Origin: SAR202 cluster bacterium
GTDB taxonomy: Bacteria > Chloroflexota > Dehalococcoidia > Lucifugimonadales > Lucifugimonadaceae
DNA length: 47,992 nucleotides
Reading direction: 5' to 3'
Assembly (NCBI GenBank): GCA_016872495.1
Contig: VGZT01000016.1
Location: 1 to 47,992 of the forward strand
The position numbers were made by a program, and so were the translations under genes. The notes beneath the pieces were generated by a model. That model saw only the letters and a program-made list of their open reading frames with translations, did not search any database and was not told the origin of the DNA. How positions within the stretch are numbered: the first letter of the stretch is position 1; every line of letters begins with the position of its first letter. Below, in pieces: positions 1 through 47,992 of this stretch.

Positions 1-119
1 CCGGACCGCGCTACGGGCCGAAGCCAGCGGATCAAACGACAACCTGGGACCTGGAGAAGCGATTGCCTGAATACGATGTGATCCTTGCCGGCGGCCACGT
101 TCTGGATCCGCGCAACCGC
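1..119. repeat. Direct repeat, copy 1 (window edge)
   Basis: Bases 1-119 are identical to 28193-28311, which is the upstream region and first 19 codons of the hydantoinase-like gene. Identity stops at base 120, where the sequence continues into the middle of an Hsp20 gene; a nine-base match (GACGGCCGA) follows just past the breakpoint, shifted by one base. The match starts at the window edge, so it may extend further left. A hydantoinase start joined to a heat-shock protein core is not a plausible natural gene; an assembly or amplification joint is more likely. 119 is also one of the default MEGAHIT k-mer sizes. Confidence 0.9.
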
Positions 120-323
120 GAGACGGCCGACGGCAAGGGCGCGGCGCGCAGAACTGAACGACGCTGGGGCAAGTTCTTCAGGTCGATTACCCTGCCCGAA
201 GGCGCGGAAGCGGAGAAGATAGACGCCGAGTTCGACAAGGGCGTCCTCACCGTCAGGATCCCGACGCCACAGGCGAAGCCAGCCACGGCGGGGAAGAAGA
301 TCAAGGTCAAGGCGAAGGCCTGA
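120..323 (+). pseudogene. Hsp20/alpha-crystallin family protein, C-terminal fragment
   Basis: This reading frame encodes the end of a small heat-shock protein. The fragment has the conserved FFRSITLPEG strand and the A-x-F-x-KGVLTVRIP signature of the alpha-crystallin domain, then a Lys-rich tail ending KVKAKA. About the first 80-90 residues of a normal 140-150-residue Hsp20 are missing. In the window the frame is fused to the first 19 codons of a hydantoinase gene copied from 28255, which is almost certainly artefactual. The real gene would be an ATP-independent holdase chaperone, fitting the stress genes downstream. The family call is firm; the 5' end cannot be determined here. Confidence 0.8.
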
Positions 324-533
324 CCGGGGTCAGCGAGAACGTCGGCGGCGGGCGGCGAATCCGCTTGCCGGCCATGGCTCGCGAAGTACGTCTAATAGGG
401 CCCGGGCACGAGATCTACTTGAGCGATCCCCGGTGCACCAGCGCCGAGAACCTGAAGACGATCGTGAGGATGTCGATCGAACAGGACGAGACGGGCCAGG
501 GCAAGCGGGCCAATCGGCCGAAGGGAGGCCAGG

Positions 534-746
534 ATGGCCCGGTTCCTCCAGCTCAGCACCAGGCGAACCATCAACCTGGATCTGATCGCCCTGATCACGG
601 ACGACGGCCTCAAGGTGAAGGTCTGGATGATTGCGCCTGCGGTGTGGGCACTCGTGCGCGAGATGGCCGAAGTCTCCCTCAACGAGGGCGAGGCAGCCGT
701 ACTCAGGCGCTGGCTCCAGGAGAACCGGGAGCCCGCCGGGTCCTAG
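534..746 (+). CDS. Small conserved-looking protein of unknown function
   Basis: A 70-residue protein starting at ATG after a GGGAGG ribosome-binding site. The pattern (short beta segment, TINLDLIALI, a charged strand, then a helix ending EAAVLRRWLQEN) resembles small bacterial proteins of the form 'INLD-I-x-V ... LRRWL', which have no assigned activity. No signal peptide or membrane segment. It sits between the Hsp20 fragment and the MTHFR operon on the same strand. A larger overlapping frame (365-889) is probably a shadow. No function is proposed. Confidence 0.5.
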   Translation: MARFLQLSTRRTINLDLIALITDDGLKVKVWMIAPAVWALVREMAEVSLNEGEAAVLRRWLQENREPAGS

Positions 747-762
747 CGCCGTCGGACCGGAT

Positions 763-827
763 CCTCACTTTTTCCTCACGTCTCACAAGAGCGATTTCAC
801 GGATCCATGACGGCCGCTCCGTAAGCT
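763..827 (+). promoter_or_regulatory. Four-hexamer regulatory box A with -10 element (MTHFR operon)
   Basis: Hexamers start at 763 (CCTCAC), 774 (CCTCAC), 795 (TTTCAC) and 806 (CATGAC, degenerate), spaced 11-21-11. The -10-like TAAGCT is at 822-827. The gene start is at 899. This is one of twelve boxes of the same layout; the weak fourth hexamer makes it one of the poorer matches. Confidence 0.65.
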
Positions 828-898
828 CCACGCAGGCCGGGCCACGGCTCGTTCTGTCTGCAGCTGTGTTCTCTTGTGTTGGAGGTTGAGCGCCGCAA

Positions 899-2431
899 AT
901 GGTCGCGAGTGCGGAAGGTCCCGCTGCGAAATCGGGATTCTCCGCGCGACTCGAGCAGCCTGACCTCTTCCTCACCGCGGTCGAAGTTCAGCCGGGCCTG
1001 GCCGGCAAAGGGGGTTCGCTCGAGTCGGCAAGGCGTGCGCTGGACCTGGCGGCGGTCGGAGGGGTCGACCTGATCTGCCTCACAGACTGCGCCGGCGGCC
1101 GACCCCGTCTGAGACCAGAGGCCGTCGCCCGCCATTTTGCAGGCGCTGACGTCAACTACTCGATCACCCTTTCCTGCAAGGACGTCAGCCGGAACGGGCT
1201 CGAAACCAGGCTTCTGGAGGCCGCCGACGCGGGATGCCTAAACCTGATCGCCGTGTCGGGCGACTACCCGGCGGCCGGCTTCCGGGGAGGCTCGAAGCCG
1301 GTATTCGACGTCGACTCGGTCGGACTGTTGGAGATGGTCCGGGACATGAACGCGCGGACCGGCGCCAACTTCTATCCGGGCGCGGTCGTGAACCCGTTCA
1401 AGTGGATCGAAGGCGAGGCCGTCGCCCAGTACCTGAAGCTGGCCATGAAGCTGCGCGCCGGAGCCCGCTTCGTGGTCAGTCAAATCGGCTTCGATGCGCG
1501 TAAGCTCGACGAGCTGCCACGCTACGCACGAATCAAGGGCATCGACACCCCGCTAATCGCCAGCGTTGCGCTTCTCAACGCGAAGGCCGCTGCTGCGCTG
1601 GCCCGAGGCGCCGTACCGGGCGTTACCCTACCAGCGGAGCTCGCCGCGAGTGCCGAACGGGAAGCCCGATCCCGGGACCACGGCGGGGGATGGTTCGAGG
1701 AACTCGCAGCTCGCCAGATCGCGGTCGCGCGCGGCCTCGGTTATCGGGGTGTGTACCTGTCAGGCGTCGCCAGGCCCGACCGACTGGCGAGCGTCCTCAA
1801 GAGGGCGGCTTCGTACTCCGGCGCGGACTGGCGATCTTTCCTCGATCTGCTTCCCACCCGCACCAGGGCTTTCTACTACTTCGAGCTCGACCCGGCGACC
1901 GGGCTCAACTCCTCGGACGAACGTGAGCGACCGCTTCGGAAGAAGAGATCACAACTCGCCTATCGACTGGGGAAGGCCGCGCACCGGTACGTATTCACGC
2001 CCAACACGAGGGGCTTTCGCCTCGGCCAGCGCCTGTATTCGAACGCGGGCCCGAGCCGCCAGCGTACCCTGCACGCCTTCGAACTAGCGGCCAAGTCGGC
2101 CATGTACGAATGCCGCGACTGTGGAGACTGCTCACTCGCCGAGATCGCATTCCTGTGCCCCGAGTCGCAGTGCCCCAAGAACCAGCGAAACGGGCCGTGC
2201 GGTGGAACGAAGAACGGCATGTGCGAGGTTGGTGTGCGCCATTGCATCTGGGTGCGTGCCTACTACCGGCTCAAAGCCGATGGCAATGAGCTTCTGATGC
2301 TGGAACGGGAGCCGACGGTCAAGGATGGCACCCTGCAGGGGACTTCGGCATGGCGGAATGCGTTTCTGGGACGGGACCACACCTGTTCGGTAGCCCGGCA
2401 GACGCCGTCCGGTGGATCACTGCAGCCATGA
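899..2431 (+). CDS. metF: Methylenetetrahydrofolate reductase with C-terminal MTHFR_C cysteine domain
   Basis: A 510-residue two-domain protein. Residues about 20-300 form the MTHFR TIM barrel, which reduces 5,10-methylene-THF to 5-methyl-THF with a flavin; visible blocks include NLIAVSGDYP, GANFYPGAVVNPF and ARFVVSQIGFD. Residues about 405-435 carry the cysteine-rich MTHFR_C module (CRDCGDCSLAE, FLCPESQCPKNQ, NGPCGG), known from bacteria and archaea where it accompanies MTHFR or its partner subunit and suggests an Fe-S or zinc site. GGAGG lies about 13 bases before the ATG. The stop overlaps the next start (ATGA at 2428-2431), implying translational coupling to the lipoprotein gene. Box A upstream places it in the island's regulon. 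Confidence 0.88.
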   Translation: MVASAEGPAAKSGFSARLEQPDLFLTAVEVQPGLAGKGGSLESARRALDLAAVGGVDLICLTDCAGGRPRLRPEAVARHFAGADVNYSITLSCKDVSRNGLETRLLEAADAGCLNLIAVSGDYPAAGFRGGSKPVFDVDSVGLLEMVRDMNARTGANFYPGAVVNPFKWIEGEAVAQYLKLAMKLRAGARFVVSQIGFDARKLDELPRYARIKGIDTPLIASVALLNAKAAAALARGAVPGVTLPAELAASAEREARSRDHGGGWFEELAARQIAVARGLGYRGVYLSGVARPDRLASVLKRAASYSGADWRSFLDLLPTRTRAFYYFELDPATGLNSSDERERPLRKKRSQLAYRLGKAAHRYVFTPNTRGFRLGQRLYSNAGPSRQRTLHAFELAAKSAMYECRDCGDCSLAEIAFLCPESQCPKNQRNGPCGGTKNGMCEVGVRHCIWVRAYYRLKADGNELLMLEREPTVKDGTLQGTSAWRNAFLGRDHTCSVARQTPSGGSLQP

Positions 2432-2856
2432 GCGCAATGCGCCTAGCCATAGCCGCGTTGCTTGTTTCGTTCGTGATGGGCTGTTCGTCATTCAGTCCGC
2501 CCGAGAACTGTCCGTTTGGTGGCGGTACCGCGGACCCCGAGGCGTTTGCCACGTCATTCTCGGAGATGTCGATCCGAAGGTCGGACGGGAGCCCGGGCGT
2601 GGCCGGGCGTGATGCCGAATACCGGTTCGCCGCGCAAGACCAGCTTGAGATCGTGGCTACATCACTTGGCAAGAACCAGATCGCGATCTGCGTTGGCGAG
2701 AGGAAGGGCGGCGGCAAGCTGGTATTGAACACGACAGTATCCGTCGAACAGGGCCCATTCCGATTCCCACTGGGCGACCATGCCCGGGGTCCGTACGTCG
2801 TGCGAGTCGCCGTCGGCGGGAAGATCGTCAGAAATCTAACCTTTGAAGTCGAATAA
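2428..2856 (+). CDS. Small lipoprotein of unknown function
   Basis: A 142-residue protein. I chose the ATG at 2428 because it overlaps the MTHFR stop (ATGA) and because a type II signal peptide then begins at once: a short hydrophobic stretch and a lipobox FVMG-C with the lipidated Cys at residue 19. The mature part is a small beta-rich domain with two further cysteines and no recognised motif. It is probably an envelope-anchored accessory protein; its place between metF and nnrS suggests co-transcription. Function unknown. Confidence 0.75.
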   Translation: MSAMRLAIAALLVSFVMGCSSFSPPENCPFGGGTADPEAFATSFSEMSIRRSDGSPGVAGRDAEYRFAAQDQLEIVATSLGKNQIAICVGERKGGGKLVLNTTVSVEQGPFRFPLGDHARGPYVVRVAVGGKIVRNLTFEVE

Positions 2857-4228
2857 GCTACCGGCCGCCACCGTCTGGTCTGCGCAGCGGCCATACCGGT
2901 CGTACGTCCGAGTCGCGCTAGTGACCGGCGCCCTGCTGGGCTTCTCCACCGGAGCGGGGGCTCTGGTAGTGGCTGCACTGGGCGTCGATCGCGGCTCCTG
3001 GTGGCTGACGCATCTCCAGGCCCACGGGGCGGCGCAGCTCTTCGGATGGGCGGGCATGTTCACGATCGGGCTTGCCTGGCACGTGCTGCCGAGGTTCCGG
3101 AACGTGACACCTCTCTTCCCCTGGCCTCAGCGAGCGGTCCTGTTCCTGCTCGCGACCGGCACCACTGTAAGGTTCCTGGCGCAGACGATGCCCGCGTCCC
3201 CGGTCGCGCAGGCGTCGGCGTTCGCCGGTGCGATGGCGATCTTCGTTGCGGTGCTCTGTTTTGTCGCATTCGCGGGCCACACGTTGGCGCGCGGCGCGCG
3301 GGTGCACGACTCGGTAGAGGTCTGGCTGATCGCCGGTCTGGTATGGGCGGTCGTCGCCGCGGGCCTCCACCTTGCCGCCATGTGGCAGCTGCCGCGCAAC
3401 GGAATCGCCGTCGCCCCGTTCACGCTCACAGGGGCGTTTACACAGGCCGCCCTGTTCGGTTTCCTCGCGAGCTTCACGATCGCGATAAGCCAGCGGGCTG
3501 TTGTCGGTCTGCTGGGCCTGCGGCCGACTTACCGCCCGCTCGCCTGGTTCGCCTTCGTTACGCTGAACGCCGGCACGATCCTCTCCGTCGCTGCGCGCGC
3601 CTCGGGCTGGGGCGTCGAGATGCTTGGATTCGGGAGCCTTCTGCAAGCTGCGGGACTCATCGCGGCCGTCGTTGCCCTGCGGGTACTTGAGCCGCCTGCC
3701 ATCCGGCGACCTCTGCCACCGGCCACCTACGCTCGTTTCGGCTCTGTGATTCGGGCCGCGTATGCGTGGCTCGCGCTCGGCGGTGCGCTACTCGCGTTGG
3801 AAGGCGCGGGGCGGGCTTTCGGCTTCAGCACGTTTGCGTTTTCCGGAGCCTCGGTCTTACACGCCATAGCGCTCGGGTTCATCACAACGCTGATCATGGG
3901 CATGGCCACGCGGATGGTGCCTATGTTCGAGGGATCGGAGCTCCCGCTCCAACGCCTCATGGACGTCGCGATCGGCCTGCACCTAGGCGGCCTGATCTTG
4001 CGCATCGGCTTCGGGCTCTTCCGGCCAGCGTGGTCAGACGCCGCCCTGGGGGTTTCGGGAATCATGGGACTGGCAGGCTTCGCGCTGTTTACGATTCCGG
4101 TATGGCGGGCCATGCGGCCGTCCGCGCGAAGGGCCTACGCCGAGCGCATGGCGGCCATGGGGGCCGAACGACTGGTGGAGGTTCGCAGGCCAGGCCGGGC
4201 GGCTCGTGAGGCGACCCGCGGACGGTGA
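2843..4228 (+). CDS. nnrS: NnrS-like multi-pass membrane protein
   Basis: A 461-residue protein with about 12 hydrophobic segments. It resembles NnrS, a heme/copper membrane protein linked to nitric oxide stress and denitrification. Visible family-like features are the HLQAHGAAQLFGWAG segment early on and the HAIALGFITTLIMGMATRMVPMF segment late, both with conserved His. The TTG start at 2843 overlaps the lipoprotein end by 14 bases, so translation is probably coupled. As last gene of the box A operon it fits with the nitrate/nitrite-type molybdoenzyme nearby: NO protection or handling when oxygen is low. Family call good; exact activity unproven even in model organisms. Confidence 0.8.
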   Translation: MKSNKLPAATVWSAQRPYRSYVRVALVTGALLGFSTGAGALVVAALGVDRGSWWLTHLQAHGAAQLFGWAGMFTIGLAWHVLPRFRNVTPLFPWPQRAVLFLLATGTTVRFLAQTMPASPVAQASAFAGAMAIFVAVLCFVAFAGHTLARGARVHDSVEVWLIAGLVWAVVAAGLHLAAMWQLPRNGIAVAPFTLTGAFTQAALFGFLASFTIAISQRAVVGLLGLRPTYRPLAWFAFVTLNAGTILSVAARASGWGVEMLGFGSLLQAAGLIAAVVALRVLEPPAIRRPLPPATYARFGSVIRAAYAWLALGGALLALEGAGRAFGFSTFAFSGASVLHAIALGFITTLIMGMATRMVPMFEGSELPLQRLMDVAIGLHLGGLILRIGFGLFRPAWSDAALGVSGIMGLAGFALFTIPVWRAMRPSARRAYAERMAAMGAERLVEVRRPGRAAREATRGR

Positions 4229-4406
4229 ACAGGATCTGGCAGGAAGCCAGCCGAATGCCAGAGGCCCCGGCGATGGAGCAGCGCGCGGCGCCTTGCTCCC
4301 ATGCCGCATGCCGGTCCCGACCGATCCCTGTGCCGGTCAGGGAGTGTCTCGCCCGAGCCCAAGCTCTACGAGATGACGAAGCTGTTCGTCTGATACCAGC
4401 CGCCGG

Positions 4407-5264
4407 CTAACCTTGCAGCGGGACGAACACGATCGGCGAGCGCGCTTCATGCAGCAGGCCACCGGCGACGCTACCCATGACCATGCGATTGAAACCACCG
4501 AGCCCGCGGCCACTCATGACAAGAAGTCCGTCTCCCGATGCGAGGTCTGCCAGACTTGCCACGGTCCAGCCGACCAGGACCGTCAAGTCGACCTCGTTCT
4601 CACTGAGCCTGTGGCTCGCGGCAACCCCCTTCAGGTACGCCTGTGCATCCGCGGCTGCACGGGCGCTCGTGTATGGAGGCCGGGCGCCTTCGGGACGAAG
4701 GGCTTCGAGCTCGGGAGCATGGGGCGGCGGGACCACCCGGGCCAGGATCAGCCTTGCGCCGAAAGCGCGCGCCAGGCCCGCGCCCTGGGCGATCGCCCGC
4801 TCCCCCAGTGAGGAACCATCCAGCGGCACTACGACCCGGCTCCACTCTTCGGGCGGCGGCGCCTTCTCCTGGAGCGCGCGGATCGGCACTGCCAGGACCG
4901 GTACCCCCGCCTTCCGAATCAAGGGGTCGGCGACGCTACCCAGCACCGTCCGCGCCAGGCCGGACCGTCCCCTGGTCGTCAACACGATCAGGTCTACTTC
5001 GGCTTCGGCTGCGGCGTTCAGAATCCCTGCCGCGGGATCCCCCGCCTCCGCCTGGCACACGAATTTGAGCGAAGCCGCCGAGTGGGATGAGGCCACCGAG
5101 CGCAGGTATTCGAGCGCCTCTTCCTGGCTTTCGGCGGTACGGCCACCGCCCAGCACCCGCAGCAGGATGACCGTGCCGCCCTTGTCCGCGAACTGGCGGA
5201 CGAGCCCGACCGCGGTCTCGGCAACGGCAGAGCCGTCGAGCGGCACCAGGATCGTCTTAAACAT
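4407..5264 (-). CDS. Tandem universal stress protein (UspA-UspA)
   Basis: 285 residues, two UspA domains (about 1-128 and 143-285). Both open with the usual strand (KTILVPLDGS and RVVVPLDGS). Both keep the nucleotide-binding loop G-x2-G-x9-GS (GRSGLARTVLGS; GRGLGGFNRMVMGS), so ATP binding is likely. No box of the shared type is present upstream; an AT-rich TATATAA at 5339-5345 may be its -10 element, so this Usp probably has different control from the other three in the window. Followed by a 180-base stretch (4229-4406) in which I see nothing. Confidence 0.9.
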   Translation of the reverse strand: MFKTILVPLDGSAVAETAVGLVRQFADKGGTVILLRVLGGGRTAESQEEALEYLRSVASSHSAASLKFVCQAEAGDPAAGILNAAAEAEVDLIVLTTRGRSGLARTVLGSVADPLIRKAGVPVLAVPIRALQEKAPPPEEWSRVVVPLDGSSLGERAIAQGAGLARAFGARLILARVVPPPHAPELEALRPEGARPPYTSARAAADAQAYLKGVAASHRLSENEVDLTVLVGWTVASLADLASGDGLLVMSGRGLGGFNRMVMGSVAGGLLHEARSPIVFVPLQG

Positions 5265-5338
5265 TTAGCATTCTCGCTGGACTCCGTTCCGATGGGTTGT
5301 CTCCCGGCGACGAACACGGAATGTCTGGCGACAAGGAA

Positions 5339-5345
5339 TATATAA
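5339..5345 (-). promoter_or_regulatory. Possible -10 element of the usp gene at 5264
   Basis: TATATAA stands out in high-G+C surroundings 75 bases upstream of the ATG at 5264. A similar TATATA lies upstream of the histidine kinase (26642-26647). Assigned by composition and position only. Confidence 0.35.
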
Positions 5346-5439
5346 GGTTTATGTGCGACCGGCATGGCTCCATGACCGCCTCGCCCATCTGCCCGGCCTC
5401 GCGGCAGGAGGGCGAGCGATTTCGCCGAGGAGGTGAGAC

Positions 5440-6822
5440 TTGCCGTTGAACGCGTTGCCTCGGGGCACGGGCGACGCGGCGTCAGGGAAGGAGCAGCCGA
5501 TCGCCGGGCCGAAGTTTGCCAGCAGGTTCGGGTTCATCATGGCGGCGACCGGATCGGCGGTGGGCCTGGGCAACATCTGGCGCTTCCCGTTCGTGGCGGG
5601 CGAGAACGGTGGCGGCGCGTTCCTGCTCCCGTACGTCATGGCCGTGGTCCTACTCGGCCTGCCGGTGATGATCATCGAGATCCGCGCGGGAAGCGGAACG
5701 GGGCGCGGGGTCGTGGGCGCGTTTCAGGCCGCGTCGAAACGGGCGGCCCCGTTTGGACTGCTCATTGCCGGCGCGTCACTTCTGCTACTGAGCTACTACC
5801 TCGTCGTCACGGGGTGGGCGATCGGGTACCTGGTTCACGGCGTGGCAGACCAACGTCCGGGGTTCGATACGTTCACATCCGGTGCCAATTCGGTCTGGTT
5901 CTTCCTGGCCGCCGTGGCTCTGACCACCGGAATCGTGGTCCTCGGCGTGAACAAGGGCATCGAATTGTCGAGCCTATTCCTGATGCCTGCACTGGTAGTG
6001 ATCCTCCTGGGGCTCGCTGTCTATGGCATGACGCTGCCGGGAAGGGGCGAAGCGTTACGGTTCTTCCTCGCACCCGACTTCGCTGCGCTGTCAGACCCGG
6101 CCGTCTGGATCAGGGCCTTTGGGCAGGCCTTCTTCTCGGTCGGGGTCGGCATGGGAGTTCTGATTACCTATGGCTCATACCTTCCGCGCGGAACCGACGT
6201 GACGAAGTCGTCGATCGTGGTGGCGGCCGCCGACACTTCGATCGCGATCCTTGCCGGCCTGGTCGTATTCCCTCTCGCCTTCTCCTTCGGCAGCTCACCC
6301 GGTGCCGGGCCGGGGCTGGCATTCGACACGCTCCCGCAGGCATTCGATAGCTTCGGCGCGCCGACCGGATACTTCGTGGGCGTCCTCTTCTATGCCGCGC
6401 TCTCGGTCGCCGCGATCACGTCCGCCGTGTCGCTCCTGGAGACCGCGGTCGTGAGTATCGGCGACGCTTTCCGTCTCCGGAGAGCCATCGGGCTTGGCCT
6501 GGTGATCACCGCGCTTCTCCTGCTCGGCCTGCCCTCGGCGTTGAGCTATAGCGGAAACGGCTTGCAGGTCCTGGGCCGGCCCTTCCTGGACCTGGCCGAC
6601 ACCCTGGTCGGCACACTCTGGTTGCCGATTGGCGTACTGGTCACAGTAATCGTGCTCGGGTGGCTGTACCGCCGGGACGGAGGGGAGTCTTCCGATACTT
6701 CGAGGCTGAACCGCCTGATTGCATGGTCTGTGCAATGGCTGGTCCCGTCGGCCATCGTCGCTGTGCTCGGCGCAATGCTGCTCGACCTCCTTCGCCACCG
6801 CATCGTGCCGCACGGAGGCTAA
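5440..6822 (+). CDS. Sodium-dependent transporter, NSS/SNF (SLC6) family
   Basis: 460 residues, about 11-12 membrane segments. The N-terminal motif FASRFGFIMAATGSAVGLGNIWRFPF is diagnostic for the neurotransmitter:sodium symporter family, including the unwound TM1 that binds Na+ and substrate; GENGGGAFLLPY follows in TM2. Likely substrate is an amino acid or related amine. The TTG start is supported by GAGGAGG 6-12 bases upstream; a later ATG would delete part of TM1. No regulatory box of the shared type is seen upstream. Confidence 0.9.
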   Translation: MPLNALPRGTGDAASGKEQPIAGPKFASRFGFIMAATGSAVGLGNIWRFPFVAGENGGGAFLLPYVMAVVLLGLPVMIIEIRAGSGTGRGVVGAFQAASKRAAPFGLLIAGASLLLLSYYLVVTGWAIGYLVHGVADQRPGFDTFTSGANSVWFFLAAVALTTGIVVLGVNKGIELSSLFLMPALVVILLGLAVYGMTLPGRGEALRFFLAPDFAALSDPAVWIRAFGQAFFSVGVGMGVLITYGSYLPRGTDVTKSSIVVAAADTSIAILAGLVVFPLAFSFGSSPGAGPGLAFDTLPQAFDSFGAPTGYFVGVLFYAALSVAAITSAVSLLETAVVSIGDAFRLRRAIGLGLVITALLLLGLPSALSYSGNGLQVLGRPFLDLADTLVGTLWLPIGVLVTVIVLGWLYRRDGGESSDTSRLNRLIAWSVQWLVPSAIVAVLGAMLLDLLRHRIVPHGG

Positions 6823-6849
6823 CGGCCATCAGAACGATCGGAGGTGACG

Positions 6850-6927
6850 ATGAAGATGGGTCAGACGATCCTGGTCGCCTACGATTTCGCCCGGAATGAG
6901 CCGATCCCGCGCAAACGATTGCGATAG
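6850..6927 (+). CDS. Possible 25-residue small protein
   Basis: An ATG-initiated frame of 25 codons (starts MKMGQTILVAYDF, ends RKRLR) with a very good ribosome-binding site (GGAGGTG) directly after the transporter gene. Some NSS transporters need a small subunit, but those have a membrane helix and this peptide does not. It could also be a gene remnant. The 150 bases after it hold nothing I recognise. Confidence 0.3.
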   Translation: MKMGQTILVAYDFARNEPIPRKRLR

Positions 6928-7079
6928 CTCGAAGCCCGGACGCCAGGCCTTATCATCGGCAACCCTGCGGAGAAGATCCTGAACAGGTGTCGTGCTCTGC
7001 ATTGACGGTCAAGCCGGGAGGCTTCAAGACCCCGGCTTTGGCAGTCCTGAGGCGGTAGGACGAGCAGCCCCGGCCTTGC

Positions 7080-8240
7080 TCAAAATCGAAGCGTCGCAGC
7101 AATCGCAGTGCGCGGTTGGCTGCCTGGCATCTCACCAAGCGGACGCGCGTGCACGGAGCCGCCGGCCACCGCGGTGAGTTGCGCCGCCAGGTCGAACAGG
7201 TCGTCCGCTCCCGCGACGCCCCTTCGCATTACCGTTATGATGCCCGACTCATGGTCGAACCTCCCCCACGTTACGGCCTCGTTGGCCACGAAGAGGTCGA
7301 GCACGCGGCCGGCCGCGGCCGCTGGAAGTACCGCCCCAAGACCGGTGATCCCGCGCCCGGTTCCCTGCAACTTGTCGTAGCGCGCAGTCGCATCTGCCGC
7401 TGCCTTTTTTGCGTCGGCGGCCGCGGCAAGCCTGGCGCGCGCCGCGAGGTCGTTGTGACCGACCTCATCCGGGTTGCCGGTCACACCCCTCCTGGCGACA
7501 TTCGAGTAGGAACTGAGACGCCGGAAGGCGGTGGCCACCGGGGCGTCGGCGGCCAGTACGAGCAGTTCCGGCGGCGTTTGCATCAGGCCCTTCAGCTTCG
7601 CGTCGATGAACCGGAGGTACTCCTCCAATCGTTCCTTGACGGTGTCTTCGCCTCCGCCCTGCCCGTGATAGACGGGCCGGCCGCCGCGACTCGATCCCCG
7701 ACCCAGGCCATGAAACTGGAGGCTGCGATCGGCTTCGTTCTGCCACGGCAGGGCGTCGAACCCCTGCGGCATGCCCGCGTCCTTTAGCTCGGTGACCGTC
7801 TCGCCATCGATCCGGATCAGCCGCGCGGTGCGGCCGCTGACCGCCAGCACAAGGATCCGGTCCTCGGCGCCAACCAGCGGCAGCAGCTGCCGGGTGAGGA
7901 ACCGCCGGCCAACGTGGGTTCCAGACTGGACCGGAGCTGGCAGACGGAAGGCACGGAACCATCCGGGCGCCGCGAACAGCGCCAGACCCTGGCCACGGTC
8001 GCGCCAGGTGCCGGGGCTGGTCGCCAGTTCTAAGACCGGGTCGAGAAGGTCGGCGGCCTCCTTGTCCACGAGGCCTTGCGCTACAAGCTCCCTTCGGGCC
8101 TTCTGGACCGCGGACCTGACCGCCGTCTTGTCGGCGCGCGCGGAGGGCCCGGCGCCCTCTAGCTGCAAGTAGATCGAGGCAGCGGGCCATGACCCGCGCC
8201 GGGCAAGCTCAACCAGCGTCTCCGGTGAAATCCTGTACAC
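7080..8240 (-). CDS. baeRF family 3-like protein (bacterial relative of archaeo-eukaryotic release factor 1)
   Basis: 386 residues from the GTG at 8240. That start is chosen because GGAGGAG lies six bases before it; an in-frame GTG at 8255 is the longer alternative. The pattern matches baeRF family 3 proteins: N-terminal SWPAASIYLQ, then GLALFAAPGWFRAFRLPAPV and GRRFLTRQLLPLV; a middle domain opening ILVLAVSGRTARLIRID; and a C-terminal L7Ae-like domain ending in VLDLFVANEAVTWGRFD and DDLFDLAAQLTAVAGG. baeRF proteins are predicted to act at the ribosome in rescue or stress; activity is not proven. No GGQ motif seen. Box K lies upstream, placing it in the shared regulon. A compact paralogue is at 17398-18117. 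Confidence 0.8.
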   Translation of the reverse strand: MYRISPETLVELARRGSWPAASIYLQLEGAGPSARADKTAVRSAVQKARRELVAQGLVDKEAADLLDPVLELATSPGTWRDRGQGLALFAAPGWFRAFRLPAPVQSGTHVGRRFLTRQLLPLVGAEDRILVLAVSGRTARLIRIDGETVTELKDAGMPQGFDALPWQNEADRSLQFHGLGRGSSRGGRPVYHGQGGGEDTVKERLEEYLRFIDAKLKGLMQTPPELLVLAADAPVATAFRRLSSYSNVARRGVTGNPDEVGHNDLAARARLAAAADAKKAAADATARYDKLQGTGRGITGLGAVLPAAAAGRVLDLFVANEAVTWGRFDHESGIITVMRRGVAGADDLFDLAAQLTAVAGGSVHARPLGEMPGSQPRTAIAATLRF

Positions 8241-8272
8241 GTGCAACTCCTCCACGCTACGCCGCTTAACCG

Positions 8273-8338
8273 AAGATAGTCAGGACCCCGTGAGGAATCC
8301 GTGAACCTCCGTCGTCGACCATATGACTCCGTGTGAGG
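8273..8338 (-). promoter_or_regulatory. Four-hexamer regulatory box K with -10 element (baeRF gene)
   Basis: On the minus strand: CCTCAC (8338-8333), a degenerate third-position site around 8322-8328 (AGTCAT is one base out of register), GTTCAC (8306-8301) and CCTCAC (8295-8290). The -10-like TATCTT at 8278-8273 follows exactly 11 bases later. The two gene-proximal hexamers form a clear 11-bp direct repeat. Confidence 0.7.
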
Positions 8339-8340
8339 AG

Positions 8341-8458
8341 TCAGGGCCGGCTCACGCAACGTCGGGCCCCCCACCTCGAAGCCGCTCGAGCGCAGAGCTT
8401 CGAGCAGACGGCCTAGGCCCACCTCGTCGATGACAAGCGCGCGACGGTCAGTCGCCAT
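8341..8458 (-). pseudogene. N-terminal remnant of a 4Fe-4S (hydrogenase/sulfite-reductase-beta-like) protein
   Basis: The frame begins MATDRRALVIDEVGLGRLLE and continues to GPTLREPAL. This resembles the opening of 4Fe-4S dicluster proteins of the anaerobic sulfite reductase A/sulfhydrogenase beta type, where 'L-x2-L-x-G-x2-V-x-GP' precedes the Fe-S domains. After about 39 codons the similarity ends, the frame runs through box K and then into the baeRF gene region, and no cysteine motifs follow. The rest of the gene is therefore missing. Box L sits directly upstream, so a promoter is retained for a gene that no longer exists in full. GAGGAGGTGATG lies about 17-28 bases before the ATG. Confidence 0.45.
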
Positions 8459-8486
8459 GAGACACCGGTTTTCGCATCACCTCCTC

Positions 8487-8550
8487 ACGGTGGACTACGC
8501 GCGTGAGGCTCAGATGAGTTATCCATCGCCGTCGTGAGGATCGCGTGACG
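8487..8550 (-). promoter_or_regulatory. Four-hexamer regulatory box L with -10 element (faces the 8458 remnant)
   Basis: Minus-strand hexamers CGTCAC (8550-8545), CCTCAC (8539-8534), ACTCAT (8519-8514) and CCTCAC (8508-8503), spaced 11-20-11. A -10-like CACCGT is at 8492-8487. It lies back to back with box B, only 17 bases apart. Confidence 0.75.
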
Positions 8551-8567
8551 GGTCGCAAGGGGTGCTT

Positions 8568-8632
8568 CCTCACGGTTTCCTCACCTGGCCGTGAAATTCC
8601 TCACAAGCCCGTCATCCGCCCGGCCGCAGAAT
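8568..8632 (+). promoter_or_regulatory. Four-hexamer regulatory box B with -10 element (molybdoenzyme operon)
   Basis: Hexamers CCTCAC at 8568, 8579 and 8599 and CGTCAT at 8610, spaced 11-20-11. The -10-like CAGAAT at 8627-8632 starts 12 bases after the last hexamer. The first gene of the operon begins at 8669. One of the clearest examples in the window. Confidence 0.82.
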
Positions 8633-8668
8633 CCATCGCAAATTTGATTCGTAGCCGGGGCAGGTGTC

Positions 8669-11600
8669 ATGGAACACAGGGTTTCCCGTCGAGACTTCCT
8701 CAAGGTTGCGGGCGCCGCGAGCGCCGCGACGGCAGCGACCGCATTCATGGGCCGGCTGGCCTTCCTCCAGGCGATCGACGAGATAGGTAACCCACTCGAC
8801 TTCTACCCGAACCGGGGCTGGGAGAAGGCGTACCGGGACCTCTACCGAACCGACCAGTCGTTCATCTTCCTGTGTGCCCCGAACGACACCCACAACTGCC
8901 TGCTGCGCGCATATTCGAAGCGGAACGTCGTTACGCGGGTCGAAGCCTCATACGCGTACGGCGACGCGGTCGATCTGTACGGGAATCGCTCGACCCACCG
9001 GTGGGAGCCGCGCGCCTGCAACAAGGGACTTTCGATGATCCGGAAGTTCTACGGCGACCGCCGCGTCAAGGGTCCGATGATCCGAAAGGGATTCCTGGAC
9101 TGGGTCGAGGCCGGATTCCCTCGTGATGCGACCGGGGTTCCTCCCCGCCAGTACTTCAACCGGGGGCAGGACGACTTCATCCGGGTTACGTGGGACCAGG
9201 CATTCCAGATCGTGGCGAGCGCACAGGTAAACATCGCGACGACCTATAGCGGACCCTCTGGCGAAGCGAAGCTGCGGGCCCAGGGCTACGACACCGACAT
9301 GCTCCCGACAATCGCGGGCGCGGGCACGCGCACCCTGAAGTACCGGGGCGGCATGCCGTTCCTTGGCGCCACCAGGCTCATGGGGTTCTACCGGCAGGCG
9401 AATGTGATGAGCCTGCTCGACAGCCACATCCGAGGAGTCAGCGGAGCCGAAGCGAAGGGCGGGCGTGTGCTCGACTCCTACAGCTGGCATACCGACCTGC
9501 CGCCCGGGCACCCCATGGTCACCGGCCAGCAGACGGTTGACTTCGACCTGTTCACCGCCGAGAACGCCTCGGTGATCACCATCTGGGGGATGAACTGGAT
9601 TTCTACGAAGATGCCGGACTCCCACTGGCTCACCGAGTCCCGGATCAAGGGCGCGAAAGTCGTGGTGATCGCCTGTGAGTACCAGTCGACTGCCAACAAA
9701 GCCGACGAGGTGCTGATCATACGACCCGGCACCGACGCCGCCCTGGCCCTGGGGATGGTCCACGTGATCATGCGCGATGGCCTGTATGACCAGGGACACG
9801 TCAAGAGTTCGACCGACCTTCCGCTCCTGGTTCGCATGGACACGCTGAAGCTGCTGCGCCCGAGCGAGGTGATTCCCGGGTACCAGGATCAACCCCTGTC
9901 GAACTTCACAAAGGTGCTGAAGGAGGGCGAAAAGGCGCCCGTCAACTACCTCCAGGACTCCCAGTACATTCCGGAGGGCCTGCGCAAGGAATGGGGCGAC
10001 TACACGGTCTGGGACAAGGCGAAGGGTGAGATCAAGGCGCTCTCGCGCGACCACGTGGGCGACAAGTTCAAGGCCCTGGGCATTGACCCGGCCCTGGAGG
10101 GGACGTTCGTCGTCAAGACCACCGACGGGAAATCGGTGGAGGTGCGCCCGGTATTCGACCTGGTCAAGGAGTATGCGCAACAGCTTGACCCGAAGACGGT
10201 CTCCGAGATCACATGGGCGCCGCCTTCGGCCGTCGAATCGATCGCCCGCATGCTGGCCGCGAACCCGGGCAAGAGTTTGCTCGTGCACGGCATGGGCCCG
10301 AACCACTTCTTCAACAACGACCTCAAAGACCGCGCGATCCTGCTCCTCGCCGCAATCACCCGGAACATCGGGTTCATGGGCGGGACGCCCGGCTCGTACG
10401 CCGGCAACTACCGGGCCGGCTACTTCAACGGGCTGCCGCACTACATCGCCGAGGACCCGTTCAACCCGGTCCTGGATCCGGCCGCGCCGGTGACGCCGAA
10501 GAGCTACTACAGCACCGAGTCGGCCCACTACTACAACTACGGCGACCGCCCACTGCGCGTCGGTAACAAGAATTTCACCGGCAAGACGCATATGCCCAGC
10601 CCGACCAAGATGATCTGGTGGGCGAACTCGAACTCGCTGCTCGGAAACATCAAATGGGCATACGACGTCGTCCACAACACCCTTCCGAAGATCGACATGC
10701 TGGTCGTAAACGAATGGTGGTGGAACTGGTCCTGCGAGTACTCGGATGTCGTGTTTGGGGTGGACTCCTGGCTCGAGTTCAAGCACGCCGATCTGGCTGG
10801 CTCGGTGTCGAATCCGTTCGTCACGGTGTTCCCGCGCACCCCGGTGCCGCGGCTGTTTGACACGGTCTCAGACATCGAGACGCTTGCAGGCGTTTCCAAC
10901 AAACTGGCAGGCATCACCGGAGACCGTCGTTTCTCCGACTACTGGCACTTCGTGAACACGAACCAGGTGGAGGTCTACCTGCAGCGAATCGTCGACAACA
11001 GCACTACGCTGCGCGGGTACGACTTCCTGGAGATGGAGGCGCTCGCCAAGAAAGGCGTGCCGACACCAATGCTGTCGCGCACCTATCCGAAGGTGGTCGG
11101 CTGGGAGCAATCGAACGAGAGCAGGCCCTGGTATACCAAGACCGGTCGAGCCGAGTTCTACCGCGAAGAGGGTGAATTCATCGATCACGGGGAGAACATG
11201 CCGGTCTGGCGGGAGCCGGTCGACGCCACGGAACGCGAGCCGAACGCCCTCCTCGGAAAGCCCCACGCCGCTATGCGGCCTGTAACCCCTGACAAGTGGG
11301 GGATCGATCCGAAGGACCTGAGCGTCGAGAGCCGCCAGGTCAGGAACGTCCAGAGACCCTGGTCGGAGCTCCGCAACACGAAGCACCCGAAGGCGGCGGA
11401 CGGCTTCCGATTCCTGTTCATAACCCCGAAGTATCGGCACGGCGTGCACACCACACCGACCGACATCGACACGGTCGCCGCCTACTTCGGTCCGTTCGGT
11501 GACCCGTACCGGCACGACAAGCGGAACCCGTGGGTCAACGAAGGTTATGCCGACATGAACCCGCTGGACGCCAAGGACCTGGGGCTTGAGGACGGAGACT

Positions 11601-12130
11601 ACATCTGGATCGACGCGGATCCGGAGGACCGGCCTTACCGCGGCTGGAAGGCCGGCGACGAGGACTACAAGGTCGCACGCCTGATGTGCCGGGCCCGTTA
11701 CTACCCGGGCATACCAAGGGGCGTGGTCCGCATGTGGTTCCACATGTACCAGGCGAGTCATGGCACGGTGAAGGCCCACGAGAGTCGGCCCGACGGCCTG
11801 GCCAAAAACGAGAAGACGGGCTACCAATCCGTGTTCCGGTATGGCGGCCACCAGTCGGCCACCCGTGCCTGGTTGCGCCCGACGCTCCAGACCGATTCCC
11901 TGGTGAGGAAGCCATCCATGGGCCAGGTGCTTGGCAAAGGCTTCGAGGCCGACGTCCACTGCACGGTCGGCGCCCCGAAAGAGGCCTACGTGAAGATCAC
12001 GAAGGCCGAAAGCGGAGGCATCGGCGGGGTCGGCATGTGGCGGCCAGCGACGCTCGGGATCCGGCCGACATACGAGTCCGCGGCTTACAAGTCATATCTG
12101 GGCGGCGAGTTCGTCCGGGTTAAGAAGTAG
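8669..12130 (+). CDS. Molybdopterin oxidoreductase alpha subunit, NxrA/NarG-like (type II DMSO reductase family)
   Basis: 1153 residues. A Tat signal (SRRDFLKVAG) marks export. The N-terminal cluster site reads C69-x3-D73-x3-C77-x39-C117, so an Asp takes the place of one Cys, as I recall for periplasmic nitrite oxidoreductases. The segment YSWHTDLPPGHP carries D276, matching the Asp that ligates molybdenum in NarG-type enzymes. Blocks such as RRVKGPMIRKGF, GMNWISTKMPDSHW and VIIRPGTDAALALG closely recall NxrA of Nitrospira, anammox bacteria and related nitrate reductases. Likely reaction: nitrate reduction or nitrite oxidation outside the membrane, with two molybdopterin guanine dinucleotides; the direction, or another substrate, cannot be read from sequence. 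First gene of a five-gene operon behind box B. Confidence 0.88.
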   Translation: MEHRVSRRDFLKVAGAASAATAATAFMGRLAFLQAIDEIGNPLDFYPNRGWEKAYRDLYRTDQSFIFLCAPNDTHNCLLRAYSKRNVVTRVEASYAYGDAVDLYGNRSTHRWEPRACNKGLSMIRKFYGDRRVKGPMIRKGFLDWVEAGFPRDATGVPPRQYFNRGQDDFIRVTWDQAFQIVASAQVNIATTYSGPSGEAKLRAQGYDTDMLPTIAGAGTRTLKYRGGMPFLGATRLMGFYRQANVMSLLDSHIRGVSGAEAKGGRVLDSYSWHTDLPPGHPMVTGQQTVDFDLFTAENASVITIWGMNWISTKMPDSHWLTESRIKGAKVVVIACEYQSTANKADEVLIIRPGTDAALALGMVHVIMRDGLYDQGHVKSSTDLPLLVRMDTLKLLRPSEVIPGYQDQPLSNFTKVLKEGEKAPVNYLQDSQYIPEGLRKEWGDYTVWDKAKGEIKALSRDHVGDKFKALGIDPALEGTFVVKTTDGKSVEVRPVFDLVKEYAQQLDPKTVSEITWAPPSAVESIARMLAANPGKSLLVHGMGPNHFFNNDLKDRAILLLAAITRNIGFMGGTPGSYAGNYRAGYFNGLPHYIAEDPFNPVLDPAAPVTPKSYYSTESAHYYNYGDRPLRVGNKNFTGKTHMPSPTKMIWWANSNSLLGNIKWAYDVVHNTLPKIDMLVVNEWWWNWSCEYSDVVFGVDSWLEFKHADLAGSVSNPFVTVFPRTPVPRLFDTVSDIETLAGVSNKLAGITGDRRFSDYWHFVNTNQVEVYLQRIVDNSTTLRGYDFLEMEALAKKGVPTPMLSRTYPKVVGWEQSNESRPWYTKTGRAEFYREEGEFIDHGENMPVWREPVDATEREPNALLGKPHAAMRPVTPDKWGIDPKDLSVESRQVRNVQRPWSELRNTKHPKAADGFRFLFITPKYRHGVHTTPTDIDTVAAYFGPFGDPYRHDKRNPWVNEGYADMNPLDAKDLGLEDGDYIWIDADPEDRPYRGWKAGDEDYKVARLMCRARYYPGIPRGVVRMWFHMYQASHGTVKAHESRPDGLAKNEKTGYQSVFRYGGHQSATRAWLRPTLQTDSLVRKPSMGQVLGKGFEADVHCTVGAPKEAYVKITKAESGGIGGVGMWRPATLGIRPTYESAAYKSYLGGEFVRVKK

Positions 12131-12139
12131 GGGTTGGCG

Positions 12140-13267
12140 ATGCCCAAGGTCTTCAACTGGCAACTGAACCGGGAGATGGACTACCCCTACCCGGCGGCGA
12201 TACCGAAGAAACAGTTCGCGGCGGTGTTCGACCTGAACAAGTGCATCGCATGCCAGACCTGCACCTTCGCCTGCAAGAACAGCTGGACCGTGGGGCGCGG
12301 CCAGGAGTTCATGTTCTGGAACAACGTCGAGACCAAGCCCTACGGCGGGTACCCGATCGCATGGGACGCGAAGCTGCTCGAGATGCTGGGCCCGCAAGGA
12401 TGGGACGCCGGCACATACACGGGCAAGACGATCTTCGAGGCGGCCCCGGCAGGACGCGCCGCCCTTGGTTTCCTGCCCGAAGAGCTCGACTGGATACACC
12501 CGAACATCGGCGAAGACGAAACGAGTGGAATCGTCCCTGGCGGGATGCACATGACGATCCCGCACGACGTATGGAACTTCTACCTGCCTCGGATCTGCAA
12601 CCACTGCTCGTTCCCGGCCTGCCTCGCCGCTTGCCCCAGGAAGGCGATCTACAAGCGCAAGGAGGACGGCGTCGTCCTGATCGACCAGGAGCGATGCCGC
12701 GGCTATCGAGAGTGCAACCGCGCATGTCCCTACAAGAAAGCGATGTACAACGGCATCACCCGCCTTTCGGAGAAATGCATCGCCTGCTTCCCCATGATCG
12801 AACAGGGACGCCAGACGCAGTGCATCGTGAACTGCATCGGCAAGATCCGGATCGCAGGCTGGATCCGCCAGCCGAAGGACATCGACGAGGAAGCACCGGT
12901 CGATTTCATGGTCCATGTTCGCAAGGTCGCCCTGCCGCTATACCCGCAGTTCGGCCTGATGATGAACGTCTACTACATGCCCCCGATCCACGTCCCGGTC
13001 CCCTACCTCCAGCAGATGTTCGGGCCAGGCGTCGAGCACGCCCTCGAGGTCTACCGGAACGTGAAGGACGACGAGCAGCTGCTCGGGCTGTTCCTGCTCA
13101 TGGGTTCGACCGACCGGTGGGTCGACAAGTTTCGCGTGAAGGACGGCAAAGCCTTCGGCTACGACGCGAAGGGCTCGGAGATCGTCCGGGTGCCGATCAA
13201 GGAGCCCAACTTCGTGCGCCCGTTCCACGACGTCGCCCGCAACACCTTCCGGCACAACATCACCTAG
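12140..13267 (+). CDS. Four-cluster iron-sulfur beta subunit, NxrB/NarH-like
   Basis: 375 residues from ATG 12140, preferred over TTG 12134 because GGGG lies seven bases upstream. Cluster motifs run C-x2-C-x2-C-x3-C (CIACQTCTFAC, near residue 35), CNHCSFPACLAACP, CRGYRECNRACP, and a C-terminal group (KCIACFPMIE ... QCIVNC). In the third motif a Tyr replaces the second Cys, the position that is Trp in NarH and goes with a [3Fe-4S] cluster. It passes electrons between the molybdenum subunit and the heme-b gamma subunit. Without its own signal it is presumably exported with the alpha subunit by the Tat system. Nine bases separate it from the alpha gene. Confidence 0.88.
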   Translation: MPKVFNWQLNREMDYPYPAAIPKKQFAAVFDLNKCIACQTCTFACKNSWTVGRGQEFMFWNNVETKPYGGYPIAWDAKLLEMLGPQGWDAGTYTGKTIFEAAPAGRAALGFLPEELDWIHPNIGEDETSGIVPGGMHMTIPHDVWNFYLPRICNHCSFPACLAACPRKAIYKRKEDGVVLIDQERCRGYRECNRACPYKKAMYNGITRLSEKCIACFPMIEQGRQTQCIVNCIGKIRIAGWIRQPKDIDEEAPVDFMVHVRKVALPLYPQFGLMMNVYYMPPIHVPVPYLQQMFGPGVEHALEVYRNVKDDEQLLGLFLLMGSTDRWVDKFRVKDGKAFGYDAKGSEIVRVPIKEPNFVRPFHDVARNTFRHNIT

Positions 13268-13277
13268 GCGGCTGAGG

Positions 13278-14363
13278 ATGCGCATCACCGGTCAGAAGCT
13301 CTGGGTCGCAGGTATCGCAGTGTTCGCCGCTGGCATTGGTGCGGCAATGGCGGGCGCCGGCGTGGCTTCCGCCCAGGCCCAGCCGCAGCTGAGGTCGGTT
13401 TACGTCGCCGGTGCCCTACCAGTCACAGACCCGACCTCCGCGTCGTGGGCACAGGCCGCCCCGGTCAACGTCGCACTGACCCCGCAGATCGTGACGGTTC
13501 CGATGCTCCTCAAGGGCACCATCCCTTCGCTCGAGGTCCGGTCCCTGAACAACGGCGACTGGATCGCATTCCGCCTCGAGTGGGAGGACTCGTCGCTTGA
13601 CGGCACGGCGATCACACAGGACAAGTTCAGGGACGCCGCGGCGATCCAGCTGCCCGTCGACCCATCGATTCCAGGCGTATGCATGGGAGTGCGTGGACAG
13701 CCCGTTAACCTGTGGCATTGGAAGGCAGACTGGCAGACCGACATCGACGCCGGCTTCCAGGACCTGACCAACGCCTACCCGAACTTCTGGAAGGACTACT
13801 ACCCCTTCGCGGTGGGCAAACCCCCGTTCGTCGTACCGCAGGACTTCGCCGACGCTGACGCGCGCCGTTACCTGGTTGGCTGGGCCGTCGGCAATCCGCT
13901 GTCCCAGCCCGCGCGTGTCACCCCGATCGAGGAGCTGGTGGCGCACGGGTTCGGGACCGCGGCCAGCCAGTCGAGCCAGTCCGTCCTGGGGCGGGGCCAG
14001 TGGCAGAACGGGAGATGGTCGGTTGTTTTCGCCCGGCCGATGACAACCTCCGGGCCAGACGAGGCCCAGTTCACGCCAGGCGGAAAAGGCTTCGTGGCCG
14101 TGGCCGCGTGGAATGGATCCAACCAGGAGGTCGGTGGACGGAAGCAGATCTCCGCGGACCTGGCTCTCACGGTCGCCGCCCCTCCCGCGCCCGCACAGCA
14201 GGTGTCCCAGGCTCCGATACCGGCCCCTGCAGAGCCAAGCTTCGTGAAGCGGTACTGGTGGGCGGGCGCAGTCGTCCTGGCCGCCTTGCTGGTGGCTGGC
14301 GCAGCAGTCCTCGGCGACCTCTACGGCAGGCTGTCAGCCGCGGAGCGGAAGGTGACCGAATGA
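13278..14363 (+). CDS. Heme-b gamma subunit (ethylbenzene dehydrogenase gamma/NxrC-like) with C-terminal membrane anchor
   Basis: 361 residues. N-terminal signal peptide (about 1-33, cleavage near ASA-QA). The body fits the EB_dh heme-binding domain: an early strand WIAFRLEWEDSS and then VCMGVRGQPVNLWHWKADW, where M136 is a candidate axial heme ligand (Met/Lys ligation is known for EbdC). After a Pro/Ala linker a single helix (about 326-350, WWAGAVVLAALLVAGAAVLG) anchors the complex. EbdC-type gamma subunits are normally soluble, so the anchor is a useful feature for membrane attachment in the absence of a NarI gene here. Overlaps the chaperone gene by ATGA. Confidence 0.82.
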   Translation: MRITGQKLWVAGIAVFAAGIGAAMAGAGVASAQAQPQLRSVYVAGALPVTDPTSASWAQAAPVNVALTPQIVTVPMLLKGTIPSLEVRSLNNGDWIAFRLEWEDSSLDGTAITQDKFRDAAAIQLPVDPSIPGVCMGVRGQPVNLWHWKADWQTDIDAGFQDLTNAYPNFWKDYYPFAVGKPPFVVPQDFADADARRYLVGWAVGNPLSQPARVTPIEELVAHGFGTAASQSSQSVLGRGQWQNGRWSVVFARPMTTSGPDEAQFTPGGKGFVAVAAWNGSNQEVGGRKQISADLALTVAAPPAPAQQVSQAPIPAPAEPSFVKRYWWAGAVVLAALLVAGAAVLGDLYGRLSAAERKVTE

Positions 14364-14995
14364 CGAGCGCCACCGGAATCAACCTGGCCGCTGCAGGTGA
14401 CCTGGCCGTGCTGCTCTCCCGTGGGCTGGCCTACCCGGCGCCGGAACTACACGGCGACCTCACCCGCGGTGAATTTGGCAAGGCGTTGTCAGCGGCCGCG
14501 GACGCTTGCGGGGTCCCGCTCCAGTCAGGACTGGTCGACGGCCTGGCGGTTGAGGCTGCCCGGGTGGGGTACGTGGGCCTGCAGGGCGAGCACACGAGGC
14601 TCTTCGCCCGCACGGTGCCGTGCCCGCCCAACGCATCGGCGTACGAGCCGAAGGACGGCCTCAGGACAACCCGCAGCGTCGGCGAGGTTTCAGCCTTCTA
14701 CGAAGCCTTCGGCTTTCAGGTCTCGCCAGGCGCACACGAGCTGGCCGATCACATCTCGGTCGAGCTCGAATTCCTGGGCGTTCTCGCGGTCAAAGAGGAG
14801 TATGCCAGGCAACGCGGCTGGCGTGGCCGCATGGCGGTGTGCCGGGACGCGCGGACGAAGTTCGCGGCGGAGTACCTGGCGCCGTGGATCGGTCAGCTGG
14901 CGGCCCGTGTCGAGAAGCATGCCGGCCTGATCCTGTACCCGGCAACGGCCTCCACCGCAACCCGGCTCGTCAGCCTGCTCGAAAGGCCCGACTAG
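14360..14995 (+). CDS. TorD/DmsD-family maturation chaperone
   Basis: 211 residues from the ATG at 14360, which overlaps the gamma stop (ATGA). This is inside a longer open frame whose 5' part is a shadow. All-helical protein with the family landmarks: an early LAVLLSRGLAYPAPEL, the HTRLFARTVPCPPNASAYE segment (the 'YxxLF ... P P Y' motif) and DHISVELEFLGVLAVKEEYAR. TorD/NarJ-type chaperones bind the Tat signal and help insert the molybdenum cofactor, here for the 8669 protein. Confidence 0.85.
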   Translation: MTSATGINLAAAGDLAVLLSRGLAYPAPELHGDLTRGEFGKALSAAADACGVPLQSGLVDGLAVEAARVGYVGLQGEHTRLFARTVPCPPNASAYEPKDGLRTTRSVGEVSAFYEAFGFQVSPGAHELADHISVELEFLGVLAVKEEYARQRGWRGRMAVCRDARTKFAAEYLAPWIGQLAARVEKHAGLILYPATASTATRLVSLLERPD

Positions 14996-15934
14996 ATGGC
15001 CGGCGTCGTCCCCGGTGTGGCCCTCGTACTGCTCGGCGTGGCCTTCGCTGAGTTCGCCCTCCTGCGGCTCGTGCTACGAATGGGTCCGGCATTTCCGGCC
15101 GGCGAGGTCATCGACAATGCTATGACCGCAGGGTATGGAGGGGGGCTCTGGGCATTGAACACGGCCGGTGTCCTGGCCGTCCTGCTCATGCTGTTGACCG
15201 CGGCGGTTTGCCTGCGTACGGCACGCCCCGTACGTGGTTTAGCTACGGCGGTCTGCGCGTCGGCATTGCTGCTCCTGGCGCTCTGGTCCGCCTCGGTCGC
15301 CGGGGTCCAGTCGCAGTCGCTGCTCGCGTTGCAGGTGGCCGGGGTGCCCCTCATAGCGGCCGCCGCGCTCGCGGGTTTTGCCAGGCACGGCCGCCCCACT
15401 TACTGGCTGCTTACGGCAGTGGCCGCTCACTTGTTGATAGCGGGTGCGATCCTGACCGGCGCAGAGGGGCGCCCGATCCCGGGCCTCACGCTGGCCGCCG
15501 AAGCGCTCGCCGTGGCAGGCGGGATAGCGATGCCCTACATGTTCCGGGCGCCCCTGCGGATCGGGCCAGCCATCGCGTCCGGTTCGATCGCGCTCGTCTA
15601 CGGAGCAGCGACACTCGCCGAGCCGTCTATGGCACGCTTTCTGCTGATCTGGGACTTCGGAATGCCGGGAGCGCTCCCAGGGGTCCTGCACGGCCTGGCG
15701 CTGGGTGGGGCCGTGTACACGGCTCTGACCGGGCTCGGCGATCCATCGAGGCGCCTCATGGTAGCCGGCGCTCTACTGATCGTCCTCGCCGGGCTGAGGC
15801 TCGACAACACTTACTTCTCCGCGCTCGCCGCGTCGGGCACCTATCTAATCCTGTTCACACAGCCCAGGCTGAGTAGCCATCGACCGGCTCCTGCAATGAG
15901 ATCGATGTCGCGTGACCTTCCGGAGACGTCCTGA
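14996..15934 (+). CDS. Multi-pass membrane protein, last gene of the molybdoenzyme operon
   Basis: 312 residues, about 8-9 hydrophobic helices, ATG immediately after the chaperone stop (TAG-ATG). No Cys pairs and no clear bis-His heme pattern, so I do not call it a NarI-type cytochrome. Candidate roles are a quinone-linked membrane partner for the complex or an unrelated transporter; neither is shown by sequence. The C-terminal 25 residues are hydrophilic. Its tight linkage argues that it works with the enzyme. Confidence 0.7.
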   Translation: MAGVVPGVALVLLGVAFAEFALLRLVLRMGPAFPAGEVIDNAMTAGYGGGLWALNTAGVLAVLLMLLTAAVCLRTARPVRGLATAVCASALLLLALWSASVAGVQSQSLLALQVAGVPLIAAAALAGFARHGRPTYWLLTAVAAHLLIAGAILTGAEGRPIPGLTLAAEALAVAGGIAMPYMFRAPLRIGPAIASGSIALVYGAATLAEPSMARFLLIWDFGMPGALPGVLHGLALGGAVYTALTGLGDPSRRLMVAGALLIVLAGLRLDNTYFSALAASGTYLILFTQPRLSSHRPAPAMRSMSRDLPETS

Positions 15935-15958
15935 AGAGGTCAGAGACGTCGCAGTCAT

Positions 15959-16024
15959 CCTCACGGTAGCTTCATCTGCCGCCCGGTCTACATCACGCGC
16001 CTCTCATGGCGTCACCTGCAGCAT
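15959..16024 (+). promoter_or_regulatory. Four-hexamer regulatory box C with -10 element (CBS operon)
   Basis: Hexamers CCTCAC (15959), CTTCAT (15970), CATCAC (15991) and TCTCAT (16002), spaced 11-21-11. The -10-like CAGCAT is at 16019-16024. The last hexamer covers the upstream ATG at 16006, which supports the GTG at 16060 as the true start. Confidence 0.78.
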
Positions 16025-16059
16025 GGGTCGTGCCGGGGAAGCGCTCAGGAGGACCAGGG

Positions 16060-16551
16060 GTGCCCGCTACCAGGACTGCAGTTGTCGCCGCCGACGCGAT
16101 GAGCACCCCCGCTGTAGCCGTGGCGGAATCCGTCTCGCTGGGAGCTGCGGCGCGGATCATGACCGAAAGAAACATCGGATGCCTGCCGGTCGTGGATGCC
16201 GATGGGAAGCTCGTCGGGATGCTGACCGAGCGGATGTTCCAGGCGCTCCTGGCAGGAGGCCGACCTGTGAACAGCCTGCCCTTCGCCCAGCGCACGGTGC
16301 TGGAGCTCTACAGCGGGCGGCCCCGTGGGATCAACGTCACCGAGCAGGGATTACGGGAGCTCACGGCGCGGCCGGTTAAGAGCGTGATGTTCAGGGAGCC
16401 GGCGGTGGTCGGTCCGGGCACGCCGCTCTGGGCAGTCGCCGACCGCATGCTCCAGGCTCATGTCAGCCACATCGCCGTGGTTAGCGAAGGACGCCCCGTT
16501 GGAGTGATCGCGCGGCACGACCTGCTCAAGACTATGGCAGCTGGCAACTAG
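16060..16551 (+). CDS. CBS-pair domain protein
   Basis: 163 residues from GTG 16060, chosen because AGGAGGA lies eight bases upstream and because the earlier ATG (16006) falls in box C. CBS1 (about 8-58: MSTPAVAVAES ... IGCLPVVDADGKLVGMLTER) and CBS2 (about 105-163: PVKSVMFREPAVVGPG ... HIAVVSEGRPVGVIARHDLL) form a Bateman module that would bind adenine nucleotides. No enzymatic domain attached; probably a stand-alone energy-state sensor. Co-transcribed with the next gene, 15 bases away. Confidence 0.88.
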   Translation: MPATRTAVVAADAMSTPAVAVAESVSLGAAARIMTERNIGCLPVVDADGKLVGMLTERMFQALLAGGRPVNSLPFAQRTVLELYSGRPRGINVTEQGLRELTARPVKSVMFREPAVVGPGTPLWAVADRMLQAHVSHIAVVSEGRPVGVIARHDLLKTMAAGN

Positions 16552-16566
16552 CAACGGAGTGATGCA

Positions 16567-17244
16567 TTGGAAGTCAAGGAGATCATGGCGATCGGTGCGG
16601 TTACGATCGAAGACACGGCCACCGTGAGCGAAGCTGCGGCCCTGATGCGCAGAGAGAACGTCGGGATGCTGGTCGTGCGCGATGAGTCGGCCGCAACCCG
16701 GGGCGTGGTCACGGATCGAGATCTCTTCGTCAGGTGTGTTGGCGAGCATCACAACCCCAGGGCCTGCAAGGCCTCAACCCACATGAGCCATCCCGCGCTT
16801 ACGACCCGCGCCGATGCCGACGCGCTCGACGCGGCGCGGTTGATGCGACGAAACAGGATTCGCCGACTACCGGTCACCGACGCCGGCGAACTGGTCGGAG
16901 TGGTTTCGTTCAGCGACATTGCACGCGCCGTCCAGCGCGGCGTGCACGACGTTCTTCTGGGCTCAGCGACGCCACGCGGGATCAAGGCACCCGCGCGCGC
17001 CGGAACGGTCACCCACTACTACACCAGGCTCGGGGTGGCCGGAATCAACCTCGACCAGCCCATCCGCCGCGGTGACCGTATCTACTTCACCGGACACACC
17101 ACGGACTTTGACCAGGTCCTCGACTCGATCGAGATCGACCACCAGCAAGTTGACTACGCGAATTCGGGGCAGCCCGCCGCCATCAGGACAAACCAGCGTG
17201 TGCGTCCGGGCGACGGCATCTTTATCGACACCACCGCGGCGTGA
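16567..17244 (+). CDS. CBS-pair protein fused to an EF-Tu-domain-2-like beta barrel
   Basis: 225 residues from TTG 16567, with CGGAGTG upstream. Residues 1-125 are two CBS domains (MAIGAVTIEDTATVSEAAAL; HPALTTRADADALDAARLM). Residues about 145-221 match the small barrel found in 'translation elongation factor-like' proteins, related to EF-Tu/IF2 domain 2: VTHYYTRLGVAGINL, GDRIYFTGHTTDF, IEIDHQQVDYANSG, RVRPGDGIFI. That barrel normally occurs alone or in peptidase U32/rhodanese-type contexts. The fusion suggests a nucleotide-sensing switch tied to translation or to RNA/tRNA binding; this is inference. Second gene of the box C operon. Confidence 0.82.
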   Translation: MEVKEIMAIGAVTIEDTATVSEAAALMRRENVGMLVVRDESAATRGVVTDRDLFVRCVGEHHNPRACKASTHMSHPALTTRADADALDAARLMRRNRIRRLPVTDAGELVGVVSFSDIARAVQRGVHDVLLGSATPRGIKAPARAGTVTHYYTRLGVAGINLDQPIRRGDRIYFTGHTTDFDQVLDSIEIDHQQVDYANSGQPAAIRTNQRVRPGDGIFIDTTAA

Positions 17245-17279
17245 AGTTTCCCCTGAACGACACGGAACCACTGGTCCAG

Positions 17280-17344
17280 ACTCACGAATTCCTCATAGCC
17301 ACGGCCGTGTCCTCACAGTGGGCTCACGGCCAAAGTTCTAGACA
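17280..17344 (+). promoter_or_regulatory. Four-hexamer regulatory box D with -10 element (compact baeRF gene)
   Basis: Hexamers ACTCAC (17280), CCTCAT (17291), CCTCAC (17311) and GCTCAC (17322), spaced 11-20-11. The -10-like TAGACA at 17339-17344 starts 12 bases after the last hexamer. The gap between hexamers 2 and 3 contains GGCCGTG, as in box B. Confidence 0.78.
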
Positions 17345-17397
17345 AGTACACAGGCCCCACGCGGCGCGACGGGACTCGTATCAGGAATCGGCCGGCT

Positions 17398-18117
17398 TTG
17401 CGTCATACGGATTTGTGGTTTTCCAGGATCGACCGAGGGTCGATCGTCGAACTGGGTGCCGCAAGGTCAGGCCCCTGTCTTTCTGCGTTCTTCCCGGTAC
17501 CTGCCCGCTCCGATGCTCGCAATCGAACTTTTGACGCGGTCTATGACCAGGTCTCTTCCGCGCTCAAGGCAAACCTGCCCACAGGTCTCGCAGCAGCGAT
17601 TCTGCGCGGCGTCGGTTCCGTTCTGGCGGCTCCCAAGTCCTGGCGTCCCGCTTGCGAGAGCCTTGCTGTCTACTCATCGGGTGACACATTTGCAGTCGTT
17701 GCGGCGAGCCTGAAACTGCCGCACTCCGTCCAGATCGCCCCCCGATTTCTTACACGCCCGCTACTACGAGGGCTGGCAGAGGAACCTCGTTATGACAGGC
17801 GGGCACTTCTCGGAAAGTCGATCGACCAATTGCCAGGGCGGCGGACGGTAACCGGGATCGCAGAGATCCTTCAAGCAGCTGCGCGTGGTGAGGTCCGCTA
17901 CCTCCTGCTTACCGAAGATGGAGTGGCCCGTGGCAGGGCCGACCCCGGAACTGGCGAGGTGCTCGAGACAACGACTCCTGGCCCCGAAGACGACGACCTC
18001 CTCGACCTGGCGGCGGTAAAGACCCTGGAAACCGGCGGGCAGGTAGGCGTCGCGCGACGGGGTCAATTGGCGACGCGCGGTAGCATTGTCATCGCGGTAG
18101 TCGCAGAAGGCCACTGA
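17398..18117 (+). CDS. Compact baeRF family 3-like protein lacking the middle domain
   Basis: 239 residues from TTG 17398 (TTG 17413 is also possible). The N-terminal part (GPCLSAFFPVP near 25; ESLAVYSSGDTFAVVAASLKLP near 87-108; APRFLTRPLLRGL near 114-126) aligns with the N domain of the 386-residue baeRF protein at 7080-8240. The C-terminal part (LLLTEDGVARGRADPGTGEVLETT; DDDLLDLAAVKTLETGGQVGV) aligns with its L7Ae-like domain. About 150 residues of the middle domain are absent, with the frame intact. It may be a shortened ribosome- or RNA-binding partner. Not a decayed gene by eye: frame, codon use and box D upstream are intact. Confidence 0.65.
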   Translation: MRHTDLWFSRIDRGSIVELGAARSGPCLSAFFPVPARSDARNRTFDAVYDQVSSALKANLPTGLAAAILRGVGSVLAAPKSWRPACESLAVYSSGDTFAVVAASLKLPHSVQIAPRFLTRPLLRGLAEEPRYDRRALLGKSIDQLPGRRTVTGIAEILQAAARGEVRYLLLTEDGVARGRADPGTGEVLETTTPGPEDDDLLDLAAVKTLETGGQVGVARRGQLATRGSIVIAVVAEGH

Positions 18118-18132
18118 CCGGCCTCGTACGAG

Positions 18133-18197
18133 CCTCATCGATTTCTCATGACCCGGTCGTCCCCTTTCATGGCCGTCTCACGCCGTATCGCGATCGT
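18133..18197 (+). promoter_or_regulatory. Four-hexamer regulatory box E with -10 element (usp gene)
   Basis: Hexamers CCTCAT (18133), TCTCAT (18144), TTTCAT (18165) and TCTCAC (18176), spaced 11-21-11. A -10-like GATCGT at 18192-18197 starts 11 bases after the last hexamer. Gene start at 18239. Confidence 0.75.
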
Positions 18198-18238
18198 AGA
18201 GGGAACAGGGATCGTTCGGGTTGGGAAGGAAGACGACT

Positions 18239-19186
18239 ATGTACCAGAAGATCGCGGTGCCTCTCGACGGGTCCGTTCTGGCCGAGGAAGCGCTGCCGTT
18301 CGCGGTCCAGCTGGCGAACCGGTTTTCCAGTTCGATCGTCCTGGTTGCGGTCCTCGACAGGGCCGAAGCCACCGGACCTGACACGCTGAAGGTGCTCGAA
18401 GGCGCAGGGATCTGGACCGGCGTGCCGAAGATCGATCTCAAGCCCGCGCCCGAGCGTCTGCGCAACTACTTGCAAAAGATCACCGGGCGCCTGAACTTCG
18501 AGGGACAGGTCACAAAGGTTGTCCGGGAGGGCGACTCCGCCAGCGAGATCGTATCCGCGGCGACTGACGAACGCGCCGACCTGATCGTGATGACAACGCG
18601 CGGTCGGACCGGGATCGCGCGCGGGCTCCTTGGGAGTGTCGCCGATCGCGTCGTCCACAGTTCGAAAATCCCGACCTTGCTCGTGCGTTCGGGGAAGGCG
18701 AAGCGCCGGAGCCAGGCCTCCACCATCAAGCACGTCATCCTCCCCCTCGATGGCTCCGAGCGCGCCGAGGCGAGCATCCCGCACGCGCGCGCCCTGGCGA
18801 AGGCCTACGACGCAGAAATCGTCCTGGTGCGGGCCGTCTCCACGCCAGCGGCGGCCTACGTGAGCGAGCCTTATCCGTATCCCCACGCGTACTACGACAC
18901 CGTGCGGGCGGAGCTCATGAAGAGCGCCGAAACCTACCTGAAGCGGGTCTCGGCCCGGGTCAAAAGAGGCAGCTACACCGTCAGGTCGATCGCTCTGCAC
19001 GGCAGCGCGTCCGAACAGATCGTCGATATCGCAGAGGGGGAGAAGGACGCCATCGTCGTGATGACGACACGCGGCCACACCGGCTTCCAACGGTGGGTGC
19101 TCGGCAGCGTTGCCGACGCGGTGATCCAGTCTGCCACCGTGCCCGTGCTGCTGGTGGAAGGACCCATCAAACCGGCGTCACGGTGA
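18239..19186 (+). CDS. Tandem universal stress protein (UspA-UspA)
   Basis: 315 residues from ATG 18239, with AAGGAAG eight bases upstream; the longer frame starting at 18221 lacks a good site. Domain 1 (YQKIAVPLDGS) ends with GRTGIARGLLGSVADRVV, domain 2 (KHVILPLDGS) with GHTGFQRWVLGSVADAVI; both loops match the ATP-binding G-x2-G-x9-G(S) pattern. Most similar by eye to the Usp at 26684-27604, suggesting duplication. Box E upstream. The 200 bases after it (19187-19388) contain nothing I can assign. Confidence 0.9.
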   Translation: MYQKIAVPLDGSVLAEEALPFAVQLANRFSSSIVLVAVLDRAEATGPDTLKVLEGAGIWTGVPKIDLKPAPERLRNYLQKITGRLNFEGQVTKVVREGDSASEIVSAATDERADLIVMTTRGRTGIARGLLGSVADRVVHSSKIPTLLVRSGKAKRRSQASTIKHVILPLDGSERAEASIPHARALAKAYDAEIVLVRAVSTPAAAYVSEPYPYPHAYYDTVRAELMKSAETYLKRVSARVKRGSYTVRSIALHGSASEQIVDIAEGEKDAIVVMTTRGHTGFQRWVLGSVADAVIQSATVPVLLVEGPIKPASR

Positions 19187-19388
19187 CCCTCTGTTAAACA
19201 CGACAGCTTCATTGTCCGGGTGCGAACCGGTGGGCGTTTGGGGCGGATCGAGCCAAGTCTCGTCTAAGTTTGGTAGCGTCGAGACAGCGCTCTCGTCGCT
19301 TGCGACGGGACGCCTGAACCGATCGTGACTGGGCCGGCGTCATTCGGCGGGCTTTCCATAGGGAACTGACCACAGAGGGACTCGGCAG

Positions 19389-20066
19389 ATGGCCAATCCA
19401 AACGCACCCGACGGGATCAACGTGTCGTTTCGACACGGGGCCGCCCTTCTGGAAGGAAGTGTGCAGCTGTTCCCGGGTACGAGGGCGGTCGTGATGATGT
19501 TGCCAGACGGGACGGCGGGACGCCGGGCGCCTGACGCCTCCTTCCTGGAGTCGGCAATGAACCGGGCCGGATTCGCGACCCTGACCTTTGGCGCCCTGAC
19601 GGCCTCCGAGGAGGCGCAGGACGCGCGTGACTTCCGGTATCGGTTTGACGTCGATCTGCTGGTGGGACGGACCGTGGCCGCCGTCGACTTCATAACGACG
19701 TTTCGTCAGACAACGGGCCTGCCGCTTGGCCTGCTCGGGATCGGCATTGGCGCGTCCGCCGCTCTCGGCGCTGCGGCACAGCGTCCGGATCTCCCCAGGG
19801 CCGTCGTGTCCGTGCGAGGACGCACCGACATGGCGTGGTCCAGCCTCGCCAGGGTCCAGGTCCCTACGCTGCTGGTCGTCGGGGAGAAGGACACGCGATC
19901 CGCCGTCCTCAACGAGATGGCGGCGCGGGCCATCCCGGGCGAGACCAGCTACGTGGTTATTCCGGGAGCGGGGAGATACCTCGACGAGGTGGGCGCCCTT
20001 CAGGCCGTGGCCGATCTCGCGAGTAGCTGGTTCGAGCGCCACCTGGTACCGGTCCCGGTCGGTTGA
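19389..20066 (+). CDS. Alpha/beta-hydrolase (dienelactone hydrolase-like) fold protein, probably catalytically dead
   Basis: 225 residues. The fold pattern is that of DLH-like hydrolases often found with stress genes: VVMMLPDG, LPLGLLGIGIGASAAL, RAVVSVRGRTDMA, VPTLLVVGEKD, VVIPGAGRYLDE, ASSWFERHL. The usual nucleophile elbow is G-x-S-x-G (GASTG in close relatives as I remember them); here it reads G117-I-G119-I-G121, with no Ser. The His after PGA (PGATH in relatives) is Arg196. The Asp (D168) may remain. Two of three triad residues are lost, so a binding or regulatory role is likely. No box upstream. Its last 110 bases overlap the CBS gene on the other strand. Confidence 0.75.
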   Translation: MANPNAPDGINVSFRHGAALLEGSVQLFPGTRAVVMMLPDGTAGRRAPDASFLESAMNRAGFATLTFGALTASEEAQDARDFRYRFDVDLLVGRTVAAVDFITTFRQTTGLPLGLLGIGIGASAALGAAAQRPDLPRAVVSVRGRTDMAWSSLARVQVPTLLVVGEKDTRSAVLNEMAARAIPGETSYVVIPGAGRYLDEVGALQAVADLASSWFERHLVPVPVG

Positions 20067-20514
20067 GATTCGCGGACTGCCGCTTCGGCTCGAGGTCGAT
20101 CGGAGCGGCCCTCTTGGCCTGTCCCACGATCACATCGCGCAGCGACTGGTCGATCGCACGGGCGATATCGGAGTAGGACACCAGACCGACAAGACGCTCC
20201 CCGTCCACGACCGGGAGCCTTCTCACGCCTTTTTCAGCCATGAGGCGCGCCGCGTCCAACAGGTCTGTGTCCCGGGGGATCGTGATGACCGGGCTGGTCA
20301 TGTTCTGGCCGACTGTGCTTCGGTTGACGTCGTGGCCGTGCGTGACGGCACGAATGACGACGTCGCGGTCGGTGATGATCCCTTTGACCTTGCCGTCATC
20401 GACGACAACCAGGCACCCGATGCCGAAAGACCGCATGTGTCGCGCCGCGTCGACGATAGACCTCTCGGGCGCGATGGTCCTTACGTCCTGCTGCATCACC
20501 TGCTCGATCTTCAT
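19957..20514 (-). CDS. CBS-pair domain protein with disordered C-terminal tail
   Basis: 185 residues from ATG 20514 (GGAAAGGACGG upstream); the frame is open further upstream but that part lies across box F. CBS1 (about 5-60: MQQDVRTIAPERSIVDAARHM; GCLVVVDDGKVKGIITDRDVVIRA) and CBS2 (about 70-128: MTSPVITIPRDTDLLDAARLM; RRLPVVDGERLVGLVSYSDIARA). A Pro/Arg-rich tail of about 50 residues follows, encoded antisense to the end of the hydrolase-like gene. Likely a nucleotide-sensing regulator. Box F controls it, and box G for the selenoprotein lies just beyond in the opposite direction. Confidence 0.87.
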   Translation of the reverse strand: MKIEQVMQQDVRTIAPERSIVDAARHMRSFGIGCLVVVDDGKVKGIITDRDVVIRAVTHGHDVNRSTVGQNMTSPVITIPRDTDLLDAARLMAEKGVRRLPVVDGERLVGLVSYSDIARAIDQSLRDVIVGQAKRAAPIDLEPKRQSANLNRPGPVPGGARTSYSRDRPRPEGRPPRRGISPLPE

Positions 20515-20582
20515 GTCCGTCCTTTCCGGCGCATCCCTGGAGGCGACTGGCGTGCCACACCCCGGGGCGGCTGCCGCGCGCG

Positions 20583-20647
20583 ATCGTAGGTGCGGACGGG
20601 TGATGAAGCCGTGAAGGCGAACGTGACAGCGTGAGATTGACGTGAGG
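20583..20647 (-). promoter_or_regulatory. Four-hexamer regulatory box F with -10 element (CBS gene)
   Basis: Minus-strand hexamers CCTCAC (20647-20642), TCTCAC (20636-20631), CTTCAC (20616-20611) and CATCAC (20605-20600), spaced 11-20-11. The -10-like TACGAT at 20588-20583 follows after exactly 11 bases. Confidence 0.82.
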
Positions 20648-20663
20648 CCGGCAACCGATCGCC

Positions 20664-20729
20664 GCTCATGCATCCCTCACGAATCGCCAGGGAGTCGTCA
20701 CATCCCGTTCACAGGACCAGGTTGATACT
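20664..20729 (+). promoter_or_regulatory. Four-hexamer regulatory box G with -10 element (selenoprotein gene)
   Basis: Hexamers GCTCAT (20664), CCTCAC (20675), CGTCAC (20696) and GTTCAC (20707), spaced 11-21-11. The -10-like GATACT at 20724-20729 follows after 11 bases. Boxes F and G are divergent and only 16 bases apart. Confidence 0.8.
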
Positions 20730-20805
20730 CCTGTTGCACGCGGCCCGGGTACTGCCCCTTCCGTAGTGGTCCCATGCCCACCCGAGCCGCGTCCAAAGGA
20801 ATCTC

Positions 20806-21393
20806 TTGCGATCGGCAGCTTCGAAGCGAAACAGAGGAGAACGGATCAGGCGCGCGAGTGGCCGTAGCCCTGGCACTTTCCGCCTTGCGATCGTCACGGC
20901 GGCGACGGTCGTAGCTGCGTCCGCAATCCTGATCGGCGCCTTCGCTCTGCTCCGTGACCCTGGCGGGCGGCCGCAGCCGTTCACCGCGACGACCACGGCG
21001 GGGAGCACCGTTGTCGTGCCCGATCCTGGTCGACCAACGGTGCTGGTCTTCTACCGGGGATTCTTCTGAGGGATCTGCCGCCAGCAGCTCGTTGAGCTGC
21101 AACAGGGTTACCCGACGTTCCTGGAGCGCGGGGTACAGCTGGTCGCCATCAGCACCGACGGCATGCGTGATGCTCGAAACATGGCCACCCTGTCCGGTGT
21201 GACTTATCCCGTGATCCCTGATCCTGACACGAGGATCAGCCGAAGCTATGGCGTCTTCGATCTCCTGGGCGATGGCGTCGCAGCCCCCGCCGTATTCGTG
21301 ATCGCTTCGACCGGCGAGATCGTCTGGCGTCATATCGGCAGAGATATCGCGGATCGGCCCACTCCGGCGGAAATCCTCGGACAGCTGCCCTAG
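20806..21393 (+). CDS. Probable selenocysteine-containing peroxiredoxin-like membrane-anchored protein (in-frame UGA)
   Basis: One continuous frame of 195 codons interrupted only by TGA at 21067-21069 (codon 88). TTG start with AAAGGA five bases upstream. A hydrophobic segment (about 26-48) anchors it, with the domain probably outside the membrane. The text LVFYRGFF-U-GICRQQLVELQ matches the active site of AhpC/TSA (peroxiredoxin-like) proteins, FYRGxWCPxCRxxL, with UGA exactly where the peroxidatic Cys stands, giving U88-x-x-C91. The fold continues normally afterwards (LVAISTDGMRDA, YPVIPDPDTRISRSYGVFD, PAVFVIASTGEIVWRHIG). UxxC forms of this family are known bacterial selenoproteins. A SECIS-type hairpin follows at the right distance. 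Box G lies upstream. No sel genes in the window. Confidence 0.85.
21084..21100 (+). other. Candidate bacterial SECIS hairpin
   Basis: A perfect 7-bp stem (GCAGCTC/GAGCTGC) with loop GUU. The loop G is 22 bases after the UGA. Bacterial SECIS elements need a small apical loop with a G among its first two bases at roughly 16-37 bases from the UGA, so this fits. It lies inside the coding sequence as expected for bacteria. Confidence 0.75.
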
Positions 21394-21427
21394 CCACACC
21401 TGACCGCATGTCTACGGTCGTGAATTC

Positions 21428-21493
21428 CTTCACGAGTTCCTCACCACACTTGAACCGGCGGTCACGGGTTCCTCACATAGCGGCTCATAACGT
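21428..21493 (+). promoter_or_regulatory. Four-hexamer regulatory box H with -10 element (permease gene)
   Basis: Hexamers CTTCAC (21428), CCTCAC (21439), GGTCAC (21460) and CCTCAC (21471), spaced 11-21-11. The -10-like TAACGT at 21488-21493 follows after 11 bases. Expected transcription start is about 21500, at or beyond the first ATG codons, so the present 5' end of the gene is abnormal. Confidence 0.8.
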
Positions 21494-22540
21494 ATGCCCA
21501 AATGCCGAGTGACGCGGGGCCCCAGGAGAGGGCTCGGAGTCTACAGACACCGGCGCGGGACACAAGGAGAGGTCGCGCTAGGTTTCGGGGGGTATCTGGG
21601 TTCGATAACACCGGTGCCGATCGTCCTGGGCGCCCTCGGACTGATCACCGCGACTGCCCTGCTGGCATGGTGGGGCATCGGCGAATCAGTCGCACTGGCT
21701 GTGGTCTTCACGATCGTGGAGATCGGCGGACTCGTCTTCATAATCGCCGTCGGCGTGCCGGACTGGGGGAGCGTCGACTACTTCTCGACTCCACAAGGGT
21801 TCGGAGGGATCTGGACCGCGTCCGCACTCGTGCTCTTCGCCTACCTGGGCTTCGACGAACTCGGAAACCTCGCCGAGGAGACTCGCCGACCGGAACGTAC
21901 GCTTCCCGTGGCTCTTGCGATCGCTTTCGCAATTTCTTCGGTGATATACGTGCTGGTGGCCATCTCGGCGGTCAGTGCCGTCGGGTGGGAGGTGCTCGCA
22001 GGGTCGGACGCCCCGCTCGCGGAAGTCGCCAGCAAGGCGCTGGGCGGCAACGCCGGCAGGATGCTGACCCTCGTCGCCCTCGCGGCCACGGCGAACACGG
22101 TCTTGCTCTTGCTTGTGGCCGGATCGAGATCCCTGCAGGGGATGGCTTCGTCCGGGGTCCTGCCAGGCGCGCTCGCGCGGATCGGTCGGCGCCGCACGCC
22201 CTGGATTGCGCTCATTGTCACCTGGCTGGTCTCAATCTGTTTCGCTCTGATCGGTGACCTCGAACTCGTGGCTGGCATCACGAACGCCGCCATCCTGTTC
22301 AGCTTTGTGATCGTCAACCTTGCCCTGATTCGCACACTGAGGCGGCTACGGAAGGGCGCATCGTTGCGCGGTCTCGTCTTCGACCTCCTGATCCCAGGCG
22401 GGGCCGCCATCTCGTGTCTGGCGCTGCTTGCTCGAACCGGGGGCGTGGCTATCGGACTGGCCGCCGTGCTCGGGATCGTGGGACTGGTGGGCGGCGGGCT
22501 CCTGGGGCAGCGAGGCCGAGAATCCGGCGCGGTGGTCTAG
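21494..22540 (+). pseudogene. APC-family amino acid permease lacking its first membrane helices
   Basis: 348 residues; family members have about 430-480 and 12 helices. Similarity starts at VALGFGGYLGSITPVP, which corresponds to the region of TM4-TM5; later landmarks are GFDELGNLAEETRRPERTLP and GSRSLQGMASSGVLPGALARIG, both typical of APC permeases. The first 28 residues are Arg-rich and unlike any permease N terminus. A second ATG frame at 21502 opens MPSDAGPQERARSL, which looks more like a permease cytoplasmic tail but is out of frame. Simplest reading: a deletion of about 110-130 codons joined the original start to TM4, shifting the frame. The core binding helices TM1 and TM3 are lost, so transport activity is unlikely. 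Confidence 0.7.
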
Positions 22541-22570
22541 CACGCCGATGCACGGCTAAGCCAGCCTTTT

Positions 22571-22635
22571 CCTCACATTCATTTCACGTGCTCAACGGCC
22601 TTCTTCACGTGGTCGTCGCGCGACTTCGAGACGAT
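22571..22635 (+). promoter_or_regulatory. Four-hexamer regulatory box I with -10 element (leader ORF and usp gene)
   Basis: Hexamers CCTCAC (22571), TTTCAC (22582), CTTCAC (22603) and CGTCGC (22614, degenerate), spaced 11-21-11. A -10-like GACGAT lies at 22630-22635. The usp gene starts about 160 bases further down, leaving a long leader. Confidence 0.68.
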
Positions 22636-22667
22636 AGGCGGTAAGCAACGCAGGTCAGCGAGGAGGA

Positions 22668-22793
22668 ATGAACTGGCTGTCGCTTCCAGTGGCGGACTCC
22701 CACGCACCCGAATGGGTAGGAGTCCCGTGCGAGCCGCTCTCCACACCTCGACTACCTGCGAGCTCGGTCGTCGTCTGTTCGATTTCGGGGTGA
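22668..22793 (+). CDS. Possible 41-residue leader ORF upstream of usp
   Basis: An ATG frame beginning MNWLSLPVADSHAPEW that stops four bases before the usp ATG, so the two could be translationally coupled. AGGAGGA precedes the ATG but spacing is very short (one to two bases), which weakens the case. A hairpin is predicted inside it: GGACTCC 22694-22700 with GGAGTCC 22719-22725, and inner ACCC 22706-22709 with GGGT 22714-22717 around loop GAAT. No homology recognised. It may be a leader peptide or simply a structured untranslated leader. Confidence 0.3.
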   Translation: MNWLSLPVADSHAPEWVGVPCEPLSTPRLPASSVVVCSISG

Positions 22794-22797
22794 CTCG

Positions 22798-23850
22798 ATG
22801 ACTTCGGCGACCCGTGCAACCGTGCCGGCTTCCCAGGCAGAGGTAACGACCGTGAACACCAGGACAAGGTATGCACGGATTCTGGTCCCACTGGATGGTT
22901 CGGAGGTCTCAGAAAGCATCCTCCCCTGGGTGACGGAGCTGGCGAAGGGGATCGGCGCGGAGCTCGCGCTGATGAACGTGGCCGACGAGCCAGGCGGGAC
23001 ACTGCGATCGCCTGTCGAGAGCCGGCGCGTCGCCGAGTACTCGTCCGGGAGCGGAGCTCACGAGGAGGACTTCCGCAACGAGTTCGAGCCGGTTCTCGTC
23101 GGCCGGCCGGTCCAGCGCTCGGCTGACTGGTTGAAGGAGGTCGCTGCCCGGCTCGCCTCCAACGGGCTCCGTGTCACGACGACCGTCGAAACCGGCGATC
23201 CCGCCGAGGGAATCATCCGGATCGCGCATCTCAAGGGGTGCGACCTGATCGCATTGGGTACCCGCGGACGAAGCGCGATCGGACGAGGCATCCTCGGAAG
23301 CACGACCGACCGTGTCGTGCACGCCTCGGACGTCCCCATGCTCATCGTACGGTCCGGTGCATCGATCAACTCACTGGAGCGGGCGCTTGTCCGATTCCCG
23401 TCGACGATCATCGCCGGGCTCGACGGATCGACCCTGGCAGAGGGCATTCTCGGCACCGTGGCTACGCTATCCAGGCAGCTCAAGGTCGACGTCAGGCTTG
23501 TGCGAGCCTACCCGACCCCGCGCAGGCGACTTCGGGGTGCGGTCCCCTCAACAGGTGTAGAGAAGACCAGGCACGCTCTGGAACGAGAGACACGTGACTA
23601 CCTCGAGGTCCAGGCGGCAAAGCTGCGAGATGAAGGGCTCAGCGTATCGACCGACGTTGCGTCTGGCGCAGCAGAGTCGGTGCTTTTGAAGACGGCCGAT
23701 CGCTGGCCGGGTTCACTACTCGTCGTCGGGACCAGGGGCCTCTCCGGGCTCAGCCGGTGGGTCGTTGGCAGTGTGACGGACAGGACGATCCGAGCGGCCA
23801 GTGGCCCGGTACTGGTGATCCCGCCGCGGCTGGGAGGCGCACCCGCGTAG
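22798..23850 (+). CDS. Tandem universal stress protein (UspA-UspA)
   Basis: 350 residues from ATG 22798; an internal GTG at 22852 would give a more typical N terminus (NTRTRYARILVPLDGS). Domain 1 runs to about 185 with loop GRSAIGRGILGSTTDRVV; domain 2 starts at STIIAGLDGS with loop GLSGLSRWVVGSVTDRTI. Both keep the ATP-binding glycines. Longer than the other Usp proteins because of an insertion at about 75-110. Ends just before a strong terminator-like hairpin; convergent with the response regulator gene. Confidence 0.88.
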   Translation: MTSATRATVPASQAEVTTVNTRTRYARILVPLDGSEVSESILPWVTELAKGIGAELALMNVADEPGGTLRSPVESRRVAEYSSGSGAHEEDFRNEFEPVLVGRPVQRSADWLKEVAARLASNGLRVTTTVETGDPAEGIIRIAHLKGCDLIALGTRGRSAIGRGILGSTTDRVVHASDVPMLIVRSGASINSLERALVRFPSTIIAGLDGSTLAEGILGTVATLSRQLKVDVRLVRAYPTPRRRLRGAVPSTGVEKTRHALERETRDYLEVQAAKLRDEGLSVSTDVASGAAESVLLKTADRWPGSLLVVGTRGLSGLSRWVVGSVTDRTIRAASGPVLVIPPRLGGAPA

Positions 23851-23954
23851 GCCGGGGGCTATGTGAAGGCGCGAGCACCAGAAACGCGGGCACCTCGCCA
23901 GCCCACTGTGTGCTCACCGCCCGTCCGGGCGAACCCAGCCCTCGCCCGGATAAA

Positions 23955-23987
23955 GGAAGGGCCCCGGCATAACGCCGGGGCCCTTCC
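23955..23987. terminator. Bidirectional hairpin terminator between usp and the response regulator
   Basis: Perfect 14-bp inverted repeat (GGAAGGGCCCCGGC and its complement) around the 5-base loop ATAAC. It lies between two convergent genes ending at 23850 and 24012. There is no U-tract, but the stem is very stable and position fits termination in both directions. Confidence 0.8.
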
Positions 23988-24011
23988 GATACAAATCGAA
24001 GTGACCCGCGC

Positions 24012-24752
24012 CTATTCGGTGAACCGGTATCCCACCCCTGGCTCGGTGATGATGTGTGCCGGCCGCGAGGGGTCACCTTCGAGTTTGCGGCGCAGCTGCT
24101 TGATGAACGTTCGGAGATATTCCGTCTCCTCACCGTACTCCGGCCCCCAGACGCCTTGAAGTAGCTGGCGATGGGTAAGGACCTTGCCGGGGTTCGTGAC
24201 GAGCATTCGGAGCAGGTCGTACTCCGTGCGGGTCAGGTGCACCTCGGTTCCAGCGCGCTTGACGAGCCGCGCACCCAGGTCCACCTGGACTTCGCCGAAC
24301 TCGACCACCGCGGTGTCGGACTGGCCGGCAGCGGACAGGCGATCCGCACGCCGGAGCGACGCCCGGACTCGCGCGGCCAGCTCAGCGGGACCAAACGGCT
24401 TGGTCATGTAGTCGTCCGCACCGAGATCAAGGGCGCGCACCTTCTCGCGCTCCTGGTCGGCGGCAGAGAGGATGATGACCGGCGATTGGTACCACTCTCG
24501 CAACCTCTTCAGGGCCTCAAACCCGTCCATCACGGGCATCGAAAGGTCGAGGACGATCAGGTTGGGCTGGTGAAGGGATGCCAGGTACAGGGCCTCTTCC
24601 CCGTTCTCCGCCGCCCACACCTCGAAACCCTCGTTCAACAGGTACCGCGACAGAAGCCGCCGTATCTGGACGTCGTCATCCGCAATCAGGACCCCTGATT
24701 TGGTTCTGCGCCTGCTGGTCACCAAGCTAGCTGGCTCCGACCTTTGCACCAT
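24012..24752 (-). CDS. OmpR/PhoB-family response regulator (KdpE-like)
   Basis: 246 residues. The receiver domain (about 18-135) keeps the acidic pocket (ADDD near 24-27), phospho-acceptor D69 in LIVLDLSMP, and K118 in YMTKPFG. The C-terminal winged helix (about 150-245) shows LTRTEYDLLRMLVTNPGKVLTHRQLL, TEYLRTFIKQLRRKLE and TEPGVGYRF; the 'LR-x-FIxQLRRKLE-D' wording recalls KdpE. No kdp genes are in the window. OmpR-family regulators bind direct repeats with 10-11-bp period, the pattern of the twelve boxes, so it is the best candidate for their binder. Encoded 36 bases downstream of the kinase, on the same strand. Confidence 0.88.
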   Translation of the reverse strand: MVQRSEPASLVTSRRRTKSGVLIADDDVQIRRLLSRYLLNEGFEVWAAENGEEALYLASLHQPNLIVLDLSMPVMDGFEALKRLREWYQSPVIILSAADQEREKVRALDLGADDYMTKPFGPAELAARVRASLRRADRLSAAGQSDTAVVEFGEVQVDLGARLVKRAGTEVHLTRTEYDLLRMLVTNPGKVLTHRQLLQGVWGPEYGEETEYLRTFIKQLRRKLEGDPSRPAHIITEPGVGYRFTE

Positions 24753-24788
24753 TAGTCATCGCGAGGATACCGCGGTCAGAAGGCGAGG

Positions 24789-26588
24789 TCATGAGTGTGT
24801 GGGAACCGTAAACCAGAAGACCGAACCTTTTCCAGGTGCCGAGCGCACCCCGACCTGGCCCCCGTGGGCGGTTACGATCGCCTTGCAGATCGCAAGGCCA
24901 AGCCCCGCACCCCGCCCTTTCCGCCCTGAAGACGTTATGCGGAAAAACTTATCGAAGAGCCTTGCGATCTCGCCGGGGGGGATTCCGATGCCCCGGTCCT
25001 TGATCTCGACCCTTATTTCGGCGCCGCCTCCAGGTGCGCGTGCCGTGAGGTCGATGGGACCGTCCGAGTACTTGAGCGCGTTGCTCAGGAAGTTGTCGAC
25101 CACCCGCCCGATCTGTCCGGGATCGGCATACATAGAAGGCAATGTGGCAGGGACGCGGAGTCTTATCGTTCGGTCTCGCCACTGGGCGGCACGCCTTACC
25201 CGGCGAGTGGCGTCGCCACAGATGTCGAGAAGATGGCACTCTTCGCGCTCCAGCGGGTACGAACCCGCCTCGATCCTGGACATGTCGAGCAGGTTATTCA
25301 CCAGCTCGGCCATCTGATCGACTTCCTCGTCAATGGCCTCGACAAGCTCCTGGACGTTCTCTCCCCTGCCGTGGCGACCGAACGCCTCGGTGCTCAGTCC
25401 CTTGATGGTCGTCAACGGCGACCTGAGGTCGTGGGTAATCATCGAGAGGAAGTCGGCCTTGGCTTCGTCGAGCTCCTTGAGGCGTGAGATGTCCTGGAAG
25501 ATGACCACTCCCGCCACGACCTTCCCGGAAGCATCGTTGACCGGTGCTGCATGCAGCAGCAACGGCATCCGCCCGCCGCCCTTGCGCTCAAAAACAACCT
25601 CCTCGGACCGGACGATCTCTTTGTCGCGGATCGCACGGTAGAGGGGTAGCTGATCCGGGTCAATCTTCGTCCCGTCCGGGCGCCGGTAGGTGAAGTACTT
25701 GTGAAGCGAGCTCCTGGTGATCCCGGCCTTGACCGGCATGCCGAACAGGCGGCCAACCTCTTCGTTGACCAGCACGATTCGATCCGTGTCGGCGTCGGTC
25801 ACGATCACGCCGGCCGGCGCCGCGGCCGCGAAGGCCTCGAGCCTCCTGCGCCCGTCTTCCGCCACCGCGCGCAGTTGCTCGGCCTCCGACCGCAGGCGCC
25901 TCTCCCGCTCGTGAAGGCGGGCATGCTCGAGGGCCGCGGCGACATGCTGCGACGCGGTCTCGACCAGTTGCTGATCTTCGACGGTGAACGGCCCATGTCC
26001 CGGCCCGCGCGTGAGGTACAGGTTTGCCAGGTGCACCCCGTTCCGCTGCACCGCAACTCCCAGAAGCGCCTCCATCGTAGGGTGGCCGGCCGGGAAGCCG
26101 ACCGACTTGGGATGGCCCGAGATCCGGTCCACGCGGAGCGCCGACGTCTCAGTTCCCATGAGGCCGAGCACGCCTCTGCCGGAGGGAGGTGGGCCCATCT
26201 GGGCCACCTTATCGGGCGTGATTCCTGAAACAAACATGTGCTCGATCACGCCCGTTTCGCCCAGGACCGTGATAGCCCCGTAGTCGGCGCCGACCAGCAT
26301 GCGGGCCAGATACGGGAGGGAAGCGAGCGTACGCACCGACTCAGGGGCGTCCTCCGGGAGCCTCGGTGTGCCCTTGTCGGACGCGTAGACAACGGCAGCC
26401 GCGCCCGGGCGCGTGATCTCCGAGATGGCTCGCCATGAATAGAGGTTGCGACCGCGGGTGCCGCGCCCCCTGGTCGCCACACGTTTTTCTTTTACGAGTC
26501 GCCTGAGCCGACTGATCGGGATACCACTCAGGCGAGCGGCATCCTGAATCGACACCAGGTCGTCGTCGACCTGCTTGCGGACTGGCAA
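24789..26588 (-). CDS. Sensor histidine kinase: HTH-GAF(DosS-like)-PAS-HisKA-HATPase
   Basis: 599 residues, no membrane segments. Residues 8-60 form an excisionase/MerR-like DNA-binding fold (VSIQDAARLSGIPISRLRRL ... GRNLYSWRAI). Residues about 85-225 are a GAF domain whose text (PPSGRGVLG; ISGHPKSVGFPAGHPTMEALLGV; ANLYLT) closely parallels GAF-A of mycobacterial DosS/DevS. H169 aligns with DosS His149, the heme ligand, and H159 with the other His of that segment. A PAS domain (about 250-370), HisKA with H386 (SMITHDLRSPLT), and a HATPase domain with N box (DNFLSNALKYS), DRGIGIP and GRGAGLGLAI follow. Predicted cytoplasmic heme-based oxygen/NO/redox sensor; partner of the 24012 regulator. TTG start. 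Confidence 0.87.
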   Translation of the reverse strand: MPVRKQVDDDLVSIQDAARLSGIPISRLRRLVKEKRVATRGRGTRGRNLYSWRAISEITRPGAAAVVYASDKGTPRLPEDAPESVRTLASLPYLARMLVGADYGAITVLGETGVIEHMFVSGITPDKVAQMGPPPSGRGVLGLMGTETSALRVDRISGHPKSVGFPAGHPTMEALLGVAVQRNGVHLANLYLTRGPGHGPFTVEDQQLVETASQHVAAALEHARLHERERRLRSEAEQLRAVAEDGRRRLEAFAAAAPAGVIVTDADTDRIVLVNEEVGRLFGMPVKAGITRSSLHKYFTYRRPDGTKIDPDQLPLYRAIRDKEIVRSEEVVFERKGGGRMPLLLHAAPVNDASGKVVAGVVIFQDISRLKELDEAKADFLSMITHDLRSPLTTIKGLSTEAFGRHGRGENVQELVEAIDEEVDQMAELVNNLLDMSRIEAGSYPLEREECHLLDICGDATRRVRRAAQWRDRTIRLRVPATLPSMYADPGQIGRVVDNFLSNALKYSDGPIDLTARAPGGGAEIRVEIKDRGIGIPPGEIARLFDKFFRITSSGRKGRGAGLGLAICKAIVTAHGGQVGVRSAPGKGSVFWFTVPTHS

Positions 26589-26596
26589 TGGAACCC

Positions 26597-26647
26597 ACCT
26601 GCGTCCGCTTCGATTCCCAGAAGGAAGCAGACGCAGGTAAATATATA
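26597..26647 (-). promoter_or_regulatory. Kinase promoter region with 15-bp inverted repeat
   Basis: ACCTGCGTCCGCTTC (26597-26611) and its near-complement at 26624-26638 form a 15-bp inverted repeat with one mismatch and a 12-base spacer. TATATA at 26642-26647 would be a -10 element for the kinase on the minus strand, putting the repeat at the transcription start or in the leader. It could be an operator, perhaps for the kinase's own HTH domain, or a terminator for the usp gene that ends at 26684. Confidence 0.5.
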
Positions 26648-26683
26648 CGCGTCCGGGGCCCGGTCTACCGCCCGGAGATGAAG

Positions 26684-27604
26684 TTAGTCGGCGGCCCTCA
26701 CCAGCAGCGTCGGGGCCGGCGCCGTTCGCAGGATGCCGTCGGCCGTGCTACCAAGCACCCAGCGCGTGGCGCCGGTGTGCCCGCGCGTGGTCATCACGAC
26801 GAGCGACCGTGGAAGCTTGGTGGCCAGCTCGACAATGTGCGCCCGGGGGTTGCCGTAAGCGACGTGCGCATGGATCTGGCCGCCCTCCCGCCTGACCACT
26901 CTTTCGAGGTACTCGGCCGCATCCTTCTCGAGCTCCTTCCGCGAGAACGTGTCGTAGTCGCCGACAGGAGCGTAGAGCTCTGCCGAATACCCGACCTGGA
27001 GCAGCGATACCACCCGGATCAGGTGGAGCTGCGCCCCGAACGCCTTGGCCAAAATCTGGCCATGCGCGATCGCAACCTCGGCGCGCTGAGAGCCGTCCAG
27101 CGGCACGATCACGTTTTCGACCGGCTCTATCCGCGAGCCGTAAGGCTGAGAGTTATCGGATCGCGCGATCATGACCGGGATCGGGGACGCGTGCAGGACG
27201 CGATCGGTCACGCTGCCAAGCAGACCCCTCACCAGGCCGGAGCGACCACGGGTGGTCATCGCGATCAGTGACGCCTGCTCGGCCGCCGCCGCGGCCATGA
27301 TCTCCGAAGCGGGGTCTCCGAACCGGACGAGGGTCTTCACAGGGTTTGGGAGCTTGATCATCCCTGCCTTGTCGAGCAGGTAGCGCTCCGCGGTTTCCGA
27401 CGGGGCAGCAGCAGGGGTAGGGGTCGCGGCGCGCGCGCTCGCCGCTCGCTGCACGGCCCCGCCCTGGTCGGCGCCGTCCGACTTGCTCAATACCGTCACT
27501 AGCAGTAACGACGCCGACAGCTTGTCTGCCAGTTCTGCGGCGGTACCAAGCGTTCGCTCGGCCAGCTCTGATCCGTCCAGGGGTACCAGGATCTTCTTGT
27601 ACAT
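26684..27604 (-). CDS. Tandem universal stress protein (UspA-UspA)
   Basis: 306 residues from ATG 27604 with GAGAGGAAG upstream. Domain 1 (YKKILVPLDGS) has an Ala/Pro-rich insertion at about 50-70 and loop GRSGLVRGLLGSVTDRVL; domain 2 (ENVIVPLDGS) has loop GHTGATRWVLGSTADGIL. Both ATP-binding loops are intact. Layout is like the Usp at 18239. Box J lies upstream; the kinase gene follows on the same strand after the inverted repeat. Confidence 0.9.
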   Translation of the reverse strand: MYKKILVPLDGSELAERTLGTAAELADKLSASLLLVTVLSKSDGADQGGAVQRAASARAATPTPAAAPSETAERYLLDKAGMIKLPNPVKTLVRFGDPASEIMAAAAAEQASLIAMTTRGRSGLVRGLLGSVTDRVLHASPIPVMIARSDNSQPYGSRIEPVENVIVPLDGSQRAEVAIAHGQILAKAFGAQLHLIRVVSLLQVGYSAELYAPVGDYDTFSRKELEKDAAEYLERVVRREGGQIHAHVAYGNPRAHIVELATKLPRSLVVMTTRGHTGATRWVLGSTADGILRTAPAPTLLVRAAD

Positions 27605-27673
27605 GTCACTTCCTCTCCAATTGCCAGAACCCAACGCCCCGCGGAGGGTTAGTCCGCAATCCGGCACGGGCCG

Positions 27674-27739
27674 ATAGTCTCATAGCGCCCGTGACTGCCA
27701 TGTGAGGCGGACCTCCCCGGATGTGAGGGCCGCGTGAGG
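27674..27739 (-). promoter_or_regulatory. Four-hexamer regulatory box J with -10 element (usp gene)
   Basis: Minus-strand hexamers CCTCAC (27739-27734), CCTCAC (27728-27723), CCTCAC (27707-27702) and AGTCAC (27696-27691), spaced 11-21-11. The -10-like GACTAT at 27679-27674 follows after 11 bases. In the remaining stretch to the Trm112 gene (27740-27994) I see no gene or further site. Confidence 0.83.
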
Positions 27740-27994
27740 TTCGTTCGGGCGAGTCAGAAGGTGCCATACGGCTCGGATTCGACCTGTTTGAAATCGACTG
27801 GCGGGTATTGAGAAAGCATGTCCTCCCGCAACTCGGCGCCCCACCCCGGTCCGGCGGGCGGACAGGCGTGCCCATCAGCGATCAAGATCGGCGAGGTCAG
27901 CAGCTCCCGATAACGCGCCATGAAGCTGACGAAGATCTCCAGCCTGAAGCAGTTAGGATAGGCAGACGACTGTCGACCAGGCCCGGAGGTGGCC

Positions 27995-28185
27995 TTGAAA
28001 CGTTCCCCTGTAGATATCCTCGCTGCCCCGTGTGCAAGAGCGAGCTGGTACTGGAAGCCAGCCAGGAGGAAGACGGTGAGGTCATCACCGGCCAGCTGAC
28101 CTGCTCCAGCTGCCGCGCGCGGTACCCGATCGATGATCGGATACCGGATCTACTCCCTCCCGAGCTGCGCGAGGCGACCGCCTGA
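27995..28185 (+). pseudogene. Trm112-like zinc-ribbon protein with a one-base frameshift
   Basis: GGAGGT precedes TTG 27995, which opens the normal Trm112 start (M-K-R-S-P-V-D-I-L). The expected next text A-C-P-V-C-K is found one base out of frame: ATC CTC GC-TGC CCC GTG TGC AAG at 28016-28038, so one base is missing at about 28022-28023. Downstream the frame is well preserved (LTCSSCRARYPIDDRIPDLLP), with the two CxxC zinc pairs. Trm112-type proteins are short zinc ribbons (about 60 residues) that activate methyltransferases in eukaryotes and archaea; bacterial role less clear. The break may be a sequencing error, a recent mutation or, less likely, programmed frameshifting. Confidence 0.75.
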
Positions 28186-28192
28186 TCAATCC

Positions 28193-28311
28193 CCGGACCG
28201 CGCTACGGGCCGAAGCCAGCGGATCAAACGACAACCTGGGACCTGGAGAAGCGATTGCCTGAATACGATGTGATCCTTGCCGGCGGCCACGTTCTGGATC
28301 CGCGCAACCGC
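28193..28311. repeat. Direct repeat, copy 2
   Basis: Identical to bases 1-119 of the window. Here it is in natural context: upstream region and first codons of the hydantoinase-like gene at 28255. Confidence 0.9.
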
Positions 28312-29685
28312 CTCGACGGCCGAATGGACCTGGCCATATCTGGCGGGAAGGTCGAACGCGTGGAGCCGGAGATCGATCACGACCTCGCGAGCGAGGTGGT
28401 TGACGTCAGCGGCAAGTGGCTCATGCCGGGCATGATCGACACCCACGTTCACGTCGCCGGTTCTCACAGCACCTGGGACCCGGCGCTTGGCTACCGCATG
28501 CTCGCCGCAGCCGGGACGACGACTGCGATCGACTTCGGCGGCACGCCGGAGACGCTTATCGACGGGATGCAACGCATGGGTTCGGGCATGAACGTCGGCG
28601 GCCTCTATGTCATGGTTCCCGGGCAGACGATTCCACGAGACGATCCTCCACCGGCCGAGGTGCGCAGGATCGTTTCCGAGGCGGTGAGCCGCGGCGCCCT
28701 CGGCATCAAGATGATCGGGGGCTACTATCCGTTCACGCCGGAGGTCACCGCCACCATCATCGCGGAGTGCAACCGCCAGCGGGCGTACATCGGCTTCCAC
28801 CTGGGCACCAAGGAGTCCGGAAGCAGGCTGGATGGTCTTAGGGAGGTGCCTGCGCTGGTCGGGAACGGACGCCTCCACGTAGCTCACGTGAATGCCTACT
28901 GCCGTGGTTCGATCAAGCGGCCGGTCGAGGAATGTGAAGAGGCAATCCAGATCCTTACCGCGCGCCGGGAACACTACGTTTCCGAGGTTCACCAGGCGGT
29001 GCCCAACGGGACCAGCGGCAGATGCGATCTACATGGCAATGTCGAGGCCGATGTTGCCCGCAACTGTCTCAAGTTGAGGAACTACCCGACGACTGCGGAC
29101 GGCATTCGGCAGGCAATCAAGGACGGATATGCCTCGGTCATTCGCGAGAAAGACCACGCGGTCGTCTATGTGGGCGGCCGAGAAGCGCTGGCCATGTTCG
29201 ACGAACTGGAAACCGACTGCCCGCTGAGTTTCCCGGTGAACCTGCCGGCGACCGCCTTTCACCTCACGACCGCGAAAGACAGGACCGGCGAATTTGTGGT
29301 CGATGCCATTGCGACCGATGGTGGATCGCACCCGCGCAACATTGCAATCGAAAGCACGATGGCCCTGGTCAAGTTCGGCGCCCTGTCACCACTCGAAATG
29401 GCAACCAAGCTCTCGTGGAACCCTGCGCGCATGTTTGCCCTTCCGTCGAAGGGCCACCTGGGCGTCGGGGCCGATGCGGACGTGACCGTCATAGACCCGG
29501 CGGCGGGAAAGGCAACGATGGCGATCGTCGACGGCAAGCCGATCATGCGGGATGGCCGTGTCCTGGGGAGCGGAGGCAGGCTGCTCGTGACCGAAGCCGG
29601 CAGAAAGGTCGCAGAGGCTTCTGGTCTGCCGTTCCAGGTCCTCGATCTCACCTCCAGCAAGCTCTACGCGGGCTATGGAGGCTGA
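28255..29685 (+). CDS. Amidohydrolase, hydantoinase/dihydroorotase-like
   Basis: 476 residues from TTG 28255 with GGAGAAG upstream. Cyclic-amide hydrolase fold: N-terminal beta module (DVILAGGHVLDPRNR), the metal motif DTHVHV (H64, H66), a Lys that may be carboxylated (LGIKMIGGYY), later His residues (YIGFHLG; LHVAHVNA), catalytic-type Asp in AIATDGGSHPRN, and C-terminal GHLGVGADADVTVID. Likely hydrolyses a cyclic ureide or lactam; substrate not deducible. Stands alone between Trm112 and a terminator. Confidence 0.85.
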   Translation: MPEYDVILAGGHVLDPRNRLDGRMDLAISGGKVERVEPEIDHDLASEVVDVSGKWLMPGMIDTHVHVAGSHSTWDPALGYRMLAAAGTTTAIDFGGTPETLIDGMQRMGSGMNVGGLYVMVPGQTIPRDDPPPAEVRRIVSEAVSRGALGIKMIGGYYPFTPEVTATIIAECNRQRAYIGFHLGTKESGSRLDGLREVPALVGNGRLHVAHVNAYCRGSIKRPVEECEEAIQILTARREHYVSEVHQAVPNGTSGRCDLHGNVEADVARNCLKLRNYPTTADGIRQAIKDGYASVIREKDHAVVYVGGREALAMFDELETDCPLSFPVNLPATAFHLTTAKDRTGEFVVDAIATDGGSHPRNIAIESTMALVKFGALSPLEMATKLSWNPARMFALPSKGHLGVGADADVTVIDPAAGKATMAIVDGKPIMRDGRVLGSGGRLLVTEAGRKVAEASGLPFQVLDLTSSKLYAGYGG

Positions 29686-29693
29686 AGAACGAG

Positions 29694-29723
29694 CAGCCCC
29701 CGGGGGGAGGGTTCCGGGGGCTG
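29694..29723 (+). terminator. Hairpin terminator after the amidohydrolase
   Basis: Ten-bp stem (CAGCCCCCGG with CCGGGGGCTG) around a 10-base loop, nine bases after the stop codon. G-rich and without a U-tract. The following 195 bases up to the FN3 gene end show no gene. Confidence 0.7.
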
Positions 29724-29919
29724 GGGGAGAGGGGTATGTCCAGGGACTGAGGTCGTACCAGGGCCAATCGATAGTCAGACGCTCGAAAAGCTGGAGGCCT
29801 GCAACCTGCTATTCGCCGCCTCGGGCCAGCATCGTGTCTGGCCACAAGTTTCTCTCGTTTGTCGATTGTCCCTGGTCGCCCGCTTTTTCGTCACTGTTTT
29901 CCGCAGCTCGGTCGAAGCT

Positions 29920-30780
29920 CTACTTTAGCTTTGCGAGCTGAGCGTCTCGGCGCTCGGCGATCTTGGCCTTCTGCTCTTCAGCGCGGCCGCCGATCTTCTT
30001 GAGCTGCTCGTCTAGCCGCGACTCAATCTTCTCCTTCTCTTCCTGCATGCAATCGGCGATCTGCTTCCGCTTCTCCTTGGCACGTTCCTTCATCTCGGCC
30101 ATGGCCTTTTCGACACGCTCCCGGACTTCGTCCGCTTTAGGCGTGCCCTGGGCGGCTTCCTCCTGCGCCCTGAGGTGCCGGGAGCGCAGTTCCCAGTATT
30201 CGTCCTTTTGAGCTAGCGCCTGGTCCATCCGATTCTGCGCCTGCGCAAGCGAGAGCGTCGCGCGCTGTTGCGCATGCTTCGAGGCGAGGGCAGCATGAGC
30301 TTCAACGCGTTCGATCGCCCGCTGGGAGTGGACCTGCAACTTCGCAACTAGCTCGTCCGGGCTCTGGGCCGGAAGCGGCGTCACAGGATTGGAGGGGTTG
30401 GAAAGGGCACTGGTCCCGGCCTTGTTCGTGGCCGCGACGGTGAACCGGTAATCGATGCCGCTGGTCAGGCCTTCGATCTTTAAGGACAGGGACTTCGGAC
30501 CTGTAATTGCCGAGACCCCGGCCGGATCGCTGGAGACGGTGTAGTAGATGATCGGGCTTCCGCCATCCGACTCCGGGGCATGCCACAGGACCTTGGCGGC
30601 GCCATCGCCGGCTATCGCTTCGACTGCCGTGGGGGCACCCGGAGCAACCGGCGCGGTGGAAACGTCGGCACTGGCCGTAAACGCGCTGACGAAGAGGCTG
30701 GCGGCGGTCGCCAGCCCGGCGGCCATCACCATGAACGAGCGCGGACGGCTCAGGGCCATCGGAAATGCGTGGGAATACAT
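29920..30780 (-). CDS. Secreted protein with one fibronectin type III domain and a long coiled coil
   Basis: 286 residues, AAGGAG upstream of ATG 30780. Signal peptide (about 1-38, cleavage near ASA-DVS). FN3 domain at about 44-135 (GAPTAVEAIAGDGAAKVLWHAP; YYTVSSDPAG; YRFTVAATNKAGTSALSNPS). From about 140 to the end a highly charged Glu/Lys/Gln/Ala helix forms an extended coiled coil. It probably binds a surface ligand or the cell wall. Monocistronic by appearance. Confidence 0.8.
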   Translation of the reverse strand: MYSHAFPMALSRPRSFMVMAAGLATAASLFVSAFTASADVSTAPVAPGAPTAVEAIAGDGAAKVLWHAPESDGGSPIIYYTVSSDPAGVSAITGPKSLSLKIEGLTSGIDYRFTVAATNKAGTSALSNPSNPVTPLPAQSPDELVAKLQVHSQRAIERVEAHAALASKHAQQRATLSLAQAQNRMDQALAQKDEYWELRSRHLRAQEEAAQGTPKADEVRERVEKAMAEMKERAKEKRKQIADCMQEEKEKIESRLDEQLKKIGGRAEEQKAKIAERRDAQLAKLK

Positions 30781-30980
30781 CTGAATCTCCTTGGTCCGTT
30801 CAACCGTGTCGAGTCAGCGCTGTAGAAGGGATCTTGCCCGACCGCTGATTACTGCAGGGTTACGGATTGCAAGAGGCCCCCGCCGAAGCTGGCCAGGCGT
30901 TCGGCCGCTCCGGATTACAGCCGAGCGTGGAGATGACTTCATGGCCACGAAGCGGGCAGCGCCGACCACGAGCACCTGAA

Positions 30981-31805
30981 CTAATGCGGGCGCGAAAAAT
31001 TCTCGGCCGAGTCGTCGGGCCTGAACCCGAGCACCTCTTCGGCGTGGGAGATGTCACGGACGCCCCACCGGTTGTCAGAACCGCTGTAGAAGATGTCGAA
31101 CTTCACCGACGGCGGGGCGTCCACCGCTCTCTGAATTAGCTGGGCCGCGTCGCGCTGGCTGGTCCATATCGAGAAGGACCGTCCGATCGGGTCGTCGACA
31201 TCCCCCGGATTGATCGACGACGTTGGGTGCAGCGGAGAGTCGGCACGATTGACGGCGCTGAATCGGATCACGATCACCGAGATGCCGTGGACATCCGAGT
31301 AATAACGGCCCAGCGCCTCGCCCCATAGCTTGGACGCCGCGTAGATCCCGGAAGGCCGGACCGGCCAGGTGTGATCGACGCGTGCGTAGCCACCCGGTGG
31401 CCCGTCGTAGGTACCCGAGATCGCCTCTGAGAGCGGAGGCTCCTGTTCCCAGTTCCAGGTCACCTGCCCGGTCGAAGCGAAGACGATTCTGCGGACTCCG
31501 GCCTCCCTCGACGCTTCGAAGACGTTGTAGGTGCCGACCAGATTGCTCTCGCGTACGCGGTCCCAGAGGCTGCCAGGGCCGCCGTTCGCACCGAGGTGAA
31601 CGACCGTGTGTGCGCCCGTAACGGCAGCGCGAACGGCGACCATGTCAGCCACATTGCCGATCACGGTGGCTGCGGACCGGTCGGGGTCCGCCGCGACATC
31701 CAGCCCACGGAGCCGGTATCTCTCGGGGAAGTCCTCCAGCCGCCGCCACGCCGCGGTGCCGATGAGACCGGAGGAGCCGGTGATCAGCAGCGGTAATGGC
31801 GGCAC
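30981..31805 (-). CDS. NAD-dependent epimerase/dehydratase (extended SDR), uronate-dehydrogenase-like
   Basis: 274 residues from GTG 31805, five bases after the preceding stop. Rossmann motif ITGSSGLIG at residues 7-15, VVHLGANGG, VFASTGQV and the catalytic YAASK. Length and wording recall uronate/hexose-acid dehydrogenases of the SDR family. As third gene of an operon with two sugar-acid dehydratases, oxidation of a sugar or uronic acid feeding them is a reasonable guess. Confidence 0.8.
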   Translation of the reverse strand: MPPLPLLITGSSGLIGTAAWRRLEDFPERYRLRGLDVAADPDRSAATVIGNVADMVAVRAAVTGAHTVVHLGANGGPGSLWDRVRESNLVGTYNVFEASREAGVRRIVFASTGQVTWNWEQEPPLSEAISGTYDGPPGGYARVDHTWPVRPSGIYAASKLWGEALGRYYSDVHGISVIVIRFSAVNRADSPLHPTSSINPGDVDDPIGRSFSIWTSQRDAAQLIQRAVDAPPSVKFDIFYSGSDNRWGVRDISHAEEVLGFRPDDSAENFSRPH

Positions 31806-31810
31806 CCTGG

Positions 31811-33052
31811 CTACGCCTTGCTCGAGCGGATGACGGTGTCCTTCGCCCGCAGGAAGTCTTTTCTGAGCGCCATCCCGAGTCCCGCGCGGACCGGGGCCCT
31901 GGCGAACCCGTTCTCGATGACGGGCATTGCGTCAACGATGCCCGGATACCAGCCGGTGTTGAAGGCGCGCACGATCTCCTGGATGCGGGCGTTTGGCGCG
32001 TGAACCGCCAGGTGAATGCCGGCCATCAGCGTCACCGGCCCAGTGCAATCATGGGGGGCGACCGGCAGCTTGTATGCGGCCGCCATCGCTGCGATCTTGC
32101 GAGCCTCGGTTAGCCCGCCGCACCACGCGATATCGAACATACAGATGTCGGTGGCGCCCGCCTCGAACATCTCGCGGAAAGACTCCCGCATGGCCACCGT
32201 TTCGCTTGCCGTGACCGGCTGCCTGGCCTTGCGCCTGAAGTCGGCGAGGGCGGCCATGTTGTTCATCGGTATCGGGTCTTCGATCCACATCACCTCGAAC
32301 TCCTCGAGGGACTGTGCGATTCGAATCGCAGTCGGCAGGTTCCACAGGGCGTGCAGCTCGGCCGCGATCTCGATCTTGTTGCCCACGGCCTTTCGAATTT
32401 TCCTGAAGGGCTCGGTCGCTTTCCGGAGGCTGGCGTTCGATAGCCAGTTGCCGCCAGCTTCCTCGTAGAACTGATCGAATGGCCAGATCTTCATCGCCGT
32501 TATGCCTTCGGATAGCAGGCTTTCAGCGAGTTCGTCGGCGCGGGTCAGAAAAGCGTCAAGGTCGTTGTAGGGCCCGTCGGGGTCGCCTTTGACCGGCTTG
32601 CCGGTGTACGGCGCCCTGCGCGCCCCGAACGCCCTGGTCGAGTCCTCGCGCGTCCTCGGCCTGCGAACGGCGTAGTTGTAGTTGGCGCACGTGTTGTAGA
32701 CGCGAATGCTGTCCCGGAACCTGCCCCCCATGGCGGCGTGGATCGGCATGTCGGTCGCCTGGCCAAAGATGTCCCACAGCGCGACGTCGATCGCCGAGAG
32801 GCCGCGTATCTCGGCGTTGCGGGCCATGAAAGAGCGCCCACGCGCGCGCACGGCCTCCCAGTGGGCCTCGATCTGGAGCGGATCACGGCCGATCAGGTAG
32901 GACGCTGCCTCGGTATGGACGAACTCATCGACGGCCGAAACGCCAAAACACGTTTCGCCGAGGCCCGTCAGGCCCTCATCGGTGGTTATCTGGACCCAGA
33001 TGAGCTCGGGAGAATCGGCATTGGTGACGGTCTGGACAGAGGTGATTTTCAA
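31811..33052 (-). CDS. Enolase-superfamily sugar-acid dehydratase (mandelate racemase/galactonate dehydratase-like), copy 1
   Basis: 413 residues from TTG 33052, four bases after the upstream gene; the longer open frame to 33214 lies inside that gene. N-terminal capping domain (LIWVQITTDEGLTGLGE), barrel with Lys motif MKIWPFDQF, metal ligands in AELHALWN (Glu), WIEDPIP (Glu-Asp) and TASETVA (Glu), then DIAWCGGLTEA and APHDCTGP with the acid/base His. Typical reaction: Mg2+-dependent removal of water from an aldonate to a 2-keto-3-deoxy acid; substrate unknown. About half identical by eye to the next gene, so a tandem duplication. Confidence 0.85.
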   Translation of the reverse strand: MKITSVQTVTNADSPELIWVQITTDEGLTGLGETCFGVSAVDEFVHTEAASYLIGRDPLQIEAHWEAVRARGRSFMARNAEIRGLSAIDVALWDIFGQATDMPIHAAMGGRFRDSIRVYNTCANYNYAVRRPRTREDSTRAFGARRAPYTGKPVKGDPDGPYNDLDAFLTRADELAESLLSEGITAMKIWPFDQFYEEAGGNWLSNASLRKATEPFRKIRKAVGNKIEIAAELHALWNLPTAIRIAQSLEEFEVMWIEDPIPMNNMAALADFRRKARQPVTASETVAMRESFREMFEAGATDICMFDIAWCGGLTEARKIAAMAAAYKLPVAPHDCTGPVTLMAGIHLAVHAPNARIQEIVRAFNTGWYPGIVDAMPVIENGFARAPVRAGLGMALRKDFLRAKDTVIRSSKA

Positions 33053-33056
33053 GGGG

Positions 33057-34286
33057 CTATTTCGCACTGACCTGGCTGACCAGGCGCTTGTCCTTGAGGA
33101 AGGACGGCCGGAGTTGCGTGCCAATCCCCGGGCCTTCCGGCGGGTAAGCGAACCCCTTTTCGATACGCGGCAGGTTGGTGACGATGTCCCGGTACCACGT
33201 GGCGTTATAGGCACGCACCGTTTCCTGGACGAACGTGTTCGGCATGTTGAGGCTCAGCTGGACCGAGAACATGAACGTAACCGGGCCGACACAGTCGTGC
33301 GGCGCGGTAGGCAGGTGGTAGGCCTCGGCCATGGTCGAGACCCGCTTCGCCTCCGAGATCCCTCCTACCCACGAGATATCGAACATACATATATCCACGG
33401 CGCGCTTCTCGAACATCTCGCGGAAGTGCCAGCGCGTCGAAACGGTCTCGCTGGCGGTGACCGGATACCGAACCGCCTGGCGGAACTGGGCGAGAGCATC
33501 CACGTTATCCATTGGCACCGGATCCTCGTACCACATCGGCTTGTAGGGCTCGACCGCCCGGGCGATCTGGATGGCCGACGGCAGGTTCCACATGCAGTGC
33601 ATTTCCAGGGCGATCTCGATGCGGTCGCCTACAGCCTTGCGGATCTTCCGGAACGGCTCCACGCCGCGGTCGATGTCCTCCGGGTGAATCGACTGGCCAT
33701 TCGTCTTGCCGACGAACTGATCGAACGGCCAGATCTTCATTGCGGTAAAGCCTTCATCGAGCAACGACTCTGCGAGCTTGCCAGCATCGGTCATGAACGC
33801 GTGCTGATCTTCGTAGGGTTGTTCTGGCCGGTGATCAACCTCGCCCGGCGTCAGGAACCCCGGCCGCTTGACCCCGTAGGAGTAGCCCGCGCAGGTGTTG
33901 TAGACGCGAATGCGATCCCGGGACAGGCCGCCAAGCACCTGGTAAAGCGGTTCACCGGTCCGCTGGGCGAACAGGTCCCAGAGCGCCATGTCCAGCGCGG
34001 ACACCCCGCGGATCTCCGCCCCACGTGCGCGGGTCGTGATCGCGCCGAGGCGGTTCAGTTCTTTCCAGTGCTGGTCCAGCCGGCCGGCGTCGGCGCCGAT
34101 GAGGTACGGGGCAGCCTCGCTGTGAATCCAGTTCGCCACCACTTCCGGTCCGAAGGACGTCTCTCCGAGCCCCACGAGGCCGTGATCGTCGTGTACCTGG
34201 ACGAACAGTACCTTCGGGTACTCGGGATGTATCAGGGTCTCAACCTTCGTGATCTGGCGTTGTTGTTTACGGTTGGCTCGGGGCAT
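33057..34286 (-). CDS. Enolase-superfamily sugar-acid dehydratase (mandelate racemase/galactonate dehydratase-like), copy 2
   Basis: 409 residues from ATG 34286 (GAGAGGCG upstream); first gene of the operon. Same plan as its neighbour: VQVHDDHGLVGLGE, MKIWPFDQF, metal ligands in ALEMHCMWN, WYEDPVP and TASETVS, and APHDCVGP for the His. The two copies differ most in the loop near 150-180, the region that shapes the substrate pocket, so they may act on different acids. Divergent from the CehA-like gene; the 213 bases between them hold no recognised site. Confidence 0.86.
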   Translation of the reverse strand: MPRANRKQQRQITKVETLIHPEYPKVLFVQVHDDHGLVGLGETSFGPEVVANWIHSEAAPYLIGADAGRLDQHWKELNRLGAITTRARGAEIRGVSALDMALWDLFAQRTGEPLYQVLGGLSRDRIRVYNTCAGYSYGVKRPGFLTPGEVDHRPEQPYEDQHAFMTDAGKLAESLLDEGFTAMKIWPFDQFVGKTNGQSIHPEDIDRGVEPFRKIRKAVGDRIEIALEMHCMWNLPSAIQIARAVEPYKPMWYEDPVPMDNVDALAQFRQAVRYPVTASETVSTRWHFREMFEKRAVDICMFDISWVGGISEAKRVSTMAEAYHLPTAPHDCVGPVTFMFSVQLSLNMPNTFVQETVRAYNATWYRDIVTNLPRIEKGFAYPPEGPGIGTQLRPSFLKDKRLVSQVSAK

Positions 34287-34499
34287 CAGCTTCGCCTCTC
34301 GTTGCTGGGTGGAAATCAAGTGGTCGGCCGGCCAACAAGGGCACCGGCTGCCGTTCGAAAGCTTCAGAGTGCGGGACGCATGGTACATCGGGCAGGTCTA
34401 CCGTCGGCTAGAATCCCGCAGCCGGCGTGTGAGGCCATTACGTTCGGCTTCACCGGCGGTTCGCGACGGCGAAGCATATTCGAGGGCTCGGGAGAACAC

Positions 34500-35984
34500 A
34501 TGGGGAAGCTGAGCGGCCGAATCATTGATGCCGCGACGGGCGATCAGATCGAGGCGCGAGTACAGGTCCTGGGTCCCAGCGGCAACACGCTCGCACCGGA
34601 CGATGCCATGTGGAAGGTCGGCCCGGGCGAACCCTTCTTCTACTCGGACGGCACATTCGCCCTGGACATCCCCCGGGGACTCGTACGAGTGCTTGTCGAG
34701 CGCGGGACCGAGTACGTCCCGTGGCAGCACGATATCGAAGCCACCAGGTCGGGTGCGATTGCGATCGATGTCCCTCTTCGGAGGTGGGGCGACCTCCCCG
34801 AGCGTGGCTGGCACCCCGGAAACACGCACCTCCATTACGACGAGAAGGAGAAGGACCCGGATCGCAGGCTGCGCTACGACTCGCGTGTTGAAGGTCTCCG
34901 CATGACAGCGGTCAGCATCCTTAAGCGCTGGGAGCTCCTGTACGCGACCAACAAGTACCCGCCCGGGGTCCTGACCGAGTACACGGACAGCCATCACTAC
35001 GTGCAATCCGGTGAGGAGACACGGCACAACGCGGGCGGAACCCACACACCGGGCTACGGTCACGTGATGTTGCTGAACATCCGGAACGCGGTTGAGCCGA
35101 TCAGCCGCGGCCTGCTGGTCGACGCCTTCGATCCCGACTATCCGCCGCTCAGCTACGCATGTGACGACGCCCGACGCCAGGGAGGCCTCGTGATCTGGTG
35201 CCACAACGGACAGGGCATGGAGGCCCCGGTTGCCGCAGCCCTCGGCAAGGTCGACGCGATGAACCTGTTTGACCCGTACTGGAGCGATGTCGAGTACGAC
35301 CTCTGGTACCACATGCTCAACTGTGGGATTCGATTGCCGGCGTCGACCGGCTCGGACTGGTTCATCTGCTCGGCGAACCGCGTCTACTCTCAAAGTGGCA
35401 AGCAGTTTGCGTATGAAAGCTGGCTGACGGGAATCCGGAAGGGCGCTACGTTCATCACGAATGGACCGGCAGTCTACCTGGACGTGGACGGCCAGGGACC
35501 GGGCGCACAGGTACACGTGAAGGGTGGTTCGGCCGAGGTCGAGGTTGGCTGGCAGTCCCACTATCCGATCGAACGAGTGGAAGTGGTCGTCAACGGCCAG
35601 GTCGCCGCTGCGCGCGTCCTTTCGCATGGGCTCCAGATGGACGGAGAAGCGCGCACCGGGACCTTCCGGGTCGCGCTTCCGATCAAGCACGACGGCTGGA
35701 TAGCCGCGCGCGTTTCGAGCAGTTCCCGCGATAGCTTCAACCAGGCGATCTGGGCCCACACCAGTCCGATCTACCTCAAAGCAGGGGGACGTCCGGGGCC
35801 GGGTTCGGCCGTCTCGGCAAAGTTTTTTGTCGACAAGATCGACGAAGCGCTCGCCTGGACCGGAAGCGGAGCGAAGTTCTACACGGACGCGCAGAGGAAG
35901 GAAGTCCAGGATCTGTTCCGCGCCGGCGCTGACTTCTACCGGAAGCTTGCTCGCCAGGGGAGGGTCTCGGCCAGGGGCGCCTAG
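34500..35984 (+). CDS. CehA/McbA-family metallohydrolase (PHP-like)
   Basis: 494 residues from ATG 34500 (GGGAG six bases upstream). A much longer frame is open upstream, but it is antisense to the two dehydratase genes and is not coding. A carboxypeptidase-regulatory-like beta domain (about 1-95) precedes the metal-dependent PHP-type domain: HPGNTHLHYDEKEKDPD for the first metal site, TDSHHY, VIWCHNGQG, ASTGSDWF. A beta domain with YPIERVEVVVNG follows. Members cleave carbamate or phosphoester bonds, but most are uncharacterised. Confidence 0.78.
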   Translation: MGKLSGRIIDAATGDQIEARVQVLGPSGNTLAPDDAMWKVGPGEPFFYSDGTFALDIPRGLVRVLVERGTEYVPWQHDIEATRSGAIAIDVPLRRWGDLPERGWHPGNTHLHYDEKEKDPDRRLRYDSRVEGLRMTAVSILKRWELLYATNKYPPGVLTEYTDSHHYVQSGEETRHNAGGTHTPGYGHVMLLNIRNAVEPISRGLLVDAFDPDYPPLSYACDDARRQGGLVIWCHNGQGMEAPVAAALGKVDAMNLFDPYWSDVEYDLWYHMLNCGIRLPASTGSDWFICSANRVYSQSGKQFAYESWLTGIRKGATFITNGPAVYLDVDGQGPGAQVHVKGGSAEVEVGWQSHYPIERVEVVVNGQVAAARVLSHGLQMDGEARTGTFRVALPIKHDGWIAARVSSSSRDSFNQAIWAHTSPIYLKAGGRPGPGSAVSAKFFVDKIDEALAWTGSGAKFYTDAQRKEVQDLFRAGADFYRKLARQGRVSARGA

Positions 35985-36041
35985 ATTTCCGGCCCTGGCT
36001 CCTGGTCCAGCCTCCCGGGAACTGGCGCCTTGCCCCCGTGG

Positions 36042-37559
36042 CTAGGGATAGCGCGCGTAGGTCTCGAATGGAAACAGCGGCCGCCTGCGATGTCGATAGT
36101 TGAAGGAATTCAGGTCGGCCGACGTCGCACCCCCGGTGTTTACGAGCAGCATCTCGGCCGCGATCGGCTGGTAGGCGGGCCGGGGCGACACCACGCCCTT
36201 GGCGACTACGATCCGGTATTCCTCGGGGATGATGCCAACGCTGTTGAACTGCTTGCGGCTCATGTTGCCGACACGTGTCGACACCAGGAGAAGCGTGTGA
36301 TCATCACTGGTCTCTAGCACGGCGCAGAGACCGTTGTCGAAGTAGCGCCAGCCGGCATGGACCGGCGAGCGGTCCTCGAACTTGCCATCGGAGATCGTCT
36401 TCACGACGCCCGTTACGTTCACTGGCTCACCGTGCCGCCGGTCCGTCTTGCCACCTACCTCCAGCGTGATCTCGGCGCCGACTCCGGCCGACACGCACCG
36501 CGCCACGGCCTCGGGGTCTCGCAGCGTTTGGACGAGGCCTTTGGCACCCAGCTTTCGCGCCTCGGCAAGGATCAGTGTCGAGTCGCCGGCGCTACCCGCG
36601 CCAATGTTGTCGCCGACATCAAGCATCACCGTCGGCCCAGTCGCCGCCTTCATCGCACGGTACACCGCCTGCCGGACCGACAGCGCTGGCGCCGTGGCCA
36701 GGTCGCTTCGGCGTTCCCACGCGCGCTGGGCCATCCAGCGGGCGGCGTCGGCGGCCGCCTGCACATCACCGTCGGCCACCGCGTAGAACGCTGCACCCAT
36801 TTCGGGGACGTCCGCCCACGGGTAACCCTCCCCCATGCTTGCGTGCAGGATCTTGGGCCGCCTTGCGGCGTCTTCCACGTCCCGGATCACGCTAAGCATT
36901 GGCTCCTCGCGCGTGTCCTGGCAGAGGATTCCGATGACCATGGGGGGCATCTCGAGCGCGGCGACGGGCCGGATTTCACCGCGCACGGTTCGTAGCAGCA
37001 GGTCGCACGCCTCTACGGCACGTTCCCTGGCGTCCATGTGGGGATTTGTGCGGTACACGACCAGGGCATCGGTATGCGTGACCATCTTCTGCGAGATGTT
37101 GGCATGCAGGTCCAGGGTCATGACGATCGGCACATTGGGGCCGACCACGGCCCGGGTGCGTGCGGCGATCTCTCCGTCCATGTCGCGGAAGACATCCGAG
37201 ACCGCGGCGCCCATCTGATTCAGCAGCACACCGTCCCACGGCCCCTGATCCTGCAGCATGAACATCATCTCGCCGGCAAGGAGATCGAACGCGTCGCGGT
37301 CTATCGTTCCCGAGGGGTCTGTGGCGGCGAAGAAGAGCGGGACCAGGTCGAAGTCGTAGCGGTCCGCGGCGGCGAAGTAGCCGGCAAACGTAGTTGACGC
37401 TTCGCGATGCATCTCGGCGATCTTCTCGCCGCGCTGGATACCCTCGCGCTGAAGCCCTGACGACTTGAACGATTCAAGGGTGGTCGCGAACGAGGAGAAA
37501 GTGTTCGTCTCGTGATGCAGGCCAAGGGCGGCAATGCGCGGTCGCCGGTTTGAGCTCAT
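36042..37559 (-). CDS. M81-family metallopeptidase, MlrC-like
   Basis: 505 residues from ATG 37559 (TTG 37565 possible). The opening IAALGLHHETNTFS is the family hallmark (His/Glu zinc site), followed by GEMMFMLQDQGPWDGVLLNQMGA, TLDLHANIS with the second His, and LDVGDNIGAGSAGDST. Named after microcystinase C, the family mostly has unknown substrates; many members sit beside amidases and transporters. Last gene of a minus-strand set with two 2-hydroxyacid dehydrogenases. Confidence 0.85.
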   Translation of the reverse strand: MSSNRRPRIAALGLHHETNTFSSFATTLESFKSSGLQREGIQRGEKIAEMHREASTTFAGYFAAADRYDFDLVPLFFAATDPSGTIDRDAFDLLAGEMMFMLQDQGPWDGVLLNQMGAAVSDVFRDMDGEIAARTRAVVGPNVPIVMTLDLHANISQKMVTHTDALVVYRTNPHMDARERAVEACDLLLRTVRGEIRPVAALEMPPMVIGILCQDTREEPMLSVIRDVEDAARRPKILHASMGEGYPWADVPEMGAAFYAVADGDVQAAADAARWMAQRAWERRSDLATAPALSVRQAVYRAMKAATGPTVMLDVGDNIGAGSAGDSTLILAEARKLGAKGLVQTLRDPEAVARCVSAGVGAEITLEVGGKTDRRHGEPVNVTGVVKTISDGKFEDRSPVHAGWRYFDNGLCAVLETSDDHTLLLVSTRVGNMSRKQFNSVGIIPEEYRIVVAKGVVSPRPAYQPIAAEMLLVNTGGATSADLNSFNYRHRRRPLFPFETYARYP

Positions 37560-37593
37560 GCGCAAATGCTACGCCGCGCGCACGGCACCGCGT

Positions 37594-38046
37594 CTAGGAC
37601 TGACTGGGCGCAGCCTCGTTTGGTCTTTCAGGAACTCCGCCGGCTGCCGAAGCCCGCGTCCCGAAGGCAGACAACAGCGCTGCAATCGCCATCAGGGTCA
37701 GCAATGAGTCCGACAGGACTCCCGGTCGACCCAGCGGCGCCCAGGAGTCCAGAAACGACAGGGGAGAGCCGTCCCCCTGGCGCTCGGCGCCACCCAGGAA
37801 TCCGTACGTTCCGAAGAAGAGAGCTGTAATTCCCAAGAGCACCACGACCCACTTGAGGGCTCCGGGGCGGCGGCGCATCAAGAGGGGCAGTGCCAGGATG
37901 GCTAGCCCTGCGAGCGACTGACCGGTGTTCTGCCAGAAGGTGAAGGTGTCGGCCGCCAGACCGGCGGCCGACACCACGAACCCGATCACGCTCAGGCCCA
38001 CCAGCGCGGCGCCGGTGGTGAGTAGAAAACGAGCGGGGGTTACCAG
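37594..38046 (-). CDS. Small membrane protein of unknown function
   Basis: About 150 residues with three to four hydrophobic helices (FLLTTGAALVGLSVIGFVV; SLAGLAILALPLLM; WVVVLLGITALFFGTYGFL; LLTLMAIAALLSAF). Start is uncertain: no ATG/GTG/TTG exists at the expected place; CTG 38046, just past the stop of the upstream gene, is taken provisionally, a GTG some 16 codons later is the alternative. No domain recognised. Confidence 0.55.
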   Translation of the reverse strand: MVTPARFLLTTGAALVGLSVIGFVVSAAGLAADTFTFWQNTGQSLAGLAILALPLLMRRRPGALKWVVVLLGITALFFGTYGFLGGAERQGDGSPLSFLDSWAPLGRPGVLSDSLLTLMAIAALLSAFGTRASAAGGVPERPNEAAPSQS

Positions 38047-38051
38047 GCTGT

Positions 38052-39062
38052 CTACGCCGACGATTTCGCCGTGCGCCGCATCGGAATCAAGGCGCGCACT
38101 TCTGCGTTCTGCCCCGCCAGAGGCCAATCGCCCTTCAGGACCGCCTTGACCTGCTGGGCCGCCCGGCTGCGGCTCAGCACAACGGACCGCACCGACGATC
38201 CAGCCACGTGCGGCGCCACGATCACATTGTCCAACTTGAAGATCGGGTTGTTGGGGTCGGTCGGTTCCTTTTCGAAGACGTCGAGGCCGGCGGCCGCGAA
38301 CCACTTCTCCTTCAGGGCCTTGATGAGGTCCGGTTCATTGACGACCGAACCGCGGCACACGTTGATGAAGAAGGCGGACTTCTTCATTAGCTTGAACTGC
38401 TCGGCACCGATCATGTGGTAGGTCTCCTTGTTCAGGGGCACGACCACCACGACGTAGTCGGAACGGCTGAAGATGTCGTTCTTGTGACCGACCTGCTCGA
38501 CGCCGTACTCCTTGATGATCCACGGTGGGATATAGGGGTCGTAGACGAGCGTCTTCATCCGCCAGCCGCCCATCTTTCGAGCGACCGCCCTTCCGATGTT
38601 CCCGAAGCCGATGATCCCAAGCGTTTCCTCGTCGATCGTTCCCTTGGGGCGGTAGGGGCCAGCGTCCCACGTTCCGGCCTTCAGCCGCGTGTTCAGCCAC
38701 GGTATCTGCCGGTTGAGCGCCAGGAGGAACGCCACCGCCTGGTTGGACACTTCTTCAGCGCACATGCCAGCCGCGTTTGTGACGATGATGCCCTTCTTGG
38801 TGCACGCGTCTACGTCGATGTGGTTGAAGCCATGCGAGTACACCGCCAGCACCTGGCACTTGTCGGCGACATTGATCACCCGGTCGTTCTGCCAGAAACC
38901 GCCGCCCATGATCGCGTCGGCATCCTTGACGATCTCCATCGCCTCACCCTCGCTCTTTGGATCGGCCTGGACGATCTCGACGTCAAGGCCCTCGAGCTCG
39001 GCGCGTTCCTGGGTCATCGGGTCATTACTGTGTCCGAATACGACGACCTTGAATTTGGCCAT
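38052..39062 (-). CDS. D-isomer-specific 2-hydroxyacid dehydrogenase, copy 1
   Basis: 336 residues. NAD-binding motif GIIGFGNIG, catalytic Arg in NVCRGSVVNE, Glu in FEKEPTDP, and His in VAPHVAGSS are all present, so an active NAD(P)-dependent reductase/dehydrogenase of 2-keto/2-hydroxy acids is expected. C-terminal 25 residues extend past the usual end and overlap nothing. Probably co-transcribed with the second copy upstream (39148-40116); the two share the fold but differ widely in sequence. Confidence 0.87.
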   Translation of the reverse strand: MAKFKVVVFGHSNDPMTQERAELEGLDVEIVQADPKSEGEAMEIVKDADAIMGGGFWQNDRVINVADKCQVLAVYSHGFNHIDVDACTKKGIIVTNAAGMCAEEVSNQAVAFLLALNRQIPWLNTRLKAGTWDAGPYRPKGTIDEETLGIIGFGNIGRAVARKMGGWRMKTLVYDPYIPPWIIKEYGVEQVGHKNDIFSRSDYVVVVVPLNKETYHMIGAEQFKLMKKSAFFINVCRGSVVNEPDLIKALKEKWFAAAGLDVFEKEPTDPNNPIFKLDNVIVAPHVAGSSVRSVVLSRSRAAQQVKAVLKGDWPLAGQNAEVRALIPMRRTAKSSA

Positions 39063-39147
39063 TGATTTCTATTCCCCTTGAAGCCACGATCGAATCAGCA
39101 AGGCGAGAGTGTACACGCGGAATCACGCGCCCGGTCCGCCCGAAGGA

Positions 39148-40116
39148 TCAGGACGGGGTCACGATGTTGAGGGCCGGCCTGCCAGACAGGACACGCTGCA
39201 TGTTGTCGAACGAGAACCTGGCGCGGCGCGGGTAGCTTTCAGCCGTCTTCCCGGCGGCATGGGGCGCCACAACCACGTTTTCGAGCTTCAGGATCGGGTT
39301 GTCTTTGAGGACTGGCTCGATCTCGAAGACATCGAGCCCGGCGCCCCAGATACGCCCGGCGACCAGGGCGTCGTGCAGGGCCGCTTCGTCGACAACCGGG
39401 CCGCGGCAGGTGTTGATCAGGATCGCGCTCGGTTTCATGAGCCCCAGTTCGCGCTTGCCTATCATGTGCCTTGTCCGACTCGTCAGTGGCACGTGCAGGG
39501 TCACGATATCGGACTGCTCAAGCAGCTCGTCCAGACCCGTCCTGGTAGCGCCGGTCCGTTTCTCGATTTCAGGCTTCGCCACGACGTCGTAGTAAAGGAG
39601 CTTCGGGTCGAACCCGCGCAGCAGCTTTGCGACGGTTCCTCCGATATTCCCGAGGCCAACGATGCCGACGGTCTTGTTGAGGACCTCGAACGAATTCGTG
39701 CCGCTGGAGTTGTCCGTGAGCCATTGCCCGTTTCGAGTTTCGTTGTCGATCCGGATCAAGTGCCGGTAGACCGACAACATTAGAGTCACCGCCAGTTCGG
39801 CGACGCCTTCCGCGTTAGTGCCGCTGGCGTTGGCGACCGGGATTCCGAGTTCGCCGGCAAGTGCCACGTTGATGTTGTCGTACCCCGCCGACGACAGTTG
39901 CAAGAGTTTCACCTTCTTGCCGGCCCGCAGCACCGCATCCGACGGTTTGCCGCCATACAGCCAGATGAAGTCGGCATCAGCAACCAGCTTCAGTTGCTCC
40001 CCTTCCGGAGTTATCGCCGGGTCAACGAGCACGACGTTCCAGCCGGCTGGCGCCTGCTGGATCATCACTTCCGTCGTCGGATTGGAGCGACCCGCGTAGA
40101 ACAGTACTTTCGGCAT
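39148..40116 (-). CDS. D-isomer-specific 2-hydroxyacid dehydrogenase, copy 2
   Basis: 322 residues. Same active-site set: GIVGLGNIGG, NTCRGPVVDE (Arg), FEIEPVLKD (Glu), VAPHAAGKT (His). First gene of the minus-strand group. Together with the L-type Ldh_2 enzyme at 43124 it suggests interconversion of 2-hydroxy acids and keto acids produced by the dehydratases. Confidence 0.88.
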   Translation of the reverse strand: MPKVLFYAGRSNPTTEVMIQQAPAGWNVVLVDPAITPEGEQLKLVADADFIWLYGGKPSDAVLRAGKKVKLLQLSSAGYDNINVALAGELGIPVANASGTNAEGVAELAVTLMLSVYRHLIRIDNETRNGQWLTDNSSGTNSFEVLNKTVGIVGLGNIGGTVAKLLRGFDPKLLYYDVVAKPEIEKRTGATRTGLDELLEQSDIVTLHVPLTSRTRHMIGKRELGLMKPSAILINTCRGPVVDEAALHDALVAGRIWGAGLDVFEIEPVLKDNPILKLENVVVAPHAAGKTAESYPRRARFSFDNMQRVLSGRPALNIVTPS

Positions 40117-40247
40117 TGCTTGCCCCTGTCGATGCGGCCTCGGCGGATTGTAACGGAGGCCGATCGTGCACTCCGATGTTTGTTAGGTTTTAGGTTGCAA
40201 CGAAATGGATGACGCTCTGCCTGGCAGGCGAGCCAGAAGGATGGCAC

Positions 40248-41348
40248 ATGGGGGACGACCGTCGGCTAGAGAAGTCCGCAATAATGGCTTTGGAGGCGCT
40301 TTGCCAGATCCCGTCGGCGCCCTACTACGAGGAGCGCGGCGCCCAGTGGGTGAGCGACTTCTGCAAGAAGGCGGGACTCGGAGTCAAGCGCGACAAGTAC
40401 GGAAACGTTCTGGTGACCCGACCCGGTACCGATCCCGCGGCGCCTGGAATCGCATTTGTCGCGCACCTCGACCACCCGGGCTTCGAGGCCCTGAAACTGG
40501 AGGGCGACCGGATCGTTGGGGAGTTAAGGGGTGGCTTGAACGACGCTGCCTGCTCGGCGGGCACACGCGTCCAGTTCGTCACGAATGACGGGACCCGGTT
40601 CCCGGGCGAGATAACCGAGAGCACAGGCACCGGCAGGAAGAAAACGCTGAAATTTCGCGCGGAGCAGGCGGCGAGGGCGAGCCTGCCCTGTGGGGTGGTC
40701 CTGGACCTGGTCGACTTCCAGCTCGATGGGACGACGATAAGGGCACGGGCACTGGACGACCTGGCAGGCTGCGCGGCGATCGCGACCCTGCTCGTTGATG
40801 CGGGCAAATCACAGATACCGGGGGCGGTTTACGGTCTCTTCACGAGGGCCGAAGAGGTGGGACTGGAAGGCGCCCGGCTGGCCGCCAGCGAACACCTGAT
40901 CCCGGAAGGCACGACGATCGTATCGGTGGAGTCGAGCAAGGCGCTCCCCGGCGCCGAGATCGGTGGCGGTCCGGTGATCAGGGTCGGCGACTACCTCGCC
41001 ACGTTCGATCGGAACGCCGAAGCCTGTCTGGGCACTGCCGCAGCCGAATTGAGGTCCAGAGATCCGGAGTTCAGGTTTCAGCGCCAGTTGATGAGCGGCG
41101 GAGTTTGCGAAGCGAGCGCGTTCGCGGCCTGGGGCTACGCGGTGACGGGCGTGGCGTTCCCGCTCGGCAACTACCACAACAACACCGCCGACGGAGGGGT
41201 GGCCGAGGAATACATTCACGCTCGCGACTACCTGGACGGGGTTCGCCTGCTGGCGGCCGCGGCGCAGAAGTCGGGCGCGCAGCCGCGCCCGGCGATCGTC
41301 ACGAGATTTGCGACCTTGCCCGACGGGCACGACCGGCTCCGGACTTAG
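40248..41348 (+). CDS. M42/M20-like metallo-aminopeptidase
   Basis: 366 residues from ATG 40248 (AGAAGG upstream); an in-frame ATG at 40209 is less likely. Metal and catalytic residues by position: VAHLDHPGF (first His/Asp), ALDDLAGC (bridging Asp), FTRAEEVGLEGA (Glu pair), SVESSKALPGAE, and NYHNNTADGG (last His). A beta insertion at about 85-150 matches the M42 lid domain. Would cleave short peptides or similar amides. First gene of the plus-strand catabolic group. Confidence 0.8.
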   Translation: MGDDRRLEKSAIMALEALCQIPSAPYYEERGAQWVSDFCKKAGLGVKRDKYGNVLVTRPGTDPAAPGIAFVAHLDHPGFEALKLEGDRIVGELRGGLNDAACSAGTRVQFVTNDGTRFPGEITESTGTGRKKTLKFRAEQAARASLPCGVVLDLVDFQLDGTTIRARALDDLAGCAAIATLLVDAGKSQIPGAVYGLFTRAEEVGLEGARLAASEHLIPEGTTIVSVESSKALPGAEIGGGPVIRVGDYLATFDRNAEACLGTAAAELRSRDPEFRFQRQLMSGGVCEASAFAAWGYAVTGVAFPLGNYHNNTADGGVAEEYIHARDYLDGVRLLAAAAQKSGAQPRPAIVTRFATLPDGHDRLRT

Positions 41349-41415
41349 GCGCGACGAGAGGTCGGCCTACAATGCCACCGTTATTCAGGTCTTCACCGGG
41401 AACTTAGGAGCAGAC

Positions 41416-43068
41416 ATGGCCGAGGTCACTGGTAGCTATCTGATCGCGCGCACGCTCCACGAGGAGAACGTCCGCCACATCTTTTTCCTGATCGGCGGAC
41501 CGATCTACGACATCGTGAACTACTCGAACGATCGCGGCATCAAATCCACCGACTTCCGCCATGAGCAAGCGGCCGCCATGGCCGCCCACGCGTATGCACG
41601 GGTCACCGGCGAACCCGGTGTGACAACCGCAGCGTCCGGCCCGGGCACATTGAACTTCCTGACGGCGCACTACAACGCCTTCATCGACAACGCGCCGATG
41701 GTCACCCTGGGAGGCGCGGGCCGACTTGCAGACATAGGCAAGGGCGCCTTTCAAGAGGTCGATCAGGAAGCGATCTACGCCCCGATCAGCAAGGCGACGA
41801 TGCGACCCACCGACCCGGCCCGGTACCCGGAGTTGATAGCCGACGCATTTAGAATCGCCCGTTCCGGCAGGCCAGGCCCGGTTTTCGTCGACTGCATGGA
41901 AGACATGCTCTATGGCAAGGTCGAGGAGTCCGAGGCGGTGTCGCCGACCCGGGCGGCTCGCGTGGCGCGCCCCGAAGCCGACCCCGCACTTGTCCGGGAG
42001 GCCATCGAGATCCTCTCCGCGGCCCAAAAGCCGGTGCTCGTCTCAGGCAGCGGCGTGCTTTGGTCAAAGGCCTGGGGCGAGCTCGGGGAGTTCGTGAATC
42101 GGACCGGTATTCCGTTCTACACCACTCCCATCTCGCGCGGGGTGATCCCGGAGGACCACGAACTCAGTTTCCTGGCCGCCCGGAGCACCGCGCTGCGTGA
42201 GGCCGACGTCGTCCTGATAGTGGGCACTCGCCTCAACTGGATCCTCGACTTCGGCAAGCGGTTCGCCGATGACGCAAAGCTGATCCAGATCGATATCCAC
42301 GCGGCAGAGATCGGTCACAACCGCAGCGTCGACGTTGGGCTGGTCGGCGACTGCAAAGCGGTGCTGCAACAGCTCTGCCAGGAAGCGGGCCGCCAGGGCA
42401 TGAAGACCAAGAAGGCGTCGAAGTGGGTCGACTACCTGCGGACGCAGAACAAGACACGCGAGGAACGTCAGCAAGCCCTGCTGAACTCCGAGCAGACGCC
42501 GATCCACCCGCTCCGGTTGTGCAATGAGATCAGGAAATTCCTGGACCGCGACGCGATCCTCACGGTCGACGGCAACGAGATCCTGCACTTCGGCCGGCAG
42601 TCGATCCCTAGCTTCGAGCCGGGTCACCGCATCAATTCCGGTGCAACTGGCTGCATGGGAGTTGGACTCCCGTTCGCAATCGGCGCCAAGATCGCCAGGC
42701 CAGAAAAACAGGTGATGTCGCTGCACGGCGACGGATCGCTGGGCATGAACATCATGGAGATCGACACCGCCGTCAGGCACAAGCTGCCGATCGTGGTCGT
42801 CGTCTCCAACAACGAAGGGTGGTTCTCAAGGCGCGAGGACACGCGCCAGCCGGGGCGTGAACTGGGCGTCGCTCGATACGACAAGGTTGCTGAGTCACTG
42901 GGCGCCCACGGCGAATTCGTCACCGAGCCGAAGCAGATCCGGCCCGCGCTGGAGCGGGCCTACAAGTCGGGACTGCCGGCGATCGTGAACGTTCACACCG
43001 ACCCGACCGCACGTGGGATGTCTGTGTTCTCGGGCTCGAAGATGTACTCGGCGCCACCGTCGGCGTGA
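41416..43068 (+). CDS. Thiamine-diphosphate-dependent lyase/decarboxylase (oxalyl-CoA decarboxylase/2-hydroxyacyl-CoA lyase-like)
   Basis: 550 residues from ATG 41416 (TAGGAG upstream). Three-domain ThDP enzyme: Glu50 in DFRHEQAAAMAA activates the cofactor, a central Rossmann-like domain (KPVLVSGSGVLWSKA) follows, and the C-terminal ThDP site reads HGDGSLGMN ... VSNNEGW (GDG-x(n)-NN). Wording is closest to oxalyl-CoA decarboxylase and 2-hydroxyacyl-CoA lyase rather than acetolactate synthase. Substrate unproven; a 2-hydroxyacyl or 2-keto acid intermediate of the neighbouring pathway is plausible. Confidence 0.82.
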   Translation: MAEVTGSYLIARTLHEENVRHIFFLIGGPIYDIVNYSNDRGIKSTDFRHEQAAAMAAHAYARVTGEPGVTTAASGPGTLNFLTAHYNAFIDNAPMVTLGGAGRLADIGKGAFQEVDQEAIYAPISKATMRPTDPARYPELIADAFRIARSGRPGPVFVDCMEDMLYGKVEESEAVSPTRAARVARPEADPALVREAIEILSAAQKPVLVSGSGVLWSKAWGELGEFVNRTGIPFYTTPISRGVIPEDHELSFLAARSTALREADVVLIVGTRLNWILDFGKRFADDAKLIQIDIHAAEIGHNRSVDVGLVGDCKAVLQQLCQEAGRQGMKTKKASKWVDYLRTQNKTREERQQALLNSEQTPIHPLRLCNEIRKFLDRDAILTVDGNEILHFGRQSIPSFEPGHRINSGATGCMGVGLPFAIGAKIARPEKQVMSLHGDGSLGMNIMEIDTAVRHKLPIVVVVSNNEGWFSRREDTRQPGRELGVARYDKVAESLGAHGEFVTEPKQIRPALERAYKSGLPAIVNVHTDPTARGMSVFSGSKMYSAPPSA

Positions 43069-43123
43069 TCAGCCTCAGGGCAAGCCGGGAACGTTAAGGG
43101 AACGGGCCAGGGAGACAGTCCAT

Positions 43124-44206
43124 TTGCTCGAGCACTTTCACGTGCCGCAAGAAGACGAGGTACGAGTGATGCCGGACGACCTTCGCCGGACCGTCACCGA
43201 CGTCTTTCTGAAGATGAAGATGACCAGGCGGGACGCCGAGCAATCGGCCGACGTCCTCGTTCAGTCCGACGTCCGGGGCGTGGACACCCACGGCGTTTCG
43301 AACATGCTGCGGCGCTATGTCGAGATGTTCGGCCAGGGCTTCATCAACCCGCGACCAGACTGGAAGATCGTGCGAGAGACACCTTCCACCGCGACGGTCG
43401 AAGGAGACCGTGGACTCGGAATCGCGATCGGGCCGCGGGCGATGGAGATCGCCATCGAGAAAGCACGCAAGGTAGGCGTCGGCTGCGTGACGATCGGTAA
43501 CAGCCGCCACATGGGGATGATCGCCTACTACCCGATGCAATGCCTCGAGCACGACATGATCGGGTATTCGATCACGGGCGGGGGTTCGAATACGGTTCCC
43601 ACGTTCGGCGCCGTCCCGCGGCTCGGGGCCAACCCGCACGCCTGGGCAGTACCGACCGACAAGGAGCCGCCCTTCGTCCTTGACATGTCGTCGTCAGCCG
43701 TGGCCGCCAACAAGATCGGTCTCCTGCGACGGATGAACCGCGAGGTGCTTCCCGGCCTCATCGCCGACGGGAACGGGACCCCGATCATGCAGCCGCGCCC
43801 CCTGCCCGAGCACACCTGGATGCTCCCGCTCGGCGCGACTCGTGAGCTCGGGTCTCACAAGGGGTACGGGCTTGGAGTCATCGCCCAGGTGTTCACCGGT
43901 ATCCTGTCGACCGGCACGTTCGGCGACTACGGCTACGGGCACATGAGCCACTTCGTTGCCGCTTACAGCATCGAGGCCTTCACGGATACCAGGCGCTTCA
44001 AGAGGGACATGGACGCCTTCCTGCGTTACCTGAGGGAGACACCTCCCGCGCCGGGGCACGATCGCGTCTATTACGCTGGACTGCCCGAATGGGAGGAAGC
44101 ACAGGTCCGCCGGAAGCAGGGGATCCCCCTCCACAAGGAAGTGGTCCAGTGGTTCGACTCGATCACCTCTGAGCTCCAGATCCAGCGGATGCCTCGCAAG
44201 CCGTAG
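43124..44206 (+). CDS. Malate/L-lactate dehydrogenase (Ldh_2 family)
   Basis: 360 residues from TTG 43124, giving the usual opening (MLEHFHVPQEDEVRV); GGGAG lies about 10 bases upstream. Family blocks: DVRGVDTHGVSNMLRRY, GNSRHMGMIAYYPM with the catalytic His, GANPHAWAVPT, GSHKGYGLG. NAD(P)H-dependent oxidoreductase of 2-keto acids; known members include ureidoglycolate, 2,3-diketogulonate and sulfolactate dehydrogenases. Confidence 0.88.
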   Translation: MLEHFHVPQEDEVRVMPDDLRRTVTDVFLKMKMTRRDAEQSADVLVQSDVRGVDTHGVSNMLRRYVEMFGQGFINPRPDWKIVRETPSTATVEGDRGLGIAIGPRAMEIAIEKARKVGVGCVTIGNSRHMGMIAYYPMQCLEHDMIGYSITGGGSNTVPTFGAVPRLGANPHAWAVPTDKEPPFVLDMSSSAVAANKIGLLRRMNREVLPGLIADGNGTPIMQPRPLPEHTWMLPLGATRELGSHKGYGLGVIAQVFTGILSTGTFGDYGYGHMSHFVAAYSIEAFTDTRRFKRDMDAFLRYLRETPPAPGHDRVYYAGLPEWEEAQVRRKQGIPLHKEVVQWFDSITSELQIQRMPRKP

Positions 44207-44209
44207 AGA

Positions 44210-44335
44210 GTGACCAAACCGTCGCATGTGATCGTCGTCGGCGCGGGAAGCGGAGTGACGCTGGCGCCAATGATCGGAGAGTTCGCCGCGATCGAGATAC
44301 TGGATGGTATTCGAGTCGATCAACTGCAGTCCTAA
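44210..44335 (+). pseudogene. Short Rossmann-type remnant
   Basis: A GTG frame of 41 codons three bases after the Ldh_2 stop: MTKPSHVIVVGAGSGVTLAP and then about 20 codons that no longer match. The opening strand-GxGxxG looks like the start of an FAD/NAD-binding oxidoreductase. Too short to fold alone; probably what is left of a deleted gene. Confidence 0.4.
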
Positions 44336-44367
44336 CGGGTTGAGAGATTCCAGAGGAATGTGAACTC

Positions 44368-45534
44368 ATGAAGATCAAATCGATCTACTCGCTGGCCTGG
44401 GACGCGCCCAGATCTCGATTCAAGACAAAGGCGCGGCGGCCCTCGTGGGTCGAGAGCGGCCCCGTGGCCAACCCCATGACGCGCTACCCGAGGTACGCCG
44501 CGTATCGACCATCCTGGATGCCGACTGACGGCGAGTTCATCGTAGTTGTCGAAGCAGAGGATGGGACCAGGGGCTTTGCGGTCGCGGTCCACGGCAAGCC
44601 GGTCGCAGCGCTGGTGGACGACTATCTGGGGCCGCGTTTGGTCGGAGAGTCGGCCCTCGCGATCGAGAAGTGCTACGACATGATGGTGCGCATGTGCTCC
44701 CCGTTTGGCGCCACGGGATTGGCGTCCTATGCCGTCAGCGCTATCGACCTGGCCCTCTGGGATCTCAAGGGGAAACTCTGGCAGAAGCCGGTGTACGAAC
44801 TCATCGGTGGCCCCGCCAGGGACGAGCTGTTCTGCTATTCGACCGGCGGCGACACCGACTGGTACATGGAGCTCGGGTTCAAGGCGACCAAGCTCCCGTG
44901 CCCGTATGGACCGGCCGACGGTAATGCCGGCTTCAAGAGGAACGTCGAACTGATTGCCAGGACCCGCAAATCAGTAGGCGACGACGTTGAGCTGATGCTC
45001 GACTGCTGGATGGCCTTCGACACCGAGTACGCGGTCAAACTTGCCGACGCCCTGCGGCCCTTCGGGCTGAAATGGATGGAGGAGTGCCTGCGTTCCGAGG
45101 ATTTCGATGCCCATGCCGAGTTGCGGCGCAGAGTCCCGTGGCAAACGCTGGCCACCGGCGAGCATTGGTATACAACCTACCCGTTTCAGCACGCGGTCGG
45201 CAGGAAGCTGGTTGATATCTTGCAACCCGACATCCAGTGGGTGGGAGGCTTGACGCCGATCATCAAGATCTGCGCGATCGCGGAGGCGGCCAGCGTTTCG
45301 GTTATTCCGCATGGCGGTGGTAATACGCCCTATGGCCAGCACGCCTGCTACGCCATGCCCGCAATACCCTGGACCGAATGCTTCGTCCCAACCCCACCAG
45401 GAGTACCACCGGAGGAGGCAGCCAGATTGCCAGGCATGGCGACTCCCAAAGGAGGGGCGATGAAGCCTGGCGATGCCCCCGGATTCGGCGTGGACATCCA
45501 GATCGACCGGCTACCCAGGTTCTTTCGTTCCTGA
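44368..45534 (+). CDS. Enolase-superfamily dehydratase, L-rhamnonate dehydratase-like
   Basis: 388 residues. The text ANPMTRYPRYAAYRPSW, EDGTRGFAVAVHGKPVAA, AISAIDLALWDL-like VSAIDLALWDLKGKLWQ, ELMLDCWMAFD (metal ligands), WMEECLRSEDF, LATGEHWYT, DILQPDIQWVGGLTPIIKI and VIPHGGG follows L-rhamnonate dehydratase closely. Expected reaction: L-rhamnonate or a related acid sugar to the 2-keto-3-deoxy acid. Distinct from the two dehydratases at 31811-34286. Confidence 0.85.
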   Translation: MKIKSIYSLAWDAPRSRFKTKARRPSWVESGPVANPMTRYPRYAAYRPSWMPTDGEFIVVVEAEDGTRGFAVAVHGKPVAALVDDYLGPRLVGESALAIEKCYDMMVRMCSPFGATGLASYAVSAIDLALWDLKGKLWQKPVYELIGGPARDELFCYSTGGDTDWYMELGFKATKLPCPYGPADGNAGFKRNVELIARTRKSVGDDVELMLDCWMAFDTEYAVKLADALRPFGLKWMEECLRSEDFDAHAELRRRVPWQTLATGEHWYTTYPFQHAVGRKLVDILQPDIQWVGGLTPIIKICAIAEAASVSVIPHGGGNTPYGQHACYAMPAIPWTECFVPTPPGVPPEEAARLPGMATPKGGAMKPGDAPGFGVDIQIDRLPRFFRS

Positions 45535-45712
45535 GTGACGCGATCTGCCTTCGTACTGTCCGCGCCTGCCGCATTTCGTCGAATTCCGTCGGCAGTGCAT
45601 AGCTGGAGTTGCCCCACGATACCGTACGCTGGACGGTGTACGCTTCTCAGGCAGCAACAACCCATTCGCAACCGTCCCGGGGCTGCCCGGGCCGGGTCCG
45701 GAGGCTGGTCCG

Positions 45713-46066
45713 ATGGCGCTCTACCTCATGCTCTCGAAACTGACCGAACGCGGTCGCGCGCGTGTCAAGTCGGCACCCGACCGCATCCTCGAAGTCAACC
45801 AGGAAGTCGAGGAAAAGGGCGCCAAGGTCATTTCGCAGTACGCGCTCCTGGGCGAGTTCGACTTTGCGACGGTCCTCGAGGCGCCCGACAACTGGAACAT
45901 GTTGAGGCTGGCGATGGACCTCGGTGCGCGGGGGACTATTGAAACCTCGACGTACCCGGCGCTGAGGATCAACGACTTCATCTCGTTCATGAAAGCGGAG
46001 CCGGTTGAGAATACCTGGCGTGATGACGCCGAGGCCCACCCGGAGCGCGACCGCAAGCGCCGGTAG
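45713..46066 (+). CDS. GYD-domain protein
   Basis: 117 residues with the GYD pattern (MALYLMLSKLTERGRARVK; KVISQYALLGEFDFATVLEAPD; SAL-like TYPALRINDF). Here the name-giving G-x-Y-D segment reads LLGEFDF. Small ferredoxin-like fold, unknown function, often with catabolic enzymes. Six bases before the amidase gene. The 178 bases upstream contain nothing recognised. Confidence 0.8.
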   Translation: MALYLMLSKLTERGRARVKSAPDRILEVNQEVEEKGAKVISQYALLGEFDFATVLEAPDNWNMLRLAMDLGARGTIETSTYPALRINDFISFMKAEPVENTWRDDAEAHPERDRKRR

Positions 46067-46072
46067 CTGAGA

Positions 46073-47542
46073 ATGAGCGATGCCGGACTGACCTTCAGGC
46101 CGGCATTCGAGCTCCGGGAACTCATCGCCGCCAGGCGGGTGTCGCCTGTTGAGCTGACCGAGGCTTGCCTGCGTCGAATCGAGGCGCTGAACCCGCACCT
46201 CAACGCGTTCTTGACGGTCGCAGGCACGCGTGCTGCGGACGAAGCACGACAGGCCGAGCAGTCGGTGATGCGGGGCGACAACCAGGTCCGGCTGCTCGGG
46301 ATCCCGATCTCCATCAAGGACCTCGAACCAGTCGCCGGGATGCCTTGCACGCGCGGGTCGCTGGTATTCCGGGACTACGTGCCGGACTACGACGAAATCG
46401 CGGTGGCGCGCTTGCGGGCGGCCGGCGCGATCGTCGTCGGAAAGACCAACACGCCGGAATTCGGGCGCCTGGGCACGACCGAGAACCGCCTGGGCGAAGA
46501 TTGCAGGAACCCGTGGAACCCTGACACGACCACCGGGGGCTCCAGCGGCGGCGCCGCGGCCTCGGTTGCGGCGGGAATGGTCCCGATCGCGCAGGGCAGC
46601 GATGGCGGAGGCTCCATTCGCATCCCATCGTCGTTCTGTGGGCTGGTCGGAATCAAGGCCACGCAGGGACGGATCCCCCGTCGTGGGCAAGGGTTGCTCA
46701 GCTGGCACCCGATCAATTTCTCGTCGGTCGGGCCAATGACTCGGACGGTTAGAGACGCCGCGTTGCTCTTGGACTTGACCGCCGGGCCGGCGCCTGACGC
46801 TGAACCCGGGACCCTGCCAGTAGCGCCTTCTTCGTACGAGGCGGTTGTCATCGAAGCAAGCGCGAACCCCGATGTGCTGAAAGGGCTTCGAGTCGCCTGG
46901 ACCCCGGACTTCGGAACGGCTGCCGTCGATCCGGAGGTCGCGGCAGCGGTGCAGGCTTCGGTAGAGGTACTGGGACGGCTTGGCGCCCAGGTCGTTGACG
47001 CGCCCATCGAGATCAACGTCGACTGGCTCTGGCAGGCCTACTTCACGATCACCGCGGTCAAGACATCACAGTCGTTCGGCAAGCTGCTGGATCAGAAACG
47101 TGAACAGTTGACCGATTACGTCATCGGTGACATCAGCCTGGGGCGCCGGGTCACGGCCGACAGGTACCACCGGGCACTCTGCGAAATTGAGCAACACAGG
47201 GCCGCCGTCGAAGCGCTGTTCGAGCACTGCGACATCCTGGCTACCCCGACGACCTCCGTGACGGCCTTTCCGCACCGCAAGAACCCTGGTGTCATCGGGG
47301 GCAAGCATGTCGACCGGCGATGGGGCTTCTACCCGTTCACGTTCCCATTCAACGTTTCGGGCCACCCGGCCGCAAACGTGCCGTGCGGGTTCTCGAAGAC
47401 CGGTATGCCGATGGGCATGCAACTGGTCGGTCGACAGGGTGACGAGGTGACCATCCTGAAAGCCGCCGCTGCCTTCGAGGCGGTGATGCCCTGGTCGGGG
47501 TATCGGCCGCCCGAAGCTCTTGCCGGCGCCAGGCCGGCCTGA
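46073..47542 (+). CDS. Amidase signature family hydrolase
   Basis: 489 residues. The Ser-cisSer-Lys triad is in place: Lys in GIPISIKDLEPVAG (about 82), first Ser in TTGGSSGGAAAS, nucleophile Ser in GSDGGGSIRIPSSFCG. C-terminal GHPAANVPCGFSKTGMPMGMQL is typical of the family (GatA, fatty-acid and aryl amidases). Substrate unknown. Last gene of the plus-strand catabolic group. Confidence 0.9.
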   Translation: MSDAGLTFRPAFELRELIAARRVSPVELTEACLRRIEALNPHLNAFLTVAGTRAADEARQAEQSVMRGDNQVRLLGIPISIKDLEPVAGMPCTRGSLVFRDYVPDYDEIAVARLRAAGAIVVGKTNTPEFGRLGTTENRLGEDCRNPWNPDTTTGGSSGGAAASVAAGMVPIAQGSDGGGSIRIPSSFCGLVGIKATQGRIPRRGQGLLSWHPINFSSVGPMTRTVRDAALLLDLTAGPAPDAEPGTLPVAPSSYEAVVIEASANPDVLKGLRVAWTPDFGTAAVDPEVAAAVQASVEVLGRLGAQVVDAPIEINVDWLWQAYFTITAVKTSQSFGKLLDQKREQLTDYVIGDISLGRRVTADRYHRALCEIEQHRAAVEALFEHCDILATPTTSVTAFPHRKNPGVIGGKHVDRRWGFYPFTFPFNVSGHPAANVPCGFSKTGMPMGMQLVGRQGDEVTILKAAAAFEAVMPWSGYRPPEALAGARPA

Positions 47543-47665
47543 TTCTGACCGGGCGGCCTCCCGGGGGAGCGGGGAGAAGACGCTCAGGCGGGTCGTGATT
47601 CCCGGCATCGGCCTCAGGGGGCGGGATCTCCATCTGCTTCTCGGCTCTCGGCAACTCTTGCAGCT

Positions 47666-47992
47666 TCAGCGGCAGCTGGCCGGTGGTATCGAGGTAAATC
47701 GGGACCGCATGCACGCGCCCGTGCTTATCCAAAGCGCTTCGAATCTGAGCATGGCAAGGATGCTCCTGATGCGGTGTTTCACAGTGCGCAGCTGAATATG
47801 GAGGATGTCCGCGACGGCCTTGTTGCTGCGGGGCCTTGCCATGAGCGCCAGGATCTGCAATCACTGGGCCTGCCCCAGGTCTCTGGGCCATGGATCAGGC
47901 GAGTCCAGCTTTGATGGCGAGTCCAGAATCGGGCGCCACGTCCTCGAGAACCACGTACGTCGACAGGCGCGTGCGCGGGGCCTTCCGGCCGT
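47666..47992 (-). pseudogene. LuxR-type helix-turn-helix fragment with an in-frame stop (runs off the window)
   Basis: Minus-strand frame open from the window edge to TGA at 47864-47862, then continuing in the same frame with a recognisable LuxR/GerE helix-turn-helix: LQILALMARPRSNKAVADIL and RTVKHRIRSILAML. The stop sits just before the first helix, so the DNA-binding domain is cut off from the N-terminal part. The stop position is not a Cys position, so selenocysteine is not suggested. Either a pseudogene or a base error. Confidence 0.55.

Follow-up and report, generated by a model that had tools for sequence, protein, structure and literature searches.

The question raised by this locus is whether the TGA inside the reading frame at 20806-21393 ends a protein or encodes selenocysteine (Sec), and what kind of protein is made if it is read through. 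The window, i.e. the whole stretch of 47,992 nucleotides that was analysed, is contig 16 of a 2.34-Mb genome that is 98% complete. A single 195-codon frame runs from 20806 to 21393 on the forward strand, and its sole interruption is the TGA at 21067-21069, which lies within FYRGFF-U-GIC; beyond it the frame is open for another 107 codons and ends at a TAG. In the gene sequence from 20806 there is no in-frame ATG upstream of the TGA, and the start codon is a TTG at 20806, 5 nt past a Shine-Dalgarno-like AAAGGA. A standard gene finder calls two separate pieces, one of 87 aa at 20806-21069 and one of 76 aa at 21163-21393. That a UGA falls inside this motif of an otherwise open frame, and that gene finders would split or truncate the gene, had been claimed in a preliminary description of this DNA, and both statements hold. 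The features of the gene are read as follows.

20806..21393, + strand: predicted selenoprotein gene, 195 aa, Sec as residue 88 (reading of the frame, homologues)
20878..20952, + strand: predicted single transmembrane helix, residues 25-49, signal anchor
20977..21390, + strand: AhpC-TSA/redoxin domain, residues 58-195, thioredoxin fold (profile and structure model)
21067..21069, + strand: in-frame TGA, predicted Sec88 of U88-G-I-C91 (codon conserved in UxxC homologues, Cys codon in Cys relatives)
21084..21100, + strand: predicted bacterial SECIS hairpin, 7-bp stem, loop GUU, loop G 22 nt past the UGA (conservation, covariation)

We also screened 54 other TGAs of the window that have 70 open codons on each side, and no other paired redox motif with a well-placed hairpin was seen among the cases listed.

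Absence of the Sec-decoding genes would speak against Sec at this codon. It is excluded, as selA (535 bits), selB (345 bits), selD (377 bits) and the tRNA-Sec gene selC (70.3 bits, anticodon UCA) are all present in the genome, the last on a contig of the bin that is only 6.4 kb long. The selD gene (L023, G000:C38:5060-5983) is itself a selenoprotein gene, with its own in-frame TGA in CAGUAGK, at what we take to be the position that holds Sec or Cys in other SelD proteins. The genome has a second UxxC selenoprotein on contig 13 (L058, G000:C13:14105-14584, minus strand), a predicted lipoprotein with the motif FYRAWW-U-TSC. A homologue of the window gene (E below 1e-12) was found in 112 of 250 genomes of the same order. 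The selA gene occurs in 100 of these 112 genomes and in 101 of the 138 others (Fisher P=0.0014, relatedness ignored), and 11 of the 12 homologue-carrying genomes without selA are less than 90% complete.

Nearly all matches listed in the search of the 250 genomes contain exactly one in-frame TGA. We read 129 distinct UxxC copies, 114 from the genomes of the order together with copies from 50 named public records (the sets overlap), and in all 129 the TGA stands at the Sec88 codon. The named records come mainly from Dehalococcoidia and SAR202-cluster Chloroflexota, with some from Anaerolineales, Gemmatimonadota and Latescibacterota. The motif search demanded C or U and then xxC, so that the conservation of C91 and Q94 is partly by construction; Cys at position 88 was accepted by this search, and none was found. 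An alignment with Cys-containing homologues, as the preliminary description had proposed, places the TGA against TGC or TGT in four more distant relatives. These four stop-free relatives were considered as counter-examples and ruled out, as all are CxxC proteins. UGA is also used for ordinary termination, as at the end of several homologues.

In several genomes two or three copies lie next to one another, in the variants FYRG-F, FYRA-W and FFRxWW. Three UxxC selenoprotein genes of differing subtypes stand in tandem at L048, L056, L068, L072, L087, L097, L099 and L105, in genomes of the same family. The closely related members L122, L125, L127, L130, L138, L159 and L040 belong to Gemmatimonadota, Latescibacterota and one Chloroflexota genome, which suggests inter-phylum transfer or bin contamination. 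For the window copy itself we do not conclude horizontal transfer, since it was left unplaced on a long branch (0.91) in a quick tree. Its nearest relatives belong to other families of the order and, because of this and of the long branch, a recent relaxation of the window copy is still conceivable.

The hairpin downstream of the TGA (GCAGCTC-GTT-GAGCTGC, loop G at 21091) has the stem, loop and distance that had been noted for it before. Alone, it is weak evidence, and it becomes decisive only through its conservation. Its single-sequence folding energy is no better than that of shuffles (z 0.01), and hairpins as strong as this one, with a G in a loop that begins 20-24 nt further on, follow 9 of the 1224 TGA triplets of the window. 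An Rfam search of the window gave no match. Among 114 copies, the loop of the best hairpin begins at nt 21-22 in 100, and the stem falls within the codons Q-L-V/G-E-L. The pair 18-28 is G-C in 48 copies, A-U in 48, G-U in 17 and mismatched in 1 (n=114); nt 18 is the third base of the Gln codon and nt 28 the first base of the Leu codon, so that the covariation proceeds via synonymous choices. Codon usage at the second stem Leu is skewed as the stem requires, with TTG in 65 of 114 copies compared with 21 of 241 downstream Leu codons. The covariation score was 0.247 (58 sequences) against 0.134 (SD 0.014) after shuffling and at most 0.072 for slid partners, and the mean stem score in 65 divergent representatives (<70% identical) was 15.5 against 8.0 (SD 0.52) for codon-resampled controls at matched GC3. 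As the homologues are non-independent, the P values overstate certainty, and the test on 65 representatives and the sliding control offset much of this. The hairpin is absent in the four CxxC relatives that were checked. Judged by its conservation in the family, the hairpin at 21084-21100 is the SECIS. A selenoprotein with a SECIS, as first proposed, is supported by the sel genes, the invariant TGA and the covarying hairpin, and we conclude that 20806-21393 almost certainly encodes one.

The kind of protein is suggested by its fold and its active site. The AhpC-TSA domain (PF00578) is matched over residues 58-174 with 77 bits against a cut-off of 26. The AlphaFold model of the gene product (mean pLDDT 85) matches Bcp4 (Z 22.8) and AhpE (Z 21.4) over ∼143 residues, and ResA is among the top Foldseek matches. 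The preliminary description had the UGA on the peroxidatic Cys position, which our alignments contradict. In the profile alignment to solved AhpE and PrxQ, where FFPLAF-T-GIC of AhpE is set against FYRGFF-U-GIC, it is Cys91 that aligns with the peroxidatic Cys (Cys45 of AhpE), and Sec88 falls on the Thr of the Prx TxxC motif and Arg84 on the Prx Pro. Pro161 is aligned with the catalytic Arg116 of AhpE, a column confirmed by the entry of the R116A mutant. Three of the four Prx signature residues (Pro, Thr, Arg) are replaced and only Cys91 is kept, so that the protein has neither the PxxxTxxC pattern nor the active-site Arg of canonical peroxiredoxins. Arg84 is found in 129 of 129 copies, and Pro161 in 98 of 129, with Ala there in 28. 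The UxxC motif of Prx-like UxxC selenoproteins is present as U88-G-I-C91, and all copies have UxxC; in ResA/TlpA-type oxidoreductases the redox pair is CxxC-spaced and a conserved Pro precedes the next strand, a position to which Pro161 may correspond. The site looks thioredoxin/ResA-like, and from its sequence the protein would most probably work outside the cytoplasm as a selenol-thiol oxidoreductase or as a peroxidase.

The location is suggested by the N-terminus, where the predicted helix at residues 25-49 agrees with the membrane anchor noticed earlier. A simple rule finds a lipobox and a hydrophobic segment in 77 of the 129 copies and a hydrophobic segment without a lipobox in 14, the window protein being of this latter type; the remaining 38 include fused or unresolved N-termini. 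An extracytoplasmic site would be the natural reading, and the outward orientation is a prediction.

From the recoding site and its conservation, the SECIS, the Sec machinery, the predicted fold and the anchor, all of which are read from the DNA, we propose the following mechanism. The UGA at 21067-21069 would be decoded as Sec by SelB and tRNA-Sec(UCA), with the hairpin at 21084-21100 as the guiding signal. Through the N-terminal helix, the AhpC/TSA-fold domain would be fixed to the membrane, most probably at its outer face. Sec88 could then act as the attacking nucleophile and Cys91 as the resolving thiol, forming a Se-S bond that may be reduced by an extracytoplasmic dithiol donor. The substrate could be a peroxide or a disulfide, the latter in a protein or in a small molecule, and the gene may be induced through the local TCAC-N7-TCAC boxes. 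We consider this explanation as a whole, a membrane-anchored Prx-like UxxC selenoprotein with SECIS-directed Sec, to be very probable.

It could be argued that the gene is a pseudogene or a sequencing error, in which a Cys gene is cut by a change of TGC or TGT to TGA, as the window gene comes from a single draft assembly and lies on a long branch. Such an accident is very unlikely to have put a TGA at one and the same codon of 129 distinct homologues, which come from many genomes and several phyla, keep the protein sequence on both sides of it and share a hairpin that is conserved and covaries. That the UGA is read as another amino acid (Trp under code 4, or Cys/Trp by suppression) would account for the open frame, and nothing else was found in its favour. 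We regard it as extremely improbable, given that the genome has the full selA/B/C/D set, that UGA also ends several homologues, that a SECIS follows the UGA and none follows the Cys codons of the relatives, and that the redox pair is complete only with Sec or Cys.

A different chemistry of the same selenoprotein deserves more weight. The Prx fold, and the position of Cys91 on the peroxidatic Cys45 of AhpE, would fit a true peroxidase in which Cys91 is peroxidatic, as in AhpE, and Sec88 is only resolving. However, the Prx Pro, Thr and Arg are all replaced, thioredoxin-type spacing is kept by the CxxC relatives, and in UxxC proteins it is usually the Sec that attacks as nucleophile. While this alternative is a serious one, we think it rather unlikely, and we prefer Sec88 as the probable nucleophile.

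The preliminary description had called this a new selenoprotein, and as a kind it is not. UxxC Prx-like selenoproteins were catalogued by Zhang in 2005 as 'Prx-like' (PMC1088965); the same UxxC type appears in ocean data as Prx-like 1 (Zhang 2008, PMC2398784), and a 2026 review (PMC13188914) gives it under PF00578 as 'Prx-like thiol:disulfide oxidoreductase'. The window gene is a further member of this already-known type, and is widespread in its order. With the published proteins it shares PF00578, UxxC in place of TxxU, a bacterial SECIS and Cys homologues (PMC1088965, PMC2398784, PMC13188914). It would differ from them in that the group here is membrane-anchored or lipoprotein, has the signature FYRGxFUGxC, is nearly Sec-only in its order and often stands in tandem with further UxxC copies; the published sets may already include this subgroup.

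Among named families, the best NCBIfam model is NF040769 (SelL-related redox), matched by all 25 members, and the window protein, at 60.4 bits, does not reach its cut-off of 120. SelL has the motif UxxU, unlike the UxxC of the window protein. Mycobacterium tuberculosis AhpE, a 1-Cys peroxiredoxin, shares the fold (rmsd 1.8 over 143 residues, with Cys91 on its peroxidatic Cys) but has neither Sec at the Thr of TxxC, nor the replaced Prx Pro and Arg116, nor a membrane anchor. Bacillus ResA, a membrane-anchored thiol-disulfide oxidoreductase, shares the CxxC-type spacing, the N-terminal anchor and the fold (TM-score 0.83 normalised to the target), but in the window protein Sec replaces the first Cys and the ResA-model score is 40 of 170 bits.

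As to how the gene may be regulated, the window holds 14 copies of the core TCAC-N7-TCAC, where 1.6 would be expected. Of the strict form TCACNNNTTCCTCAC there are five copies in the whole genome, every one of them on the window's contig, and the reversed control gave none. The elements concerned are listed below.

765, 8290, 8534, 8570, 17313, 20600, 20631, 20698, 21430, 21462, 22573, 25690, 27691, 27723: TCAC-N7-TCAC boxes, direct repeats
20698..20712, + strand: core box TCACATCCCGTTCAC, 94 nt upstream of the selenoprotein start codon, candidate operator
21430..21476, + strand: strong boxes TCACGAGTTCCTCAC and TCACGGGTTCCTCAC, between the end of the selenoprotein gene and the permease gene at 21494
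24012..24752, − strand: response regulator of the OmpR/PhoB type (KdpE-like), which may bind the boxes
24789..26588, − strand: GAF-PAS histidine kinase, probably paired with this response regulator

Genes that begin close to boxes are those of a type II DMSO-reductase-family operon (8669-) and those for universal stress proteins, a CBS protein and the permease. Of the regulon box claimed for the selenoprotein gene, the box as such is real and common to stress and respiration neighbours, but the copy upstream of the gene fits the looser core only, not the strict form. The boxes at 21430-21476 are more likely a candidate operator of the permease gene. The direct-repeat spacing of 11 bp suits an OmpR/PhoB-type regulator and for this reason points to the response regulator at 24012-24752 as a possible binder. 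That TCACNNNTTCCTCAC is confined to the contig suggests a locus-specific two-component regulon. A box-mediated link of the selenoprotein gene to it is plausible, and the proposed link between selenium and stress would be deduced from this promoter box.

The gene is of interest for its abundance, its anchoring and the near-absence of Cys forms in its order. More than 100 sampled genomes of this uncultured lineage carry the family, often in multiple copies. As its genes are cut short by standard gene finders, estimates of the surface redox capacity and the selenium demand of these bacteria are probably too low. With its clear covariation through synonymous codons, the hairpin provides a well-supported Chloroflexota SECIS that could be used to find more selenoproteins. 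We would tentatively suggest, with doubt somewhat outweighing confidence, that a nearly Sec-only extracytoplasmic UxxC family is general in SAR202-like Dehalococcoidia, and that one copy in this genome is under a locus-unique two-component regulon that also covers the type II DMSO-reductase-family enzyme and the universal stress and CBS proteins. Such a regulon would tie selenium use to respiratory or starvation stress.

The molybdoenzyme operon of the type II DMSO-reductase family extends over 8669-14992 and encodes a TAT-signal alpha subunit, an Fe-S beta subunit, a haem b gamma subunit and a delta chaperone; it scores below the cut-offs of the named enzymes. Two proteins encoded within the box-bearing region, at 7080-8255 and 17398-18117, are weakly similar to the ribosome hibernation factor family NF052287.
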